Below the pieces are notes generated by a model that had not been told where the DNA came from, ran no database searches, and saw only the letters and a program-made list of their open reading frames with translations. Both the position numbers and the translations under genes were made by a program. Of a stretch of DNA of 64,000 bases, positions 1 to 64,000 are shown one piece after another. The stretch's first letter is position 1; the number at the start of each line of letters is the position of its first letter. The stretch comes from Sediminivirga luteola (lineage in GTDB: Bacteria > Actinomycetota > Actinomycetes > Actinomycetales > Brevibacteriaceae), in assembly GCF_014639315.1 (NCBI RefSeq), contig NZ_BMFY01000013.1, forward strand, positions 1 to 64,000. The letters run 5' to 3'.

Positions 1-1298
1 AAGCGGTCCAGATACGCCTGGATCGCCAGGTACCCGTACTCGGGGGCCGCATGGAGCAGCGCGTCGATCGCCTCGTGCAGGGTGCGGGCGTGGCCCAGAT
101 CCAGCGCCAGCGCATAGACGTCCACCGCGCCGTCCGTGAAGGCGGGCTCGCCGGAGGCAGGCGCCTCGCCGCTCAGCAGGGAGCGCGCGGCGACCTTGGC
201 GGCCTCCACGTCCGGCTGGTCGAAGGGGTTGATGCCGATGCTGTAGCCCGCCACCGCGATGGCGTACTCCCACAGCAGGAACGACTCGCCGAGGCGCCCG
301 GAAACGGCGGCGGCCAGTCCCGAGGCCGGGGCGATGTCGGGCCGGGAGGATCCCAGGAACAACAGGATGGCGTCGGCACGGGCATCGGCGAAGCCGGGGG
401 CGTCAGGCGACTCCACCACGACCGGCAGCAGGCCCCTGCCGTCCTTGCCGGTGGATTCGGCGACCAGCTGCTCCATCCAGGCGCCGAAGCCGGGCAGGCC
501 CGAGCCGTGGTCGGCGATGACGAGCTTCTCCGAGTCCCGGGCGTGCGCCGCTCCGAGGAACGCCCCCAGCCGCAGTGCCGGGTTCTCCGGGGCGTCGGCG
601 GTGAGCACCGGCAGCACCTCCTGGGCCTCCTGCAGCAGAGCGCCGATGTCGGCCCCCGCCAGCCCCGCCGGCACCAGGCCGAAGGCGGTCAGGGCGCTGA
701 ACCGGCCGCCGACGGTGTCGTCGGCCAGGAACACGCGGCGGTATCCGCTTTCCTCGGCGAGGCGGTGCAGGGGAGAGCCGGGATCCGTCACCACCACGAT
801 CCGGGAGGCGGGGTCGACGCCGATGGCCTCGAATGCGGCGCTGAAGGCACGCCGGTGCGAGTCGGTCTCCACCGTGCCGCCCGACTTGGAGGAGACCACC
901 AGCAGAGTGCGGGACAGATCAGTGCCGATGGCCTCGGCCACCTGCCCGGAATCGGTGGTGTCGAGGACCTCCAGCTCCACGCCGTAGGTGGCGGCGATGA
1001 CCTCCGGGGCCAGCGAGGAACCGCCCATGCCGGCCAGCGTGATCCGGTCGATTCCCTCTGCGCGCAGTTCCTCGCGCAGCCCGATGATCTCCTCCACCAG
1101 GGGCACCGAGCGCTCCGGGGCGTGCACCCAGCCGAGCCGCTTGGCGGCCTCCTCCTCGGCGGCCGGGCCCCAGAGCGTCGCATCGCCGGCGGCGATGCGG
1201 GAGGCGACCTTGGCCGTGACCAGATCCCCGAGCTCGTTCTCGAACTCCTCCGGGGAGGGATATCCGACGTGCAACTCCAAGGTGGTGTCCTCGCTCAT
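1..1298 (-). CDS. pgi: Glucose-6-phosphate isomerase, partial (C-terminus outside window)
   Basis: Cytosolic enzyme that interconverts glucose-6-phosphate and fructose-6-phosphate. About 432 residues are visible and the frame stays open to the window edge, so the C-terminus is missing. A glycine-rich sugar-phosphate segment AGMGGSSLAPEV is followed by SSKSGGTVETDS, both typical of bacterial Pgi, and an INPFDQPDVE motif lies further on. The ATG at 1298 is preceded by AAGGAG at good spacing. It lies 24 bp downstream of tal and reads the same way, so tkt, tal and pgi probably form one transcript linking the non-oxidative pentose phosphate branch to glycolysis. I read the product by translating the minus strand directly. 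Confidence 0.95.
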   Translation of the reverse strand, partial: MSEDTTLELHVGYPSPEEFENELGDLVTAKVASRIAAGDATLWGPAAEEEAAKRLGWVHAPERSVPLVEEIIGLREELRAEGIDRITLAGMGGSSLAPEVIAATYGVELEVLDTTDSGQVAEAIGTDLSRTLLVVSSKSGGTVETDSHRRAFSAAFEAIGVDPASRIVVVTDPGSPLHRLAEESGYRRVFLADDTVGGRFSALTAFGLVPAGLAGADIGALLQEAQEVLPVLTADAPENPALRLGAFLGAAHARDSEKLVIADHGSGLPGFGAWMEQLVAESTGKDGRGLLPVVVESPDAPGFADARADAILLFLGSSRPDIAPASGLAAAVSGRLGESFLLWEYAIAVAGYSIGINPFDQPDVEAAKVAARSLLSGEAPASGEPAFTDGAVDVYALALDLGHARTLHEAIDALLHAAPEYGYLAIQAYLDR

Positions 1299-1322
1299 TG
1301 ACGCTCCTTCGCTCGGTGTGGT

Positions 1323-2441
1323 TTAGCGGGCCTGCTCCAGCTGCCCTCGCACGGTCTGCAGCAGCTCGGCCCAGCTGGCGTCGAACTTCTCCAGTCCCTC
1401 CCGCTCGAGCACCTCGGCGACCTCGGCGTAGTCGATGCCCTGGGCGGCCAGGGCGTCGAGCACCGCATCGGCCTCGTCCCCGCGGCCGCTGACGACATCG
1501 CCCTCGACCGTGCCGTGGTCGGCGAAGGCCTCCAGGGTCGCCTCGGGCATGGTGTTCACGGTGTTCGGCGCGACCAGCCCCGTCACGTACATGGTGTCCG
1601 GGTAGTCGGGGTTCTTCACGCCGGTGGAGGCCCACAGCGGCCGCTGCGGATGCGCGCCGGCAAGCTGCAGGACGTCCCAGCGGGCGGAGCTGAACAGCTC
1701 CTGGTAGATCTGGTAGGCCAGCACGCTGTTGGCGATGCCCGCCTTGCCACGCAGCTGCAGCGCCTGCTCGGTGCCGAGCGCCTCCAGGCGCTTGTCCACC
1801 TCGGTGTCGACCCGGGAGACGAAGATCGAGGCCACCGAGCGGATGGCGGACAGGTCGATGCCGGCCTCCTGGGCCCGTTCCAGACCGGCCAGATAGGCCT
1901 CGACGACGGCGCGGTACCGCTGCAGCGAGAACACCAGCGTGACATTGACGCTGATCCCCGCCGCGATGACCTCCGTGATCGCCGGCAGGCCCGCCTCGGT
2001 GGCGGGGATCTTGATCATCACATTGGGCTTGCCGATGGTCTCCCAGAGGCGCTTGGCGGCCGCGACGGTGCCCTCGGTGTCGTGCGCCAGCCGCGGATCG
2101 ACCTCGATCGAGACGCGGCCGTCCTTGCCCTGCGTGGACTCGTACAGCGGTGCGAACACCTCCGCGGCGGCGGCCACATCGCGGGTGGTGATGGCGAACA
2201 CGGCCTCGTCGACGTCCCTCTCGGACACCGCTCCGGTGCCGGCCGCCGCGAGCTCGCGGACCTGGGTCTCATAGGCGGCGCCGTTGCGCAGCGCCTGGGC
2301 GAAGATGGTCGGATTGGTGGTGATGCCGACGACCTCGCGGGTGTCGATGAGTTCTTGCAGATTGCCGGACTCGATCCGTTCCCGGGACAGGTCGTCGAGC
2401 CACACGGACACGCCGGCGGCGCTCAGCTGGGACAGGCTCAC
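1323..2441 (-). CDS. tal: Transaldolase
   Basis: Transfers a dihydroxyacetone unit between sugar phosphates in the pentose phosphate pathway. The protein is about 372 aa, the long actinobacterial type. The N-terminal signature GITTNPTIF is at residues 39-47, and the Schiff-base lysine lies in [11 protein letters not shown] at about residue 144. The start is a GTG whose GTGA overlaps the stop of tkt, so translation is probably coupled. A longer in-frame reading extends upstream into tkt but lacks family similarity there. pgi follows 24 bp downstream. Confidence 0.96.
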
Positions 2442-4543
2442 TTGGCGAACTCCTTCACATCGGCGATGGACTCCCGTGCGGCCTGCGCCACGGCCTCCGG
2501 GGTGATGCCGAACTCGGTGTACAGGCGCTGGTAGTCGGCCGAGGCACCGAAGTGCTCCAGCGACACGTTCCGGCCGAAGCTGCCGGTGTAGCGGTGCCAG
2601 CTCTGCGCGGAGCCGGCCTCGACGGAGACCCGGGCGCGCAGCTGACGCGGCAGCACCGATTCGCGGTACTCCTCGTCCTGCGCGTCGAACCACTCCTGGC
2701 AGGGCACCGAGACGACGCGGGCCGCGATGCCCTCGGCCGCCAGGATGCGCTGGCCTGCCAGGGCGATGGCCACCTCGGATCCGCTGGCCAGGAGCACCAC
2801 GTCGGGGGTGCCCTCGGGGTCCTTGAGCACATAGGCGCCGCGAGAGGCGAGGGAGGCCGGGGCCAGGCCCGAGCCCTCCGAGCGGTCCAGCACCGGGACG
2901 GCCTGGCGGGTGAGCGCCAGGCCGGCGGGCCGGTCGCGGTGCCGGAGCACCGTCAGCCAGGCGTGCGCGGTTTCGTTGGCGTCGGCGGGCCGCACCACGT
3001 CGAGGTTCGGGATGGCCCGCAGCGCGGACAGGTGCTCTACGGGCTGGTGCGTCGGTCCGTCCTCGCCCAGGCCGATCGAATCGTGCGTCCAGACGAAGGT
3101 GACCGGGAGCTCCTGCAGCGCCGCGAGCCGGACCGCGGCCCGCTGGTAGTCGCTGAACACCAGGAAGGTGGCCGCGTAGGGCAGGGTCGGCCCGTGCAGG
3201 GCGATGCCGTTGGCGATCAGGCCGGCGGCGAACTCCCGCACCCCGAAGTGCAGGTTGCGCCCGTAGGGGTTGCCCTTGAACTTCGCGCTGGAGCGGTCCT
3301 CGGGCAGGAAGCTCTCATCGGCGGAGATGATGGTGTTGTTGGAGCCGGCGAGGTCCGCCGAGCCGCCCCACAGTTCGGGCAGCACCGGGCCGATGGCGTT
3401 CAGCACCTTGCCGGAGGCGGCACGGGTGGCGACGCCCTTCTCCTCGTCGGGCGCGAACTCCGGCAGCGCCGCCTCCAGCTCCGCCTCGGGCAGCTGCCCG
3501 GCGCGCAGCCGCTCCAGCAGCGCGGCCCGCTCCGGCTCGGCCGCCTTCCAGGAGTCGAACCGCTCCAGCCAGGACTGCTCCAGCACCTGCCCGCGCTCAC
3601 GCGCGGCACGGGTGTGGGCCAGCACCTCCTCGGCGACCGCGAAGTCCTCGTCCGGGTCGAAGCCGAGCAGCTCCTTGGTGGCGCGGACCTCGTCGGCGCC
3701 GAGGGCCGCCCCGTGGGAGCCGCCGGTGCCCCGGGCGTTCGGTGCCGGCCAGGCGATGATGGTCGAGAGCCGGATGAAGGTGGGGGCGTCCGTCCGGGCG
3801 CGGCCGCGCTCGATGGCGGCGTGCAGCGCCTCGACGTCCTCGTGGTACTCCGTCCCGCCCTGGGTGAAGTCGACGTGCTCCACGTGCCAGCCGTAGGCGC
3901 GGTACCGGGCCTCGACGTCCTCGGTGAAGGCGATCGAGGTGTCGTCCTCGATCGAGATGCGATTGTCGTCCCAGATCACCACCAGATCGGAGAGGCGCTG
4001 CGTACCGGCGAGGGAGCTGGCCTCGCCGGAGACGCCCTCCTGCAGATCGCCGTCGGAGGCGATCACGAAGACGGTGTGGTCGAAGGGCGACTCGCCGGCG
4101 GGGGTATGCGGATCGAAGAGCCCCCGTTCACGCCGGGCGGCGAAGGCGAAGCCGACGGCGGAGGCGAGCCCCGAGCCGAGCGGGCCGGTGGTGATCTCCA
4201 CGCCGTCGGTGTGCCCCACCTCGGGATGTCCCGGGGTCAGCGAGCCCCAGGTGCGCAGCGCCTTCAGATCGTCCAGCTCAAGCCGGTACCCGGCCAGGAA
4301 CAGCTGGATGTACTGGGTCAGGCTGGAGTGGCCGGCCGAGAGCACGAAGCGGTCCCGGCCCAGCCACTGCGGATTGGCGGGGCTGTGCCGCATGACCTTC
4401 TGGTAGAGCAGGTACGCCGCCGGGGCCAGGCTCATGGCGGTGCCGGGGTGTCCGTGCCCGGCCCGCTGCACCGCATCGGCGGCGAGCATACGAGCGGTGT
4501 CGACCGCCCGTGCATCAAGATCTGACCAGTCCAGAGAAGTCAT
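2438..4543 (-). CDS. tkt: Transketolase
   Basis: Thiamine-diphosphate enzyme that moves two-carbon units between sugar phosphates. It is about 701 aa, the normal length. The N-terminus has the conserved [18 protein letters not shown] segment, the ThDP/metal motif is [19 protein letters not shown], and the pyrimidine domain has the conserved [20 protein letters not shown] region. The ATG at 4543 has an upstream GAGG. It heads the tkt-tal-pgi unit and is divergent from ctaB, with 187 bp between the start codons. An upstream in-frame extension is open but shows no transketolase sequence. Confidence 0.97.
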
Positions 4544-4730
4544 GGTGCCTCGTGTGTCCCTTTCGGTGCGGGGGTCTGGTTGTAAGGAGCGGTCGCGGGC
4601 CGCCTGCGGGAACATAGCCGAACGTGAAGAACAATACCGCCTCGGCCACGCCCGCTGGAGGCTTCGCCTCCATGGGCGAGACGCGGTAGTATGGTCGAGG
4701 ATTCGACCGCCGGTAGAAAAGAAGAGGATC

Positions 4731-5729
4731 GTGACGGCACTGAACCCCCACTCGCAGGACGCCGGCTCGCGCGAGGACCGCGAGGGCGAGGCGCCGCTGC
4801 AGCGCATTCTGGACGAGGCGAAGGCGCCCCCGCGCAAGCGGTCCAAGCTGGCGGCGTACATCTCACTGACCAAGCCGCGCGTGATCGAGCTGCTGCTGGT
4901 CACCACCGCTCCCGTGATGTTCCTCGCACAGGGCGGCATGCCGGATATCTGGCTCATGATCGCCACCCTCATCGGCGGCGCCATGGCGGCCGCCAGTGCC
5001 TCGGTGATGAACTGCTACATCGACCGGGACATCGACGCGAAGATGGAGCGGACGCAGAACCGCCCGCTGGTCACCGGGGAGATCACGCCGATGCAGGCGC
5101 TCGCCTTCGGCCTGGCCCTGGGCGTCGGCTCGATCTTCTGGCTCGGCGGCTTCACCAACTGGGTGGCGGCCGGCCTGACCGCGGTCGCGATCCTCATCTA
5201 CGTGGTCGGCTACACCATCATCCTCAAGCGCTACACCGCGCAGAACATCGTCTGGGGCGGCTCCGCCGGATGCATGCCGGTGCTGATCGGCTGGAGCGCC
5301 GTGACCGGCTCGCTCAGCTGGGAGCCCGTCCTGCTGTTCCTGGTGGTGTTCTTCTGGACCCCGCCGCACTACTGGCCCCTGGCGATCAAGTACCAGGCCG
5401 ACTACGAGGCGGCCAAGGTGCCGATGCTCCCGGCGGTCGCCCCGCCGGTGAGCGTGGGCCGGCAGATCATCGGCTACAGCTGGGCGATGGTGCTCAGCAG
5501 CCTCGCCCTGATCCCGCTGGCGCCGATGGGCCCCATCTACACGGTCGCCTCGGTGCTGGCCGGCGCATGGTTCCTCAAGCTCTGCTACGACCTCACCCGG
5601 CGCGCCAAGCGGGGCCTGGCCGGCACCCAGCTGAAGGCCATGAAGGTCTTCCACGCCTCGATCACCTACCTGACCGTGCTGTTCATCGCGGTGGCGGTGG
5701 ATCCGTTCTTCAACCCGTTCACCGGGTGA
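4731..5729 (+). CDS. ctaB: Heme O synthase (protoheme IX farnesyltransferase)
   Basis: Polytopic membrane prenyltransferase of the UbiA family that farnesylates heme B to heme O, the first step to heme A for the aa3 oxidase. It is about 332 aa, with many hydrophobic segments after a charged N-terminus of about 35 residues. The aspartate-rich motif NCYIDRDIDAKMERTQNRPL and the TPPHYWPLAIKYQADY loop are diagnostic. The GTG at 4731 has GAAGAGG upstream; the in-frame sequence further upstream is not conserved. A TAGTAT at 4687-4692 could be the -10 box, and a GGAGGC/GCCTCC hairpin sits near 4650. Its 3' end overlaps the convergent oxidoreductase by 11 bp. Confidence 0.95.
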   Translation: MTALNPHSQDAGSREDREGEAPLQRILDEAKAPPRKRSKLAAYISLTKPRVIELLLVTTAPVMFLAQGGMPDIWLMIATLIGGAMAAASASVMNCYIDRDIDAKMERTQNRPLVTGEITPMQALAFGLALGVGSIFWLGGFTNWVAAGLTAVAILIYVVGYTIILKRYTAQNIVWGGSAGCMPVLIGWSAVTGSLSWEPVLLFLVVFFWTPPHYWPLAIKYQADYEAAKVPMLPAVAPPVSVGRQIIGYSWAMVLSSLALIPLAPMGPIYTVASVLAGAWFLKLCYDLTRRAKRGLAGTQLKAMKVFHASITYLTVLFIAVAVDPFFNPFTG

Positions 5730-6645
5730 CGTCGATGATGAGCTTGCCGCGGGCCTGACCGTCGCGGCTGAGCGCGAGGGCCTCGGCGCCCTCCGCGAGC
5801 GGGAACACCCGGTCGATCTCCACCCGCAGCGAGCCCTCCGCCACCAGCCTCAGTAGCGTGGCCAGCCGCGCGCCGTCGGGCCGCACCCAGATCCACCGCC
5901 CGCCGGCCTCGGCGACGCCCGGATCGGCGATGGAGACGTGCCGGCCGCCGGGGCGCAGCACGGCCAGCGTGTCGTCGAGGACGCCACCGACGAAGTCCGC
6001 CACCGCGGTGACCCCGTCCGGTGCATGCTCGCGTACCCGGTCCGGCAGTCCCTCCCCGTAGCTCAGGGGAGTCACGCCCAGCGCGCGGAGCCGCTCGTGA
6101 TTGGCCTCAGAGGCGGTGCCCAGCACGGTGGCGCCGGCGGCGACCGCCAGCTGGGCGGCCAGATGGCCCACCCCGCCGGAGGCGGCGTGGATGAGCACGG
6201 TGTCCCCGGGACCGAGCGGATCCAGCGCCTCCAGGGAGCGCAGCGCCGTGAGCCCGGCCAGCGGCAGGCCGGCGGCGGCCTCGTCGCTGACGCCCTCGGG
6301 AACGGCCGCGACGGAGGTCGCCGGGACGGCGACGTACTCGGCGTAGGTCCCTCCGGAGACGACGTCCTTGCGGGCGTAGGCGGCGACCCGCTGGCCCACC
6401 TGGAACTCCGGGACGTCCGGTCCCAGCGCGGCCACGGTGCCGGTGACGTCCCAGCCGGGCACCACCGGGAAGACGACGTCGATCATGCCGTCGAGGCCGC
6501 CGGCCATGAGCTTCCAGTCGACCGGGTTGACCGCGGCCCGATGGACCTGGATCAGCACGGCGCCGGGAGCGACCTTGGGCGTCGGCAGCTCGGTCAGGGA
6601 CAGGGACCCGGGATCTCCGTAGGCGGAGTAGCTGAGTGCTCGCAT
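5719..6645 (-). CDS. NADPH:quinone oxidoreductase / zinc-type alcohol dehydrogenase family protein
   Basis: Medium-chain dehydrogenase/reductase of about 308 aa. The N-terminus (MRALSYSAYGDP) and the GroES-like half are typical of quinone oxidoreductases. The NAD(P)-binding segment is HAASGGVGHLAAQLAVAAGA. No structural-zinc cysteine cluster is visible, which favours the zinc-free quinone-reductase branch. Its place between heme O synthase and heme A synthase matches the mycobacterial Rv1454c position. The substrate is unknown. The start is the ATG at 6645; longer upstream reading is unsupported. Confidence 0.85.
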   Translation of the reverse strand: MRALSYSAYGDPGSLSLTELPTPKVAPGAVLIQVHRAAVNPVDWKLMAGGLDGMIDVVFPVVPGWDVTGTVAALGPDVPEFQVGQRVAAYARKDVVSGGTYAEYVAVPATSVAAVPEGVSDEAAAGLPLAGLTALRSLEALDPLGPGDTVLIHAASGGVGHLAAQLAVAAGATVLGTASEANHERLRALGVTPLSYGEGLPDRVREHAPDGVTAVADFVGGVLDDTLAVLRPGGRHVSIADPGVAEAGGRWIWVRPDGARLATLLRLVAEGSLRVEIDRVFPLAEGAEALALSRDGQARGKLIIDVTR

Positions 6646-6716
6646 ACCGGCGTGAACGCCGCGCGGGGTTGCGGGCATTCCCGCCGCGCGTGCGATCCTC
6701 GTGGAGGAGAGCCGCC

Positions 6717-7184
6717 TCAGAGCCGCGAGAGGATTCCCGCCACGGCCCCCAGCACTCCGAGGATCACGAACAGCCCGCCGAACACGGCGCCCAGGGCGAT
6801 CAGGAAGATGCCCAGCCGGTCCCGTCCCGGCACCGCAGAGATCGCCGGGTTCCGCGGATCCACCAGGACGTCGAGCTGCTGGCCGATGAACTGCTGTCCC
6901 ATGCCGCTGGTCTTGAACACCGTCCCGGTGCGCAGCGCGTGCTGTCCTCCGGAGGGCGCGGAATCCCACCAGCGGCCGTGGAACTGGTAGCGCACCATCG
7001 GATGGTAGGCGTAGGTCGAGTCGACGGACTGCGCCCGCACCGCCACGATGGTGGCCCGGACCGGGACGCCCTCGGCGGTGAGCCGGTGGCGTCGCCTGAG
7101 CCGCACCGCGCCTGCGATGATCGCGGCGGTGCACAGCCCGAGCACGAGGACGATTCCCAGCACGGGGAGAAGCAGTGCCGTCAT
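6717..7184 (-). CDS. DUF3592-like membrane protein
   Basis: Membrane protein of about 155 aa. One transmembrane helix is at residues 3-25 and another hydrophobic stretch lies at about 125-150. Between them is a beta-rich domain with YHPMVRYQFHGRWW and VDPRNP, the pattern of DUF3592 proteins. Function is unknown. The start is the ATG at 7184. CATACT on the minus strand (7197-7192) lies exactly 7 nt upstream and no clear Shine-Dalgarno is seen, so the mRNA may be leaderless. A CCCGGCA/TGCCGGG hairpin (7200-7217) sits just upstream. Confidence 0.75.
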   Translation of the reverse strand: MTALLLPVLGIVLVLGLCTAAIIAGAVRLRRRHRLTAEGVPVRATIVAVRAQSVDSTYAYHPMVRYQFHGRWWDSAPSGGQHALRTGTVFKTSGMGQQFIGQQLDVLVDPRNPAISAVPGRDRLGIFLIALGAVFGGLFVILGVLGAVAGILSRL

Positions 7185-7297
7185 GGCCCCAGTATGACGC
7201 CCGGCAGCTGTGCCGGGAGGGCGCTCACGCGGCGCGTGGCCGGACTGGCACATCGGCGTCCCGCGGTGACCGGCCGCGGTGGGGCACGATGGGTGGC

Positions 7298-8080
7298 ATG
7301 AGCCAGCAGCCTCCGGTGCCGCCCCGTCCCGAGCAGCCACCCCCGTTCCCTCCCCGACAACTGGATCGGATTCCGGTGCCCCCGCCGGAGAGCCTCGAAC
7401 CTGCCGGGCGCCCGGTCCGGGCTTCGCGGCCCGATGCCGAGAGCACCGTGCCCGGCTGGTGGGGAGACGTCCGGCGGATGCTGATCTACGCGGCCTGCAG
7501 TGCCATCCTGTGGACGGCGGTGCTGTGGCTGGCAGGCTTCGGCATTCTGCGGCACAACGGCCGTCAGGTGGAGCTGGACGTCGTGCTGGTGGGCGTGCTG
7601 GCCGGCGCGCCGGGACTCGCTTGGCCGTTCCTGCAGTTCGCGCCCCGGCGCCCAGACCATGGATTCCGGCTGCGGGGATTGCCGGTGCTCATGCTGCTCA
7701 CCATCCCGGCCGGAGCGCTCATCCATCTCGCGGCGATGCTGCTGTGGCCGCTGATCGCGGGCGGGCGGGCCGTGCCCGGCACTGTCGCCGCTGAGCTGCA
7801 CCGCGATCCGGCGGCGCTGGCCCTGGTGTTCGTCTTCCTCGTCGCGGGCATGTCCTGGTTCAGCGTCATCGTCCAGGTGATGATCCGCTGGCCGGTCAAG
7901 GGCGCCCTGATCTGCCTGCTGCCGTTCCTGGGCGCCGTGTTCCTGTTCATGTTCAGCGGGGTGCGGATCTTCGAGAACCCGCCGGCCGGGCAGGCGCTCC
8001 TCGTCTGGTCCGTGGCCGCCGTAGCGGGCCTGGCGGCGGTCTGTGCCGTCTCGGCGCTGTTCTCGCGGCGGAAGGCCTAG
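7298..8080 (+). CDS. Hypothetical integral membrane protein with proline-rich N-terminus
   Basis: About 260 aa. Residues 1-45 are rich in proline and predicted cytoplasmic, and are followed by about six hydrophobic segments. I do not recognise a catalytic motif. The start was set at ATG 7298; another ATG nine bases upstream is possible. The 3' end overlaps that of the convergent ctaA by 4 bp. A CACGAT lies 7 nt upstream of the ATG and could be a -10 box of a leaderless message. The position beside ctaA may only reflect synteny; no role in heme A synthesis can be read from the sequence. Confidence 0.7.
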   Translation: MSQQPPVPPRPEQPPPFPPRQLDRIPVPPPESLEPAGRPVRASRPDAESTVPGWWGDVRRMLIYAACSAILWTAVLWLAGFGILRHNGRQVELDVVLVGVLAGAPGLAWPFLQFAPRRPDHGFRLRGLPVLMLLTIPAGALIHLAAMLLWPLIAGGRAVPGTVAAELHRDPAALALVFVFLVAGMSWFSVIVQVMIRWPVKGALICLLPFLGAVFLFMFSGVRIFENPPAGQALLVWSVAAVAGLAAVCAVSALFSRRKA

Positions 8081-9015
8081 GCCGGTACGGGGTCCGGAGC
8101 CCGCCTGGCGGGTGCCAGCGGGGTGCGGCGGACATCGGCGTCGAGCAGGTTCGCCGTCGCGGCGATCGCGGCGCAGGAGCCGATCAGGTGGATCGACACC
8201 AGCCACTCCGGCAGGCCGGTGAAGTACTGAATGTAGCCGATGGTGCCCTGCAGCAGCTGGGCGCCGAGCAGCAGGGCCGCCGCGCGGATGAGCGTGCGGT
8301 CGTGCCGCGCCACCGCGATGATGAGGAACGCCACCGTGCAGGCCACCAGGAGCCACACCGGGACCGCGTGCAGCCGGGACATCAGGGCGGGGTCGAAGCC
8401 GTTGCGCGGCGTGTTCGCGTCACCGGCGTGGGGTCCGGCGCCGGTGGCGATGACCCCGAGCAGCACGGTGATCGCGGTGAGCACGCCGATGGCCGGCAGC
8501 AGCGCGCGCGGCAGCCCCGCCGAACGCCGGCCCAGGCGGTCGCCGGCGTCGTAGGTGCGGCGGACGAACAGCGCGGAGACGGCCACCGCCACGGCCGAGG
8601 GCAGGAAGTGGGCGGCCACCACCCAGGGGTTCAGGCCGGTCCAGACGGTGATCCCGCCGATCAGCGCCTGCACCGGGACGATGGCCGTGAGGCCCACCGC
8701 CATGAAAAACAGGTCGCGCCGCTGCCGGCGGAGCCGCCACAACAGCAGGATGGTGAGCACGCCGAGGATCCCCAGCCCCACGCCCAGCAGGCGGTTGCCG
8801 AACTCGATGAAGCCGTGCAGGCCCATCTCGGGGGTGTTGACGTAGGAATCCTCCGTGCAGCGGGGCCACTCAGGGCAGCCGAGGCCGGATCCGGTGAGGC
8901 GGACGACGCCGCCGGTGAAGACGATCGTGGACTGCGCCACCAGCATGGCCCATGCGGCGGCACGGACGCGGCGGTCGACGAAGGCGGGCAGGCGGTCGCG
9001 GAACGCGGGACTCAT
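8077..9015 (-). CDS. ctaA: Heme A synthase (COX15/CtaA family)
   Basis: Membrane enzyme that oxidises heme O to heme A for cytochrome aa3 oxidase. It is about 312 aa with eight predicted membrane helices. The N-terminal part carries FTGGVVRLTGSGLGCPEWPR and the heme-ligand region GLHGFIEFGNRLLG; the second half has AAHFLPS and conserved histidine segments (SRLHAVPVWLL, SIHLIGS). It works after CtaB, encoded 3 kb away. It lies 1 bp downstream of an ABC permease gene on the same strand, so the ABC exporter and ctaA are probably cotranscribed. The ATG at 9015 follows directly. Confidence 0.95.
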   Translation of the reverse strand: MSPAFRDRLPAFVDRRVRAAAWAMLVAQSTIVFTGGVVRLTGSGLGCPEWPRCTEDSYVNTPEMGLHGFIEFGNRLLGVGLGILGVLTILLLWRLRRQRRDLFFMAVGLTAIVPVQALIGGITVWTGLNPWVVAAHFLPSAVAVAVSALFVRRTYDAGDRLGRRSAGLPRALLPAIGVLTAITVLLGVIATGAGPHAGDANTPRNGFDPALMSRLHAVPVWLLVACTVAFLIIAVARHDRTLIRAAALLLGAQLLQGTIGYIQYFTGLPEWLVSIHLIGSCAAIAATANLLDADVRRTPLAPARRAPDPVPA

Positions 9016-9016
9016 A

Positions 9017-9799
9017 TCAGCTCCATCTGAACCAGCGTACGGTGGCGAGGTAGGCCGCGGCGGCCCACAGGACGAGGACGAGCGCGGCGGCGAGGTCGAG
9101 CCGGCCCTCCAGGAGGGCGGCGCGCATGCCCTGGCCGAGCGCGCCAGGCGGCAGGGCGGCCGTGACGGCGCCCCACGCCCCGGTGTGCTCCACCAGGAGC
9201 CCGCCGCCGGCCAGGAACAGCACCCAGAGCAGATTCGCCCCGGCCAGGGTGGCCTCCGCCCGTAGCGTACCGGCCACGAGCAGCCCGAGGGCCAGGAACG
9301 CCGCGGTTCCCAGCAGCAGCATGAGTGCCCCGGGCAGCAGCATCGGCAGGCTGGGGCGCCAGCCGAGCGCGGCGGCGACGAGCCCCATCACGAGGGTCTG
9401 CACCACGAGGACGGCGAGCACCGCCAGGAGCTTGCCCTGCACGAGCCCGGACCGGCCCAGTGGCGTGGTGGCCAGGTGCCGGAGCACGCCGTAACGGCGG
9501 TCGAAACCGGTGGCGATGGCCTGGCCGGTGAAGGCCGTGGAGACCACGCAGACGGCCAGGACGCCGGGCAGGACGAGCGCGACGGGGGCCTCGGCGGGAT
9601 CGCCCATCCGGTCCAGCAGGCCGCGGGCGTCCAGCAGTCCCGTGGTGGACAGGCCGATGAGGATGATGACCGGCAGCAGGATCGACAGCAGCAGCTGCTC
9701 GCCGTGGCGCAGCGTCGCCAGGGCCTCGAACCGCGCCTGCGCCAGCACGCGCCGGATGCGCGCTCCGGTGGCGGCAGCCGGGTTGGCGGCGGGGCTCAT
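9017..9799 (-). CDS. ABC-2 type exporter permease
   Basis: About 260 aa with six hydrophobic segments and the ABC-2 layout: N-terminal cytoplasmic helix, TM1 at about 35-60, large middle TM block and C-terminal TM at 235-255. Its start overlaps the upstream ATPase gene (ATGA), so it is almost certainly the membrane partner of that protein. The pair sits between ctaA and the suf operon, as in mycobacteria (Rv1457c/Rv1458c). The transported substrate is not known; similarity is to drug or antibiotic exporters. Confidence 0.88.
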   Translation of the reverse strand: MSPAANPAAATGARIRRVLAQARFEALATLRHGEQLLLSILLPVIILIGLSTTGLLDARGLLDRMGDPAEAPVALVLPGVLAVCVVSTAFTGQAIATGFDRRYGVLRHLATTPLGRSGLVQGKLLAVLAVLVVQTLVMGLVAAALGWRPSLPMLLPGALMLLLGTAAFLALGLLVAGTLRAEATLAGANLLWVLFLAGGGLLVEHTGAWGAVTAALPPGALGQGMRAALLEGRLDLAAALVLVLWAAAAYLATVRWFRWS

Positions 9800-10740
9800 C
9801 GCAGGCTCCTTCCGGTGAGGTCGAGGAACACGTCCTCCAGGGTGCGCTGTTCCAGCGCCAGGGCGGTCACCTCGGAGCCGTGCTGGATCACCGCGCCGGT
9901 GAGCTCGTGCACGGCGGTGGTGGACACCTTGCCGGTGAGCGTCACGGTGGCGCCTGAGATCCGCAGCTCGTGGCCATGCCGGGCGGCGAGGGCCTCGAGC
10001 GCCTCCTGCAGCACAGGCTCGGGCCGCTGGGCGAGTTCCAGTCGCAGCCGGCGGACCGGTTCACCGTGGATCTCGGCACCGACCAGGGCGCCGGGGGTGC
10101 CGCGGGCGATCACGGTGCCGTGATCGACGATGACGACGTCGTCGGCCAGCCGCTCGGCGTCGTCGATGGTGTGCGTGGTGAGGACGATGGCGGTGCCGCG
10201 GGCGCGCAGTTCCTCCACGACCTCCCAGACCGCCAGCCGCGCCTGCGGGTCCATGCCGGCGGTGGGCTCGTCCAGGAACACCAGCTCAGGTTCGCCGACG
10301 AGCGCCGCTGCCAGCGCCACGCGCTGGCGTTCGCCGCCGGAGAGCCGTCGCACGGTGCGTCCGGCGAAGGCGGTGATGCCCAGCCGCTCGGCGAACTCGT
10401 CGATGTCCCGGGTGCGCGGGTAGAGCCGGGACAGATGCCGCAGCACCTCCATCGGGCGGCTGCCCATGGGGAGCCCGCCGTCCTGCAGCATCACGCCGGT
10501 GCGCGGGCTGGTCGCGGCGGCCTGGGCCACGGGATCGGCGCCGAAGGCGCGGACCGTCCCGGCGTCCGGGCGCAGCAGCCCGACGGCGAGGGCGATGGTG
10601 GTGGACTTCCCCGCGCCGTTGGGTCCGAGCAGGGCGAGGATGCTGCCGGGGGAGGCGCTCAGTGAGATTCCGGCGAGCGCCTGCACGGGACCGAAGGATT
10701 TGTGCACCCCATCGAGGGTGAGGACGGCGGCAGAGGGCAT
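9796..10740 (-). CDS. ABC transporter ATP-binding protein (exporter type)
   Basis: About 314 aa. Walker A is GPNGAGKST (about residue 38), the signature is LSGGERQRVALA, Walker B is LVFLDEPTAGMD, and the switch histidine is in VLTTHTIDDAE. The C-terminal extension after residue 220 is typical of daunorubicin-type (DrrA-like) exporter ATPases. It heads the unit ATPase-permease-ctaA and is divergent from sufR across 142 bp containing direct repeats. Confidence 0.93.
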   Translation of the reverse strand: MPSAAVLTLDGVHKSFGPVQALAGISLSASPGSILALLGPNGAGKSTTIALAVGLLRPDAGTVRAFGADPVAQAAATSPRTGVMLQDGGLPMGSRPMEVLRHLSRLYPRTRDIDEFAERLGITAFAGRTVRRLSGGERQRVALAAALVGEPELVFLDEPTAGMDPQARLAVWEVVEELRARGTAIVLTTHTIDDAERLADDVVIVDHGTVIARGTPGALVGAEIHGEPVRRLRLELAQRPEPVLQEALEALAARHGHELRISGATVTLTGKVSTTAVHELTGAVIQHGSEVTALALEQRTLEDVFLDLTGRSLR

Positions 10741-10769
10741 AGGGCTTCAGTCTACCGTTGTTCTACTCG

Positions 10770-10806
10770 AAGTAGAGAACCCGAGGCCCAAGTGGAGAAC
10801 CCGAGG
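10770..10806. promoter_or_regulatory. Two 17-bp direct repeats with 20-bp period upstream of sufR
   Basis: AAGTAGAGAACCCGAGG (10770-10786) and AAGTGGAGAACCCGAGG (10790-10806) differ at one base and are 20 bp apart, about two helical turns. The first copy is also the right arm of an inverted repeat TCTACT-CGA-AGTAGA (10762-10776). The pair lies in the short region between the divergent ABC exporter and sufR, so it is a good candidate for a regulator-binding site. No protein is assigned. Confidence 0.5.
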
Positions 10807-10880
10807 GCTTAGGGCACCCTTGTTTCCGCCCCGGAATATTTTTCGACATGATTGTCTTGTGAATATCGAGAGGGGGCGTA

Positions 10881-10892
10881 GTGTGATCACAC
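10881..10892. promoter_or_regulatory. Perfect 12-bp palindrome over the sufR start codon
   Basis: GTGTGATCACAC is self-complementary and includes the proposed GTG start of sufR at 10883. Autoregulation by SufR binding near its own start is common in the family, so this is a candidate operator. That role is inference. Confidence 0.45.
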
Positions 10893-11695
10893 GCAAGTCC
10901 ACTGTCGATGGCGGCGGCCGCGCAGGCGGTGCCGGAACTGCCGGCAGGATAGGCGCGGGCAGCTCGCAGGACATGAAGACCCGGCAGCGGGTCTTCGCGG
11001 CCATCCTGGAGCACGGGCCGATCCCGGCCTCCCGCCTCGCGCAGCAGATGAACCTGACGCCGGCGGCGATCCGGCGCCATCTCGACGCGCTCGTGCGCGC
11101 CGGCCGGATCGAGGTCCGCTCGGTGGGCCGTCCGAACGCCGGCCGCGGCCGCCCGGCACGCAACTACGTGGTGACCTCCGACGGCCACGAAGACCTGGAG
11201 ACCGCCTACGACGAACTCGCCGTCGATGTCCTGGGGTACCTCCAGGAGCACGCCGGCGAGGGCGCCGTGGCCGAGTTCGCCAGGCGCCGGATGGAGGCGA
11301 TCGAGCGTAGAGTGGCTCCCGCCGTGGAGGCAGCCGGCCCGGAGGTCGCGGCGAAGTCCCGCGCCCTGGGCGAGGCGCTCTCGCGGGAGGGCTACTCGGC
11401 CTCGGCCACCCCGGTCGCGGCGGGCACCCCGATGGAGGCCATGCAGCTGTGCCAGGGGCACTGCCCGATCCAGCAGGTCGCCGCGGAGTTCCCCGAATTC
11501 TGCGAGGTCGAGCGGGAGAGCTTCGCCAGGATGCTCGGCGTCGATGTGCGGAGGCTGTCCACGCTCGCCAACGGCGACCACGTCTGCACCACCCACATCC
11601 CGACCTCCAACTTCCACCGGCCACTGCTCGACATCCCGTACGGCTCGTACGGAGCACGCACCCGAACCAGCACGAAGGAGGCTTCCGGTGACTGA
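10883..11695 (+). CDS. sufR: SufR-like Fe-S responsive transcriptional regulator
   Basis: About 270 aa. A winged helix-turn-helix DNA-binding domain at residues 30-100 ([21 protein letters not shown]) is followed by a C-terminal part with cysteines expected to hold a cluster: C-QGH-C in [15 protein letters not shown] in [12 protein letters not shown] and C in DHVCTTHIP. This is the actinobacterial SufR arrangement, which in known cases represses the suf operon when the cluster is intact. The GTG at 10883 has GAGAGGGGG upstream. The stop overlaps sufB by 8 nt, so it is the first gene of the suf operon. Confidence 0.88.
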
Positions 11696-13124
11696 TACCG
11701 CGGAGACCAACCACATCATCGAGGCGAACCCGCAGCTGAAGGACATCGGCAACTACGCCTACGGCTGGGCCGATCCGGACGTCGCCGGCGCGACCGCCAA
11801 GCGCGGCCTGAGCGAGGCCGTCGTGCGGGAGATCTCCGGCCTGAAGAACGAGCCGGAGTGGATGCTCCAGCGCCGGCTCAAGGGCCTGAAGATGTTCGAG
11901 CGCAAGCCCATGCCGACCTGGGGCGGCGATCTGACCGGGATCGACTTCGACGACATCAAGTACTTCGTCCGGTCCACCGAGAAGCAGGCCCAGACCTGGG
12001 ATGACCTGCCCGAGGACATTAAGCGCACCTACGACAAGCTGGGCATCCCCGAGGCGGAGAAGCAGCGCCTCGTGGCCGGCGTCGCCGCGCAGTACGAATC
12101 CGAGGTGGTCTACCACAAGATCAACGAGGAGCTCGAGAGCCAGGGCGTCATCTTCCTCGACACCGACACCGCCCTGCGGGAGCACCCGGAGATCTTCGAG
12201 GAGTACTTCGGCACCGTGATCCCGACCGGCGACAACAAGTTCGCCGCGCTCAACACGGCCGTGTGGTCCGGCGGCTCCTTCATCTACGTCCCCAAAGGCG
12301 TTCACGTGGAGATCCCGCTGCAGGCCTACTTCCGGATCAACACCGAGAACATGGGCCAGTTCGAGCGCACGCTCATCATCGCCGACGAGGGCTCCTACGT
12401 GCACTACGTCGAGGGCTGCACCGCGCCGATCTACAAGTCGGACTCGTTGCACTCGGCCGTCGTGGAGATCATCTGCAAGAAGAACTCCCGGGTGCGCTAC
12501 ACGACGATCCAGAACTGGTCGAACAACGTGTACAACCTGGTGACCAAGCGCGCCGTCGCGGAAGAGGGCGCCACCATGGAGTGGGTCGACGGCAACATCG
12601 GCTCCAAGGTGACCATGAAGTACCCGGCCATCTGGCTGACCGGGCCGCACGCCCGCGGCGAGACCCTCTCCGTGGCATTCGCCGGCAACGGCCAGCACCA
12701 GGACACCGGGGCCAAGATGGTGCACGCCGCCCCGCACACCTCCTCGTCCATCGTGTCGAAGTCCGTGGCCCGTGGCGGCGGCCGGGCCGGTTACCGGGGA
12801 CTGGTGCAGGTGCAGCCGGGCGCGGAGCACTCCTCCAACACGGTGCTGTGCGACGCTCTGCTGGTCGACAACATCTCCCGGTCCGACACCTACCCCTATA
12901 TCGACATCCGGGAGGACGACGTCTCCCTCGGCCACGAGGCGACGGTGTCGAAGGTGAGCGAGGACCAGTTGTTCTACCTCATGTCCCGCGGCCTGGAGGA
13001 GACCGAGGCCATGGCGATGATCGTGCGCGGGTTCATCGAGCCGATCGCGCGCGAGCTTCCGATGGAGTACGCGCTGGAACTCAACCGGCTGATCGAGCTC
13101 CAGATGGAGGGCGCGGTCGGCTGA
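11688..13124 (+). CDS. sufB: Fe-S cluster assembly scaffold SufB
   Basis: Core of the SufBCD scaffold complex that builds Fe-S clusters in the cytosol. It is about 478 aa, a normal uninterrupted length, so there is no intein here, unlike the M. tuberculosis homologue. Typical segments are [39 protein letters not shown] and the C-terminal [13 protein letters not shown]. The GTG at 11688 follows AAGGAGG at 11675-11681 and overlaps the end of sufR. sufD follows after 104 bp. Confidence 0.97.
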
Positions 13125-13131
13125 CGCCGCC

Positions 13132-13150
13132 GGTGCCTTTGGAAGGCACC
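13132..13150 (+). other. Intercistronic hairpin between sufB and sufD
   Basis: GGTGCCTT-TGG-AAGGCACC is a perfect 8-bp stem with a 3-nt loop, 8 nt after the sufB stop. No T-run follows, so it is more likely an mRNA stability or processing element, or a weak attenuator, than a terminator. The sufB-sufD gap (104 bp) is the longest inside the operon. Confidence 0.5.
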
Positions 13151-13228
13151 CCGCCAGGCGATGCCTGTGCACCCGTGAAGACATCGATGTACGTGAGCGC
13201 CTGCGCGCTAAGGAGGCAGACGAAAGAC

Positions 13229-14434
13229 GTGACCGCAGCAGCCAATGAATCCGTCCAGGCGGGCCAGCCCGCTCAGCACGGTGCCGTGCCGCATTCGCAC
13301 GGCGCCGGCGCCCAGGTGCCGGCCTTGTCCCGTGACGACCGCATCCGCTCCTTCGATCCCGCGGACTACCCGCAGGTCACCGGCACCCAGGAGGAGTGGC
13401 GCTACACGCCGCTGAAGCAGATCGGCGATCTGCTCGTCGACGAAGCCGGCACCGGCACGCTCGGCGCCGAGGAGGCTCTTCCCGCGGGCGTGACCAGCCG
13501 GGCCATCGGCCTGGAGGAGGCGCGCGCGCTGGGCATCCCGGCGCCGGAGGACCGCCCGGCTGCGATCGCCGCCGCCCGCGCGCCGCAGGTGCTGCACTAC
13601 GACATCGCGCAGGACGCGCAGCTGAGCGAGCCGGTTTTCATCGGCTTCACCGGGACCGATGCCGGGCAGGTGGCGCACAGCCATGTGGCGATCACGGCCG
13701 GGGCGAACTCCACCGCGACCGTCGTGATCGAGCACAAGGGAGAGGCCAAGCTCAGCCAGCTGCTCTCCACCGTCATCGGCGCCGGTGCCAAGCTGACCGT
13801 CATCTCGCTCCAGCTCTGGGACGATGAGGCGGTGCACCTGGCCCAGCACGACGGCAAGGTCGGCCGCGACGCCGAGTACAAGCACATCGCCATCAGCCTG
13901 GGCGGCAAGATCGTCCGGGTGGCCTCGAACGTCGTCTACGACGGCCCCGGCGGCGACGCCCGCCTGCTGGGCCTGTACTTCGCCGATGCCGGGCAGTACC
14001 TGGAGCACCGCACCTTCATCGACCACAACGCGCCGAACGCCAACTCGGACGTGCTCTACAAGGGCGCGCTCCAGGGCGAGGGCGCGCACACGGTCTGGGT
14101 GGGCGATGTGCTCATCCGGAACGAGGCGCTGGGCATCAACACGTACGAGCTGAACCGGAACCTGGTGCTCACGGACGGCGCCCGCGCCGACTCGGTGCCG
14201 AACCTGGAGATCGAGACCGGCGAGATCGAAGGAGCCGGCCATGCCTCCTCCACCGGCCGCTTCGACGAGGAGCACCTGTTCTACCTGATGTCCCGCGGCA
14301 TCCCCGAGATCGTCGCCCGCCGCCTCGTGGTGCGCGGCTTCTTCAACGAGGTCATCCAGCAGATCAAGGTGCCCGAGGTGGAGGCCCGCCTGATGGATGC
14401 CATCGAGGAGGAGCTGCAGCGGAGCATGCTGTGA
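13229..14434 (+). CDS. sufD: Fe-S cluster assembly protein SufD
   Basis: Second scaffold subunit, paired with SufB and the ATPase SufC. About 401 aa. The N-terminal helical region has the EEWRYTPLKQIGDLL motif, then a beta-helix, then the C-terminal motif [25 protein letters not shown] shared by SufB/SufD. The start is the GTG at 13229 after a strong AAGGAGG (13210-13216, spacing about 12). Its stop overlaps the Rieske gene by 4 nt (GTGA). Confidence 0.95.
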   Translation: MTAAANESVQAGQPAQHGAVPHSHGAGAQVPALSRDDRIRSFDPADYPQVTGTQEEWRYTPLKQIGDLLVDEAGTGTLGAEEALPAGVTSRAIGLEEARALGIPAPEDRPAAIAAARAPQVLHYDIAQDAQLSEPVFIGFTGTDAGQVAHSHVAITAGANSTATVVIEHKGEAKLSQLLSTVIGAGAKLTVISLQLWDDEAVHLAQHDGKVGRDAEYKHIAISLGGKIVRVASNVVYDGPGGDARLLGLYFADAGQYLEHRTFIDHNAPNANSDVLYKGALQGEGAHTVWVGDVLIRNEALGINTYELNRNLVLTDGARADSVPNLEIETGEIEGAGHASSTGRFDEEHLFYLMSRGIPEIVARRLVVRGFFNEVIQQIKVPEVEARLMDAIEEELQRSML

Positions 14435-14763
14435 GCTTCGCCGTGGCCTGCGCCAGGTCCGAGCTCGCCCCCGGCAAGGCCGTGAGGGCCGAGGTGGGAG
14501 AGCGCGAGCTGTGCATCGTGCAGGACGAATCCGGCACCGTGCACGCCCTGGACGACATCTGCACGCACGGCGACGTCTCGCTCTCCGAGGGCGAGGTCGA
14601 AGGCTGCACGATCGAGTGCTGGGGCCACGGCTCCCGCTTCGACCTGACCACGGGCGAGCCGCAGACCCCGCCGGCCTGGGAGCCGGTCAGGGTCTACCCC
14701 GTCTCCCTGGAGGGCGAGGACGTCCTGGTCGACATCGACAACCCGATCAACCCGAGCACGTAG
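14431..14763 (+). CDS. Rieske [2Fe-2S] ferredoxin of the suf operon
   Basis: Small soluble protein of 110 aa. The cluster ligands are visible as C-T-H (CTHGDVSLSEG, about residue 44) and C-W-G-H (CWGHGSRF, about residue 64), the Rieske Cys/His pattern. It is the non-heme iron oxygenase ferredoxin type commonly inserted between sufD and sufC in actinobacteria, and presumably supplies electrons for Fe-S assembly or is a client. Translation starts at a GTG overlapping the sufD stop. Confidence 0.9.
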   Translation: MSFAVACARSELAPGKAVRAEVGERELCIVQDESGTVHALDDICTHGDVSLSEGEVEGCTIECWGHGSRFDLTTGEPQTPPAWEPVRVYPVSLEGEDVLVDIDNPINPST

Positions 14764-14777
14764 AGAAAGAGAACGAC

Positions 14778-15536
14778 ATGCCTACACTGTCCATCCGCGA
14801 TCTGCATGTGAGCGTCGAGACCGATCAGGGCGCCAAGGAGATCCTCAAGGGCGTCAACCTGGACATCAACTCCAATGAGACTCATGCCGTCATGGGCCCC
14901 AACGGCTCCGGCAAGTCCACCCTCGCCTACTCCCTGGCGGGCCACCCCAAGTACGAGGTGACCGCCGGCACCGCCGAGCTCGACGGCGAGGACCTGCTGG
15001 AGATGTCCGTGGACGAGCGGGCCCGCGCCGGCCTGTTCCTGGCCATGCAGTACCCGGTGGAGGTTCCCGGCGTCACGGTGACGAACTTCCTGCGCTCGGC
15101 CAAGACCGCCATCGACGGCGAGGCCCCCAAGCTGCGCACCTGGACCAAGGAGCTGAACGCCGCCATGGAGGCGCTCCGGGTCGATCCGAGCTTCGCCGCG
15201 CGCAACGTGAACGAGGGCTTCTCCGGGGGTGAGAAGAAGCGCCAGGAGATCCTCCAGATGGAGCTGCTCAAGCCGAAGTTCGCGGTGCTCGACGAGACCG
15301 ACTCCGGCCTCGACGTGGACGCGCTGCGCGTGGTTTCCGAGGGGGTCAACCGGGCGAAGCAGAACACCGATGTGGGCATCCTGCTGATCACGCACTACAC
15401 CCGGATCCTGCAGTACATCAAGCCGGATCACGTGCACGTCTTCGTCGACGGCAGGGTCGCCGAGGAAGGCGGCCCGGAACTGGCCGAGCGGCTGGAGAAC
15501 GAAGGCTACGACCGGTTCCTGAGCGCGACGGCCTGA
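14778..15536 (+). CDS. sufC: Fe-S cluster assembly ATPase SufC
   Basis: Soluble ABC-type ATPase of the SufBCD scaffold, about 252 aa. Walker A is GPNGSGKST, the signature is FSGGEKKRQEI, Walker B is FAVLDETDSGLD and the switch is ITHYTRIL. The TDSGLDVDALR ending is specific for SufC. The ATG at 14778 has an AGAAAGAGAA stretch upstream. It lies 14 bp after the Rieske gene and 11 bp before sufS. Confidence 0.97.
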   Translation: MPTLSIRDLHVSVETDQGAKEILKGVNLDINSNETHAVMGPNGSGKSTLAYSLAGHPKYEVTAGTAELDGEDLLEMSVDERARAGLFLAMQYPVEVPGVTVTNFLRSAKTAIDGEAPKLRTWTKELNAAMEALRVDPSFAARNVNEGFSGGEKKRQEILQMELLKPKFAVLDETDSGLDVDALRVVSEGVNRAKQNTDVGILLITHYTRILQYIKPDHVHVFVDGRVAEEGGPELAERLENEGYDRFLSATA

Positions 15537-15547
15537 AGGGACGGGTG

Positions 15548-16837
15548 ATGTTCGACGCGGCCGAGGTGGAGCGCATCCGCAACGACTTCCCGCTGCTGGG
15601 GCACTACCAGGAGCAGGAGGCCGGCGGGCGCCGGCTGGCCTACCTCGACTCCGGGGCGACGTCGCAGAAGCCGCTGAGCGTGCTGGAGGCGGAGCAGGAG
15701 TTCTACGAGCGCCGCAACGCCGCAGTGCACCGCGGTGCGCACCAGCTGGCGGTGGAGGCGACCGAGGCGTTCGAGGACGCCCGCGCTGCCGTGGCCGGGT
15801 TCGTCGGCGCCGGCGAGCGCGAGATCGTCTGGGCGAAGAACGCCACGGAGGCGCTCAACCTCGTCGCCTACGGCTTCGTCAACGCCAGTGCCGGGCTCGG
15901 CGGCCCGGAGGCGGAGCGCTTCCGGATCGGGCCGGGCGCCAACCTGGTCATCACCGAGATGGAGCACCACGCCAATCTGGTGCCCTGGCAGCAGGTCGCG
16001 GCGCACACCGGAGCCGAACTGCGGGTCATCCCGGTGACGGATGCCGGTCGTCTCGACCTGGAGCGGGCCGAGGCGCTGGTGGACTCCGCCACCGCCGTGC
16101 TGGCCTTCACCCACGCCTCGAACGTCCTGGGCACCGTCAACCCGGCCCGGCGCCTGGTCGATCTGGCCCGCGCCCACGACGCCGTCACGGTGCTGGACGC
16201 CTGCCAGTCGGTGCCGCACTTCGGCGTGGACCTGCCCGCGCTCGGCGTCGACTTCGCCGCCTTCTCCGGGCACAAGATGCTCGGGCCCACCGGCATCGGC
16301 GTGCTGTACGGGCGCGCCGAGCTGCTGGACGCCCTGCCGCCCTTCCTGACCGGCGGTTCCATGATCACGACGGTCGACTACCAGCAGGCCTCCTTCATGC
16401 CGGCCCCGCAGCGGTTCGAAGCCGGCACCCAGCCGGTGGCCCAGGCGGTGGGACTGGCCGCGGCGGCGCGTTACCTGGCCGAGACCGGCATGGACCGGAT
16501 CGCCGCCTGGGAGGAACACCTGGCCGGGCGGATGCTCGCCGGCCTGCAGGAGATCCCTGGAGTGCGCGTCATCGGCCCGGAGGAGATCGGCCAGCCGGGG
16601 GACCGGCTGGCGACGGTCGCCTTCGACGTGGAAGGGGTCCACGCCCACGATGTGGGCCAGTTCCTGGACGAACGGGGTATCGCGGTGCGGGTGGGTCACC
16701 ACTGCGCGCAACCGCTGCACCGGCGGTTCGGCGTGACCGCGACCACCAGGGCCAGCGCCTACCTGCACACGACCGAGGAGGAGATCGACGTCCTCCTTGG
16801 CACGGTCGCCGAGGTTCGCGGCTTCTTCCTCCGGTGA
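15548..16837 (+). CDS. sufS: Cysteine desulfurase SufS
   Basis: PLP enzyme that takes sulfur from cysteine and passes it to SufU. About 429 aa. The PLP lysine is in FSGHKMLGPTGIGVLYG, the histidine region is TEMEHHANLVPW and the catalytic cysteine is in RVGHHCAQPLHRRFG near residue 380, all as in group II (SufS/CsdA) enzymes. The ATG at 15548 was chosen; a GTG three bases earlier is also in frame. It is followed by an 83-bp gap holding a minicistron before sufU. Confidence 0.96.
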   Translation: MFDAAEVERIRNDFPLLGHYQEQEAGGRRLAYLDSGATSQKPLSVLEAEQEFYERRNAAVHRGAHQLAVEATEAFEDARAAVAGFVGAGEREIVWAKNATEALNLVAYGFVNASAGLGGPEAERFRIGPGANLVITEMEHHANLVPWQQVAAHTGAELRVIPVTDAGRLDLERAEALVDSATAVLAFTHASNVLGTVNPARRLVDLARAHDAVTVLDACQSVPHFGVDLPALGVDFAAFSGHKMLGPTGIGVLYGRAELLDALPPFLTGGSMITTVDYQQASFMPAPQRFEAGTQPVAQAVGLAAAARYLAETGMDRIAAWEEHLAGRMLAGLQEIPGVRVIGPEEIGQPGDRLATVAFDVEGVHAHDVGQFLDERGIAVRVGHHCAQPLHRRFGVTATTRASAYLHTTEEEIDVLLGTVAEVRGFFLR

Positions 16838-16897
16838 GCGCACGGGGCAGATGAACACGGGGACGATGGACGCGGGCAGATGAAGGAGACGAGCTGC

Positions 16898-16924
16898 ATG
16901 AGGGACGTGAGGGACACGGCATGA
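16898..16924 (+). other. Possible 8-codon minicistron in front of sufU
   Basis: An ATG at 16898 with AAGGAG at 16883-16888 opens a frame of eight codons whose TGA overlaps the ATG of sufU (ATGA). It has a better ribosome-binding site than sufU itself, so ribosomes finishing it could restart on sufU. Nothing is known about the peptide. It may simply be an alternative landing site. Confidence 0.35.
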
Positions 16925-17442
16925 GCCTGGAACAGCTGTACCAGCAGGTCATCCTCGATCACGCGCGGCAGCGGCACGGCAACACCGTGCCGATCTCCGG
17001 CCTGCCCGAGGTGCCGCGCCCGCCGTACTTCGGCCATTCCCATCAGGTGAACCCGACCTGCGGTGACGAGATCACCGTCGAGGTGGAGCGGCGGGAAGAG
17101 GACGGGCGGATCGTGCTGCGCTGGGACGGCCAGGGCTGCTCGATCTCCATGGCCTCGGCCAGCGTGCTCTCCGAGCTGGCCCAGGAGGCGAAGCCGGACG
17201 AGGTCGCACCGGTCATGGCCGGCTTCCAGGCGCTCATGCACTCCCGGGGCCAGGGCGCACCGGACGAGGAACTGCTGGGCGATGCTGCGGCCTTCCACGG
17301 GGTGTCCCGCTATCCCGCGCGGATCAAATGCGCGCTGCTGGCCTGGAAGGCCTTCGAGGACGCGCTGCGCCAGGCCAGCGCCGACTATCCTGACGAGAAC
17401 GGCGACCGGAGCACCGGTGCCGGACGGAACGAGGAGGACTGA
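16921..17442 (+). CDS. sufU: Sulfur relay/scaffold protein SufU
   Basis: Zinc-dependent sulfur acceptor for SufS, about 173 aa, slightly longer than the usual 150 because of an acidic tail. The three conserved cysteines are in NPTCGDEI, GQGCSISMASASVL and RIKCALLAWKAF. The N-terminus LEQLYQQVILDHARQRH is typical. Its own GAGGG lies 7 nt before the ATG. Its stop overlaps sufT (TGATG). Confidence 0.95.
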   Translation: MSLEQLYQQVILDHARQRHGNTVPISGLPEVPRPPYFGHSHQVNPTCGDEITVEVERREEDGRIVLRWDGQGCSISMASASVLSELAQEAKPDEVAPVMAGFQALMHSRGQGAPDEELLGDAAAFHGVSRYPARIKCALLAWKAFEDALRQASADYPDENGDRSTGAGRNEED

Positions 17443-17777
17443 TGCCCGAGGTCATCGACGGGCCCACCAATGCCACGCCCGAGGAGGTCGCCGAGGCCCT
17501 GAAAGACGTCGTCGATCCCGAACTCGGGGTCAACATCGTCGATCTCGGCCTGGTCTACGGCCTCTCCGTGGAGGACGACGGCACCGCCGTCATCGAGATG
17601 ACGCTCACCTCCGCCGCCTGCCCGCTCACCGACGTGATCGAGGACCAGACCCGCGAGAGCCTGATGGACATCGTGCCGCAGTACCGGATCAACTGGGTCT
17701 GGATGCCGCCGTGGGGACCGGAGCGGATCACCCCCGACGGCCGGGAGCAGATGCGCGCGCTCGGCTTCAACATCTAG
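17442..17777 (+). CDS. sufT: SufT-like MIP18/DUF59 Fe-S maturation factor
   Basis: 111-aa protein of the metal-sulfur cluster biosynthesis (DUF59, PaaD-like) family. The signature is DPELGVNIVDLGLVYGL, followed by MTLTSAACPLTDVI with the conserved cysteine. In other bacteria SufT assists delivery of Fe-S clusters. It overlaps sufU at its start and the RNase HI gene at its end (TAGTG), so it is embedded in the operon. Confidence 0.92.
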   Translation: MPEVIDGPTNATPEEVAEALKDVVDPELGVNIVDLGLVYGLSVEDDGTAVIEMTLTSAACPLTDVIEDQTRESLMDIVPQYRINWVWMPPWGPERITPDGREQMRALGFNI

Positions 17778-18478
17778 TGGCCGGCGCCACGGACGACGCG
17801 CTGCACGCGGCGGTTGACGGCTCCGCGCTCGGCAACCCGGGCCCGGCCGGCTGGGCCTGGTACATCGACGAGGACCGCTGGGCCGCCGGCGGCTGGCCGC
17901 GCGCGACGAACAACCAGGGCGAGCTGCAAGCGGTGAGCGAGCTGCTGCGCGCCACCGCGCACCTGGACCGGCCGCTGCACATCCTGTGCGACAGCCAGTA
18001 CGTGATCAACGCGGTGACCTCCTGGCTGCCGGGATGGAAACGCCGCGGCTGGAAGAAGGCCGACGGCAAGCCGGTGCTCAACCGCGAGCAGCTGCAGGAG
18101 ATCGACGCCGCGATGGCCGGCCGCGATGTCACCTTCGAGTGGGTCAAGGGGCACAACGACCACGAGCTCAACGAGGCGGCCGATCTCCGCGCCCGTGCCG
18201 CGGCGACCGCGTTCCAGCGCGGTGAGCCGGTTCCCGCCGGGCCCGGCCTGGGCGATCGCCCGGATGCCGGAGCCGGGCGCGAGCCGGGCGGCCCGTCGTC
18301 CGACGGTCAGCCCGGCGCCGGGCCGGAGGCGCCGCGTCCCCGCAGTCAGGTCGTCACCTGTACCCTGGAGGCCGGCGAGGCGGACGAGATCGTCCGCCGG
18401 GCCCGGGACCGCGGCGTCAGGCCGCAGGAGGAACTCGCCCGGCTGATCCGCGCCGGAATGTCCGCGCTCTACACCTGA
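17777..18478 (+). CDS. rnhA: Ribonuclease HI with C-terminal ribbon-helix-helix-like extension
   Basis: Removes RNA from RNA-DNA hybrids. About 233 aa, against 150-160 for a plain RNase HI. Catalytic acidic residues are seen in AAVDGSALGNPG (D), NNQGELQAV (E), ILCDSQYVI (D) and the HNDHELNEAADLRA end (D). After a Gly/Pro-rich linker (about 150-190) the last 45 residues (VVTCTLEAGEADEIVRR then ELARLIRAGMSAL) have a strand-helix-helix pattern like a CopG fold. The GTG overlaps the sufT stop. The fold of the tail is inference. Confidence 0.88.
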   Translation: MAGATDDALHAAVDGSALGNPGPAGWAWYIDEDRWAAGGWPRATNNQGELQAVSELLRATAHLDRPLHILCDSQYVINAVTSWLPGWKRRGWKKADGKPVLNREQLQEIDAAMAGRDVTFEWVKGHNDHELNEAADLRARAAATAFQRGEPVPAGPGLGDRPDAGAGREPGGPSSDGQPGAGPEAPRPRSQVVTCTLEAGEADEIVRRARDRGVRPQEELARLIRAGMSALYT

Positions 18479-18492
18479 AGGAGGCTGCTGCC

Positions 18493-20091
18493 ATGATCTC
18501 TGTGAGCGGCCTCGAGCTGCGCGCCGGCGCGCGCGTGCTGATGTCCGATGTGAGCTTCCACGTGAACCGCGGTGAACGCGTCGGCCTGGTCGGCCGCAAC
18601 GGCGCCGGGAAGACGACCCTGACGAAAGCCCTCATGGGCGAGGTCCTGCCGGCGTCCGGCACGGTCAGCCACACCGGCGACGTCGGCTACCTGCCGCAGG
18701 ACCCCCGCACCGGGGATCTGTCCCTCACCGGCCTGGAGCGCATCCTGGAGGCGCGCGATCTGGCGCAGATCCTCCGGCGGATGCGGAAAGCCGAGGAGCA
18801 GATGTCCTCCCCGGACGCGAACGTGATGACCAAGGCCATCGACCGGTACCCCCGCATAGAGGCCGAGTTCCTGGCCAAGGGCGGGTACGCGGCCGAGTCG
18901 GAGGCGCTGGGCATCGCCGCGAACCTCGGCCTGGACGCCGGGCTGCTCGGCCAGCGCATCGACACCCTTTCCGGCGGCCAGCGCCGCAGGGTGGAGCTGG
19001 CGCGGATCCTGTTCGCGGCGCCGGACACCATGATCCTGGACGAGCCGACCAACCACCTGGACGCCGAGTCGATCCTGTGGCTGCGGGACTACCTCGCCGT
19101 CTATCCCGGTGCCCTCATCGTCATCAGCCACGATGTGGAACTGCTCGACCACGTGGTCAACAAGGTGTTCTTCCTCGACGCCGGCCGCTCCGTGATCGAC
19201 GTGTACGCCATGTCCTACTCCCTGTTCCTCAAACAGCGCGAGTCGGATGAGCGCCGCCGGCGCCGGGAGCGCGCCAACGCCGAGAAGAAGGCCGCCGCGC
19301 TCAGCGCCCAGGCGGACAAGATGCGGGCCAAGGCCACCAAGGCGGTGGCCGCGCAGAACATGGCCAAACGCGCCGAGCGGATGCTCGCCGGGCTGGAGGC
19401 CGAGCGCGCCCAGGACAAAGTCGCGCATCTGCGCTTCCCGCAGCCGGCACCCTGCGGCCGAGTGCCGCTGAGCGCCAGCGGCCTGTCGAAGTCCTATGGC
19501 TCGCTGGAGATCTTCACCGGCGTGGACTTGAGCATCGACCGCGGCTCGCGCGTGGTGGTGCTCGGCTTCAACGGCGCCGGCAAGACGACGCTGCTGAAGC
19601 TGCTGGCCGGTCTGGAGCAGCCCGATTCCGGCGCGGTGGAGCACGGCCACGGCCTCAAGCTCGGCTATTACGCCCAGGAGCACGAGACCCTCGACACCTC
19701 CCGCACGGTGCTGGAGAACATGCGCTCGGCGGCCCCGGATCTGGACGACACCGGCGTGCGCACCGTGCTGGGGTCGTTCCTGTTCTCCGGCGACGATGTG
19801 CACAAGCCCGCGGGCGTGCTCTCCGGTGGGGAGAAGACCCGGCTGGCCCTGGCCACCCTGGTGGTCTCCAGCGCCAATGTCCTGCTGCTGGACGAGCCCA
19901 CGAACAACCTGGATCCCGCCAGCCGCGAGGAGATCCTCTCGGCCATCCGCCGCTACGAGGGCGCCATCGTCCTGGTCACGCACGACGAGGGCGCGGTGGC
20001 GGCGCTGGAACCGGACCGGGTGCTGCTGCTCCCGGACGGCGACGAGGACCTGTGGAGCACCGACTACCAGGAGCTCGTGGCGCTGGCCTGA
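18493..20091 (+). CDS. ABC-F family ATPase
   Basis: Soluble protein of about 532 aa with two ABC domains and no membrane segments. The first Walker A is GRNGAGKTT with signature LSGGQRRRVEL and Walker B MILDEPTNHLD; the second is GFNGAGKTT, LSGGEKTRLAL and LLLDEPTNNLD. Between them is a charged linker of repeated Arg/Lys/Ala (about residues 245-310), as in ribosome-associated ABC-F proteins. A similar gene follows suf in mycobacteria (Rv1473). AGGAGG precedes the ATG at 18493, 14 bp after rnhA. Resistance or translation-factor roles cannot be told apart from sequence. Confidence 0.93.
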   Translation: MISVSGLELRAGARVLMSDVSFHVNRGERVGLVGRNGAGKTTLTKALMGEVLPASGTVSHTGDVGYLPQDPRTGDLSLTGLERILEARDLAQILRRMRKAEEQMSSPDANVMTKAIDRYPRIEAEFLAKGGYAAESEALGIAANLGLDAGLLGQRIDTLSGGQRRRVELARILFAAPDTMILDEPTNHLDAESILWLRDYLAVYPGALIVISHDVELLDHVVNKVFFLDAGRSVIDVYAMSYSLFLKQRESDERRRRRERANAEKKAAALSAQADKMRAKATKAVAAQNMAKRAERMLAGLEAERAQDKVAHLRFPQPAPCGRVPLSASGLSKSYGSLEIFTGVDLSIDRGSRVVVLGFNGAGKTTLLKLLAGLEQPDSGAVEHGHGLKLGYYAQEHETLDTSRTVLENMRSAAPDLDDTGVRTVLGSFLFSGDDVHKPAGVLSGGEKTRLALATLVVSSANVLLLDEPTNNLDPASREEILSAIRRYEGAIVLVTHDEGAVAALEPDRVLLLPDGDEDLWSTDYQELVALA

Positions 20092-20117
20092 ACGGCCGAC
20101 GGTTCCGATGCGTCCGG

Positions 20118-21017
20118 CTAGCGGCGCGATTCGAGCAGCGCGTCCTCTTCCGCCTCGTCCCTGCGGTCCTTGCGCCGGCGCTCCTGGGAGGGAAGCGGGC
20201 GTGCCAGCCGCCCGGACTTGAGCTGGTCCTTGTCCACCACGACGTACTCCTGCGCCTGCGCGGCTTCGCGCTGCAGCCGGGCCTCCCGGGCGCCTTGCGC
20301 TTCCCGGCGGGCGGCGTAGACGCCGCCGGCGATCACCATCACGCCGAAGGCCAGCCACTGCATCTGATAGGACAGATGCGAGCCCTCGCTCACGCTCGGC
20401 CGCGGCATCGCCTGGAGCGGCTCGGCCGCCGGCGGCTGCTCGCTCTCCATCACGCCGTAGGCGCCCAGATAGGGCTGCTCCAGGCCGTCCACCACCGCCG
20501 GGTCGATCGCCAGCAGCGTCTCCGGAGGGTTGTCGTCGCCGCTGCCGTCCTGCGCCGGCCGGAGCCTGACGGTCACCGTCGCCTCGCCGGCGGGCGGCGC
20601 GGGCACGCTCTCCGGCGCGCCGCCGGAGGAGTCGGTCGGCACCCAGCCGCGGGAGATGAGCATCGTCGTCCCGTCCTGCAGCAGGAACGGCACCACGACC
20701 TCGAAGCCGGCCTGCTGGTTCAGCGGCCGGTTGCGGGCCAGCAGGCTGCGGTCGTCATACTGCCCGTGCAGCTCGACCCGGGTCCACTCGTCCTCCTCGG
20801 CGAGCCGGTCCTGCCGCGATGGCAGCACCTGGCTTACGTCCCGGACCGGGCCGTCGTAGTTCTCCTGGATGTGCCGGATCTCCTCCAGCCGCTGCTCGCG
20901 CCGTTCGCCCTGCCAGAAGGACAGCGCGACGCAGGCGATGACGCCCACCAGCATGAGCGCGTAATAGCGCAGCCAGCGCGCTGAGAGCAGGAACCGGTAG
21001 CGTCCCGTGCGGCTCAT
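20118..21017 (-). CDS. SURF1-family cytochrome oxidase biogenesis protein
   Basis: About 299 aa. One transmembrane helix is at about 18-36 and a second at 215-235, with an extracytoplasmic domain between; this is the SURF1 plan. Conserved pieces are WQ(GERR) after TM1, LLARNRPLNQQAGFEVVVPF and LISRGWVP. SURF1 proteins assist heme A insertion into subunit I (CtaD). The cytoplasmic tail after TM2 is long and highly charged (about 60 residues), longer than usual. The ATG at 21017 follows GGAGGGAG and overlaps the end of the small gene upstream. Confidence 0.9.
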   Translation of the reverse strand: MSRTGRYRFLLSARWLRYYALMLVGVIACVALSFWQGERREQRLEEIRHIQENYDGPVRDVSQVLPSRQDRLAEEDEWTRVELHGQYDDRSLLARNRPLNQQAGFEVVVPFLLQDGTTMLISRGWVPTDSSGGAPESVPAPPAGEATVTVRLRPAQDGSGDDNPPETLLAIDPAVVDGLEQPYLGAYGVMESEQPPAAEPLQAMPRPSVSEGSHLSYQMQWLAFGVMVIAGGVYAARREAQGAREARLQREAAQAQEYVVVDKDQLKSGRLARPLPSQERRRKDRRDEAEEDALLESRR

Positions 21018-21223
21018 CCGGCTCCCTCCGGGATGTCGTCGGCGTCGCGCACCTCGCTCAGGAAGCCGCGCGCACGCAGGAAATCGGCCAGATAGCCCTC
21101 GTGCGCCGCGCAGGCGAGCCACACTTTGCGGCGCTCGGGCAGGTGCAGCGAGGGGTTGTTCCACAGCAGCGCGCGCGAGGCCGGCTCGCGGCACCCCTTC
21201 CGGGAGCACAGCAGCGCGCTCAC
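21014..21223 (-). CDS. Small conserved actinobacterial protein, possible zinc ribbon
   Basis: 69 aa, starting at a GTG that overlaps the stop of the DUF3099 gene (GTGA) and ending over the SURF1 start (ATGA). Cysteines near the N-terminus (LLCSRKGCREPA) and a C-x2-H (WLACAAHEGYL) give a C-x4-C...C-x2-H pattern that could bind zinc. The gene neighbours SURF1 and DUF3099, which fits a conserved actinobacterial cluster. Function is unknown. It is too tightly coupled on both sides to be a chance ORF. Confidence 0.75.
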   Translation of the reverse strand: MSALLCSRKGCREPASRALLWNNPSLHLPERRKVWLACAAHEGYLADFLRARGFLSEVRDADDIPEGAG

Positions 21224-21603
21224 CGGTCCAGCTCCCCGGGCTCGGTGGCAGAGCCGGCTGCGCGACCTGGCTCGTCCGTCTCCGGGCGGCGCTGCTCGAG
21301 CTGCGGGTAGACCGGCAGCTGGACGTACCCCGAGGTGGTGCCGCTGCGCTCCCGCCCGGCATTGGCGATCAGCACCGCCACCCAGGGCAGCAGCACCGCA
21401 CCGGCCAGGAAGACCCAGGTCCACCAGCCCGGCGTCACGAAGGCCAGCACCAGGCACACCACGCGGATCCCCATCGTGATGAGGTACTTGCGCATGCGCA
21501 GATTGATGTCCTCCTCACCGGAGCGTGCGGCTCCGGTGATGCGGACGGTGTTCTTACTGCTCCTGGCCATGACCCTCTCACGACGATTCGGACTGCTCTC
21601 CAT
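21220..21603 (-). CDS. DUF3099 family membrane protein
   Basis: 127 aa. The N-terminus is basic, the signature region ITGAARSGEEDINLRMRKYL precedes two hydrophobic helices at about 47-65 and 70-88, and the tail is polar. The ATG at 21603 has a very strong AGGAGGTGA; a second ATG at 21570 is possible. It heads the DUF3099/small protein/SURF1 unit and is divergent from fabG across a 73-bp region dominated by a 13-bp-arm inverted repeat. Confidence 0.85.
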   Translation of the reverse strand: MESSPNRRERVMARSSKNTVRITGAARSGEEDINLRMRKYLITMGIRVVCLVLAFVTPGWWTWVFLAGAVLLPWVAVLIANAGRERSGTTSGYVQLPVYPQLEQRRPETDEPGRAAGSATEPGELDR

Positions 21604-21615
21604 TGTCTCACCTCC

Positions 21616-21652
21616 TGCGTTACGGTGGGGAGAGATCCGCCACCGTAACGCA
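21616..21652. promoter_or_regulatory. Inverted repeat with perfect 13-bp arms between DUF3099 and fabG
   Basis: TGCGTTACGGTGG (21616-21628) and CCACCGTAACGCA (21640-21652) are exact reverse complements separated by 11 bp. It fills most of the 73 bp between two divergent start codons, so an operator controlling both genes is more likely than a terminator. The cognate regulator is not evident in the window. Confidence 0.65.
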
Positions 21653-21676
21653 CCAGCAAGGGAGCGAAGGAAGAAC

Positions 21677-22405
21677 GTGAGCCACACAGACCAGGCCTTT
21701 GAACCCCGCGTCGTCCTCGTCACGGGAGGCAACCGCGGCATCGGCCGCGCCATCGCCGAGGAGTTCGTGCGTCGCGGCGACAAGGTCGCCGTCACCTCGC
21801 GCAACGGCGAGGCGCCCGAGGGCGCCCTGGCGGTCGCCGCCGACGTCACCAGCGCCGAGTCCATCGACGCCGCCGTCACCGAGGTGGAGGAGAAGCTCGG
21901 CCCGGTGACTGTGCTGGTGGCCAATGCCGGAATCACCAAGGACAACCTCCTGATGCGGATGAGCCAGGAGGAGTTCGACTCCGTCGTCGACACCAATCTC
22001 GGCGGCTCGTACCGCGCGGTGCGCCGGGTCGTGACCGGCATGATCAAGGCGCGGTTCGGCCGTATCGTGTTCATCTCCTCGGTCTCGGGCCTCTACGGCG
22101 TGGCCGGGCAGGCGAACTACTCCAGCTCCAAGGCCGCGCTCGTGGGCCTGGCCCGCTCCATCACCCGGGAGCTGGGCGGCCGGGGCATCACCGCGAATGT
22201 CGTTGCCCCGGGCTACATCCGCACCGATATGACCGATGCGCTGCCGGAGAAGCAGCAGAAGGAATACCTCTCCGTCATCCCCGCCAAGCGGTTCGGCCTG
22301 GCCGAGGAGGTCGCCAAGGTGGTGCGCTGGACCGCGAGCGACGAAGCCGCCTACATCTCCGGTGCCGTGCTGCCGGTCGACGGCGGCCTGGGCATGGGGC
22401 ACTGA
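21677..22405 (+). CDS. fabG: 3-oxoacyl-ACP reductase FabG-like short-chain dehydrogenase
   Basis: NADPH-dependent reductase of about 242 aa. The cofactor loop is LVTGGNRGIGRAIA, the NAG segment is LVANAGITKDNLLMRM, and the catalytic Ser-Tyr-Lys are in FISSVSGLYGVAGQANYSSSKAAL. The ending GAVLPVDGGLGMGH is typical of FabG. No inhA follows, unlike mycobacteria. The GTG at 21677 has GAAGGA upstream. A fatty-acid synthesis role is the best guess; other substrates are possible. Confidence 0.9.
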   Translation: MSHTDQAFEPRVVLVTGGNRGIGRAIAEEFVRRGDKVAVTSRNGEAPEGALAVAADVTSAESIDAAVTEVEEKLGPVTVLVANAGITKDNLLMRMSQEEFDSVVDTNLGGSYRAVRRVVTGMIKARFGRIVFISSVSGLYGVAGQANYSSSKAALVGLARSITRELGGRGITANVVAPGYIRTDMTDALPEKQQKEYLSVIPAKRFGLAEEVAKVVRWTASDEAAYISGAVLPVDGGLGMGH

Positions 22406-22412
22406 GGTCCTC

Positions 22413-22934
22413 ATGCTCCGCCTGGCACTGGTCCGTCACGGCACCGCCGTCAGCGGCGCCGCCTGTGCCGACTACGACCGCCAGCTGGACGAGCGCGGCG
22501 TGCAGGAGGCCCGGGACACCGCGGCCTTCCTCGCCGAGGCGCTTCAGCCCCGTCTCGTGATCGCCTCCGCCGCCCGGCGCACCCGCCGGACCGCGGAGGC
22601 GATCCGGGACGCCTGCCCGGGGAGCCGGCTGCAACTGGACGGCACGCTGTACCAGGCCTCACCGGAGGACTGGCTCGAAGCGATCCGCCTGGCCCCGACG
22701 CAGCTAGATGCGGCGCAGCCGGCCGCGCCGCTGGTCCTGGTGGGGCACCAGCCGGTCATCTCCGCCACCGCCGCTTGGCTGGCCACCGAGGCGGAGCCGC
22801 TGATCGCCGAGCTGGGTCACTTCCCGCCGGCGACCGCGGCGCTGCTGGAGTTCGACCCGCCCGAGGCGGGCGGCTGGGACCGGCTGGAACCGGGCACCGG
22901 GAGGCTGTTGCAGGTGCGCCGCGCGGGACGCTAA
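22413..22934 (+). CDS. SixA-like histidine phosphatase
   Basis: 173-aa member of the histidine phosphatase superfamily. The phospho-acceptor motif is LALVRHGTAVSG at residues 4-15, a conserved RT segment (AARRTRRTAEAI) follows, and the second histidine is in LVLVGHQPVIS. The length and domain layout match phosphohistidine phosphatase SixA. The natural substrate is unknown. It starts 7 bp after fabG and converges on serB, overlapping by 4 bp. Confidence 0.85.
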   Translation: MLRLALVRHGTAVSGAACADYDRQLDERGVQEARDTAAFLAEALQPRLVIASAARRTRRTAEAIRDACPGSRLQLDGTLYQASPEDWLEAIRLAPTQLDAAQPAAPLVLVGHQPVISATAAWLATEAEPLIAELGHFPPATAALLEFDPPEAGGWDRLEPGTGRLLQVRRAGR

Positions 22935-23839
22935 GCGCCGGCGGCCAGACCTTCGGCAGCCGGGATCCGGCCGGTCAGAGCCGCGTAGACGGCGTCCATC
23001 CGGCGCAGGCGCACCTGCGCATCGGCGCGGGCGGCCAGCGCGGGCTTGGCGCAGAACGCGATCCCGAAGCCGGCCTGCGCGATCATCTCGATGTCATTGG
23101 CGCCATCGCCGATCGCGACGGTCCGTTCCACCGGCACGCCGAGCTCCGCGGCGAGCCGGCGCAGTTCCTCGGCCTTGGTGCCGGGCCCCACCAGTTCCCC
23201 GGAGAGCCGGCCGGTCAGCGTGCCGGCGGAGACCTCCAGGCGATTGGCGCGCACCCGGGTGATGCCCAGTGGCCGGACGAGCGGCTCCACCACCTCGGCG
23301 AACCCGCCGGAAACCAGCGCCACGGTGCCGCCGTCTGCCTGCACCGCGGCGACGAACTCCGGCACCCCCGGGGTGAAGCTCACCAGGCCGGACGCCTCCT
23401 GCAGGGCCCGTCCGGGCACGCCCGCCAGCAGCGCCACCCGCTCGCGCAGGCTCGCGGCGAAATCCAGTTCGCCGGCCATCGCGCGGTCGGTGATCTCCGC
23501 GACCTGCCGACGCTTGCCGACGTACCCGGCCAGGACCTCGATGACCTCCTCGTTGATCAGGGTCGAGTCGACGTCCATGAGCACCAGCCGCGGCGGGCAC
23601 AGGGTGCCGGGGACCGCCAGGACATCAGTGACCGCCGGCCCTGGGCGCAGCGACGTCAGTGAGCTCAGCACGGCATCGGCCTGTGCGCTCGGGACAAGAG
23701 CTGTGGCCAGGTCGAAACCAGGGCCGCGGGTGACGGTGAACGAGGCGCCGGGGCAGAGTTCTGCCGCTGGCGGCAAGGCGGGAGAGAGCAGGCTGATGCG
23801 CGTGGTCACGCCTCGATCATACGTACCGGCGGCCGTCAT
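22931..23839 (-). CDS. serB: Phosphoserine phosphatase
   Basis: HAD hydrolase that makes serine from phosphoserine. About 302 aa. Motif I is LMDVDSTLINEEVIE, motif II is VALVSGGFAEVV, the lysine is in GPGTKAEELRRL and motif III is IGDGANDIEMI. The N-terminal 90 residues are a short regulatory-type extension, with no clear full ACT domain. The ATG at 23839 overlaps the stop of the upstream gene (ATGA); a GTG at 23809 is an alternative start. Confidence 0.92.
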   Translation of the reverse strand: MTAAGTYDRGVTTRISLLSPALPPAAELCPGASFTVTRGPGFDLATALVPSAQADAVLSSLTSLRPGPAVTDVLAVPGTLCPPRLVLMDVDSTLINEEVIEVLAGYVGKRRQVAEITDRAMAGELDFAASLRERVALLAGVPGRALQEASGLVSFTPGVPEFVAAVQADGGTVALVSGGFAEVVEPLVRPLGITRVRANRLEVSAGTLTGRLSGELVGPGTKAEELRRLAAELGVPVERTVAIGDGANDIEMIAQAGFGIAFCAKPALAARADAQVRLRRMDAVYAALTGRIPAAEGLAAGA

Positions 23840-24558
23840 GGCCTGGTGGCGGCCAGCAGTCCCTCTGCGGCCGCCTGGCTCAGCTCCCGCATCGGCGAGC
23901 CGGGCGGCAGCTCCCACGGCGAGTCGGCCAGCTGCCCGGCCAGCTCCGAGAGCCGCAGGCTCAGTTCCGCCAGTTCCACCGCCTCCGGAGCCGGGAACCA
24001 GGTGGGCAGCGGCGCCGGCAGCTCGACCGCCCCGGGCGCCACGGCGCGCTCCTGCCAGGCAGTGAGCTCGTAGCCCAGATCGTCGCCCCTTCCGACCTGC
24101 AGCAGCGCCGCCAGGACGGCTTCGCGCAGCTGGCGCATCGCCTCAGGCCCCGTGGCGGCCCCCGCCTGGTAACGGATCGGCGCGCAGGCATGCACCCGCA
24201 CCGCCGGTCCCGAGACCGAGAGCACCGCGCGGGCCGTCCGGTCCGTCTCCGCCACGCAGACGGTCTCACCCAGCAGCCGTCGCCGGTCCTCCCGGCTCAG
24301 CCGCGGCAGCCCCAGCGGCCCGAGCGGGCTCGGCGGCGCCAGCCGGACGGCGGACACCCCGGCGGTGCGCATCCGGCCCAGCAGCTCGCCGAAGCCCAGG
24401 GTGCCCCCGGCAGCGCCGAAGACGTCATCGGCTCCGACCCGGGCGGTGCGGCCCAGCGCCCGGTTCCAGTGCTCGTGCAGCTCATCCACCGCCGTCCTGC
24501 CCTGCAGGACCGCGGTGGCGCCGAGCGCGAAGACGAAAGCCGGAGAATCATGGTGCAT
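23836..24558 (-). CDS. Protein of unknown function
   Basis: 240 aa, soluble, rich in Ala, Leu and Arg, with no membrane segment or recognised motif. The middle (about 100-170) reads as a mixed alpha/beta fold and the C-terminus is helical (PEAVELAELSLRLSELAGQL). It is translationally coupled to serB, which hints at cotranscription but not function. The minus-strand TACTCT at 24571-24566 is 7 nt from the ATG, so the mRNA is probably leaderless. The divergent ABC ATPase starts only 38 bp away. Confidence 0.7.
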   Translation of the reverse strand: MHHDSPAFVFALGATAVLQGRTAVDELHEHWNRALGRTARVGADDVFGAAGGTLGFGELLGRMRTAGVSAVRLAPPSPLGPLGLPRLSREDRRRLLGETVCVAETDRTARAVLSVSGPAVRVHACAPIRYQAGAATGPEAMRQLREAVLAALLQVGRGDDLGYELTAWQERAVAPGAVELPAPLPTWFPAPEAVELAELSLRLSELAGQLADSPWELPPGSPMRELSQAAAEGLLAATRP

Positions 24559-24565
24559 GTACTCC

Positions 24566-24589
24566 AGAGTAGGAGCACCGCGTTAGGCT
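24566..24589. promoter_or_regulatory. Back-to-back -10 boxes for two leaderless divergent genes
   Basis: Between the starts at 24558 (-) and 24597 (+) are only 38 bp. TACTCT (minus, 24571-24566) and TAGGCT (plus, 24584-24589) each end 7 nt before an ATG. An inverted repeat TACTC-CA-GAGTA (24560-24571) overlaps the minus box and could bind a regulator. Confidence 0.5.
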
Positions 24590-24596
24590 TGAGGCC

Positions 24597-25379
24597 ATGA
24601 CGGAAGTTCTGGGTCTCGACGGGGTTTCGCTCAGGCGCGGGGAGAACGTCCTCCTCGACGACATCACACTGAGCATCAGCGAAGGCGAGCACTGGGTGGT
24701 GCTGGGGCCGAACGGCGCCGGGAAGACGACGCTGGCGGAGATCGCTGCCGGTCGTATGCACCCGAGTGCCGGCACCGCGACCATCCTGGACGAGCAGCTC
24801 GGCCGGGTGGACGTGTTCGAGCTGCGGCCGCGGATCGGCTACGCCTCCGCGGCGCTGGCCTCCCGCATCCCGCAGGGGGAGACGGTGTTCGACCTCGTCA
24901 TCACCTCCGCGCACGGCGTCGTCGGCCGGTGGACCGAGGAGTACGAGGGCCAGGACGACGAGCGCGCCGAAGCGCTGCTGTGGGCGTTCGGTGTCTCGCA
25001 TCTGCGCGACCGCCGGTTCGGGACGCTCTCGGAGGGGGAGAAGAAGCGGGTGCAGATCGCCCGCTCGCTGATGACCGATCCGGAGATCCTGATCCTCGAC
25101 GAGCCCGCCGCCGGGCTCGATCTGGGCGGCCGCGAGGAGCTCATGCGCGCCCTCACCGAGATCATGTCCTCCAAGACCGCGCCGGTCGTGCTGATGGTCA
25201 CCCACCACGTGGAGGAGATCCCGGCCGGCGCCACGCACGCGCTGCTGCTGAAGGCCGGACGCATCGTCTCAGCCGGGCCGCTGGAAGTCTCCCTCACCCC
25301 CGAGCACCTGAGCGAGACCTTCGGCCTGCCGGTCGAGGTGCATCGTGACGGCGGCCGCTTCCACGCACGGGCCGTGTAG
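24597..25379 (+). CDS. ABC transporter ATP-binding protein without adjacent permease
   Basis: 260 aa. Walker A is GPNGAGKTT, the signature is LSEGEKKRVQI (SEGE rather than SGGE), Walker B is ILILDEPAAGLD and the switch is VTHHVEEIP. The sequence resembles the YlmA/ModF-like group of single ATPases, whose partners are unclear. No membrane partner or binding protein is encoded nearby. A TauE/SafE carrier follows 5 bp downstream but that family does not use ABC ATPases. Leaderless start at 24597 is likely. Confidence 0.85.
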   Translation: MTEVLGLDGVSLRRGENVLLDDITLSISEGEHWVVLGPNGAGKTTLAEIAAGRMHPSAGTATILDEQLGRVDVFELRPRIGYASAALASRIPQGETVFDLVITSAHGVVGRWTEEYEGQDDERAEALLWAFGVSHLRDRRFGTLSEGEKKRVQIARSLMTDPEILILDEPAAGLDLGGREELMRALTEIMSSKTAPVVLMVTHHVEEIPAGATHALLLKAGRIVSAGPLEVSLTPEHLSETFGLPVEVHRDGGRFHARAV

Positions 25380-25384
25380 CGGCC

Positions 25385-26182
25385 TTGGAGCTCGTTCCCG
25401 CGCTGCTGATCCTGCTGGCAGGGATCGGCGCCGGCGCGATCAACGCGGTCGTCGGCTCCGGCACCCTCATCACCTTCCCCGCGCTCGTCGCCTTCGGCGT
25501 GCCGCCGGTGACCGCCACGATGAGCAATGCCGTCGGCCTGGTCCCTGGCAATATCGCCTCCTCCCTCGGCTACCGCGAGGAACTGCGCGGTCAGGGCCGC
25601 AGGCTGCTGCAGCTGGCGCCTGCCTCGCTCCTGGGGGCGCTGTGCGGCGCCTGGCTGCTCCTGCACCTGCCCGAGCGGGCGTTCATCCGGATCGTGCCGG
25701 TCATGCTGATCGTCGCGCTCGTCCTCGTGGTGGTGCAGCCGCTACTGCAGCGCTGGCTGAAATCCCGCAAGGCGCACACCGACCTGCCCGCCCCCGCCGC
25801 GGAGCCGCCGCCGCTGGGCGCGGGCCGGGCCGTGCTGGTGATCCTGGCGACGTTCCTCACCGCTATTTACGGCGGCTACTTCGCCGCCGCGCAGGGCATC
25901 ATCCTGATCGCCCTGTTCGGCCTGCTGCTGCCGGACTCCCTGCAGCGGATCAACGGGGCCAAGAACGTCCTCGTCCTGGTGGTCAACACGGTCGCCGCCA
26001 GCTGCTACATCATCGTCGGCCACGACCGGATCGACTGGGCGGCGGTGGGGTTGATCGCCGTCGGCTCCCTCATCGGCGGCTACTTCGGGGCGCGCCTGGG
26101 GCGCCGGTTCAACCCCATCGTGCTGCGGGCCGTCATCGTCGCGCTGGGCCTGGTGGCGCTCTGGAGGATCCTTGGCATGTGA
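25385..26182 (+). CDS. TSUP (TauE/SafE) family anion transporter
   Basis: 265 aa with eight predicted membrane helices in two repeats. The N-terminal repeat has AGIGAGAINAVVGSGTLITFP, the second has TAIYGGYFAAAQGIILIAL, the two family motifs. Members carry sulfite, sulfoacetate or similar anions across the membrane; the substrate here is not readable. The start is a TTG at 25385, 5 bp after the ABC gene; no ATG or GTG suits better. Confidence 0.88.
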   Translation: MELVPALLILLAGIGAGAINAVVGSGTLITFPALVAFGVPPVTATMSNAVGLVPGNIASSLGYREELRGQGRRLLQLAPASLLGALCGAWLLLHLPERAFIRIVPVMLIVALVLVVVQPLLQRWLKSRKAHTDLPAPAAEPPPLGAGRAVLVILATFLTAIYGGYFAAAQGIILIALFGLLLPDSLQRINGAKNVLVLVVNTVAASCYIIVGHDRIDWAAVGLIAVGSLIGGYFGARLGRRFNPIVLRAVIVALGLVALWRILGM

Positions 26183-26996
26183 GCCCGTCGTCATCCGGGA
26201 TCCGGCCGATCCGCGGGTGGCCGACTACACCACGCTGACCGATGTGGCGCTGCGCCGTCGGACCGAGCCCGAGCGGGGCCTGTTCATGGCGGAGTCCTCC
26301 ACCGTCATCCGCCGGGCCGTCGATGCCGGCCACCGGCCGCGCTCCTTCCTGATGGCGCCGAAATGGCTCGAGGGCATGGCCGATGTGCTCGGCCGCTTCC
26401 CGGACGTCCCGGTCTACACCGGTGAGGACGAGGTGCTCGAATCCCTCACCGGCTACCACCTGCACCGCGGCGCCCTGGCCGCGATGGAACGGCCCGCGCT
26501 GCCGGACGCCGCCACCCTGCTCGGCGCTGCCGGCGGGAACCGCGGCGCCCGGCGGGTGGCGGTGCTGGAGGACATCGTGGACCACACGAACGTGGGCGCG
26601 ATCTTCCGTTCCGCCGCGGGCCTGGGCGTCGATGCCGTGCTGGTCACGCCCCGCTGCGCGGACCCGCTGTACCGCCGCGCGATCCGGGTGTCGATGGGCA
26701 CGGTGTTCCAGGTGCCGTGGACGCGGATCGAGCCGTGGCCGGCGGGCATCGGCGTACTGCGGCAGGCGGGGTTCGCGGTGGCGGGCATGACCCTGGGCGA
26801 GGGCGCGATCACCCTGGACGAGCTGGCGGCAGAGGACCATGAGCGCCTCGCCCTGGTGTTCGGCACCGAGGGCCACGGGCTCACGCCGGCGGCGGACCGC
26901 ATGCTGGACCGGCGGGTGACGATCCCGATGATGCACGGGGTGGACTCGCTCAACGTCGCGGCCTCCTCGGCGGTGGCGTTCTACGCGACGCGGTAA
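26172..26996 (+). CDS. SpoU/TrmH-type RNA 2'-O-methyltransferase
   Basis: 274 aa. SPOUT motif 1 is HTNVGAIFRSAAGLGVDAVL, motif 2 is LALVFGTEGHGLT and motif 3 is TIPMMHGVDSLNVAASSAVA. The N-terminal region is the usual substrate-binding extension. It probably methylates a ribose in rRNA or tRNA; the target is unknown. It starts at a TTG (26172) inside the end of the TSUP gene, with GGAGG at 26163-26167. Confidence 0.9.
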   Translation: MACEPVVIRDPADPRVADYTTLTDVALRRRTEPERGLFMAESSTVIRRAVDAGHRPRSFLMAPKWLEGMADVLGRFPDVPVYTGEDEVLESLTGYHLHRGALAAMERPALPDAATLLGAAGGNRGARRVAVLEDIVDHTNVGAIFRSAAGLGVDAVLVTPRCADPLYRRAIRVSMGTVFQVPWTRIEPWPAGIGVLRQAGFAVAGMTLGEGAITLDELAAEDHERLALVFGTEGHGLTPAADRMLDRRVTIPMMHGVDSLNVAASSAVAFYATR

Positions 26997-27000
26997 ACGG

Positions 27001-27051
27001 TAGAGTGCCTGGTGGCGTTCGCGCGACCGGTCGATGCCGGTTGGCGCGAGC
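27001..27051 (+). promoter_or_regulatory. Promoter -10 and leader hairpin upstream of phosphatase-family gene
   Basis: TAGAGT (27001-27006) is a likely -10 box starting a leader of about 90 nt. In it GTTCGCGCGACCGG (27017-27030) can pair with CCGGTTGGCGCGAGC (27037-27051) around a 6-nt loop with one bulge. The ribosome-binding site AAGGAGAG follows much later (27087). The hairpin could be regulatory or protective. Confidence 0.45.
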
Positions 27052-27102
27052 CGTGAGCCCGCGCCCCTGGGACAAGCCCTGCGACAAGGAGAGAACCCAC
27101 GC

Positions 27103-27915
27103 ATGACCGGCGAGCACGCACAGCTGGCAGCGGCCCTCGACGCCGCGCGGATCACCGGGAACGTCGCCACCCCGCGGGAGAACAACCTCCTGCACATACG
27201 CCGCTTCCTGGACCAGGAGGAGGGCTTCCACTTCGGCGTGGAGCTGACCCGGCACTGGGATGCCGAGAGCGTCTTCGCCCTCATGGTGGACAAAGCCGGC
27301 ATCGACCCCGACCCGGATCACACTCAGGGCCAGGACACCATCTCGGCGGGAGCATGCATCGCCGCCGCCGAGCGGTACGCCGAGGTCCTCGGTGAGGCGG
27401 TCGCCGCCGGGGAACCGCTGCTCTTCGCCTCCGGTCATCCGGCCGGGATGCTGCCCGTCTACGCCTCCCTCGCCCAGGCCGCTGCCCAGGCCGGCGCCCG
27501 GGTGCTCACCCTGACTGGCGGGATCCCCGTCGACGACCGGCAGCCGGCAGGCGGGGGAGACCTGCGGCACCTCGGCGGCGTCTGGTACTGGCAGCGCCAC
27601 GGCAGCGCCCTGCACACCCATGCCCCGGAGCCGATGCGCGCCCTGCTGGCCGCGCTGGCAAGGGACGGCACGGAGGAAAACACGGAGCCTGGACTCGTGA
27701 TCGCCGATCACGGCTGGGCGGGGGCGGCCGGCAGCGCCGGCCTGCGCACCATCGGCGTGGCCGACTGCAACGATCCGGCGCTCTTCGTCGCCGAGGCCCA
27801 GGGACAGGTCGAGGTCTGCGTCCCGCTGGACGACAATGTGCCCTCCCAGCTCTACGCGCCACTGGCGGAGTTCATCGCCGAACGCGCGGGCCTGCCCCGG
27901 CCGCCGGTGTGGTGA
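27103..27915 (+). CDS. Actinobacterial phosphatase-family protein (PF15698-like)
   Basis: 270 aa. The order of motifs TPRENNLLHI, GQDTISAGACIAAAERYA, LFASGHPAGMLPVY, HTHAPEPMRALL, VIADHGWAGAAG and GVADCNDPALF matches the family annotated as Phosphatase in actinobacteria (PF15698 by recollection). Several histidines and aspartates look like metal ligands. Substrate is not known. The ATG at 27103 has AAGGAGAG upstream. Confidence 0.8.
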   Translation: MTGEHAQLAAALDAARITGNVATPRENNLLHIRRFLDQEEGFHFGVELTRHWDAESVFALMVDKAGIDPDPDHTQGQDTISAGACIAAAERYAEVLGEAVAAGEPLLFASGHPAGMLPVYASLAQAAAQAGARVLTLTGGIPVDDRQPAGGGDLRHLGGVWYWQRHGSALHTHAPEPMRALLAALARDGTEENTEPGLVIADHGWAGAAGSAGLRTIGVADCNDPALFVAEAQGQVEVCVPLDDNVPSQLYAPLAEFIAERAGLPRPPVW

Positions 27916-27953
27916 ATCCGCCCGGGTCCGCGGCGGCGCATAGAATCGACCCC

Positions 27954-29087
27954 ATGGAAAACGGTCCCGCCGGCAGTCAGCACCCTGCCCCCGAATCCAG
28001 GCGGGACGCCCCGGTCCCGGCGCCGGGAAGCGGCGTGTCCTTCGTGATGCCCGTCCTGAACGAGCGCGCCTATCTGCGCCAGGCGGTCGAGACCGTGCTG
28101 CGGCAGGAGGTCGACGGTCCCGTCGAGATCGTGCTGGCGCTGGGTCCCTCCACCGACGGCACCACGGAGCTGGCCAGGGACCTGGCCGCCCAAGATCCGC
28201 GCATCGTGCTGGTCGACAACCCGGGCACCGATATCCCGATCGGCCTGAACGCCGCCATCCGGGCCAGTTCCCATCCCACCGTCGTCCGCGTCGACGCGCA
28301 CTCCGAGCTGCCGCCGGGCTACGCGGCGCTGGGCCTGGAGATCCTCGCCGAGCAGCGCGCGGCCAATGTCGGCGGCGTGATGCGGGCCCATGGCAGACGT
28401 CCGTTCCAGCGCGCCGTCGCCCGCGCCTACAACTCACGCATCGGCCTCGGCGGCGCCGCCTATCACAGCGGCGGCGAGCCCGGCGAGGCCGAGTCCGCCT
28501 ATCTGGGCGTCATGCGCCGCGCGGTGCTGGACGAGGTCGGCCTGTACGACGAGACCATCCGGCGCGGCGAGGACTGGGAGCTGAACCTGCGCATCCGCGA
28601 AGCCGGCTATCGGGTGTGGTTCGACCCCAGGCTCGCGGTCACCTACTGGCCCAGGGAGAGCTGGCGCCGCCTGGCCCAGCAGTTCCTGGCCACCGGCACC
28701 TGGCGCGGCGAGCTGGTCCGCCGGTACCGGCTGCGCAACGGGCTGCGCTACTTCGCGCCCCCGGCACTCGTGCTCGCGCTGCCCTGCTCGGCCGCCGTGG
28801 GAGCCCTGCAGGCTGCCGACGTCCTGACCGGGCCGGCCGCCTGGGTCGCCTCTGTCGTGCATCTTCCGGTCGGCGCCTATGCGCTGCTCATCGCCGGCGT
28901 CGCGGCCGGTCCCGGCGGCGGGGAGAGCTGGCGGGACAAGGTCTGCACGCTCGCCGTGCTCCCGACCATGCACCTGGCCTGGGGCGCCGGTTTCCTGCGC
29001 GGTGTGCTGCGCGGTGCCCGGCACACCGTCGACGGCTCACGGCTGCGTCAGGAGCGGGTGGCCGGTGCACGGCCCGAAGGGACCTGA
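27954..29087 (+). CDS. Family 2 glycosyltransferase, ExoA-like
   Basis: 377 aa. The GT-A domain starts at about residue 28 (FVMPVLNERAYLRQAVETVL), with a VRVDAHSELPPGY metal motif and an acidic RRGEDWELNLRIREAGY acceptor motif. Two or three C-terminal hydrophobic segments (about 265-345) probably anchor it in the membrane. This resembles ExoA-type enzymes that extend lipid-linked sugars. TAGAAT at 27941-27946 lies 7 nt before the ATG, so a leaderless mRNA is likely. Confidence 0.85.
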   Translation: MENGPAGSQHPAPESRRDAPVPAPGSGVSFVMPVLNERAYLRQAVETVLRQEVDGPVEIVLALGPSTDGTTELARDLAAQDPRIVLVDNPGTDIPIGLNAAIRASSHPTVVRVDAHSELPPGYAALGLEILAEQRAANVGGVMRAHGRRPFQRAVARAYNSRIGLGGAAYHSGGEPGEAESAYLGVMRRAVLDEVGLYDETIRRGEDWELNLRIREAGYRVWFDPRLAVTYWPRESWRRLAQQFLATGTWRGELVRRYRLRNGLRYFAPPALVLALPCSAAVGALQAADVLTGPAAWVASVVHLPVGAYALLIAGVAAGPGGGESWRDKVCTLAVLPTMHLAWGAGFLRGVLRGARHTVDGSRLRQERVAGARPEGT

Positions 29088-29091
29088 CGCC

Positions 29092-29697
29092 ATGGACGCC
29101 GAGCGTTTCGCCCCCGATGATCTTCCCCGCTGCCCGTGGAGCGCCGGCGCCCCGGAGCTCGTGCCCTATCACGACACCGAGTGGGGGTTCCCGGTCGGGG
29201 AGGACCGCCGCCTGTTCGAGAAGCTGTGCCTGGAGACCTTCCAGGCCGGGCTGAGCTGGCGGACCATCCTGAACAAGCGCGAGGCGTTCCGGGAGGTGTT
29301 CTCGGGGTTCGACCACGCGGTGATCGCGGAGTTCGGCGAACGGGACATCGCCCGGCTGCTCGGCGACCCGCGCATCGTGCGCAACCGCGCGAAGATCGAG
29401 GCGACCATCGGCAACGCCCGCCGCATGACCGAGCTGGTGGAACGCGAAGGCTCGCTCGCGGCGTTCGTCTGGCGGTACGAACCCGCCCCGGAGGAGCTGC
29501 CGGCACCGCAGTCGGTGACCACCTCTCCGGCATCGATCGCGATGGCGAAGGAACTCAAGCGGCGCGGCTGGCGCTTTGTCGGCCCCACCACGGCCTACGC
29601 CTTCATGCAGGCGATGGGGCTGCTGAACGACCACGTCCACGGCTGCGTCGTCCGCCCCCGGGTCGACCAGGCCCGGGCGGCGTTCACCCGTCCTTAA
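29092..29697 (+). CDS. tag: DNA-3-methyladenine glycosylase I
   Basis: Base-excision repair enzyme that removes 3-methyladenine from alkylated DNA. 201 aa. The N-terminal CPW (RCPWSAGAPELVPYHDTEWG), the FEKLCLETFQAGLSWRTIL segment and the C-terminal NDHVHGC give the Cys/His zinc-binding residues of the family. It starts 4 bp after the glycosyltransferase gene and is convergent with the DUF3866 gene. It lies near pafBC, a DNA-damage regulator pair. Confidence 0.94.
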   Translation: MDAERFAPDDLPRCPWSAGAPELVPYHDTEWGFPVGEDRRLFEKLCLETFQAGLSWRTILNKREAFREVFSGFDHAVIAEFGERDIARLLGDPRIVRNRAKIEATIGNARRMTELVEREGSLAAFVWRYEPAPEELPAPQSVTTSPASIAMAKELKRRGWRFVGPTTAYAFMQAMGLLNDHVHGCVVRPRVDQARAAFTRP

Positions 29698-29706
29698 CGC
29701 CCTCGG

Positions 29707-30861
29707 CTAGAGCAGGCTCGCCGCGTGGCGGCCTGCGGCAGCGGCGGCGAGGAACGCGGCGGGGTCGTCCTCCAGGCCGCGGCCCATCGTGCGCAGGGCC
29801 ACCGGACTGGTCTTCAAGGCGGCACCGAGTCCTTCGCAGGCCACCGGCACGATCCGGTGCCGGCCCGCCAGGGTGCGTGCTTGCTCTGCGACCAGACCGG
29901 CGAGTTCCGGCGGGCACTCCAGCCCGGGATCGCGCAGATCCGGCAGCGGGACATCGACGCCGGACTGCGCCACCTTGCCCAGGGCCGTCATGCTGTGGTG
30001 GGAGATTCCGTGGTGCCGCTCGCGCCGGTCGGCGCCGGAGACCCGCAGCACGCCGATGGGACGACCGCCCAAGACCTGCGCCGCGTTGAGGTGGTCGCCG
30101 CATACCACGCCGGAGAAACCCCAGGCTGTTCCGGTGCCCAGATTGCCGGGACCCTGAGCGACGACCGCCACCTCGGCGCCGAGCACATGCCGGGCGGCGA
30201 GCAGGCCGCTGTGCACCGTCACGGCCTCCAGATCCCCGCCGTGCGCCTGGCCCGTGCTGACGGTGCCGGCCAGCCAGCCGGCCTCTTTCAGCCCGGCCAC
30301 GGCGCGGGAGAACGCCATCGGCAAGGCGGCGCCGTCGGTGAGCACATAGGCGATGCGCGTGCCCGGCCTGGCCGCCAGGACGCCAGCGGCGACCGCCGGC
30401 AGCGCGGAATGCAGATCGGCGACGAGCACCGGCATCCCCTCCAGCGACCCGGCTGCGGCGAGGGCCTCGTGATGCTCGGACTCCTGATCGTCCACGCCGA
30501 GCACCATGGTCTGCAGCGGGGAATACCTGTCCTTCACCAGATGCCCGGGGCCCGGGGGAGGATCGGCGGGCAGGCGGTCAGGGATCGCCACCACGAGCGC
30601 GAAACCCCCTGTGCCGAGCCGGCGGGCCAGGGAGGAGACGTTGAGCAGCACCCGATCACCGGGCTCCGGGGAGCCGACGAGGTCCGTATAGGCCAGTGCC
30701 CGGACGGACTCCGGCTCCCCGCCGCGGCCCGGCTCATCGTGCTCGCCGGGCTCACTGGCGGGCGCGGCCGGCAGCGGTGCCTCAAGCCGCGCGGCCACCT
30801 CCCGCACCCCCGGCCACTCGCTCCGGATAGCCGTCACCTGTGCGCTGCGCCAATGGATCAC
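29707..30861 (-). CDS. DUF3866 family protein
   Basis: About 384 aa, soluble, conserved in actinobacteria and function unknown. Recognisable segments are GDRVLLNVSSLARRLGTGGFALVVAI, the central GPGNLGTGTAWGFSGV and the HHGISHHSMTALGKVA stretch. The start is a GTG at 30861. TAGCAT on the minus strand (30873-30868) ends 6 nt before it, suggesting a leaderless mRNA. It is divergent from pafB (35 bp between starts). Confidence 0.85.
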   Translation of the reverse strand: MIHWRSAQVTAIRSEWPGVREVAARLEAPLPAAPASEPGEHDEPGRGGEPESVRALAYTDLVGSPEPGDRVLLNVSSLARRLGTGGFALVVAIPDRLPADPPPGPGHLVKDRYSPLQTMVLGVDDQESEHHEALAAAGSLEGMPVLVADLHSALPAVAAGVLAARPGTRIAYVLTDGAALPMAFSRAVAGLKEAGWLAGTVSTGQAHGGDLEAVTVHSGLLAARHVLGAEVAVVAQGPGNLGTGTAWGFSGVVCGDHLNAAQVLGGRPIGVLRVSGADRRERHHGISHHSMTALGKVAQSGVDVPLPDLRDPGLECPPELAGLVAEQARTLAGRHRIVPVACEGLGAALKTSPVALRTMGRGLEDDPAAFLAAAAAGRHAASLL

Positions 30862-30896
30862 GCCGTCATGCTACCGCCCGTAGTACCGTGGAAGAC

Positions 30897-31898
30897 GTGA
30901 GTGATCGCGGGGACCGGACCGAGCGTCTGCTCAATGTGCTGATCGCGCTGCGATCCACTTCCACCTGGATCAGCCGCGCCCAGTTGCGGGAGTCCATCGA
31001 CGGCTACCGGGAGCTCTCGGACCAGGCTTTCGACCGGCAGTTCAGCCGGGACAAGAAGACGCTGCGCGATCTCGGCGTGAACATCCTCACCCGGGAGCAC
31101 GACGACTTCTTCGGCGAGGACGAATCGGACTCCGGCTATCGCATCGCCGACTCCGGCTACGAGCTGCCGCCGCTGAGTTTCACGCCCGCCGAGGCCGCCG
31201 TCATCGCCGCTGCGGCGGGCATCTGGCGGCAGGCGGCGCTGGGGCAGCACGCCGAACGCGCCCTGACCAAGCTCAAGGCGCTCGGGGTGGAGTTCTCCGC
31301 CGAGGCGCTGGGCGGGATCACGATGTTCGGCCATCAGCCGGAGCCGTCCTTCACCCCGGTGTACGAGGCGGTGCGTGACGGCCAGGCGATCGGCTTCTCC
31401 TACCGCAAACCCCGTCAGGGACCGCAGCCGCGCCGGGTGGAGCCATGGGGTCTGCTGACCCGCCGGGGCACGAGCTACCTCTACGGCCGGGACCTCGATC
31501 GCCAGGCGCCGCGGCTGTTCCGCCTGGACCGCATCGCAGGCACGGTGAAACCGCTGCCGGGGCGCCGTGGCGGCGATTACGAGCGCCCCGAGCAGATCGA
31601 TTTCCGCGCGCTGCTGCCGCGCATGCAGGCGGAGGAGGAGCAGAGCCGGGCGGTGCTGCGGTTGGCGCCCGGCAGAGGCGCCGCCCTCCGCCGGCGCGGG
31701 ACGGTGCAGCCGGACGATCCGGATGTGGTGCGGCTGGGCTACCGGGACGAAACCGCCTTCGCCGCCGAGCTGGCCGCCTACGGCGCCGATGTCCGGGTGC
31801 TGGAGCCGGAGACGCTGCGCGACGCGCTCGATCGGCACCTGGCCGCGGTCGAGCGCCGGCTGGCGGCCCTGGTCGAGGGAGAGGAACCGGCCCGATGA
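30897..31898 (+). CDS. pafB: Transcriptional regulator PafB (WYL domain)
   Basis: 333 aa. An N-terminal winged helix (RTERLLNVLIALRSTSTWIS) is followed by the WYL-type region (residues 150-230, VEPWGLLTRRGTSYLYGRDLD) and a C-terminal extension. PafB forms with PafC an activator of many DNA-damage genes in mycobacteria. The GTG at 30897 was chosen; a GTG at 30888 is in frame. TAGTAC at 30881-30886 is a plausible -10 box. Its stop overlaps pafC (ATGA). No pup or pafA genes are nearby. Confidence 0.9.
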   Translation: MSDRGDRTERLLNVLIALRSTSTWISRAQLRESIDGYRELSDQAFDRQFSRDKKTLRDLGVNILTREHDDFFGEDESDSGYRIADSGYELPPLSFTPAEAAVIAAAAGIWRQAALGQHAERALTKLKALGVEFSAEALGGITMFGHQPEPSFTPVYEAVRDGQAIGFSYRKPRQGPQPRRVEPWGLLTRRGTSYLYGRDLDRQAPRLFRLDRIAGTVKPLPGRRGGDYERPEQIDFRALLPRMQAEEEQSRAVLRLAPGRGAALRRRGTVQPDDPDVVRLGYRDETAFAAELAAYGADVRVLEPETLRDALDRHLAAVERRLAALVEGEEPAR

Positions 31899-32869
31899 GT
31901 GCCGACGCCGCAGGCCGCCTGACCCGCCTGATCAGCCTGGTGCCGTGGCTGGTGGAGCATCCCGGGGCGTCCCGCGCGGAGACCGCCGCCCGGTTCGGCA
32001 TCACGGAGGAGCAGCTGGAGGAGGACCTGAACCTGCTGTTCCTCTCCGGCCGCCCCGGCCATATGCCCGACGACCTCATCGACGTCATCCGCGACGGCGA
32101 CCGGATCTACGTGGAGAACGCCCAGGAACTGTCCGTGCCGGCCCGGCTCTCCGCCGACGAGGCGAGCGCCCTGCTGGTGGCGCTGCGGGCGCTGCGCGGC
32201 TCCGCGCTGGCCGCCGAGCACCTCGACGCACTCGATTCGGCGGAGGAGAAGCTGCGCGTGGCGGCGGGCGAGGGCGCGGCCACCGCGCTGGACCTGGAGC
32301 TCCCGCCGGAGGATCCCGCCGTGCAGCGAGCGCTCGCCCGTGCCGTCGAACGGGGCGAGGCGCTGCGGATCAGCTATCACGTGGCGGCCCGCGACGAGAT
32401 GACCGAGCGGATCGTCTCGCCGCAGCGGCTCCTGGTGGCCGACGGCACCTGGTACGTCGATGCGTGGTGTCACACCTCCGGGGGAGACCGCCGGTTCCGG
32501 CTCGATGCCATCCACGCGCTGGAGCCCGTACGCGCACCGGCAGCACCCGCGGCTCCGGATCGCGCAGATCGATCAGCGCGCCGGCGCACCGACCTGCTGC
32601 CCGGTGCCAGCCGCACCAGCCGGCGGGTGCGGCTGAGGCTGGCGCCGGAACGGGCCTATCTGGCCGAGCGGATCCCGGCGCGGACCCGCGAGCACGCCGA
32701 CGACGGATCGCTCACCCTGGAGCTGACGATCGTCGAGCCGGAGTGGCTGCACCGTTTCCTGCTCCAGCACGGCGACGCGGTCCTGGAGGTCTCCCCGCCC
32801 GAGGCCGCCGCCGAGGCGCTGCGCCGGATCCGCAGCCGCCGTGCCGGTGAGGAGAGCAGCGACGGATGA
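31895..32869 (+). CDS. pafC: Transcriptional regulator PafC (WYL domain)
   Basis: 324 aa, partner of PafB. The N-terminal helix-turn-helix is LTRLISLVPWLVEHPGASRA, and the WYL region has ISPQRLL-like and DGTWYVDAWCH segments near residue 190. The translational overlap with pafB fits an obligate heterodimer. A promoter candidate for tatA lies just after it. Confidence 0.9.
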   Translation: MSADAAGRLTRLISLVPWLVEHPGASRAETAARFGITEEQLEEDLNLLFLSGRPGHMPDDLIDVIRDGDRIYVENAQELSVPARLSADEASALLVALRALRGSALAAEHLDALDSAEEKLRVAAGEGAATALDLELPPEDPAVQRALARAVERGEALRISYHVAARDEMTERIVSPQRLLVADGTWYVDAWCHTSGGDRRFRLDAIHALEPVRAPAAPAAPDRADRSARRRTDLLPGASRTSRRVRLRLAPERAYLAERIPARTREHADDGSLTLELTIVEPEWLHRFLLQHGDAVLEVSPPEAAAEALRRIRSRRAGEESSDG

Positions 32870-32904
32870 GCGGAGACCTGCGGCGAAGGAGAGCCGTGAG
32901 GGCG

Positions 32905-32910
32905 TACAAT
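32905..32910 (+). promoter_or_regulatory. Candidate -10 box for tatA
   Basis: TACAAT sits 32 nt before the tatA start, with AAGGAGAG (32932-32939) as ribosome-binding site. The -35 region is not clear. Confidence 0.4.
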
Positions 32911-32942
32911 GGAAGGCGTTCCACACTGCGCAAGGAGAGCCG

Positions 32943-33236
32943 ATGCGACCAGAGCCCATCCACATCATCATCCTGCTGATCGTGGTGCTGATCATCTTCG
33001 GCGCCCCCAAGCTGCCGATGATCGCGAAGAACATCGGCAAATCGATGAAGATCTTCAAGTCCGAGGTCAAGGACCTGCGGGACGACAACGGATCCACCGA
33101 TAGCGAGGACACGCGGGCACTGACGGACACCACGCCGGCCTCGGCGGAGGACGAGCTCGGGCGGCCGGGGTCCTCGCAGGCATCGCAGCCGACCCAGCAG
33201 CCCTCGCAGGACAGCGCGCCGCGCCGCGACAGCTGA
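32943..33236 (+). CDS. tatA: Sec-independent translocase subunit TatA
   Basis: 97 aa. A short N-terminal membrane helix (IHIIILLIVVLIIFGAPKLP) with the FG(A)PKLP hinge is followed by an amphipathic helix (IAKNIGKSMKIFKSEV) and a polar tail. It forms the pore-like component that exports folded proteins with TatC. The gene is 4 bp before tatC and follows pafBC, the mycobacterial arrangement. Confidence 0.94.
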   Translation: MRPEPIHIIILLIVVLIIFGAPKLPMIAKNIGKSMKIFKSEVKDLRDDNGSTDSEDTRALTDTTPASAEDELGRPGSSQASQPTQQPSQDSAPRRDS

Positions 33237-33240
33237 CCCG

Positions 33241-34062
33241 GTGCGCAAGCCCACTGCGCGCAGGAAGCGAGACCCCGAAGGCCGGATGCCGCTCAAGGCG
33301 CATCTGGTCGAGCTGCGCAACAGGCTGATCATCGCGGCCATCGCCCTGGTGGCCGGTGCCGTGGCCGGATGGTTCTTCTACGATCCGGTGCTCCAGCTGC
33401 TCATGCTGCCGATCGAGGACGTGGCGGCGCAGGACGGCAGGAACGCCGAGCTGAACTTCGCCGGTGTCGTCTCGCCCTTCGATCTGAAGGTGAAGGTCTC
33501 TCTTTTCATCGGCGCCTTCGTCTCCTCGCCCATGTGGCTCTACCAGGTATGGGCGTTCGTTGTGCCGGGCCTGACCCGGCGGGAGAAGCGCTACACCCTC
33601 GGGTTCCTGGCCGCCGCCATCCCGCTGTTCCTGGCCGGCACCGGACTGGCGTTCTTCGCCCTGCCGAACGCGATCCGCGCGCTCACCGCCTTCACCCCGA
33701 CCGGTGCGTCGAACTTCATCCAGGCCGATCAGTATCTGTCGTTCGTGATGCTGATCATCCTGGTCTTCGGCGTGGCCTTCGTGCTTCCGGTGCTGCTCTT
33801 CGGGCTCAATCTGATGGGGATCCTGAGCGCCAGGACGATTGCCCGGCATTGGCGATGGATCGTCATGCTGGTGTTCGTCTTCGCTGCGATCGCCACCCCG
33901 GCGCCCGATGCTCTCTCCATGTTCTTCCTGGTGATTCCCATGATGGCGCTGTTCGCGCTGTCCTGGGTGCTGTGCTGGCTCAACGACCGCCGGCGCAAGA
34001 AGCGCGCCATCGCGGAGGGCACCTGGGTCGATCCGGACGACGGCCTGGAGGACGATGACTGA
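33241..34062 (+). CDS. tatC: Sec-independent translocase subunit TatC
   Basis: 273 aa, six membrane helices. The N-terminal MPLKAHLVELRNRLI segment and the loop VSPFDLKVKVSLFIGAFVSSPMWLYQVWAFVVPGL are the signal-peptide binding regions. It recognises twin-arginine signal peptides, probably including that of the Rieske protein QcrA. GTG start 4 bp after tatA; its end overlaps helY by 8 nt. The C-terminus is acidic (DDGLEDDD). Confidence 0.95.
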   Translation: MRKPTARRKRDPEGRMPLKAHLVELRNRLIIAAIALVAGAVAGWFFYDPVLQLLMLPIEDVAAQDGRNAELNFAGVVSPFDLKVKVSLFIGAFVSSPMWLYQVWAFVVPGLTRREKRYTLGFLAAAIPLFLAGTGLAFFALPNAIRALTAFTPTGASNFIQADQYLSFVMLIILVFGVAFVLPVLLFGLNLMGILSARTIARHWRWIVMLVFVFAAIATPAPDALSMFFLVIPMMALFALSWVLCWLNDRRRKKRAIAEGTWVDPDDGLEDDD

Positions 34063-36436
34063 TCAGGATCTCTCCCCGGCGGAGCGGTACGCCCGGGCAC
34101 GCGAACGCCAGGCGCGGCTGCGCACCGGCTTCGGCGCGTTCGAAGCAGGACTGGGCTTCGAAGCGGACGAGTTCCAGCGCCGTGCCGGTCAGGCGCTGGA
34201 GGACGGCACCTCGGTGCTGGTCGCCGCGCCGACCGGCGCGGGCAAGACGGTGGTCGCGGAGTTCGCCGTGCGGCTCGCCCTGGACGAGGGCCGCCGCCTG
34301 TTCTACACCGCCCCCATCAAGGCGCTCAGCAACCAGAAGTTCCACGAACTGGCGGCGGTGCACGGTGCCGAGCGGGTGGGGCTGCTCACGGGTGACACGG
34401 TCGTCAACGGCGACGCGCAGATCGTGGTCATGACCACCGAAGTCCTGAGGAACATGATCTACGAGGGCTCCAGCCGCCTGGAGTCGCTGGGCTTCGTGGT
34501 GCTGGACGAGGTCCACTACCTGGCCGACCGCTTCCGCGGCCCGGTCTGGGAGGAAGTCATCATCATGCTGCCGGACCACGTCCGGCTCGTCTCGCTGTCC
34601 GCCACCGTCTCCAACGCCGAGGAGTTCGGCGCCTGGCTGGCGGAGGTCCGCGGCGAGACGGAGGTGATCGTCTCCGAACGCCGGCCGGTACCGCTCTACC
34701 ACCACATCATGGTCGGCGACCGCGTCTACGACATGTTCGGCCGCGACGGCAAGCCCAATCCCGCGCTCAAGCGGTTCACGCCGCGGCCGGGCGGCTACCG
34801 CGGCCACGGGCCGGGCCGTGACAGAGGCCGGCACCGGGACCGCGGCAGGGACCGCAGCCGCGCGCAGCGGGACCGGCTGCCGCGCCGGGCCAGCCGCGTC
34901 CAGGTCATCGAGGAGCTGCGCGGCCGGGGTCTGCTGCCGGCCATCACCTTCATCTTCTCCCGGAACGGCTGCGATGAGGCCGTGACCCAGTGCCTCGCCG
35001 CCGGGGTGCTGCTGACCGACCGGGAGGACCGGGCGCGGATCCAGGAGCGGCTGGACGCCCTGGCCGGGACCCTGGAGGAAGCGGACCTGGGCGTGCTGGG
35101 CTTCGCGACCTTCAGCCAGGGACTGCTCGCCGGCGTCGCGGCGCATCACGCCGGGATGCTCCCGCAGTTCAAGCAGCTGGTGGAGCAGCTCTTCCAGGAG
35201 GGGCTGCTCTCCGTGGTCTTCGCCACCGAGACCCTCGCCCTGGGCATCAACATGCCGGCCCGCACGGTCGTGCTGGAGCAGCTGACCAAGTTCAACGGGG
35301 AGACCCACGCGACCATCACGCCCGGCGAGTTCACCCAGCTGACCGGCCGCGCGGGGCGCCGCGGCATCGACGTGGAGGGCCACGCCCTGGTGGTGTGGAA
35401 CCCGCAGCTGGACCCGGCGGAGGCGGCGGGACTGGCGGTCAAGCGCAGTTACCGCCTGGTCTCCAGCTTCCGGCCGACCTACAACATGGCGGCCAATCTC
35501 GCGACCCGGCTCAGCGACGAGGAGGCGGAGACGGTCCTGGAGACCTCCTTCGCCCAGTTCCAGGCGGACCGTGGGGTCGTCGGCCTGGCCAAGCGCGTGC
35601 GCAAGAACGAGGAGGCGCTGGAGTCCTACGCCGGCAATATGGAGTGCGAACGCGGCGACTTCGCCGAGTACCACCGGCTGCGCCGGCAGCTCAGCGCCGC
35701 GGAACGACAGGGCCGAGGCGGCGGGGACCGGGAAGCGCGGGAGCGTCGCCGGCAGGACCTGCTGCTGGCGCTGCGGGCACATCCCTGTCACGGGTGCCCG
35801 GACCGCGAACGGCACGCCCGCTGGGCGGACCGCTGGTGGAAGCTGCGCAAGGACACCGACTCCCTGATCCGGCAGATCGAGGGACGCACCTCGTCGATCG
35901 CGAAGGTCTACCGCCGGGTGTGCGCGGTGCTGGAAGCGCTGGAGTTCCTGCCGGACAACCTGAGCCAGATCATCCGCATCTACGGCGAACGGGATCTGCT
36001 CACCGCGCTCAGCGTCCGCGAGGGCGTCTGGGACGGCCTGGGCCCGGCGGAGGCCGCCGGGCTGGCCGCGGCGCTCGTGTACCAGCCACGCCGGGACGAT
36101 GCCGCGCTGCCCGAGCGATACCCCACAGAACGGCTCACCGAGGCGCTCGAGCGGGTGTTCCGGCTCTGGAGCCAGGTCGAGGATCTGGAGGAGCAGCACC
36201 GCCTGCCGCGCACGCCCCGGCCAGAGCCCGGACTGGTCTGGCCGGTTTACCGGTGGGCGCAGGGCAGGAGCCTGGAAGGCGTGCTGCGCCGCGGGGACAT
36301 GGCCGCGGGTGACTTCGTGCGCTGGGCCAAGCAGACGGTCGACCTGCTCGACCAGATCGCTCAGGTCGCGGAGCCGGGCACCCGCGGGGTCCTGGAAGCG
36401 GCCATCGACGCCGTCCGCCGCGGCGTCGTGATCTGA
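34055..36436 (+). CDS. helY: Ski2-like superfamily II helicase HelY
   Basis: 793 aa. Walker A is AAPTGAGKT at about residues 57-65, the DEVH box is VLDEVHYL, motif III is SATVSN and motif VI is QLTGRAGRRGID. The C-terminal third is the DSHCT/arch-type helical region. The protein is shorter than the usual 900-residue actinobacterial form. It has an Arg/Gly-rich, RNA-binding-like insert (about residues 245-290) between helicase lobes. It overlaps tatC by 8 nt. A role in RNA turnover or DNA repair is inferred from family. Confidence 0.9.
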   Translation: MTDQDLSPAERYARARERQARLRTGFGAFEAGLGFEADEFQRRAGQALEDGTSVLVAAPTGAGKTVVAEFAVRLALDEGRRLFYTAPIKALSNQKFHELAAVHGAERVGLLTGDTVVNGDAQIVVMTTEVLRNMIYEGSSRLESLGFVVLDEVHYLADRFRGPVWEEVIIMLPDHVRLVSLSATVSNAEEFGAWLAEVRGETEVIVSERRPVPLYHHIMVGDRVYDMFGRDGKPNPALKRFTPRPGGYRGHGPGRDRGRHRDRGRDRSRAQRDRLPRRASRVQVIEELRGRGLLPAITFIFSRNGCDEAVTQCLAAGVLLTDREDRARIQERLDALAGTLEEADLGVLGFATFSQGLLAGVAAHHAGMLPQFKQLVEQLFQEGLLSVVFATETLALGINMPARTVVLEQLTKFNGETHATITPGEFTQLTGRAGRRGIDVEGHALVVWNPQLDPAEAAGLAVKRSYRLVSSFRPTYNMAANLATRLSDEEAETVLETSFAQFQADRGVVGLAKRVRKNEEALESYAGNMECERGDFAEYHRLRRQLSAAERQGRGGGDREARERRRQDLLLALRAHPCHGCPDRERHARWADRWWKLRKDTDSLIRQIEGRTSSIAKVYRRVCAVLEALEFLPDNLSQIIRIYGERDLLTALSVREGVWDGLGPAEAAGLAAALVYQPRRDDAALPERYPTERLTEALERVFRLWSQVEDLEEQHRLPRTPRPEPGLVWPVYRWAQGRSLEGVLRRGDMAAGDFVRWAKQTVDLLDQIAQVAEPGTRGVLEAAIDAVRRGVVI

Positions 36437-36445
36437 GACTGGACG

Positions 36446-38719
36446 TCAGCCGCGGATCTTCTTCACGATCGTCTCGATGTCCGAGCCGAAGGCCGACTCC
36501 GTGGTCAGATACGTCCAGGTCGAACTCGGCCGCTTCATCCCCAACGTGGGCAGATCGACGCCCTCCGAGGTGAACTCGGCCTCCCGCAGGGCCTCTACCG
36601 AGGCGTCGAGCACATCGGGCCAGAAGCTGTTGAACGCCGCGATCGATTCGGTATTGAACGCCTCGTGCGGGCGCTCCCGCGCTAGCGTGCGCAGGTGGAT
36701 GCCCTCCCGCAGGTCGTTGAGGAACGCCAGATGCTCCACCCAGCGCGAGTCGAGCTGGAACAGGAGAGTCTGCCGGATCGTCTCGTCCAGCACGTTCGCG
36801 CCGTCCTCGCCGATGGTCTCCTCGATCTCCTTCACTCGGTCCGCGCCCAGGCCCTCACGGACCTCGGTGATGCCGTCCTCGCCGGCGCGGATCCCGGCGC
36901 GCCGCTGCAGCACCAGTTCGCGCTGCTTGGCCATCAGCTGGGTGAAGCGCCAGGTGTCCCGGTGCACCGCTGTGTTCTCGCCCTCGGCGATCCGCTGGGC
37001 GTGCTCCACGAGCGCGGCCGCCCGGCGGTTGTCGATCCGGCCGTGTTCATCACCCTCGGTGACGAAACGCTGAGCCTCCGGCACGCGCGTCATCAGATCG
37101 TCCTCCAGCGAGGTGAAGAACACTGAGGTGCCCGGATCGCCCTGGCGCCCGGCGCGCCCGCGCAGCTGATCGTCCAGCCGCGAGCTGGGATAGCGCCCGG
37201 CGCCGATGACCAGCAGGCCGCCCGCCTCGACGACGTCCTCGCCGCCGAGCCGGATATCGGTGCCGCGGCCGGCCATCTGCGTGGAGACCGTCACGGCGCC
37301 GCGCTGGCCGGCGCGGGCGATGATCTCCGCCTCCCGGGAGTCGTCCTTGGCGTTGAGCACCTGCGGCTCGATGCCGCGGGCCGCGAGCTTCTCCGCCAGG
37401 CTCTCGCTCTCAGCGACGCTGCGGGTGCCGATGAGGATCGGACGGCCGCTGCGGTGCTGCTCCACGACCTCCTCGATGATGGCCTTCTCCTTGGACGACT
37501 GCAGCGTGTAGAGCCGGTCCGGCTCGTCGACCCGTTGCACGGGGAGGTGAGGCTCGATGCGGGCGATCTCCAGCTCGTAGAACTCCCGCAGATCGTCCCC
37601 GACGGCCACCGCCGTGCCCGTCATCCCGCAGATCGTCGAGTAACCCATGATGAGCTCCTCGACGGTGATCTGGTCCAGGATCTCGCCGCTGACGCTCGTG
37701 GCCAGCCGCTCCTTCGCCTCCACGGCGGCCTGCAGGCCGTCGGGCCAGCGCTGGAGGTTGGCCACGCGCCCGCGGGATTCGCTGATCAGCTTCACCTCGC
37801 CGTCGACCACGAGGTAGTCCACGTCCTTGGTCACGAGCGCCTTGGCGTAGAGCGCCAGGTTCACCGCGGCGAGCGTCTGGGCGTCCTCGCCGTACAGCTC
37901 GACCTCCAGCCGGCTCTCGACCAGGTCGGTGCCGGCCGGGGTGAGCGAAACGGCGCGACGGTCCTCGGACACCTCGTAGTGCTCGCCCTCGTGCATGCTC
38001 TCCACCAGCGCGGCGATGGCGGCGTCGGCCTCCTCGACCTCTGTGGAGCCGGCCAGGACGAGCGGTACGCGGGCCTCGTCGATCAGGATGGAGTCGGCCT
38101 CGTCGACGATCACGACATCGCGCGCGCCGATCCGCTGCTCCTCGTCCTCGGTGATGAACCGGTCGCGCAGCACGTCGAAACCGATCTCGGTGACGGCGCC
38201 GTAGACGATCTCCTTGGCATAGGCGGCCTGCCTGGCCTCCCGGTCGAGGGCCGAGGTCACGCTCCCGGACTCGACGCCCAGCAGCTGCAGCAGCGGGCGC
38301 ATCCAGTCGTGGTCGCGGTCGGCCAGGTAGTCGTTGACGCTGAGCACGTGCACGGTGCGGCCCTGCAGCGCATAGCCGGCGGCGGCCATCGCACCGATGA
38401 GGGTCTTGCCTTCACCGGTGGCCATCTCCACGACGTGTCCTTCGAGCAGGCCGATCAGGCCCAGGACCTGCGTGTCGTAGGCGCGTTCGCCCAGGGTACG
38501 CTCGCCGGCCTCCCGGGCGAGCGCGGCGAAGCGGTAGATGGCCTCGCGTCCGTCATAGCCGGTGAAGACCTCGCCGGCGGCGGCGGTGAGCTCCTCGTCC
38601 CCGAGCCCGGCGATCTCCTCGCCGAGCTTCTCGATGACCGGCAGCTGGGCGCGGTGCCGGTCCATCCGGCGGGTGACCTCGGTTCCCGGGCGGTTGAGCA
38701 GTTTGGCGAAGAATCCCAT
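36446..38719 (-). CDS. secA2: Accessory preprotein translocase ATPase SecA2
   Basis: 757 aa motor related to SecA but lacking the C-terminal zinc-binding tail and shorter than SecA1 (about 900). Walker A is EMATGEGKTLIGAMAAAG and Walker B is VIVDEADSILIDEARVPLV; the helicase-like C-domain has STQMAGRGTDIRLGG and LRGRAGRQGDPG. In actinobacteria SecA2 exports a subset of proteins with the housekeeping SecYEG; no SecY2 is in the window. The ATG at 38719 has GGAGG at 10 nt; a GTG at 38728 overlaps the previous stop and is possible. Confidence 0.93.
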   Translation of the reverse strand: MGFFAKLLNRPGTEVTRRMDRHRAQLPVIEKLGEEIAGLGDEELTAAAGEVFTGYDGREAIYRFAALAREAGERTLGERAYDTQVLGLIGLLEGHVVEMATGEGKTLIGAMAAAGYALQGRTVHVLSVNDYLADRDHDWMRPLLQLLGVESGSVTSALDREARQAAYAKEIVYGAVTEIGFDVLRDRFITEDEEQRIGARDVVIVDEADSILIDEARVPLVLAGSTEVEEADAAIAALVESMHEGEHYEVSEDRRAVSLTPAGTDLVESRLEVELYGEDAQTLAAVNLALYAKALVTKDVDYLVVDGEVKLISESRGRVANLQRWPDGLQAAVEAKERLATSVSGEILDQITVEELIMGYSTICGMTGTAVAVGDDLREFYELEIARIEPHLPVQRVDEPDRLYTLQSSKEKAIIEEVVEQHRSGRPILIGTRSVAESESLAEKLAARGIEPQVLNAKDDSREAEIIARAGQRGAVTVSTQMAGRGTDIRLGGEDVVEAGGLLVIGAGRYPSSRLDDQLRGRAGRQGDPGTSVFFTSLEDDLMTRVPEAQRFVTEGDEHGRIDNRRAAALVEHAQRIAEGENTAVHRDTWRFTQLMAKQRELVLQRRAGIRAGEDGITEVREGLGADRVKEIEETIGEDGANVLDETIRQTLLFQLDSRWVEHLAFLNDLREGIHLRTLARERPHEAFNTESIAAFNSFWPDVLDASVEALREAEFTSEGVDLPTLGMKRPSSTWTYLTTESAFGSDIETIVKKIRG

Positions 38720-38724
38720 CGCGG

Positions 38725-39420
38725 TCACACCTCCACCGGCCAGGCGCCGCTGACGACTGCCTGGGGATCCTTGGACTGGCGCAGGTAGCGCTGGAAATCA
38801 GCGGCCTGCTCCTGCTTCCACCCGATCTGCATGCTGTGCAACTCCTTCGGCGAGACCTTCGCGATCTTGGGATAGCGCTGCGCGAGGGCCACCGCGATCT
38901 CCACCGCGGCGAGCGCGTCCGCGCTGGCGTTGTGGGCGTCGTCCAGCCGGACGCCGTAGTGCTCCGCGATCGTCCCGAGCGTGCGCTTGCCCTTCCGGTA
39001 CCGGTCGAACTGCTTGTCCAGGACAAGAGTATCCACGATCGCCGGCGCCTCGTCGCCGGTGAGGAACGGCGGGAACCCGTGCCGCAGCAGCTCCGTGTGC
39101 AGCGCGGTCAGGTCGTAGCTGACGTTGTGCCCGATGATGACGCCGCCGGCCGCGGCGACCCGCCGGAACCCGTCCAGCAGCTGCTCCAGCACCGCGGCGA
39201 TCGGCGCGCCGTGCGTGCGGGCGTGCTCGGTCGAGATGCCGTGCACGCGGGTCGCCGCCTCCGGGATCTCACAGCCGGGATCGGCGAGCCAGTCCCGCGA
39301 GCCCAGTGCCTGCGGCCCTTCGAAACCGACCATGCAGGCGGTGACGATCCGGTCGTTCTTCGGGTCGACCCCCGTCGTCTCCAGGTCGAATCCGACCAGG
39401 AAGCCCTCCGTCCAGCTCAT
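38725..39420 (-). CDS. DEDDh 3'-5' exonuclease (DnaQ/epsilon-like)
   Basis: 231 aa. Exo motifs are GFDLETTGVDP (D, E), GHNVSYDLTAL (D) and HNASADALAAVEI (H, D). This is a stand-alone epsilon-type proofreading or repair nuclease; no polymerase domain is present. It is translationally coupled at its start to the 5'-3' exonuclease gene (ATGA) and lies directly before secA2. Confidence 0.92.
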   Translation of the reverse strand: MSWTEGFLVGFDLETTGVDPKNDRIVTACMVGFEGPQALGSRDWLADPGCEIPEAATRVHGISTEHARTHGAPIAAVLEQLLDGFRRVAAAGGVIIGHNVSYDLTALHTELLRHGFPPFLTGDEAPAIVDTLVLDKQFDRYRKGKRTLGTIAEHYGVRLDDAHNASADALAAVEIAVALAQRYPKIAKVSPKELHSMQIGWKQEQAADFQRYLRQSKDPQAVVSGAWPVEV

Positions 39421-40391
39421 GGGCGCTCACCGGAACCTTGGCCTGCGGTCGCGGCCAGCGCATCGTCCTGGGCCGCGAGCAGCCGCGTGGCGGCCGAGCC
39501 GAAACCGTGCTGCTCGGCGAAGGCGAGCAGTCCCTGCCGGTCGCGGGCCGCCGGCAGCGGCGTCGCCAAATCGAAGCCGAGCGGGAGATCGTCGACGGTG
39601 GTCATCACCTGCAGGGTCCTCCTGGCCAGATCGGCGTGTTCGGTGAGCAGCGCGGCCCGGCGCGGGGTGAGCCCGGGGACGGACTCCCCGCGGGCGGCGC
39701 GTGCCGCGGCCGCAAGGACGGATTCCAGGTCGCCGTGAGCGGCGATGAGCTGCGCCGCGGTCTTCTCGCCGATGCCGGGCACGCCGCTGAGCCCGTCCGA
39801 GGAGTCCCCGCGCAGGGCGGCGGCCTCCCGGTAGGCCGGGCCGCCGGGCACCCCGTACTCAGCGGCGAGCACGGCGTCGTCCACGAGCCGGGCCGCGGCG
39901 ATCTGCTTGCCCGGGTACAGCACCCGGACCGCGCCGCCGACCAGCGCGAAGAGATCACGGTCCCCGGTCACCACGATCAGCTCGCGCTCGGCCTGCCGGG
40001 CCTCGGCGGCGAGCGTGCCCAGGACGTCATCGGCCTCGTGACCGACCTGCTCCAGCAGCGGGATTCCCGCCAGGGTCAGCGCGCGGCGGAGGAGCGGCAC
40101 CTGGGGCTCCAGATCGTCCGGCGTCTCAGCGCCGTCACTCCGGTCCTGCCGGACGCGGGCGGCTTTGTATTCCGGCAGGATCCCAGTGCGGAACGCCGGG
40201 CGCCAGTCGGCGTCGAAGGCGGCGACCACCCGGGCGGAGTCAGACCGGCCGATGATCCCGGCCAGCATGTCCAGCAGGCCGCGCACCGCGCCGATGGGAG
40301 CCCCCGAGGGCGAGCGCAGCGAGGAGGGAAGCGCGTAGAAGGCGCGGTAGTACAGCGCCGGCGTGTCCAGCGCGAGCAGCGGTCCGTTCAC
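39417..40391 (-). CDS. 5'-3' exonuclease (PolI-like N-terminal domain)
   Basis: 324 aa. FEN-type fold with LALDTPALYYRAFYALPSS, the acidic AAFDADWRPAFRTGILPEYKA and QVGHEADDVLGTLA, VVTGDRDLFALV and a helix-3-turn-helix GVPGIGEKTAAQLIAAHG. It corresponds to the 5' nuclease domain of DNA polymerase I without polymerase. Homologues occur near helY in mycobacteria (Rv2090). The GTG at 40391 is 7 nt from TAGGGT (minus, 40404-40399), so a leaderless start is likely. Confidence 0.9.
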   Translation of the reverse strand: MNGPLLALDTPALYYRAFYALPSSLRSPSGAPIGAVRGLLDMLAGIIGRSDSARVVAAFDADWRPAFRTGILPEYKAARVRQDRSDGAETPDDLEPQVPLLRRALTLAGIPLLEQVGHEADDVLGTLAAEARQAERELIVVTGDRDLFALVGGAVRVLYPGKQIAAARLVDDAVLAAEYGVPGGPAYREAAALRGDSSDGLSGVPGIGEKTAAQLIAAHGDLESVLAAAARAARGESVPGLTPRRAALLTEHADLARRTLQVMTTVDDLPLGFDLATPLPAARDRQGLLAFAEQHGFGSAATRLLAAQDDALAATAGQGSGERP

Positions 40392-40472
40392 ATGCCCGAC
40401 CCTACCGCCTGGCACGGACGGCGCAGCCACACCCGGCGGAGCGACCCCGGCTGGGTGAGGCACACTTGTCCC

Positions 40473-41621
40473 ATGCCTGCGGACCCGACTGAATCACCCG
40501 AAGCTTCTGCCCAGCGCGCCCATCCGGCCTCCCGGGCCTATCAGGGCGCGGAGATCTACAACCGCGTCGACCCGTTCGCCACCGCGCTCGTGACGGAACG
40601 CGACACCATCGCCTGGCTCGGCTCCGATGAGGCGGTGCGCGTCATCACCGCGGACCAGCCCGTGGACCTGGCCGGCTGTCTGATCGCACCGCCGTTCGTC
40701 AACGCCTGGGCTGAGGTGCCCGCGGGCCCCGACGGGGCCGGCGATGCTGACGAGGCGGCGGCGCTGGCGGCGGCCGGCGGCGTCGAGGTCCTGATGCTGG
40801 TGCACCGGGAGCCCTCGGCCGCGATGGCCGCTGCCGGGCACGGCGAGCGGGCCGACGGGATCGAACTGCGTCACGCGCTGCGCCTGCCCGCCGGGGACCT
40901 GCTGGCCCTGCTTGAGGCCTCAGCCGTGGCGGCGGCCGTGCAGAGCAGCCGGCTGCTCCCGGTGGCCGAGTTCGAGGAAGCCGACGCCGGCCTGCTGCCG
41001 CGGCTGCTGGAGCTCCTGGAACCGGGTCGGGGGCTGGCCTTCGAGGTGCGCGACGAGGCCGGCCTGGCGGCCCTGGTCGCCGCCGGACGCGAACTGGAAT
41101 CGGCCCGGCCGGGAGCCATCGGCGCCGGCGGTCACCGGCTGCGCGCCCATACGCCGCTGGGGGAGCACGCCGAGGCCGTGGCGGCGCTGGGCCTGGCGGT
41201 GACGATCGATCCGCTGGCCGGGCGGCACGACTTCGCCGAAGGCCTCGCCGCCGGAGCGGTCCTGTCGCTGGGCTGGGATCCCGCCCGCAGCCCCTGGGAG
41301 GTGCTCCGTGCGCTCGTCTTCCCGCCCGGAGGCGTGACCGGATCCACGGCGCGGGCGGCCTTCACCGCCGCGACGAAGGGCGGCTGGCGAGCACTCGACG
41401 GTGCCGGGCTGGGCGCCGGGCGGGCGGTGCTCGCGCCGGGTGCCCCGGCCAGCTTCGCGATCTGGGAGGCCGGGGACCTGGTGGTCCAGGCCGCCGATCA
41501 GCGGGTGGCGGCCTGGAGCACGGACCCTCGGGCGGGCACGCCGGGTCTGCCGGACCTGAGTCCCGGCCGCACGCTGCCGCGGCTGCGGGAGTTCGTCATC
41601 GGCGGCCGGAGGGTGATCTGA
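40473..41621 (+). CDS. Amidohydrolase-fold protein lacking the usual metal-binding histidines
   Basis: 382 aa. The overall layout fits the amidohydrolase (YtcJ/imidazolonepropionase-like) group: an N-terminal beta-sandwich (residues 20-60), then a TIM-barrel-like region, a late LGWDPARSPWEVLRAL segment resembling the beta-8 aspartate, and a C-terminal LAPGAPASFAIWEAGD. But where the HxH metal pair should follow LIAPPFV, the sequence reads NAWAEV. It may be a catalytically dead or changed enzyme. CACACT lies 6 nt before the ATG. Function unknown. Confidence 0.7.
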   Translation: MPADPTESPEASAQRAHPASRAYQGAEIYNRVDPFATALVTERDTIAWLGSDEAVRVITADQPVDLAGCLIAPPFVNAWAEVPAGPDGAGDADEAAALAAAGGVEVLMLVHREPSAAMAAAGHGERADGIELRHALRLPAGDLLALLEASAVAAAVQSSRLLPVAEFEEADAGLLPRLLELLEPGRGLAFEVRDEAGLAALVAAGRELESARPGAIGAGGHRLRAHTPLGEHAEAVAALGLAVTIDPLAGRHDFAEGLAAGAVLSLGWDPARSPWEVLRALVFPPGGVTGSTARAAFTAATKGGWRALDGAGLGAGRAVLAPGAPASFAIWEAGDLVVQAADQRVAAWSTDPRAGTPGLPDLSPGRTLPRLREFVIGGRRVI

Positions 41622-41769
41622 GGGTGATCTGAGCCGCCGGATCACGCCGGTTCGTCGCTTCACTCGCACCCGGTGCGGAATCCCACGGCTGTTGTTTAGG
41701 ACAGGTACTGCGGCGGGCCCGTCATCTTCACGAGTGGATAAATCATGAGGATTCCTTATCCGGCACTTC

Positions 41770-41797
41770 ACCAGCGGTGATGTTCGTCACCGCTGGT
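41770..41797. other. Perfect 11-bp stem hairpin
   Basis: ACCAGCGGTGA-TGTTCG-TCACCGCTGGT has a perfect 11-bp stem. No T-run follows on the plus strand. It could end the amidohydrolase transcript, act as an operator upstream of the small-RNA promoter, or stabilise an mRNA end. Confidence 0.55.
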
Positions 41798-41806
41798 CAG
41801 GTCGGA

Positions 41807-41834
41807 TTGCCAACCGAGGCAGATCGAGTAGATT
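41807..41834 (+). promoter_or_regulatory. Sigma-70-type promoter for the candidate small RNA
   Basis: TTGCCA (41807-41812), 16-bp spacer, TAGATT (41829-41834). A transcript would begin at about A41841. This is one of the best matches to the -35/-10 consensus seen in the window. Confidence 0.6.
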
Positions 41835-41840
41835 CGTCTC

Positions 41841-41958
41841 AGCGTCTTCGCCCCGAGAGGGGCGGGGGCTCAGCCCGGCTCGGCGGCCCATAGAAAACGA
41901 AGCACTCCTCTCTCCCGGCGTGCTCGGTCCGAAGGTCGCTGGGCCGGGCTATTTCTTT
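41841..41958 (+). ncRNA. Candidate small structured RNA, about 118 nt
   Basis: The unit runs from a good promoter to an intrinsic terminator with no ORF in it. Hairpin 1 is CGCCCC-GAGA-GGGGCG (41849-41864), a GNRA-type tetraloop on a 6-bp stem. Hairpin 2 pairs 41872-41888 with 41934-41950: 17 bp with no mismatch if three G-U pairs are allowed, which suits RNA. Its 45-nt interior contains an AGCAC/GTGCT mini-stem. The tail ATTTCTTT (41951-41958) completes a Rho-independent terminator. I do not recognise it as SRP RNA, tmRNA, RNase P RNA or 6C RNA. It could also be a long-stem attenuator for ppm1, though ppm1 seems to have its own -10. Confidence 0.55.
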
Positions 41959-42013
41959 GCCCGGGCGTTCTGGCGGTGATGAACTGCGGGCCCCGGCGCG
42001 TTAAGGTTCCCCT

Positions 42014-42778
42014 ATGCCCTCCAGCACCCTCATCGTCATCCCCACCTACAACGAACGGGACTCGCTCCCGCGTACCATCGAGTCCCTGGACCGCGCCGGC
42101 GTGGCGGCCGACATCCTCGTCGTCGACGACGGCTCGCCGGACGGCACGGGGGAGTGGGCGGCGGATCTGTCCGGCCGCCGGGAGGACGTCCATGTGCTCC
42201 GCCGGGAAGGCAAGTCCGGTCTGGGCACCGCTTATCTGGCGGGATTCGGCTGGGGCCTGGAGCGCGGCTACGAAGTGCTCTGCGAGATGGACGCCGACGG
42301 CTCCCACCGCGCCCGCGATCTGCCGGCGCTGCTCGCGGCGGTCGAGGCCGGTGCGGACCTGGCGATCGGCTCCCGCTGGGTGCCAGGCGGCGCGGTCGTG
42401 AACTGGCCGCTTCCGCGCGAGGTGCTCTCCCGGGGAGCCAATATCTGGGTCGGCGCCGTGATGGGCCTTCGCGTCAGGGACGCCACGGCGGGCTTCCGCG
42501 CCTTCCGGCGGCGGGCGCTCGAACGGATCGACTTTGACGAGGTGGAGGCACGCGGCTACAGCTTCCAGGTCGATATGACCCGCCGGCTGGCGGCGGAGGG
42601 CTTCCTCATCGAAGAGGTGCCGATCGTGTTCGTCGAGCGTGAGCACGGCGAATCCAAGATGAGCCGCGGCATCATCCTGGAGGCCATGCGGCTGACCGCG
42701 CGCTGGGGCGCCGAGCACCGCGCCGGGCAGCTCTCCGCGCTGGCCAGCAGGGTCCGGGGCCGCCGGCCCAGACGGTAG
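42014..42778 (+). CDS. ppm1: Polyprenol monophosphomannose synthase
   Basis: 254-aa GT2 enzyme that moves mannose from GDP-mannose to polyprenyl phosphate, the donor for mannosylated lipids and glycoproteins. IVIPTYNERDSLPRTIESL, ILVVDDGSPDGTGEW and CEMDADGSH are the GT2 motifs; FLIEEVPIVFVEREHGESKMS is typical of Ppm/DPM1. No fused or adjacent N-acyltransferase (Lnt) domain is present, unlike mycobacterial Ppm1. TAAGGT 6 nt upstream of the ATG suggests a leaderless mRNA. Confidence 0.9.
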   Translation: MPSSTLIVIPTYNERDSLPRTIESLDRAGVAADILVVDDGSPDGTGEWAADLSGRREDVHVLRREGKSGLGTAYLAGFGWGLERGYEVLCEMDADGSHRARDLPALLAAVEAGADLAIGSRWVPGGAVVNWPLPREVLSRGANIWVGAVMGLRVRDATAGFRAFRRRALERIDFDEVEARGYSFQVDMTRRLAAEGFLIEEVPIVFVEREHGESKMSRGIILEAMRLTARWGAEHRAGQLSALASRVRGRRPRR

Positions 42779-42789
42779 GCTTGGGATTC

Positions 42790-43869
42790 GTGTACAAGCT
42801 CCTGTTCCGCACCGTCTTCGCGCCGATGAGCGCGGAGCGGGCCCATCACATCGGTTTCGGTGCCATCAAGGCCTTCGACCGCGTCCCGGTCGCCAGGGAG
42901 GCCGTGGGACGCGCGCTACGGCCCCGTCCGGAGGAGAGCGCCGAGGTGCTCGGCCTGCGCTTTCCCAACCGCTTCGGCCTGGCCGCCGGTTTCGACAAGA
43001 ACGCCGATGGTGTCCGCGGCCTGGCACGGCTGGGCTTCGGCTACATCGAGGTGGGCACGATCACCGGCCGCGCCCAGCCGGGTAACCCGGCGCCGCGGAT
43101 GTTCCGCTTCACCCGGGATCGTGCGCTGGTGAACCGGATGGGCTTCAACAACGTCGGCGCCGATGCCGCCGCCGTCCGGCTGGCGGACCAGCGCCGGCTG
43201 CTGGAGCGGATCCCCGCGCCGGTGCGCCCCGTCGTCGGGGTCAATATCGGCAAGACCAAGGACGTCGCCGGCCTGGAGGCCACCATCGCCGACTACCGGC
43301 ACTCCACCGGCCTGCTCGCACCGCTGGCGGACTACCTGGTGCTCAACGTCTCCTCGCCCAATACGCCGGGACTGCGGGATCTGCAGGCGGTCGAATCGCT
43401 GCGCCCGCTGATCCAGGCCGTGCAGGAGACCGCCGCGCAGGCGGTTCCGCATCCGCGCAACGCGCTCGGGCACGTCCCGCTGCTGGTGAAGATCGCCCCC
43501 GACCTCGCCGATGCGGATGTGGTGGCCGTGACCGAACTGGCGCTCGAACTCGGCGTCGACGGCGTGGTGGCCTCCAATACGACGATCTCCCGCGAGGGTC
43601 TGCGCACGGATGCCGAACGGGTCGGCGCCGCCGGGCCGGGAGGACTGTCCGGGCCCCCGCTGGCCGGGCGCGCCTGCGATATGGTCCGGCTGATCCGCCG
43701 CACCGCCGGGCCCGGGCTGACCGTCATCGCCGCCGGCGGGATCGAGACCGCCGCCGATGCCCGTGCCCGGCTCGCCGCCGGCGCCGACCTGCTCCAGGGC
43801 TACACCGGCTTCATCTACCACGGGCCGTTCTGGCCCCGGCGCATCGCGGCAGCCGCCTACCCCGGGTAG
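42790..43869 (+). CDS. pyrD: Dihydroorotate dehydrogenase (quinone), class 2
   Basis: FMN enzyme of pyrimidine synthesis that passes electrons to the quinone pool. 359 aa. The N-terminal helical membrane-associated extension (KLLFRTVFAPMSAERAHHIG), GFDKNADGV, NRMGFNNVGADA, the catalytic-serine region NVSSPNTPGLRDLQ and GYTGFIYHGP mark class 2. The GTG at 42790 is 8 nt from TAGGCT (42776-42781), whose TAG is also the ppm1 stop codon. A TTG at 42781 is an alternative start. The 3' end overlaps the convergent DUF3043 gene by 13 bp. Confidence 0.95.
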   Translation: MYKLLFRTVFAPMSAERAHHIGFGAIKAFDRVPVAREAVGRALRPRPEESAEVLGLRFPNRFGLAAGFDKNADGVRGLARLGFGYIEVGTITGRAQPGNPAPRMFRFTRDRALVNRMGFNNVGADAAAVRLADQRRLLERIPAPVRPVVGVNIGKTKDVAGLEATIADYRHSTGLLAPLADYLVLNVSSPNTPGLRDLQAVESLRPLIQAVQETAAQAVPHPRNALGHVPLLVKIAPDLADADVVAVTELALELGVDGVVASNTTISREGLRTDAERVGAAGPGGLSGPPLAGRACDMVRLIRRTAGPGLTVIAAGGIETAADARARLAAGADLLQGYTGFIYHGPFWPRRIAAAAYPG

Positions 43870-44474
43870 GCGCCGCGCTTGACCTGGGGCTTGGGCACCC
43901 GGAAGCGGCGCATCTGCAGGGCGCGCATGACGGCGTAGAACGTCAGCCCGCGCTCGAGGGAGTCCTCGCCGAACTTCTCCCGCAGGCGCTTCTTCAGCGC
44001 CCTGGACATCAGGAAGCCGTCCACCACGAGCAGCAGCACCAGGCCGTAGACGGTGATGTTCGCGGCGATCTGCACCTGGACGTTGTTGAACATCCCCACG
44101 ATCAGGATGAGCAGGGCCACCGGGATGAAGACCTCACCGATGGAGAACCGCGCATCCACCCAGTCGCGCACGAACCGGCGCTGCGGGCCGCGGTCGCGCG
44201 GCCCCAGGTAGCGCTCCTCACCGTTCATCAGGCCGATCCGGGCGCGTTCGCGCTCGGTGCGCAGACGTTCCTTCTCTTCCTTGGTGCGGGGCTTGCGCCG
44301 CGGCTGGGCGAGCGGCTGCTTCCTCGCGGCCTCCCGCTCCTTCCTGGTGGGCGTCGGCCGGTTCTTCTTCTGCTCCGCGGCGCGGCGCTCCTCTTCGGAG
44401 ACGGCGGCCGGCGTCACGGCCTCGTCCACGGGCGCGGCCGCTGCCGCCTCTGAGTCCTTCTTACGTCCAAACAC
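43857..44474 (-). CDS. DUF3043 family membrane protein
   Basis: 205 aa. Residues 1-85 are very charged (Lys, Arg, Glu), then the DUF3043 signature RYLGPRDRGPQRRFVRDWVDARFSIGE, then two membrane helices (about 118-135 and 140-158) and a basic C-terminus. Function unknown, conserved in actinobacteria. It starts with a GTG 8 nt after TAGTAT on the minus strand, so it is probably leaderless. Confidence 0.88.
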   Translation of the reverse strand: MFGRKKDSEAAAAAPVDEAVTPAAVSEEERRAAEQKKNRPTPTRKEREAARKQPLAQPRRKPRTKEEKERLRTERERARIGLMNGEERYLGPRDRGPQRRFVRDWVDARFSIGEVFIPVALLILIVGMFNNVQVQIAANITVYGLVLLLVVDGFLMSRALKKRLREKFGEDSLERGLTFYAVMRALQMRRFRVPKPQVKRGAYPG

Positions 44475-44479
44475 CCGGC

Positions 44480-44488
44480 CATACTACC
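44480..44488. promoter_or_regulatory. Overlapping divergent -10 elements between DUF3043 and M20 genes
   Basis: Only 22 bp separate the two start codons. TAGTAT on the minus strand (44488-44483) and CATACT on the plus strand (44480-44485) share bases, so both transcripts could start from one symmetric element. Confidence 0.45.
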
Positions 44489-44496
44489 GTGGGGGC

Positions 44497-45954
44497 ATGA
44501 CCACGACCGACGCACGCAACGATCCCGCCGGCGGCCCCGGCGATCTCGCCGCCGCCCTCGCCCAGCAGGTGGACACCGACCTCGATCGGCTCCTGGAGGA
44601 ACTGTCCGCGCTCGTCGCGATTCCCTCCATTGCCTGGCCCGCATTCGACCAGTCCCACGTCCGGCGCTCCGCCGAGGCGGTGGCGGACCTCGCCCGCATG
44701 GCCGGTTTCGCCGAGGTCGACATCCTTGATGCGCCCCTCGGCGACGGGACCGGGCAGCGCGGAGCGCCGGCCGTGGTCGCGCGGATCCCGGCGCCGCCGG
44801 GACGCCCGACCGTGCTGCTCTACGCCCACCACGACGTCCAGCCGCCGGGCCGGGATGAGGACTGGCACACCCCGCCGTTCACCGCCACCCGCATCGGCGA
44901 CCGGCTGTACGGGCGCGGCGCCGCCGACGACAAGGCCGGCGTCATCGCCCACCTCGGCGCGGTGCGCGCCCTGCAGTCCGTGAACGGCGGGCCCGGTGTC
45001 GGCGTGACGCTGTTCATCGAGGGCGAGGAGGAGGCCGGCAGCCCCAGCTTCCGCTCCTTCCTCCAGACGCACCGGGAACGGCTCGCCGCGGACGCCATCA
45101 TCGTCGCCGACTCCTCCAACTGGGCGGTGGACGTGCCCGCGCTCACCACGAGCCTGCGCGGCATGGCCAGCCTCGAGTTCTCGGTGTCGACCCTGGACCA
45201 CGCGCTGCATTCGGGGATGTACGGCGGCGCCGCGCCCGATGCCGCCCTGGCGATGACCCGCCTGCTGGCGTCCCTGCACCACGCCGATGGCAGCGTCGCG
45301 GTGCCGGGACTGGCCTCGCCTGCACCGGAACCGGAAGTCGACTTCGATCCGGCAGGCTTCCGCGCCGATGCCGGCCTCCTGGAGGGTGTGGAGCCGATCG
45401 GCTCGGGCAGCATCGCCTCGCGGCTGTGGCAGCAGCCGGCGCTGACCGTCACCGGACTGGACCTGCCGGCGGTCGAGCGCGCCTCCAATACCCTGCAGGC
45501 GAGCGTACGCGCAAAGATCTCGATGCGCATCGGGCCGGGGGTGGACCCGGCGGAGGCGCTGGCAGCCCTCAAAGCGCATCTGCGTGAGCATGCGCCCTTC
45601 GGCGCTCACCTGGAGTTCGGCGAGGAGGAAGCGGGACGGCCCTGGCAGGCGGATGTGGCGGCGCCGTCGGTGGTACTCATGCGCGAGTGCCTCGCCGATG
45701 CCTGGGGGCACGACCTCGGCGTGCCCACGACGCCGGTGGACACCGGGATCGGCGGTTCGATCCCGTTCATCGCGGACCTCCTGGACGTCTTCCCGCAGGC
45801 CGCCATCCTGGTCACGGGCGTGGAGGACCCCGATACCCGGGCGCACAGCCCGAACGAGTCCCTGTACCTGCCGGACTTCCGCAGGGCCGTCGTCGCCGAA
45901 GCGCTGTTCCTGGCCCGCAGCGGCCAGGGTGGCGCCGGCAGCGGCACGGCCTGA
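44497..45954 (+). CDS. M20-family dipeptidase/metallopeptidase
   Basis: 485 aa. The zinc-binding order is YAHHDVQPPG (H, D), RGAADDKAGV (D), FIEGEEEAGSPS (E, E) and a final histidine in TRAHSPNESLY. A dimerisation domain lies at about residues 215-340. It belongs to the dipeptidase group annotated across actinobacteria (Rv2141c-like). The substrate is probably a dipeptide or N-acyl amino acid. Confidence 0.9.
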   Translation: MTTTDARNDPAGGPGDLAAALAQQVDTDLDRLLEELSALVAIPSIAWPAFDQSHVRRSAEAVADLARMAGFAEVDILDAPLGDGTGQRGAPAVVARIPAPPGRPTVLLYAHHDVQPPGRDEDWHTPPFTATRIGDRLYGRGAADDKAGVIAHLGAVRALQSVNGGPGVGVTLFIEGEEEAGSPSFRSFLQTHRERLAADAIIVADSSNWAVDVPALTTSLRGMASLEFSVSTLDHALHSGMYGGAAPDAALAMTRLLASLHHADGSVAVPGLASPAPEPEVDFDPAGFRADAGLLEGVEPIGSGSIASRLWQQPALTVTGLDLPAVERASNTLQASVRAKISMRIGPGVDPAEALAALKAHLREHAPFGAHLEFGEEEAGRPWQADVAAPSVVLMRECLADAWGHDLGVPTTPVDTGIGGSIPFIADLLDVFPQAAILVTGVEDPDTRAHSPNESLYLPDFRRAVVAEALFLARSGQGGAGSGTA

Positions 45955-46046
45955 ACACGGGAACCAGCCCGCAGAAGGGAATGAAAGAGCGCCCCGGCGG
46001 ACTTACACTGGGAAGCAAGCAATCCGCCACCAGGTGAGGAACCATC

Positions 46047-46403
46047 ATGACCGTTGCCGAGACCGAGAACATCGCCACCCACGGCGTGACGCTGACGGAC
46101 ACCGCCGCCGACAAGGTCCGGGCGCTTCTGCACCAGGAGGGCCGGGAGGACCTGCGCCTGCGGGTCGCCGTGCAGCCCGGCGGCTGCTCCGGGCTGATCT
46201 ACCAGCTCTACTTCGATGAGCGCGTCCTGGACGGCGACGCCGTGCGGGACTTCGACGGCGTCGAGGTGATCGTCGACAAGATGAGCGTGCCCTACCTGGA
46301 CGGCTCCACTATCGACTTCGCCGACACCATCGAGAAGCAGGGGTTCACCATCGACAACCCGAACGCCGCCGGCTCCTGTGCCTGCGGCGACTCGTTCCAC
46401 TGA
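46047..46403 (+). CDS. erpA: A-type Fe-S carrier protein ErpA
   Basis: 118 aa. The three cysteines of the A-type family are in QPGGCSGLIYQLYF and NAAGSCACGDSFH. It delivers Fe-S clusters made by the Suf system to target proteins; the respiratory Rieske protein is a likely beneficiary. A promoter with TACACT (46004-46009) and an upstream ATGAAA 17 bp away precedes it; AGGTGAGGA is the ribosome-binding site. It lies close to the oxidase genes, as in other actinobacteria. Confidence 0.93.
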   Translation: MTVAETENIATHGVTLTDTAADKVRALLHQEGREDLRLRVAVQPGGCSGLIYQLYFDERVLDGDAVRDFDGVEVIVDKMSVPYLDGSTIDFADTIEKQGFTIDNPNAAGSCACGDSFH

Positions 46404-46428
46404 ACGACTCCGCGCAAGCGGGAGGGCC

Positions 46429-47094
46429 ATGGCTGAGGACCTGAGCGAGATCCGCGCGCTGACGGCGCGCCTGGATCCCGCTCAGGTCCTCAGTGCGTAC
46501 CGGGCCGGGCTGTTCCCGATGGGCCTCGGCGAGCAGGGGGCACCGCCTTACGCCTGGTGGGCGCCTGAGTATCGGGGCGTGCTGCTGCCGGGGCGGCTGA
46601 AAGTGTCCGCCTCGCTGGCGCGTAGCGTGCGGAGGTTCGACTACACCGTGGACCGGGCCTTCGGGGAAGTCATCCGCGCCTGCGCCGATCCGTCCCGGGA
46701 GGGCGGCTGGATCGACGCGGGCATCATCGACGTCTACACCCGCCTGCACGAACAGGGCTGGGCGCACTCGGTGGAGGTCTGGCACGAGGGCCGCTTGGTC
46801 GGCGGCCTCTACGGGATCGGGATGGGCAGCTTCTTCGCGGGGGAGTCCATGTTCCACCGGGCGCGCGACGCCTCCAAGGCCGCACTCGTGGAACTGGTGC
46901 GCATCCTGGAAGCGCAATTTGGAAACATTTGGCTGATCGATACCCAGTGGAGCACCCCGCACCTGGCCTCCCTGGGCGTGTCGGAGCTGCACCGGTGGGA
47001 CTATCTGCCCCGGATGCACGCGGCGATCGCGGGCGGCGACTCTAGGAATTCTCACAACTGGCACACACCGCAGATGAATTTCTACGCCCCGTAG
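46429..47094 (+). CDS. aat: Leucyl/phenylalanyl-tRNA-protein transferase
   Basis: Adds leucine or phenylalanine to N-terminal Arg/Lys residues, tagging proteins for the ClpS/ClpAP N-degron pathway. 221 aa. Family motifs are YRAGLFPMGL, WWAPEYRGVLLPGRLKVS, HEQGWAHSVEVW, GGLYGIGMGSFFAGESMF and the IDTQWSTPHLASLGV end. GGAGGG precedes the ATG by 2-3 nt. It is between erpA and ctaC. Confidence 0.95.
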   Translation: MAEDLSEIRALTARLDPAQVLSAYRAGLFPMGLGEQGAPPYAWWAPEYRGVLLPGRLKVSASLARSVRRFDYTVDRAFGEVIRACADPSREGGWIDAGIIDVYTRLHEQGWAHSVEVWHEGRLVGGLYGIGMGSFFAGESMFHRARDASKAALVELVRILEAQFGNIWLIDTQWSTPHLASLGVSELHRWDYLPRMHAAIAGGDSRNSHNWHTPQMNFYAP

Positions 47095-47189
47095 CGGTAG
47101 GCTGTTCTACGAGACATTTCATCGCAGGCACGCGCGCGTTTTCTCCTCGCGGGACCTGCGGTACGGGATCGAGCTGAGAAAGGCTGCAC

Positions 47190-48065
47190 GTGCGCTCTCA
47201 GAATGAACCAGCGAGCCGGGTTCGCCGGCGCTGGACGCGGGGGGCAGGCCTGGCGGGCCTGACCGCCTCCGCCCTGTTGTTGGCGGGCTGTACACGCGAG
47301 CAGATCGAGGTCGGGTTCCTCCCGCCCCAGTCCAAGGGCGTCACCGACAACGCGGATGTCATCATCGGGCTGTGGAACGGCAGCTGGATCGCCGCGCTGA
47401 TCGTGGGTTTCATCACGTGGTCGCTGATCCTCTGGTGCCTCGTCGCTTACCGGCGCCGCAAGGGTGAGACCAGCCTGCCCGTGCAGCTGCGGTACAACCT
47501 GCCGGTGGAGATCTTCTACACCGCAGTGCCGCTGCTGCTGGTGGTGGCCTTCTTCTTCCACACCGTGCAGGCCCAGGCCGAGGTCGACGAGCCGAACAGC
47601 TCCGAGAAGGTCATTGAGGTCGTCGGTAAGCAGTGGTCCTGGGACTTCAACTACCTCAGCGACGACGTCTACTACGCAGGCGTGCAGGCCAACCTGGACG
47701 GCACCGAGCAGCCGGGCGTCGACGCTCCCACGCTGTACCTGCCGGTCGACACGGAGATCGAGATCGTCCTGCGCTCCCGCGACGTGGTCCACTCCTTCTG
47801 GGTGCCCGCGTTCCTGCAGAAGCGCGACACGATCCCCGGCGTGGAGAACCGCATCTTCCTGACCACCCAGCAGGAGGGCGAGTACCTCGGCAAGTGCGCC
47901 GAGCTGTGCGGTGAGTTCCACTCCGAGATGCTCTTCAACGTCCGTGTCGTCTCCATGGCCGAGTACGACGAGTACATCGAATCGCTCCGCGAGCAGGGCA
48001 ACACCGGGCGCCTCGGGCCGGAGTACGATCGCGATCCTTACGCAGAGATTGGTGGGAACGAATGA
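47190..48065 (+). CDS. ctaC: Cytochrome c oxidase subunit II
   Basis: Membrane-anchored CuA subunit that takes electrons from cytochrome cc. 291 aa. A lipoprotein signal peptide with lipobox LAGC (residues about 30-34) is followed by two membrane helices and the extracellular cupredoxin domain; CuA ligands are in [12 protein letters not shown]. The GTG at 47190 has GAAAGG upstream. A 95-bp leader with a CGCAGG/CCTGCG hairpin separates it from aat. Its stop overlaps ctaD (ATGA). Confidence 0.96.
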
Positions 48066-49753
48066 GCGCGACAGCTGAGCATGCGCCGCAGCCGCTGGCT
48101 GCGCCGCCCGTGCCCAGGTCGAAGGGCAAGGCGATCGTCGACTGGCTGACGACGACCGATCACAAGAAGATCGGCTACATGTACCTGGCCACGTCGTTCC
48201 TGTTCTTCCTGCTCGGCGGCCTGATGGCGCTGCTGATCCGGATCGAGCTGTTCGAGCCGGGCATGCAGCTGATCGAGACCAAGGAGCAGTACAACCAGCT
48301 GTTCACGATGCACGGCACCGTGATGCTGCTGATGTTCGCCACCCCGCTGTTCGCGGGCTTCGCGAACGTGCTCATGCCGTTGCAGATCGGCTCGCCCGAT
48401 GTGGCCTTCCCGCGGCTGAATGCCCTCGCGTTCTGGCTGTTCCTCTTCGGTAGCCTGATCGCCCTGAGCGGCTTCCTCACCCCGCAGGGCGCGGCCTCCT
48501 TCGGCTGGACCGCCTACGCGCCGCTGTCGAACACGACCTACACGCCGGGCGCTGGCGGGCACCTGTGGGTGATGGGACTGGCCCTGCAGGGCTTCGGCAC
48601 CATCCTCGGTGGCGTCAACTTCATCACCACCATCATCTGCATGCGCGCTCCGGGCATGACGATGTTCCGGATGCCGATCTTCACCTGGAACACCCTGATC
48701 ACCGCGGTGCTCATCATCATGGCGTTCCCGCCCCTGGCCGCCGCCCTGTTCGGCCTGGCCATGGACCGTGTCGCCGGCGGCCACATCTTCAGCCCCGAGA
48801 ACGGCGGCGCGCTGCTGTGGCAGCACCTGTTCTGGTTCTTCGGCCACCCTGAGGTGTACGTGATCGCGCTGCCGTTCTTCGGCATCGTCTCCGAGGTCTT
48901 CCCGGTCTTCAGCCGGAAGCCGATCTTCGGGTACACCGGCCTGGTCTACGCCACCATCGCGATCGCCGCGCTGTCGGTGACGGTGTGGGCGCACCACATG
49001 TACGTCACCGGTCAGGTGCTGCTGCCGTTCTTCGCCTTCATGACCATGCTGATCGCCGTGCCCACGGGCGTGAAGATCTACAACTGGATAGGCACGATGT
49101 GGCGAGGATCGCTGACATTCGAGACACCGATGCTGTGGTCTCTCGGGTTCCTGGTGACCTTCGTCTTCGGCGGCATCACCGGCGTGATCCTGGCCAGCCC
49201 GGTGCTGGACCTGCCGCTGTCCGACTCCTACTTCGTGGTGGCGCACTTCCACTATGTGGTGTTCGGCACCGTGGTGTTCGCGATGTTCGCCGGCTTCTAC
49301 TTCTGGTGGCCCAAGTTCACCGGGCGCATGCTGGACGAGCGGATCGGCAAGGTCCACTTCTGGACGCTGTTCGTCGGCTTCCACATGACCTTCCTGATCC
49401 AGCACTGGCTGGGCGCTAACGGCATGCCCCGTCGCTATGCGGACTACCTGCCGCAGGACGGCTGGACCTGGATGAACCAGCTCTCGACCGTGGGCTCGCT
49501 GATCCTGGGACTTTCGGTCATCCCGTTCCTGTGGAACGTGTGGGTCACCGCCCGCAAGGCGCCGAAGGTCACGGTGAACGACCCGTGGGGTTACGGCAAC
49601 TCGCTCGAATGGGCCACCTCCTGCCCGCCCCCGCGGCACAACTTCACCTCGCTGCCGCGGATCCGCTCCGAGCGTCCGGCGTTCGACGCCAACCACCCGG
49701 AGCTGCTGGAGGCATCCGCCCACCACCTTGAGAAGCAGGGGGTTACCAAGTGA
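48062..49753 (+). CDS. ctaD: Cytochrome c oxidase subunit I
   Basis: Catalytic subunit with heme a and the heme a3-CuB centre, 563 aa and 12 membrane helices. Ligand regions are [10 protein letters not shown] (heme a), [13 protein letters not shown] (CuB His-Tyr), [10 protein letters not shown] (CuB) and [10 protein letters not shown] (hemes). It pumps protons while reducing oxygen. Heme A comes from CtaB and CtaA, and insertion is assisted by SURF1, all encoded elsewhere in this window. Confidence 0.97.
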
Positions 49754-50151
49754 AGACCGCTGGCTGGCTCTTCTTCGCCGGAACGTTCTTCTTCATTCCG
49801 GCCGGACTCGTGTACGGCATCCTGACCGACTGGAACGAGCTGGTGGGTGCGCCCGCGGTGCTGCTGACCGGCGGCATGTCGCTCATGATCGGCGTGTACC
49901 TGCTCCTGGTGCACAAGAACTTCGGCGTCCAGTCGCAGGACCTCGAAACCGCTAACATCGAGGATGCCGATGCCGAGTACGGCTTCTACAGCCCCTGGAG
50001 CTGGTGGCCGCTGGTGCTCGGCGCCGGCGCGGCGCTGGCATTCGCCGGCGTGGCCATCGGCTGGTGGTCCGTCCCGTTCGGCGCGGTGATCGCCTTCATC
50101 GGCGTCTTCGGCTGGGTGTACGAGTACTCCTCGGGACAGCACGCCCACTAA
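49750..50151 (+). CDS. ctaF: Cytochrome c oxidase subunit 4 (actinobacterial)
   Basis: 133 aa with four membrane helices, the small actinobacterial oxidase subunit. Starts at a GTG overlapping the ctaD stop (GTGA). The segment [23 protein letters not shown] is typical. It is followed by a strong terminator, so the unit is ctaCDF. Confidence 0.93.
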
Positions 50152-50181
50152 GGGCACTCGCTCCTTCGGCGCCTGAGCGCC

Positions 50182-50225
50182 ACGACGGCCGGCAGATCCT
50201 CCCTGTAGGGTCTGTCGGCCGTCGT
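50182..50225 (+). terminator. Intrinsic terminator of ctaCDF
   Basis: ACGACGGCCGGCAGA (50182-50196) pairs with TCTGTCGGCCGTCGT (50211-50225) over 15 bp with one G-T, 30 nt after the ctaF stop. The following sequence is only weakly T-rich. Confidence 0.7.
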
Positions 50226-50552
50226 CGTATTGTCACGCGCCCTGTGCCTGCTTGCGCCTGCCGTGCCTGCTGTGCCTGCCGGGGTTCAGGTGATGGCGGC
50301 GCCTAGAAAAGTGACCGATGCTGAGGCTGCCGGCCGGTCACGGGTTACGGCGCAGCGCCGTTCGCGGCTCCCGGACCCTCACGACGGTCCTCCCGGAGCT
50401 CTGTGCTGTGCTCCGGCCGCGGCCTTCATGAATGGCGTCGCTAACGTGCGTGACCGACAGCACGAGGACACTGTCAGTGAGGAGGCGCTCACGTTCGTCC
50501 GCGAGCACCGCCCCGAGCTGATGAAAGCGCGACGGGCTGCTGCTGGGCATCT

Positions 50553-50639
50553 TCTTCACGACGAAACGACCGGCTAGTGACGAAACACCACCGTAGACGG
50601 TGTGGTTCTGTCAACAGACGGTCGTTCTACGCCGCCCCA
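50553..50639. repeat. 87-bp palindromic direct repeat, copy 1
   Basis: 80 of 87 bases match copy 2 at 51026-51112, same orientation, 473 bp apart. The core 50565-50593 / 50598-50626 forms 29-nt arms around a TAGA loop; pairing is weaker here than in copy 2 because the right arm carries three extra changes. Confidence 0.8.
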
Positions 50640-51025
50640 CGCGACCCGCGCCCCGGCTCGGGGCGCAGCCTCACAGAGCGTCTGACGGCTGGGGTGAGCT
50701 TGGGGCGCCGGATTTTCCGCTTCAGGCGGCTGCCTCGGTCCGGGGAGACCGTCGGCGTATGTCTCCGAGCGGGGCATGCTCGTGCGCCTGTACGGTTCGT
50801 CGCTCCGGCTGGAAGCCGGTGTTCCGCGGTGCAGACGGTGTACAGGAGAGGCCGTAGCTGCGAATGTATACGAGGCCTCTACGCCGTGAACGCAGCGCGT
50901 GCCGTGACCACCGGTCTACTCGCGCGCCCTGTACGAGGGGATGCCCCGTGAGCAGTGCGCCCGCGCTCACCGGCCGGACCCACAACCCTAGCCACCCCGC
51001 CTCGCGCAGCCGCTGTGAGGCACCC

Positions 51026-51112
51026 TCTTCACGATGAAACGACCGGCTAGTGACGAAACACCACCGTAGACGGTGTGGTTCTGTCACTAACCGGTCGTTC
51101 TGCGGCGCCCCA
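51026..51112. repeat. 87-bp palindromic direct repeat, copy 2
   Basis: Arms 51038-51066 and 51071-51099 pair at 25 of 29 positions (24 Watson-Crick and one G-T) around loop TAGA. The outer AACGACCGG/CCGGTCGTT blocks are perfect. Both copies continue the same frame ending LHDETTG-stop on the plus strand, with the single base change in it synonymous. Confidence 0.8.
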
Positions 51113-51184
51113 TGCCGAGCGCGTATGAAGCGGACCGCGGAGGACTTGTCCGGGCTGCGCACGCAATATCGCCGGCATGCACGA

Positions 51185-51223
51185 CGAAGGCCGGCCCCCC
51201 GCGAACGGGGAGACCGGCCTTCG
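51185..51223 (-). terminator. Intrinsic terminator of ctaE-qcrCAB
   Basis: CGAAGGCCGG (51185-51194) pairs with CCGGCCTTCG (51214-51223), with an additional inner CCCC/GGGG. It lies 32 nt beyond the qcrB stop. It may serve as a terminator on both strands. Confidence 0.7.
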
Positions 51224-51254
51224 GTGCAGCGCGGATCGGGTCCGATGCAGGACG

Positions 51255-52916
51255 TCAGTGGGGGAGAGGCCGTCCCTGCCCGTCCTGATCGTTGCCCTCG
51301 GAGTCGAGGTGGTGGCCGTGACCCTCATTGTGGGCGTGAGCGGCCTCCAGCTCGGCCTTCGACAGCGGAGCGACGCGATCTTCGAAGAAGAACTTGGAGA
51401 ACCGTCCGCGCCACTTCTCAGCCGTGGAGATCTTGCCGTTCTCATCGGCCTGCGCCGGCACGTACTCCGGGGAGTCGAAGGCCACGAGCCTCCACGCGGA
51501 GTGCGGGTCGAGCGGTTCGTGCACCTCGATGAACTCACCGTGCGGCAGGCGCAGGATCCGGCCGGTCTCCCGGCCGTGCAGGGCGACCTCGCGGTCCTTG
51601 CGCTGCAGGCCCAGGCAGATCCGCTTCGTCACGATGTACGCGATGATCGGGCCGAAGAAGAACAGGAACCGGAAGATGTAGATCATGTCGTTCAGCGACA
51701 TGTGGAAGAACACCGCGATGAGGTCACCGGAGGCGCCGGCCCACATCACCAGGTACCAGACCACGAAGGCCACGCCGACGGCGGTCCTGGTGGGGGCGTT
51801 GCGCGGACGGTCGAGCACGTGGTGCTCACGGTTGTCCTTGGCCACCCAGGCCTCGAAGAACGGCCACACCGCCATGCCGACCAGGACGCCGACCATGATG
51901 ATCACGGCGACCAGGATGTTCATGCTGATCGGCCAGCCGAAGATGTAGAACTCCATCCAGCCCGGCGCGATACGCAGGATGCCGTCCGCCCAGCCGATGT
52001 ACCAGTCCGGCTGAGTACCGGCGGACACCGGTGAGGGGTCGTACGGGCCGTAGTTCCAGACCGGGTTGATCTGGAAGAACGCTGACAGGCCGGCGATCAG
52101 GGCGAAGACCAGGAAGAAGAACCCGCCTCCCTTGGCCGCGAACGTCGGCAGCACGGGCTCGCCCACCACATTGCGCTCGGTGTTGCCCGCCTGAGGCCAC
52201 TGGGTGTGCTTGTGCACCACGACGAAGATCAGGTGGATGGCGATCAGCGCGATGATGGCCGCCGGGATGATCATGATGTGCAGCGTGTAAAGCCGCGAGA
52301 TGATGTCGATGCCCGGGAACTCGCCGCCGAAGAGGAAGAACGAGATGTATGTGCCCACCAGCGGGATCGCCTTGATGATGCCGTCGATGATCCGCAGGCC
52401 GTTGCCGGAGAGCAGGTCGTCCGGCAGCGAGTAGCCGGTGAAACCGGCGGCCCAGGACAGCGCCAGCAGACCGACGCCGACGAGCCAGTTGAGCTCGCGC
52501 GGCCGGCGGAACGCGCCGGTGAAGAACACCCGGAGCATGTGGATCGAGACCGCCGCCACGAACAGCAGGGCGCCCCAGTGGTGCATCTGCCGGATCAGCA
52601 AGCCGCCGCGCAGCTCGAAGGAGATGTAGAGCGTCGACTGGTACGCCTGAGACATCTCCACGCCCTGCAGCGGGACGTACGGCCCGTCGTAGTGCAGCTC
52701 GCCCATCGCCGGGTAGAAGAAGAACGTGAGGTAGGTGCCGGTCAGCACCACGATGATGAAGCTGTACAGCGACACCTCGCCGAGCATGAACGACCAGTGC
52801 GAGGGGAAGATCTTACGACCGAACTCGCGCACCAGCTTGGAGGCGCCCATCCGGGTGTCTGCCCAGTCCGCGGCCTTGCCGACGGCGGTCGTCGGTTCAG
52901 GAGTGGTAGTGCTCAT
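51255..52916 (-). CDS. qcrB: Cytochrome bc1 complex cytochrome b subunit
   Basis: Quinol-oxidising membrane subunit, 553 aa, with the extended actinobacterial C-terminal cytoplasmic region after TM8 (about 390-553, His-rich end). Heme ligands lie in HHWGALLFVAAVSIHMLRVF and LHIMIIPAAIIALIAIHLI; the quinol-site PEWY equivalent reads TQPDWYIGWADG. It forms a supercomplex with CtaCDEF. Its ATG overlaps the qcrA stop. Confidence 0.95.
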   Translation of the reverse strand: MSTTTPEPTTAVGKAADWADTRMGASKLVREFGRKIFPSHWSFMLGEVSLYSFIIVVLTGTYLTFFFYPAMGELHYDGPYVPLQGVEMSQAYQSTLYISFELRGGLLIRQMHHWGALLFVAAVSIHMLRVFFTGAFRRPRELNWLVGVGLLALSWAAGFTGYSLPDDLLSGNGLRIIDGIIKAIPLVGTYISFFLFGGEFPGIDIISRLYTLHIMIIPAAIIALIAIHLIFVVVHKHTQWPQAGNTERNVVGEPVLPTFAAKGGGFFFLVFALIAGLSAFFQINPVWNYGPYDPSPVSAGTQPDWYIGWADGILRIAPGWMEFYIFGWPISMNILVAVIIMVGVLVGMAVWPFFEAWVAKDNREHHVLDRPRNAPTRTAVGVAFVVWYLVMWAGASGDLIAVFFHMSLNDMIYIFRFLFFFGPIIAYIVTKRICLGLQRKDREVALHGRETGRILRLPHGEFIEVHEPLDPHSAWRLVAFDSPEYVPAQADENGKISTAEKWRGRFSKFFFEDRVAPLSKAELEAAHAHNEGHGHHLDSEGNDQDGQGRPLPH

Positions 52917-53938
52917 CGTGTATTAATCTCCCAGAAGGTCGGGCCGACGGGGTCGGGGAAGTCCGACTGCGCGACGAGGTAGCCCTCGCTGTCGACGGTG
53001 ATCGGCAGCTGGGGCAGCGGGCGCTTGGCCGGTCCGAAGATCACCTTGCAGTGGTCCGTCACATCGAAGGTCGACTGGTGGCACGGGCACAGCAGGTGGT
53101 GGGTCTGGTGCTCGTACAGCGCCACCGGGCAGCCGACGTGGGTGCAGATCTTGGAGTAGGCGACGATGCCGTCGTACGACCAGTCCGCGCGCTCGGGGTC
53201 CTCGTTGAGCTCGTCGGGATCGATCTTCATCAGCAGGACGGCAGCCTTGGCCTTCTCGTCCAGCGCGTGATCGCCGTCGTGGATGTTCTCCGGGATGACG
53301 TGCACGACGGAGCCGATGGTGACGTCCTCGGCGCGCAGCAGGCGGGGGTTCTCCGGGATGCCGCCGGTGTCGATCGCCAGCCGGACGCCCTGGTCCCACA
53401 GCGTGTTGAACAGCTTGTCACCGGGAAGCGGACCCAGTTCGCGGAACACGATCACGGCCGGCAGGGGCGCGAGCGCCAGGGCGGCGATGAGCGTGTTGCG
53501 GATCAGGGGACGGCGGGCGATGCCCGACTCCTCCTTGGCCTGCTTGATGATCTCGACCGCGATGGCGCGGTCTTCCTCACTGCCGTGGATGTCGTGGCGG
53601 GACTCCGTGACCTCGTGGTCGTTCATGAGGTTCTTGGCCCACACGATGGCGCCGACGCCGATGCCCAGCAGGGCCAGCGTCGCGCCCAGGCCCAGCAGGG
53701 TGTTGGACAGCCGCATCAGGTCGTACGACTCGCCCGGCTCAATGGCGATGAACGAGACGATGAACAGGACCGTGCCGAGCATCGACAGCACGAACCAGCC
53801 GGCCACCTGGCGCTCGAAGCGGCGCTCGATCTCCGGGTAGGTATCGGTCAGGCGGGGCTTGTGCTCAGGCAGCCCCGGGTTCGTGTGGCCGTTGACATCG
53901 AGTTCGTCCGATGTGACCGTGTGCTCCTTCGAGCTCAT
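52913..53938 (-). CDS. qcrA: Rieske iron-sulfur subunit of the bc1 complex
   Basis: 341 aa. Three N-terminal membrane helices (about 50-70, 80-100, 150-170), the actinobacterial arrangement, and a C-terminal Rieske domain with ligands CTHVGCPVALYEH and CPCHQSTFD. The third helix is preceded by GIARRPLIRN, a likely twin-arginine-type signal; Tat genes are in this window. It transfers electrons from quinol to cytochrome cc (QcrC). Confidence 0.95.
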   Translation of the reverse strand: MSSKEHTVTSDELDVNGHTNPGLPEHKPRLTDTYPEIERRFERQVAGWFVLSMLGTVLFIVSFIAIEPGESYDLMRLSNTLLGLGATLALLGIGVGAIVWAKNLMNDHEVTESRHDIHGSEEDRAIAVEIIKQAKEESGIARRPLIRNTLIAALALAPLPAVIVFRELGPLPGDKLFNTLWDQGVRLAIDTGGIPENPRLLRAEDVTIGSVVHVIPENIHDGDHALDEKAKAAVLLMKIDPDELNEDPERADWSYDGIVAYSKICTHVGCPVALYEHQTHHLLCPCHQSTFDVTDHCKVIFGPAKRPLPQLPITVDSEGYLVAQSDFPDPVGPTFWEINTR

Positions 53939-54010
53939 GCGTTCCCTCGATCGTTCTTCGAAACCGTCGCTGAAAACTTCACTGAAAACTGCACCGTCGT
54001 CATGGAGCGC

Positions 54011-54796
54011 CTACTTCGCCCTGGCCGAGAGCCAGACCGTGAGACCGATGACCGCGCCGAGGCCGAAGAACCAGATGAACAGGCCTTCGGCGACGGGGCC
54101 CAGCGAGCCGAGCTTGAAACCGCCGGGGGCGGTCATCGTGTTGATCTCGTCGAGGTAGGCGATGATGTCCCGCTTCTCCTCGGGAGTCAGGCTGGCGTCG
54201 TTGAACTTGGGCATGTTCTGCGGGCCGGTCTGCATGGCCTCGTAGATATGACGCTCGGAGACGCCGCTCAGGCTGGGCGCGTACTTGCCGCGGGTCAGCG
54301 CGCCGCCGGAGCCGACCACGTTGTGGCACATGGCGCAGTTGGTGCGGAACAGTCCGCCGCCGGCAGCCGGGTCGCCCAGCGCAGGGTCGAGGTACTCATC
54401 GTCCGGGATCGCCGGGCCGGGGGCCAGGGAGGCGACGTAGGCGGCCAGCTGCGCGGTCTCTTCCTCGTTGAACTGCGGCGCCTTACGCGCAGCCTGCGGC
54501 CCGTGCATCTGCAGCGGCATCCGGCCGGTGCCCACCTGGAAATCCACCGCGGCGGCGCCGACGCCGATCAGCGACGGGCCGTTCTCGGAGCCCTCGGCGT
54601 TCATCCCGTGGCATGTCGCGCAGTTGGCGACGAAGAGCTTCTCGCCTTCGGCGATGTCCTGGGCGCTGACCTGCTGAGCATTGGCGCTGGCACTGTTGGT
54701 GAACATCGCGTACGCCCCGCCGGTGAGCAGCAGTCCCAGGAGGAGCAGCACGGCGAGTGCCATTGGGTGCCTTCGTCGGGCGGCAAGTGCCTTCAC
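54011..54796 (-). CDS. qcrC: Diheme cytochrome c subunit of the bc1 complex
   Basis: 261 aa, with an N-terminal membrane helix, two cytochrome c domains with heme motifs CATCHG (about residue 58) and CAMCHN (about 155), and a C-terminal membrane anchor. It passes electrons straight to CtaC, so no soluble cytochrome c is needed. The start is a GTG at 54796; AAAGGA is about 11 nt upstream. Between it and qcrA is a 72-bp gap. Confidence 0.95.
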   Translation of the reverse strand: MKALAARRRHPMALAVLLLLGLLLTGGAYAMFTNSASANAQQVSAQDIAEGEKLFVANCATCHGMNAEGSENGPSLIGVGAAAVDFQVGTGRMPLQMHGPQAARKAPQFNEEETAQLAAYVASLAPGPAIPDDEYLDPALGDPAAGGGLFRTNCAMCHNVVGSGGALTRGKYAPSLSGVSERHIYEAMQTGPQNMPKFNDASLTPEEKRDIIAYLDEINTMTAPGGFKLGSLGPVAEGLFIWFFGLGAVIGLTVWLSARAK

Positions 54797-54893
54797 TCTT
54801 CTTAAGTCCTTTGCTTATCGAGTTCTCGTCACGCGGTGCCGGTTCCCGGACGTAAGGGGCGGCGTACGCGCCTGAAGCGGTCTGTGGTGCCGT

Positions 54894-55532
54894 TTACTGC
54901 AGCCAGTAGATGATGAAGAACAGTGCGATCCAGACGACATCGACGAAGTGCCAGTAGTAGGACACGCAGATCGCCGCGGTCTCCTCCTTGGGCCCGTAGT
55001 TCTTCGCCGCGTACACCCGTCCGATCACGAAGAGGAACGCGATCAGGCCGCCGACCACGTGCAGGCCGTGGAAGCCGGTGGTGATGTAGAAGGCGGAGCC
55101 GTACGAGCTGGAGGCGATGGTGACGCCTTCCATGACGAGGTTCGCGTACTCGTAGGACTGGCCGGCGATGAAGACGGCGCCGAGGATGAACGAGGCGATG
55201 AACCACTCGACCATGCCCCACTTGGCCACGTTGAAGATCGATCCGGTCCGGCGCGGGCGGTGGTTCTCCGCCGCGGCGACGCCGAACTGGCAGGTGACCG
55301 AGCTGAGGACCAGGATGATCGTGATGGTCAGCGCGAACGGCACGACCAGCTTGGCCGATTCCTCTTCCCACAGCTGCGGCGCGACTGAGCGCAGCGTGAA
55401 GTACATGGCGAAGAGGCCGGCGAAGAACATCAGTTCGCTGGCGAGCCAGACGATGCAGCCGATGGCCGTGGCGTTCGGGCGCTTCACGGAGGGCTGCGCG
55501 GGCGCGGAGTAAGAGGCAGTGGCTGTTGACAC
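54894..55532 (-). CDS. ctaE: Cytochrome c oxidase subunit III
   Basis: 212 aa, five or more membrane helices. Family segments are [38 protein letters not shown] and [20 protein letters not shown]. Together with qcrCAB it forms the operon ctaE-qcrC-qcrA-qcrB. The start is a GTG at 55532; only a weak ribosome-binding site is seen, with AT-rich GGTAATAATGATC just upstream, so it may be leaderless. Confidence 0.94.
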
Positions 55533-55829
55533 AAGATCATTATTACCTGGGAGGGTGCCGAATTCATCTTCGGAAGGGGCCTCGGGGCAGGATTTTTCTA
55601 CACGCTGTAGCGATTGGCCCGAGATTCCGGGGAACGGGATCGACGGGAGATTCGCACCCGGCGTGTCATGGCGGGGCCTGAGGGCCCCGCCGGAGCACTT
55701 CCGCAACGTTCCTCATGCGTAATTCGAAGCCTTAGCATGGAGGCGGCGCCGCCGGCAGCTCACGCTCTCCGCTGCACTCCACCTGGCGGCGCCGAGACGC
55801 CGCCAGCCGTACGAAAGGGGCCGTCCGCC
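55533..55829. other. Intergenic region between ctaE and trpD
   Basis: 297 bp with two divergent genes. It contains a perfect GGCGGGGCC-TGAG-GGCCCCGCC hairpin (55670-55691), a CTACA/TGTAG inverted pair near 55600 and TAGCAT (55733-55738), a candidate -10 box for trpD. No leader peptide with tryptophan codons was seen. Confidence 0.55.
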
Positions 55830-56921
55830 GTGACCGCCGAACCCTCACCCGCCGGATCCGCTTCCGCCGCCGATGCCGGCCTCAGCTGGCCGGCGCTCCT
55901 GACCGGGCTGACCTCCGGACAGGATCTGCCCGCGGAGGCGACCGCGTGGGCGATGCATCAGATCATGTCCGGTGACGCAGAGGACAGTCACATCGCCGCC
56001 TTCCTCGCAGCGCTGCGCACCAAGGGGGAGACCGTCCAGGAACTCGCGGGCCTGGTCAGCGCCATGCTCGATCATGCGGTGCCGATGCCGGGCCTGGAGG
56101 ACAGCGTGGACATCGTCGGCACCGGCGGCGATGGGGCCCGTACCGTGAACATCTCCTCCACCGCCGCTCTGATCGCCGCCGCGGCCGGGGTCCGCGTCGT
56201 CAAGCACGGCAACCGGGCGGCCTCCTCGGCCTCGGGTTCCGCTGACGTGCTGGAAGCCCTCGGCGTGGACCTGTCCCTGAGACCGGAGCAGAGCCGCGAG
56301 CTGGCCGAGCGCACCGGCATCGCCTTCCTCTTCGCCACCACCTTCCACCCGGCGTTCCGCTTCGCCGGGCCGGTGCGCAAGCAGCTGGCCATCCCGACAG
56401 CGTTCAACCTGCTGGGGCCGTTGACCAACCCCGCGCGCGTGACGGCCAGTGCGATCGGCGTGGCCGATGCCGCCCGCGGGCCGCTCATCGCCGGCGTGCT
56501 GGCCGAGTCGGGCCGCCGTGCCCTGGTGTTCCACTCGCGGGACGGTCTGGACGAGCTGAGCACCACGGCGCCGAACGACGTCTGGGAGGTGCGCGACGGC
56601 ACCGTGCAGCACAGCAGCCTCGACGCGCGCGACCTCGGCCTCGCGCGGGTGACCAAGGACGCGCTGCGCGGCGGTGATCCGGCCCAGAACGCCGAGGTCA
56701 CCAGAAGGGTGCTCACCGGGGAGCGGTCGGCCGTCCGGGACATCGTGCTGCTCAACGCCGCAGCGGCCCTGGTGGCGTATGCCCCGGAGGCGGGCACGCC
56801 CCTGGCGGCCCGTCTTCAGGACGCGCTGCGGGCTGCGGAGGAAGCGGTCGACTCCGGCGCGGCTGCCCGGAAACTGGCCGCGCTGGCCCAGGTCAGTACC
56901 GAGCTGGGCCAGGCGGGCTGA
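55830..56921 (+). CDS. trpD: Anthranilate phosphoribosyltransferase
   Basis: Second step of tryptophan synthesis, 363 aa. The phosphoribosyl-binding loop is VDIVGTGGDGARTVNISST, with KHGNRAASSASGSADVLEALG and PTAFNLLGPLTNPA. It stands away from other trp genes, next to ctaE, as in mycobacteria (Rv2192c/Rv2193). The GTG at 55830 follows GAAAGGGG. It is convergent with the Lrp-type gene (4 bp apart). Confidence 0.94.
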   Translation: MTAEPSPAGSASAADAGLSWPALLTGLTSGQDLPAEATAWAMHQIMSGDAEDSHIAAFLAALRTKGETVQELAGLVSAMLDHAVPMPGLEDSVDIVGTGGDGARTVNISSTAALIAAAAGVRVVKHGNRAASSASGSADVLEALGVDLSLRPEQSRELAERTGIAFLFATTFHPAFRFAGPVRKQLAIPTAFNLLGPLTNPARVTASAIGVADAARGPLIAGVLAESGRRALVFHSRDGLDELSTTAPNDVWEVRDGTVQHSSLDARDLGLARVTKDALRGGDPAQNAEVTRRVLTGERSAVRDIVLLNAAAALVAYAPEAGTPLAARLQDALRAAEEAVDSGAAARKLAALAQVSTELGQAG

Positions 56922-56925
56922 ACCG

Positions 56926-57204
56926 TCACTCGATGCCCAGATCGAACGCGGCATCCAGGTCGTGGCGGGAGAACGTCTTGAACGCCAGGTGCGTCGTGGT
57001 GTCCAGCACACCGGGGACCTTGTTCAGGCGGCCTGAGATGACCTCGGCGAAATCCTCGTAGCGGCGTACCCGCACGATCGCGATCAGATCGTGCTCCCCG
57101 GTCACCGAGTACACCTCGCTGATGCCAGGGAGCTCGGCGATGCTCTGGGCGGTCTCGGGAATGCTCTCCGGAGCGGCGTCGATCAGGACGATGGCGGTGA
57201 TCAT
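56926..57204 (-). CDS. Stand-alone Lrp/AsnC ligand-binding (RAM) domain protein
   Basis: 92 aa with only the regulation-of-amino-acid-metabolism fold (MITAIVLIDAAPESIPETAQ and VTGEHDLIAIVRVRRYEDF), and no DNA-binding domain. Such small RAM proteins may bind amino acids and act on other regulators. Its ATG overlaps the end of the exonuclease gene (ATGA), suggesting cotranscription. Confidence 0.9.
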   Translation of the reverse strand: MITAIVLIDAAPESIPETAQSIAELPGISEVYSVTGEHDLIAIVRVRRYEDFAEVISGRLNKVPGVLDTTTHLAFKTFSRHDLDAAFDLGIE

Positions 57205-58934
57205 GTCGCCAATCCTACGTCGGCCGGGGTGTGCCGCGCCGCCGGCGCGGAGGCCACTGGCTGGCTCCACTCTCCGCTGATCCGCAGCAACCGGGCGCCT
57301 GATTCGGACAGCCACCGGCTGATCAGTGCCGTCTCCGCAGGAAGAGCCGCGGGCCGGCCCGGCTCCGGCGGCGCGACGTGCTCGGCGGTGAGCAGCGCGG
57401 CCTCCGCCGCCGCGGGCACCTCCCGGCGCGTGGCCGCACGCGCGGCCGCTGCCAGCCGGCCGTGCCGGATCACGGCGATCTCCCACCCGCCACCCTGCGC
57501 CGAGGGCGCGGCCGCGACGAGCTCGATCCGTTCCAGCCCGCCGTGCTCGACCGCCCTGCGGGCAGCCTCGGCCGCCCGCAGGGCGCCATCGCGCAGGCGC
57601 GCGGCTTCCTCGAACCGCTCGGCCGCGGCCAGGGCGGCCATCCGCTCGGTGGCACGGTCCCATACCGGCCGGCTCGATCCGTGCAGCAGGGCCTCCAGGG
57701 CGTCCAGCGTGGCGGCGTAGGCCTGCGGGTCCGTGATTCCCTGGCACGGCCCGCCGCAGTGCCCGGTCTGGCCCGCGGGGCAGGGCTCGGCGGCGGTGCC
57801 GGCACGCAGCCTCCGGGTGCAGCTGCGCACCGGAGTGAGCTGCTCGAGCGCGCGTTTGGCCTCCATCGCGCCGCGCCTGGAGCCGAACGGCCCGATCGCG
57901 GTACCCGGTGGGCAGGGGCCCGAAGCCGTGACCGACAGGCGGGGGAAATCCTCATCCGTCAGGCGTAGCCATACGGCCCGCTCCGGGGTGCGGGACCGAC
58001 GGTTGTACGGCGGTTTGTGCTGGGCGATCAGCCGGAGTTCGCGCACGTTCGCCTCCAGCGCGCTGGCGCACTCCACCGCGCGGACCTCTTGGGCGATCTG
58101 CACCATCTCTCCCATCCGGGAGCGGGTCTCCGCCGCGGTGAAGTACTGCTTGACGCGGGAGCGGATGTTGACGGAGGTGCCGATGTACAGCGGCCGCTGC
58201 TGCGCGTCCAGGAACAGATAGACGCCCGGCCCGCTGGGCAGGTCCGCGGCGAGATGGTGGCGGCTGCGCTGGCGGGGGCTGACCGAGCGGCCGACGCCGC
58301 GCAGCTCCTCGAGGCTGAACACCCCCTGCGAGCCCAGCCGGGCGATCAGTCCGTGGAGCACATCGACGGTGGCCCTGGCATCGGTCAGGGCGCGGTGGTC
58401 CGGGGGTGCTGCGACCTGGAAGAACGCGGCCAGGGTGGCCAGCTTGTGATTGCGGATCTCCTCGCGGCTGAGCGTCGCGCGGGCGATCTTGACGGTGTCG
58501 AGCACCACCGGCCGGGGCCAGCGGTAGTCGTGCGCCTGGCAGGCGCGTTTGAGGAAGCCGATGTCGAACGGGGCGTTGTGCGCCACCCAGACCGTGCCGG
58601 CGGCGAACTCGAGGAACGAGGGCAGCACCGCCGGCAGCTCCGGCGCGCTGAGCACCATCGAGTTGGTGATGCCGGTGAGCGCGGAGACATACGGCGTGAT
58701 GACGCTCTCGGCGGGGCGGACCAGGGACTGGAACTCGCCGAGCACCTCCCCGCCGCGCACCTTGACCGCACCGATCTCGGTGATCTCCGCCCCGGCCCCG
58801 GTGCCGGTGGTCTCCAGGTCCACGGCCATGAACGTGGTCTCCGAGAGCGGCTGGCCCAGATCCGCGAAGCTCAGCTGCTCCGGGCCCGGCTGCCCGGGCA
58901 CGAGGGTGCGCAGGAAGCGCTCCTGATCCTTCAT
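57201..58934 (-). CDS. DEDDh exonuclease fused to GIY-YIG (UvrC-like) nuclease
   Basis: 577 aa. Residues about 30-190 are a DnaQ-type exonuclease (FMAVDLETTGTG, AHNAPFDIGFL, HRALTDARATVDVL). Residues about 220-300 are a GIY-YIG domain (GPGVYLFLDAQQRPLYIGTS, NIRSRVKQYF), followed by a UvrC-like C-terminal region with a CPAGQTGHCGGPCQG cysteine cluster. This is the actinobacterial Rv2191-type fusion, thought to act in DNA repair. ATGs at 58934 and 58943 are both possible starts. Confidence 0.9.
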   Translation of the reverse strand: MKDQERFLRTLVPGQPGPEQLSFADLGQPLSETTFMAVDLETTGTGAGAEITEIGAVKVRGGEVLGEFQSLVRPAESVITPYVSALTGITNSMVLSAPELPAVLPSFLEFAAGTVWVAHNAPFDIGFLKRACQAHDYRWPRPVVLDTVKIARATLSREEIRNHKLATLAAFFQVAAPPDHRALTDARATVDVLHGLIARLGSQGVFSLEELRGVGRSVSPRQRSRHHLAADLPSGPGVYLFLDAQQRPLYIGTSVNIRSRVKQYFTAAETRSRMGEMVQIAQEVRAVECASALEANVRELRLIAQHKPPYNRRSRTPERAVWLRLTDEDFPRLSVTASGPCPPGTAIGPFGSRRGAMEAKRALEQLTPVRSCTRRLRAGTAAEPCPAGQTGHCGGPCQGITDPQAYAATLDALEALLHGSSRPVWDRATERMAALAAAERFEEAARLRDGALRAAEAARRAVEHGGLERIELVAAAPSAQGGGWEIAVIRHGRLAAAARAATRREVPAAAEAALLTAEHVAPPEPGRPAALPAETALISRWLSESGARLLRISGEWSQPVASAPAARHTPADVGLAT

Positions 58935-58995
58935 GGCCCCCATGCTCGCATGGGGCACGGACACACTGCCGTGCACCGGCTGCTGCGCGGGGGCA

Positions 58996-59487
58996 TCAGA
59001 CGGCGGAGCCGTCGCCGTCCAGATCGCCGCGACCCTTCGGCAGCTGCCAGAACAGTCCCAGCACACCGAGGATGGTGGCGGCGACCGCGGTCATCACGAT
59101 CCCGCCCGGCGCGCCCCGGAAGAACACCGCCATGGTCAGCAGTCCCAGGGCGCCGCCTATCGCCAGCACCCAGCACAGGACGAGGATGGGCGGGGCGGTG
59201 TGGACGCCGATCGGGCCGGGATCCGGCGGGACGTACCCTTCCGACTCCTCCAGCGCATCGGTGATCTCATCGCGGGACATCTCCGGCACGAAGCCCCGGT
59301 CGGCGCGGAAATCCGAGACGATCTGGTCCCAGACCGTGTCGGGGACGCGGTCCTCCGAGCGCAGCCGCTCGGCGGCCGGGGTCGCGGCGTCCTGGCCGGG
59401 CTCGTCCGGTTCGTGCCGGTCTTCCGAGCCGGAGTCGCCGGGGCGCTCCTCGCCGCTGGACTCCCAGGGTTCCTTCGGCTCGTTCAT
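58996..59487 (-). CDS. Small membrane protein of unknown function
   Basis: 163 aa. The first 95 residues are acidic and polar, with a DTVWDQIVSDFRAD motif; two membrane helices follow (about 97-118 and 127-147). Its ATG overlaps the end of the hydrolase gene (ATGA). No function is recognised. Confidence 0.7.
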   Translation of the reverse strand: MNEPKEPWESSGEERPGDSGSEDRHEPDEPGQDAATPAAERLRSEDRVPDTVWDQIVSDFRADRGFVPEMSRDEITDALEESEGYVPPDPGPIGVHTAPPILVLCWVLAIGGALGLLTMAVFFRGAPGGIVMTAVAATILGVLGLFWQLPKGRGDLDGDGSAV

Positions 59488-60245
59488 GGCCTACCGCTCT
59501 CCACAAAGCTGATCGTCCTGCGGTGGATCTCATCCGCATCATAGTCAAGCGTGGCGACATGCAGGCTGCGGCGCAAGACCACCCGCGCCTTATGGACACT
59601 GCGGATGTCCCGCCAGACCCGGTCGGAGGAGGCCGTGGGCACGACGTGGTCGGTCGCGGAGGAGAAGAGGAGCACCGGCACGGTGACGCGCCACAGCCGC
59701 TGCCGCAGCAGTGCCAGGCCGCGCACCAGAGAGTGGAGAGCGCGCAGGGGAGTGCGGGGATAGGCGTGCTCCGAGACTCCGGGGCGGGCGATGTCGTCGC
59801 CGATGGCGCGCACCGAGGGCAGCAGGAGCTTGAGTACGCCCAGCAGGCGCAGTCCCTTGGCGGAGAGCTCGACGGCCGGGTTGATCAGTACCAGGCCGGC
59901 CACTCCGGTGCGCCGCACTGCGATCTCCAGAGCCAGTGCGCCGCCGGCCGAGAGCCCCGCCACGAAGACCCGGCTGTGCGTGCCGGCAAGTTCGTCGTAG
60001 GCGGCCATCGCGGCGTCCAGCCACTGCGAGTAGGCGGTCCGGTTGAGGTCCTGCCAGCGGGTGCCGTGACCGGGAAGGAGCGGCACCACGACCGAATGAC
60101 CCTGCGCGCTCAGGGTCCGGGCCAGGGGCATCACGCTGGCCGGGCCTCCGGTGAATCCGTGCAGCACGAGCACGGCCGTTCCGGCGTCCGGGCGCACCGC
60201 GTGCAGGACCTCGTGCGGGACCCGGTGCCGACCGTCTGGCGTCAT
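59484..60245 (-). CDS. Alpha/beta hydrolase, carboxylesterase type
   Basis: 253 aa. Oxyanion region VLVLHGFTGGPASVMPLA, nucleophile elbow VFVAGLSAGGALALEIA (GLSAG), acid in LLFSSATDHVVPTASS and histidine in RSLHVATLDYDADEI. This fits Est30-like carboxylesterases or monoglyceride lipases. It lies beside plsC, a lipid gene. The start is the ATG at 60245. Confidence 0.88.
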   Translation of the reverse strand: MTPDGRHRVPHEVLHAVRPDAGTAVLVLHGFTGGPASVMPLARTLSAQGHSVVVPLLPGHGTRWQDLNRTAYSQWLDAAMAAYDELAGTHSRVFVAGLSAGGALALEIAVRRTGVAGLVLINPAVELSAKGLRLLGVLKLLLPSVRAIGDDIARPGVSEHAYPRTPLRALHSLVRGLALLRQRLWRVTVPVLLFSSATDHVVPTASSDRVWRDIRSVHKARVVLRRSLHVATLDYDADEIHRRTISFVESGRP

Positions 60246-60329
60246 GCCATCAGCATCTCATGCTGTCTGGGAACCTGGCCTCATGCAGGTTGCCTCGCGC
60301 TCGCTCATGGCGCACCCGACCGGAAGGCT

Positions 60330-60335
60330 TATAGT
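60330..60335 (+). promoter_or_regulatory. Candidate -10 box for plsC
   Basis: TATAGT, 79 nt before the plsC start, is the only good -10 match in the 169 bp between the hydrolase and plsC. No clear -35 is seen. Confidence 0.4.
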
Positions 60336-60414
60336 GGTTTGCGGCAGTTTCCGACCGGCACCGGCTCGCGCTGCTCGTGACGCAATCCGTTGGCAAAGCG
60401 AAAGGCGCCCTGGA

Positions 60415-61152
60415 GTGTTCTACTGGCTGCTGAAGAGGGTCCTGCTCGGACCGCTGCTTCGGCTGCTGTTCCGGCCATGGGTGCGGGGCCTGGAGAACAT
60501 CCCCGAATCCGGCGGGGCGATCATCGCCGGCAATCACCTGTCCTTCATGGACTCCATCTTCGTGCCGCTCGTCGCGCCGCGCCCCGTCGTCTACCTGGCG
60601 AAGAAGGATTACTTCGAGGGGCCTGGGCTGCGTGGCCGGGCGACGCGCTGGTTCTTCAAACTGAACAACCAGCTGCCGATGGACCGCTCCGGCGGGTCGA
60701 ACTCGGAGGCCTCGCTCAAATCCGGCCTGGCCGTCCTCAAAGCGGGAGACCTGCTGGGTATCTACCCGGAGGGCACGCGGAGTCCCGATGGCCGGCTGTA
60801 CCGGGGACGCACCGGTGTGGCCAGGCTCGCACTGGACAGCCAGGCGCCCATCATCCCGGTCGCGATCATCGGCACCGACAAGGTGCAGCCGGAGGGCCGG
60901 ATGATCCCGCGCATCCGGCGGGTGGGGATCGTCTTCGGCAAGCCGCTCGACTTCTCGCGTTTCCACGGCATGGAAAGCGACCGGTTCGTGCTGCGCTCGG
61001 TCACCGACGAGATCATGTACGAGATCATGCGGCTGACCGGCCAGGAGTACGTCGACGCCTACGCCTCCTCCGTCAAGACCAAGCTGCTGACCAGCAAGAA
61101 GCCCGAACGCAAGACCGATGAGGGGCCGGGCGAATCGCCCGAGCGCCGCTGA
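60415..61152 (+). CDS. plsC: 1-acyl-sn-glycerol-3-phosphate acyltransferase (PlsC family)
   Basis: 245 aa. The catalytic NHLSFMDS (H-x4-D) motif near residue 44, the YLAKKDYF and FKLNNQLPMDR blocks, and the acceptor motif IYPEGTRSPDGRLYRG are diagnostic. It acylates lysophosphatidate to phosphatidate at the membrane; an N-terminal hydrophobic helix is present. The GTG at 60415 has AAAGG upstream. The basic C-terminus (TKLLTSKKPERKTDEG) is variable. Confidence 0.9.
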   Translation: MFYWLLKRVLLGPLLRLLFRPWVRGLENIPESGGAIIAGNHLSFMDSIFVPLVAPRPVVYLAKKDYFEGPGLRGRATRWFFKLNNQLPMDRSGGSNSEASLKSGLAVLKAGDLLGIYPEGTRSPDGRLYRGRTGVARLALDSQAPIIPVAIIGTDKVQPEGRMIPRIRRVGIVFGKPLDFSRFHGMESDRFVLRSVTDEIMYEIMRLTGQEYVDAYASSVKTKLLTSKKPERKTDEGPGESPERR

Positions 61153-61273
61153 TCACGCCGGTGTTCGGAACAGGCCATAACGGCGACACGCCGGAATCGT
61201 TACCGCGCCGGTCGTTGATCCGCCGGCGCTGGACCCATAGGTTCGATCTCGATAAGCAAACCTGAAGACGGCC

Positions 61274-61334
61274 TTACCGGTCGCTCACCGCTGGGGTACC
61301 CTGGAGATGAGTCCCGTGTTGCATGCGCGCATGC
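61274..61334 (+). promoter_or_regulatory. Promoter and 14-bp palindrome upstream of the merR-type gene
   Basis: TTACCG (61274-61279), 17-bp spacer, TACCCT (61297-61302) form a plausible promoter. Just downstream, GCATGCGCGCATGC (61321-61334) is a perfect 14-bp palindrome in the leader. MerR-family regulators often bind near their own promoters, so autoregulation is possible. The rest of the 233-bp gap after plsC shows nothing else clear. Confidence 0.5.
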
Positions 61335-61385
61335 CGTGCATGGTCGTCGACTTCCCCCGAAGGTTTTGAGTGAGGAGGAGCTGGT

Positions 61386-61970
61386 GTGAGCCGCTCTAGT
61401 GAAGAACCGCTCGGTCCCAAACGCGTCCCCAGCAACGCCCAGGGCCTGCTCTTCGACGACGATCTGCCCGAACTCGACGACGAGGCGGGCTACCGCGGTC
61501 CCACCGCCTGCCGCGCCGCCGGCATCACCTACCGCCAGCTCGACTACTGGGCGCGCACCGGGCTGGTGGCGCCCAGCATCAAGAACGCCTCGGGATCCGG
61601 CAGCCAGCGGCTGTACAGTTTCCGCGACATCCTCGTCCTCAAGGTCATCAAGCGCCTCCTGGACACCGGCGTCTCCCTCCAGCAGATCCGCACCGCGGTG
61701 AATCATCTGCGGGACCGCGGGGTGGAGGAACTGGCACAGATCACCCTCATGTCCGATGGTGCCAGCGTCTTCGAGTGCACCTCGGCCGACGACGTCATCG
61801 ACCTGCTCCAGGGTGGCCAGGGAGTCTTCGGTATCGCCGTGGGCCGGGTCTGGCGCGAGGTGGAGGGCAGCCTCTCCGACCTTCCCAGCGAGCGCACCCC
61901 CGAGGGCGACGACGTCCCTGCGGTCGCCGATGAACTGGCGCAGCGCCGGGCCAAGAAGAAGACCGGCTGA
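61386..61970 (+). CDS. MerR-family transcriptional regulator, actinobacterial type
   Basis: 194 aa. The helix-turn-helix is TACRAAGITYRQLDYWARTGLV (about residues 40-62), followed by a winged region SGSGSQRLYSFRDILVLKVI and a coiled dimer helix. The motif GITYRQLDYWARTGLV...GSGSQRLYSF resembles the second MerR of the mycobacterial garA region (Rv1830-like), not the FtsR type. Target genes are unknown. Start GTG at 61386; AGGAGGAG precedes it. Confidence 0.88.
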   Translation: MSRSSEEPLGPKRVPSNAQGLLFDDDLPELDDEAGYRGPTACRAAGITYRQLDYWARTGLVAPSIKNASGSGSQRLYSFRDILVLKVIKRLLDTGVSLQQIRTAVNHLRDRGVEELAQITLMSDGASVFECTSADDVIDLLQGGQGVFGIAVGRVWREVEGSLSDLPSERTPEGDDVPAVADELAQRRAKKKTG

Positions 61971-62038
61971 GAGCAGTCTCCCCGTACGCACGACGGGCGG
62001 CCCGGATACCCCACGGCGCGGGTCGCGGGAACGCCCGA

Positions 62039-62081
62039 GAGCCACGTTCCTTCGCCTTCAACGGCGAGGTACGTGGCTCTT
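62039..62081 (+). terminator. Intrinsic terminator of the merR-type gene
   Basis: AGAGCCACGT (62039-62048) pairs with ACGTGGCTCT (62072-62081), with a further inner stem, and is followed by TCTCTT. Confidence 0.75.
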
Positions 62082-62124
62082 CTCTTGCCCGCTCTCGTCC
62101 AGGGGCCTTACAGCCCGCCCCTTT

Positions 62125-62931
62125 TTAGGCGCCGCGGTCCCGGCGGCGCATCTGACCGGCGCGCAGGGCGCGTTCCAGCAGTTCGTCGAATCCGGCGGCC
62201 AGCTGCGCGGAGGTCTCGCCGGGCCAGGAGTGGATCGGCCGGGCCGAGCCCTGGGCCTGCTGCAGCACGGAGCGCTCCGGCACGGACGGGGAGAGCACGA
62301 GCGGACCGAACATCTCCTTGAGTTCGTTGATCCGGTACTCGTGCTCCAGCGAGTTCGTCCGCACTCGGTTGACCACGATGCCCAGCGGCTGGAGCTGCCG
62401 GGCCAGGCGGCGCTTGACCTCGTCGGCGGCGCGCAGGGCGCGGTCGGCGGCGGCGACGGAGAACAGACCCGGTTCGGTCACCACGGCCACCCGGTGGCTC
62501 GCCACCCAGGCGGCGCGGGTGAGGCCGCCCAGGGACGGCGGGCAGTCGATCAGGACGAGCCGGTACGACTGGTCCGTCCGCGCCAGAGCCTCCTTGAGCC
62601 GGCGCAGGTACTTCTCCGAGAGGCTGGGCCGGTCGAACTCGGCCGAACGGGGGGAACCGGGGATGACGTCCAGGTGCCCCCGCTTGCCCTCGGACCAGCC
62701 GCTGGGCGTGATCGCCTGCTGGATGGTCCGGGGCCGCGGCGAGAGCAGGACGTCGGCGACGTCCATCTCCGCGCTGACCGGCACGTCCAGGCCGGTTGAG
62801 ACATCCGCCTGGGGATCCATGTCGATCACCAGCGTGGGCACGCCCCTGGCGTGCGCCGCGGAGGCCAGGCCGAGGGTGATGGAGGTCTTCCCGACTCCGC
62901 CTTTGAGGCTGCTCAGACTGAGGACTAACAC
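62125..62931 (-). CDS. ParA/MinD-family ATPase, no adjacent ParB
   Basis: 268 aa. The deviant Walker A is SSLKGGVGKTS at residues 8-18, A' is DMDPQADVSTGL, and Walker B is LVLIDCPPSLGG. It is like chromosome/plasmid partition ATPases but no centromere-binding partner lies beside it in the window. The GTG at 62931 has only TATACG upstream (62946-62941, 9 nt), so it may be leaderless. It could position a cellular cargo other than DNA. Confidence 0.88.
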   Translation of the reverse strand: MLVLSLSSLKGGVGKTSITLGLASAAHARGVPTLVIDMDPQADVSTGLDVPVSAEMDVADVLLSPRPRTIQQAITPSGWSEGKRGHLDVIPGSPRSAEFDRPSLSEKYLRRLKEALARTDQSYRLVLIDCPPSLGGLTRAAWVASHRVAVVTEPGLFSVAAADRALRAADEVKRRLARQLQPLGIVVNRVRTNSLEHEYRINELKEMFGPLVLSPSVPERSVLQQAQGSARPIHSWPGETSAQLAAGFDELLERALRAGQMRRRDRGA

Positions 62932-62968
62932 GAGTCCAACCGTATACGATCCAGGCCCCCGGCCGCCG

Positions 62969-64000
62969 TCATGACGCACCCTCCGTACCAGCCGGCGCAC
63001 CGAGATCCGCGCCGGTGAACTCCACCCGCGAGCCGGCCGGGGACGGGACGACTCTCAGCGCCACCGGGATGACCTGCCGGAGTTCGGGGACGTGCGAGAT
63101 CACTCCCACGGTGCGGCCGCCGTCGCGCAGATCGTCGAGGATCCGCAGCACTTCCTCCAGGGCCTCCGGATCGAGCGTGCCGAAGCCCTCGTCGATGAAC
63201 AGCGTCTCCAGCTGCCGGCCGCCCTGCTCGGCGGTCACCGTGTCGGCCAGGCCCAGAGCCAGGGCGAGGGACGCCTGGAACGTCTCCCCGCCGGACAGCG
63301 TCCGCGGATCCCTTCGGGTGCCCGAGTATGCGTCGAGCACCGCCAGCCCCAGGCCGGAGCGGGTGTCCCCGCGGGCCCGCTCCTCCTCGTGCGCCAGCCG
63401 GTACCGCCCGCGGCTCATGACCGCCAGCCGTTCGCTGGCGGCGGCAATGGTCCGTTCGAACTGGGCCAGGAGCGCAAAGGAGGTCAGGGTCATCCGGCGG
63501 GCATTGGCGCCCGTGCCGGTGACGATCTGCCCGAGCTCGCTCCGCCCGGCCAGCTCCGCCAGCCGGGCGTCCTCGGCGGCGGCGCCGGCGCCGAACCCCT
63601 CGCGCACCCGCACGAGGCGATCCACGCGGGCCTGCGCGGTGCGGAAGGCGAAGCGAGCCTGTTCGGCGTGCTCGGAGGCCCGGGCGAACTCCTGGCGGGC
63701 GGCCTGAAGCAGATGCTCGAGTTCCTGGATGCTGTGGCGCTCCGCCTCGGCGGGTTCGACCCAGGCCGCGGCGCGCTGCCGGGCGACCGACTCGCGGAGC
63801 GCATCGCGGCGAGCCAGCTGCGCGGACAGCGTGGTGACGTGCTCGGCCTCCAGGACAGCCTCCCGGACGGCGTCGTCGTCGGCCAGGCCGGCCGCGCGCC
63901 GGGCCTCGGCAGCGTCCTCGGCGGCGGCGGCCGCGGACCGTTCGGCTTCGTCGAGGCGGACCTGCGCCGTCCCGAGTTCCTTCAGCACGGCGATGTGCTC
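62969..64000 (-). CDS. sbcC: Exonuclease subunit SbcC, partial (N-terminus outside window)
   Basis: About 343 C-terminal residues of an SMC-like ATPase. A coiled-coil (Ala/Glu/Arg heptads) is followed by the ABC signature TLSGGETFQASLALALGLAD, Walker B LETLFIDEGFGTLD and a terminal DLGAP tail. SbcCD processes hairpin and double-strand DNA ends. The frame is open to the window edge. It is 37 bp upstream of the ParA gene and reads the same way. Confidence 0.93.
   Translation of the reverse strand, partial: EHIAVLKELGTAQVRLDEAERSAAAAAEDAAEARRAAGLADDDAVREAVLEAEHVTTLSAQLARRDALRESVARQRAAAWVEPAEAERHSIQELEHLLQAARQEFARASEHAEQARFAFRTAQARVDRLVRVREGFGAGAAAEDARLAELAGRSELGQIVTGTGANARRMTLTSFALLAQFERTIAAASERLAVMSRGRYRLAHEEERARGDTRSGLGLAVLDAYSGTRRDPRTLSGGETFQASLALALGLADTVTAEQGGRQLETLFIDEGFGTLDPEALEEVLRILDDLRDGGRTVGVISHVPELRQVIPVALRVVPSPAGSRVEFTGADLGAPAGTEGAS

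Follow-up and report, generated by a model that had tools for sequence, protein, structure and literature searches.

The two near-identical palindromes that lie between converging genes in the window, a 64,000-nucleotide stretch of Sediminivirga luteola DNA, belong to a previously unlisted, taxonomically restricted repeat family, and the existence of this family of interspersed palindromes is firmly established. Its members share a 19-bp register and a distinctive placement relative to genes, have a homologue in the sister genus, have been gained at some sites and retained at others, and display compensatory changes between their two arms. From these properties we infer, in conditional terms, what the elements do and what kind of enzyme may have spread them; the reading that we lean toward, with somewhat less than even confidence, is that they are REP/BIME-like stem-loops retained at gene 3' ends as two-way hairpin barriers between transcription units.

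The window pair and its family in the host genome

As the sequence-only reading had reported, the copies at 50553-50639 and 51026-51112 lie in the same orientation and agree at 80 of 87 positions. The 87-bp copies are real, with boundaries slightly displaced from the underlying unit structure of four times 19 bp. By a 19-mer profile scan and register layout, copy 1 occupies 50558-50633 (units 50558-50576 and 50577-50595 forward, 50596-50614 and 50615-50633 reversed) and copy 2 occupies 51031-51106 (units 51031-51049 and 51050-51068 forward, 51069-51087 and 51088-51106 reversed), neither being assigned a strand. Both enclose a 38-bp core palindrome (50577-50614 and 51050-51087) centred on CCGTAGACGG. 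The local direct repeat extends beyond the elements to 107 nt at 87% (50536-50642 and 51009-51115, both on the + strand). Each copy had been proposed to form a hairpin, and both do fold: the arms of copy 2 (51038-51067 and 51070-51099) are 83% complementary (25 of 30 positions), with folding energies of -39 kcal/mol on the + strand and -44.6 kcal/mol on the - strand (z of -6.2 and -7.7), and copy 1 folds more weakly (-30 kcal/mol, z of -2.8).

The pair is flanked by two separate inverted repeats, the ordinary terminator-like hairpins of the upstream gene (50182-50225, + strand) and of the converging gene (51185-51223, - strand). The two terminators recognized earlier at this site are therefore real, and the accompanying view that the palindromes are not needed as terminators finds support here and is consistent with the many other copies situated past ordinary hairpins. 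In the open reading frame list, the upstream gene (49750-50151, + strand) is cytochrome c oxidase subunit 4-like, has orthologues in 33 of the 35 genomes searched, and is presumably ctaF, judging by its sequence and its position in the cta/qcr cluster; the converging gene (51255-52916, - strand) encodes the cytochrome b subunit of the bc complex and, by sequence, we take it to be qcrB. A protein-like open frame at 50431-50577 (..EDTVSEEALTFVREHRPELMKARR..) reads directly into copy 1; it is possibly a gene remnant, and a Pfam search with it gave no matches. The Rfam 15 covariance models likewise gave no matches within the window.

Searching the host assembly (3.86 Mb in 45 contigs) with the 87-mer returned 72 strand-wise matches at approximately 39 places, of which the strongest beyond the window had E=8e-15; the window repeat is thus not a chance occurrence, and the possibility that the genome holds these two copies only, as a local duplication would have it, falls away. 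A half-site pattern gave 97 hits against 12 for its reversed control, nearly all of them in arrays, and the 19-mer word is found almost solely inside palindromes. The family is built from a 19-bp unit, GTGACAGAACNNCNCCGTA, repeated head-to-tail in strict 19-bp steps and then mirrored around the centre. The commonest element is 76 bp long, with two forward units followed by two reversed units; some copies carry three or four units on one side, and similarity among dispersed copies mostly ends at ~76-118 bp. Several unit positions and the centre are nearly invariant across copies. The arm sequences differ from copy to copy with their symmetry retained, and the outer arms are partly perfect and partly decayed. 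Nested insertion into the central TA was rejected as the source of the head-to-tail units, as it predicts a one-sided 21-bp step and a step of 19 is seen on both sides.

Longer arrays lie where contigs C4 and C16 end (L034 3036-3430 and L046 143-618); here many 19-bp units, several palindromes and a repeated segment of ~280 bp are present, together with one head-to-tail array that has no mirrored partner (L046 562-618). Since the assembly breaks there, the array may be longer than assembled. A search of plasmids, phages and viral contigs for the element gave 0 copies, and a literature search found no paper on palindromic repeats in this bacterial group.

Distribution, placement and pairing of the arms

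A BLAST search of relatives with a 68-mer of the host's own type missed the sister-genus family. A mismatch-tolerant pattern found one sister-genus palindrome, which led to a homologous family in 23 genomes with the same 19+19-bp (38-bp) core register, GCGCCAAAACNYCCCGTTG, and the centre TGCA. Two contig pattern scans that required GTG...CAC ends gave 0 matches, which is not evidence of absence, as most sister-genus copies have no such ends. A covariance model built from the sister family gave matches in 42 of the 60 genomes from the taxonomic family, the host genome included, with the related family present in 41 sister-genus genomes, mostly at ~5-30 sites per positive genome (counts are per strand and, owing to stricter filters, a lower bound). 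The family is missing from part of the sister genus, largely from smaller genomes, and an order-wide draw of 297 genomes produced only two single stray matches outside the taxonomic family. One of these two, L197, was an unrelated hairpin on inspection. Two sites are apparently common to both genera, the host's C9:76258 with G059 (both neighbours conserved) and C4:283252 with G073 (one neighbour conserved), which suggests that some copies date back to the split of the two genera. In G073, a head-to-tail run of 19-bp units extends past the hairpin (L139 1520-1600).

Mapping the copies onto genes revealed a pronounced bias. By gene calls from a codon-usage script, no host copy lies inside a gene. 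Eighteen of the 33 distinct intergenic host sites are convergent, against 12.4% of a background of intergenic regions of at least 100 bp in 400 kb of the host genome (p=8e-9). Divergent sites number two, where 28% would be expected, and no copy comes within 78 bp of a start codon. The sister-genus sites, a count that includes sites orthologous to one another, comprise 36 convergent, 21 tandem and 0 divergent sites, with 0 in genes. At tandem sites, the orientation of the central GTAGAC is unrelated to the direction of transcription.

The arms of the elements change together. Changes on both sides of the stem were found in 133 cells of the sister family against 79 when shuffled (slid controls gave at most 59) and in 92 cells of the host's own family against 66 when shuffled. 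One orthologous site next to the same gene could be followed through 12 species with pairing kept in nearly all of them, its outer arms reading CCAAGAG/CTCTTGG, CTGAGAG/CTCTCAG, CTAAGAG/CTCTTAG, CCAGGAG/CTCCTGG, CATTCAG/CTGAATG and CAGTCAG/CTGACTG. Parsimony on a tree of the neighbouring proteins counts 19 double changes from one Watson-Crick pair to another at this site; for the outer pairs 12-15, there are 12 double changes and only two one-sided breaks. Such changes directly indicate that selection or palindrome repair keeps the arms self-complementary. In the own family, positions 8-9 from the centre are paired in 13 and 15 copies against 17 and 16 expected and show no covariation; that these positions are neither corrected nor correlated argues against repair as the main cause.

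The mismatches that persist also carry a signal. Read in the sense direction, tandem sites hold 89 G.T against 57 A.C mismatches (sign-flip p=0.004), an effect that is modest and drawn from sites some of which, in the sister genus, are orthologous and hence non-independent; convergent sites hold 86 against 91, and the slid background at tandem sites 1681 against 1502. A stem acting in RNA would tolerate sense G.U above A.C at tandem sites and the two equally at convergent sites, and this is the pattern seen.

Proposed function and origin

Taken together, a model for the family can be proposed. The elements form what is probably an old interspersed palindrome family, in which head-to-tail 19-bp units, mirrored, can give stems of 30-38 bp closed by a tiny loop, and they occupy the 3' borders of transcription units, for the most part where two genes converge. 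The retained feature would be the stem-loop, most likely in RNA that read-through produces from one side or the other, and such an RNA stem-loop may serve as a two-way barrier or may protect 3' ends, standing behind the ordinary terminators. The orthologous F2 element lies 0-81 nt from the stop codon and could plausibly be the first hairpin behind that gene. Termination itself would be no more than a reserve function, if the elements have it at all, given that many copies lie beyond other hairpins and that T-runs, counted as 6 or more T among 8 nt no further than 30 nt from the stem, follow 2 of 148 strand-sides; at element-bearing 3' ends elsewhere, the hairpins that precede the element are at least as strong as those of control ends. 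The stem-loop leaves the extra head-to-tail 19-mers past the hairpin, and the unmirrored array at L046 562-618, unaccounted for.

These extra units point to a putative protein that reads the 19-mer on DNA, and the main rival of the RNA barrier, which we consider possible but clearly less probable, builds on them. The earlier suggestion of a binding site for a DNA-processing protein would agree with these units and with the exact 19-bp register. The 19-bp unit would be the DNA site of a putative binding protein with a role in nucleoid structure, topology or boundary formation, and inverted arrays would mark the quiet DNA between transcription units, similar to the gyrase- and IHF-bound BIMEs of E. 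coli. The exact 19-bp spacing, kept even in head-to-tail units that are useless to a hairpin, is what such a protein would call for, as are the near-invariance of several unit positions and of the centre, the independence of GTAGAC orientation from transcription at tandem sites, and the many copies situated behind other hairpins. However, positions 21-24 from the centre of the sister family, which hold 0.1-0.4 bits, are still paired (e.g., 24 of 35 against 10 expected), and plain duplex binding has no need of this. We give a similarly low probability to a broader form of the idea, in which mirrored 19-bp iteron palindromes mark transcription-unit ends throughout the taxonomic family, a putative protein recognises the 19-mer either as duplex or when extruded, and a putative non-HUH process multiplies the elements.

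A selfish or relic mobile palindrome, a MITE moved by a transposase in trans and tolerated only between 3' ends, is a shade less probable again. The ~39 copies, the patchy distribution among species, the avoidance of genes and promoters, and a gain at the window site are all in keeping with it. The spacer downstream of ctaF holds no clear copy in relatives (weak structural hits in L093 and L118, with spacers too diverged for the junction to be read), which makes a gain of the window pair in the host lineage most likely; as the copies are alike beyond the limits of the element, a local duplication probably produced one from the other. The earlier proposal of a small non-autonomous mobile palindrome is supported as regards dispersal, with ~39 copies, a related family in 41 sister-genus genomes and the window pair absent at the corresponding position in relatives; mobility in the strict sense would go beyond this. 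Against mobility by transposition, a scan of own and sister copies for target-site duplications, over offsets and lengths of 3-9, found no excess in either genus, conservation is highest at the centre of the element and falls outward, and copies are conserved at orthologous sites in many species. Among the pattern hits in the host genome there was no autonomous element carrying the 19-mers, and the outward decay leaves no conserved terminal inverted repeats for one to share. The suggestion that the palindromes are the abutted ends of a lost insertion sequence is rejected on the missing target duplications, the decay of conservation away from the centre and the failure to find an element with such ends, the nearest transposon (described next) included. 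In a transposase screen confined to the rve and Y1 families, the Y1/HUH (RAYT) transposase PF01797 was found in 0 of 60 genomes and in 5 control genomes, and the host genome gave four rve-type hits. One of these belongs to a Tn402/Tn552-like module of resolvase, rve transposase and ATPase (L083 5482-8277, contig C19) ~1.6 kb from a palindrome; it was rejected as the parent, its ends being unrelated and devoid of the 19-bp unit. Under the favoured stem-loop reading, copies would instead have arisen by some non-HUH duplication route, together with local duplication as in the window.

Paired elements enclose genes at several loci. In the convergent F2/F1 spacer (L200-L211), a gene for an FNT-type transporter lies between two palindromes in approximately half of the sister species, and the remaining species have either a single palindrome or two that are separated by 127-143 bp, as if the F1 and F2 elements bracket a point of gene gain or loss. 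In several sister genomes (L216 4748-5532, L143, L141, L170), an XRE regulator and a small membrane protein have palindromes on both sides. An autonomous mobiliser was sought among the genes between paired elements and discarded: by names assigned by eye, these are the FNT-type transporter, the XRE regulator with its small membrane protein, a DUF559-like gene and others, with 0 transposases.

Least probable, and in our view improbable, is that the elements have no function, their symmetry stemming from quasi-palindrome template-switch correction during replication and their apparent conservation from conversion or recent spread; symmetry despite copy-specific arms and the mix of perfect and decayed outer arms in own copies would fit correction, but the mismatches at positions 8-9 stand uncorrected within a good flanking stem, and at the 12-species site the core is conserved between species, with a surrounding spacer that is unalignable among the more distant ones.

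Comparison with known systems

Interspersed palindromes are well described in Proteobacteria, where they are linked to RAYT transposases. The ends of Tn402-, Tn7- and IS21-type elements carry iterated transposase sites, and their ~19-22-bp head-to-tail repeats facing each other resemble the present arrays; unlike them, this family has no conserved termini, target duplication or carrier element. It also departs from Rho-independent terminators, in which a G+C-rich hairpin is followed by a T-run.

REPs are 20-40 bp long; their stems measure 5-13 bp in the GTAG group and 8-9 bp in the CGTC group, an unpaired tag stands at the foot, and the phyla reported for the two superfamilies exclude Actinobacteria (PMC3733652). 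As with REPs and BIMEs, the present elements are interspersed, intergenic, hairpin-forming, present in dozens of copies, patchy between species and often paired (PMC3733652), and they share the preference for spacers close to 3' ends where the neighbouring genes converge or run in the same direction. They differ in length (76 bp), in arms of 30-38 bp and in their mirrored 19-bp units. The unpaired GTAG tag at the foot is lacking; GTAG occurs only at the unit joints and the centre of the own family, and is absent as a kept feature in the sister genus. As no Y1 (PF01797) transposase is present in the 60 genomes, this is not a classical REP/RAYT system. CGTC REPs are likewise palindromes without a dedicated transposase (PMC3733652), but the present family has neither the unpaired CGTC tag nor the CCA tail, and it has a much longer stem and the 19-bp iteration. 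DNA uptake sequences of Neisseria and Haemophilus that are paired to form terminators also place a short word, inverted in pairs, at gene 3' ends (PMC2267715); an uptake word was rejected here, as the 97 hits lie nearly all in arrays and are not thousands of single copies.

Among interspersed palindromes, the family thus stands out by its lack of a RAYT enzyme, its unusual iterated build and its strong placement rules. It is rare for such repeats that one element can be traced at an orthologous site through a dozen species, with double mutations that preserve pairing, and this makes it directly testable across related species whether repeats of this type are selfish or serve a function, a long-standing question. 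Should a protein prove to read the 19-bp iteron and a non-HUH process to multiply the elements, the family would count as a novel type of interspersed palindrome system and not as one more REP.
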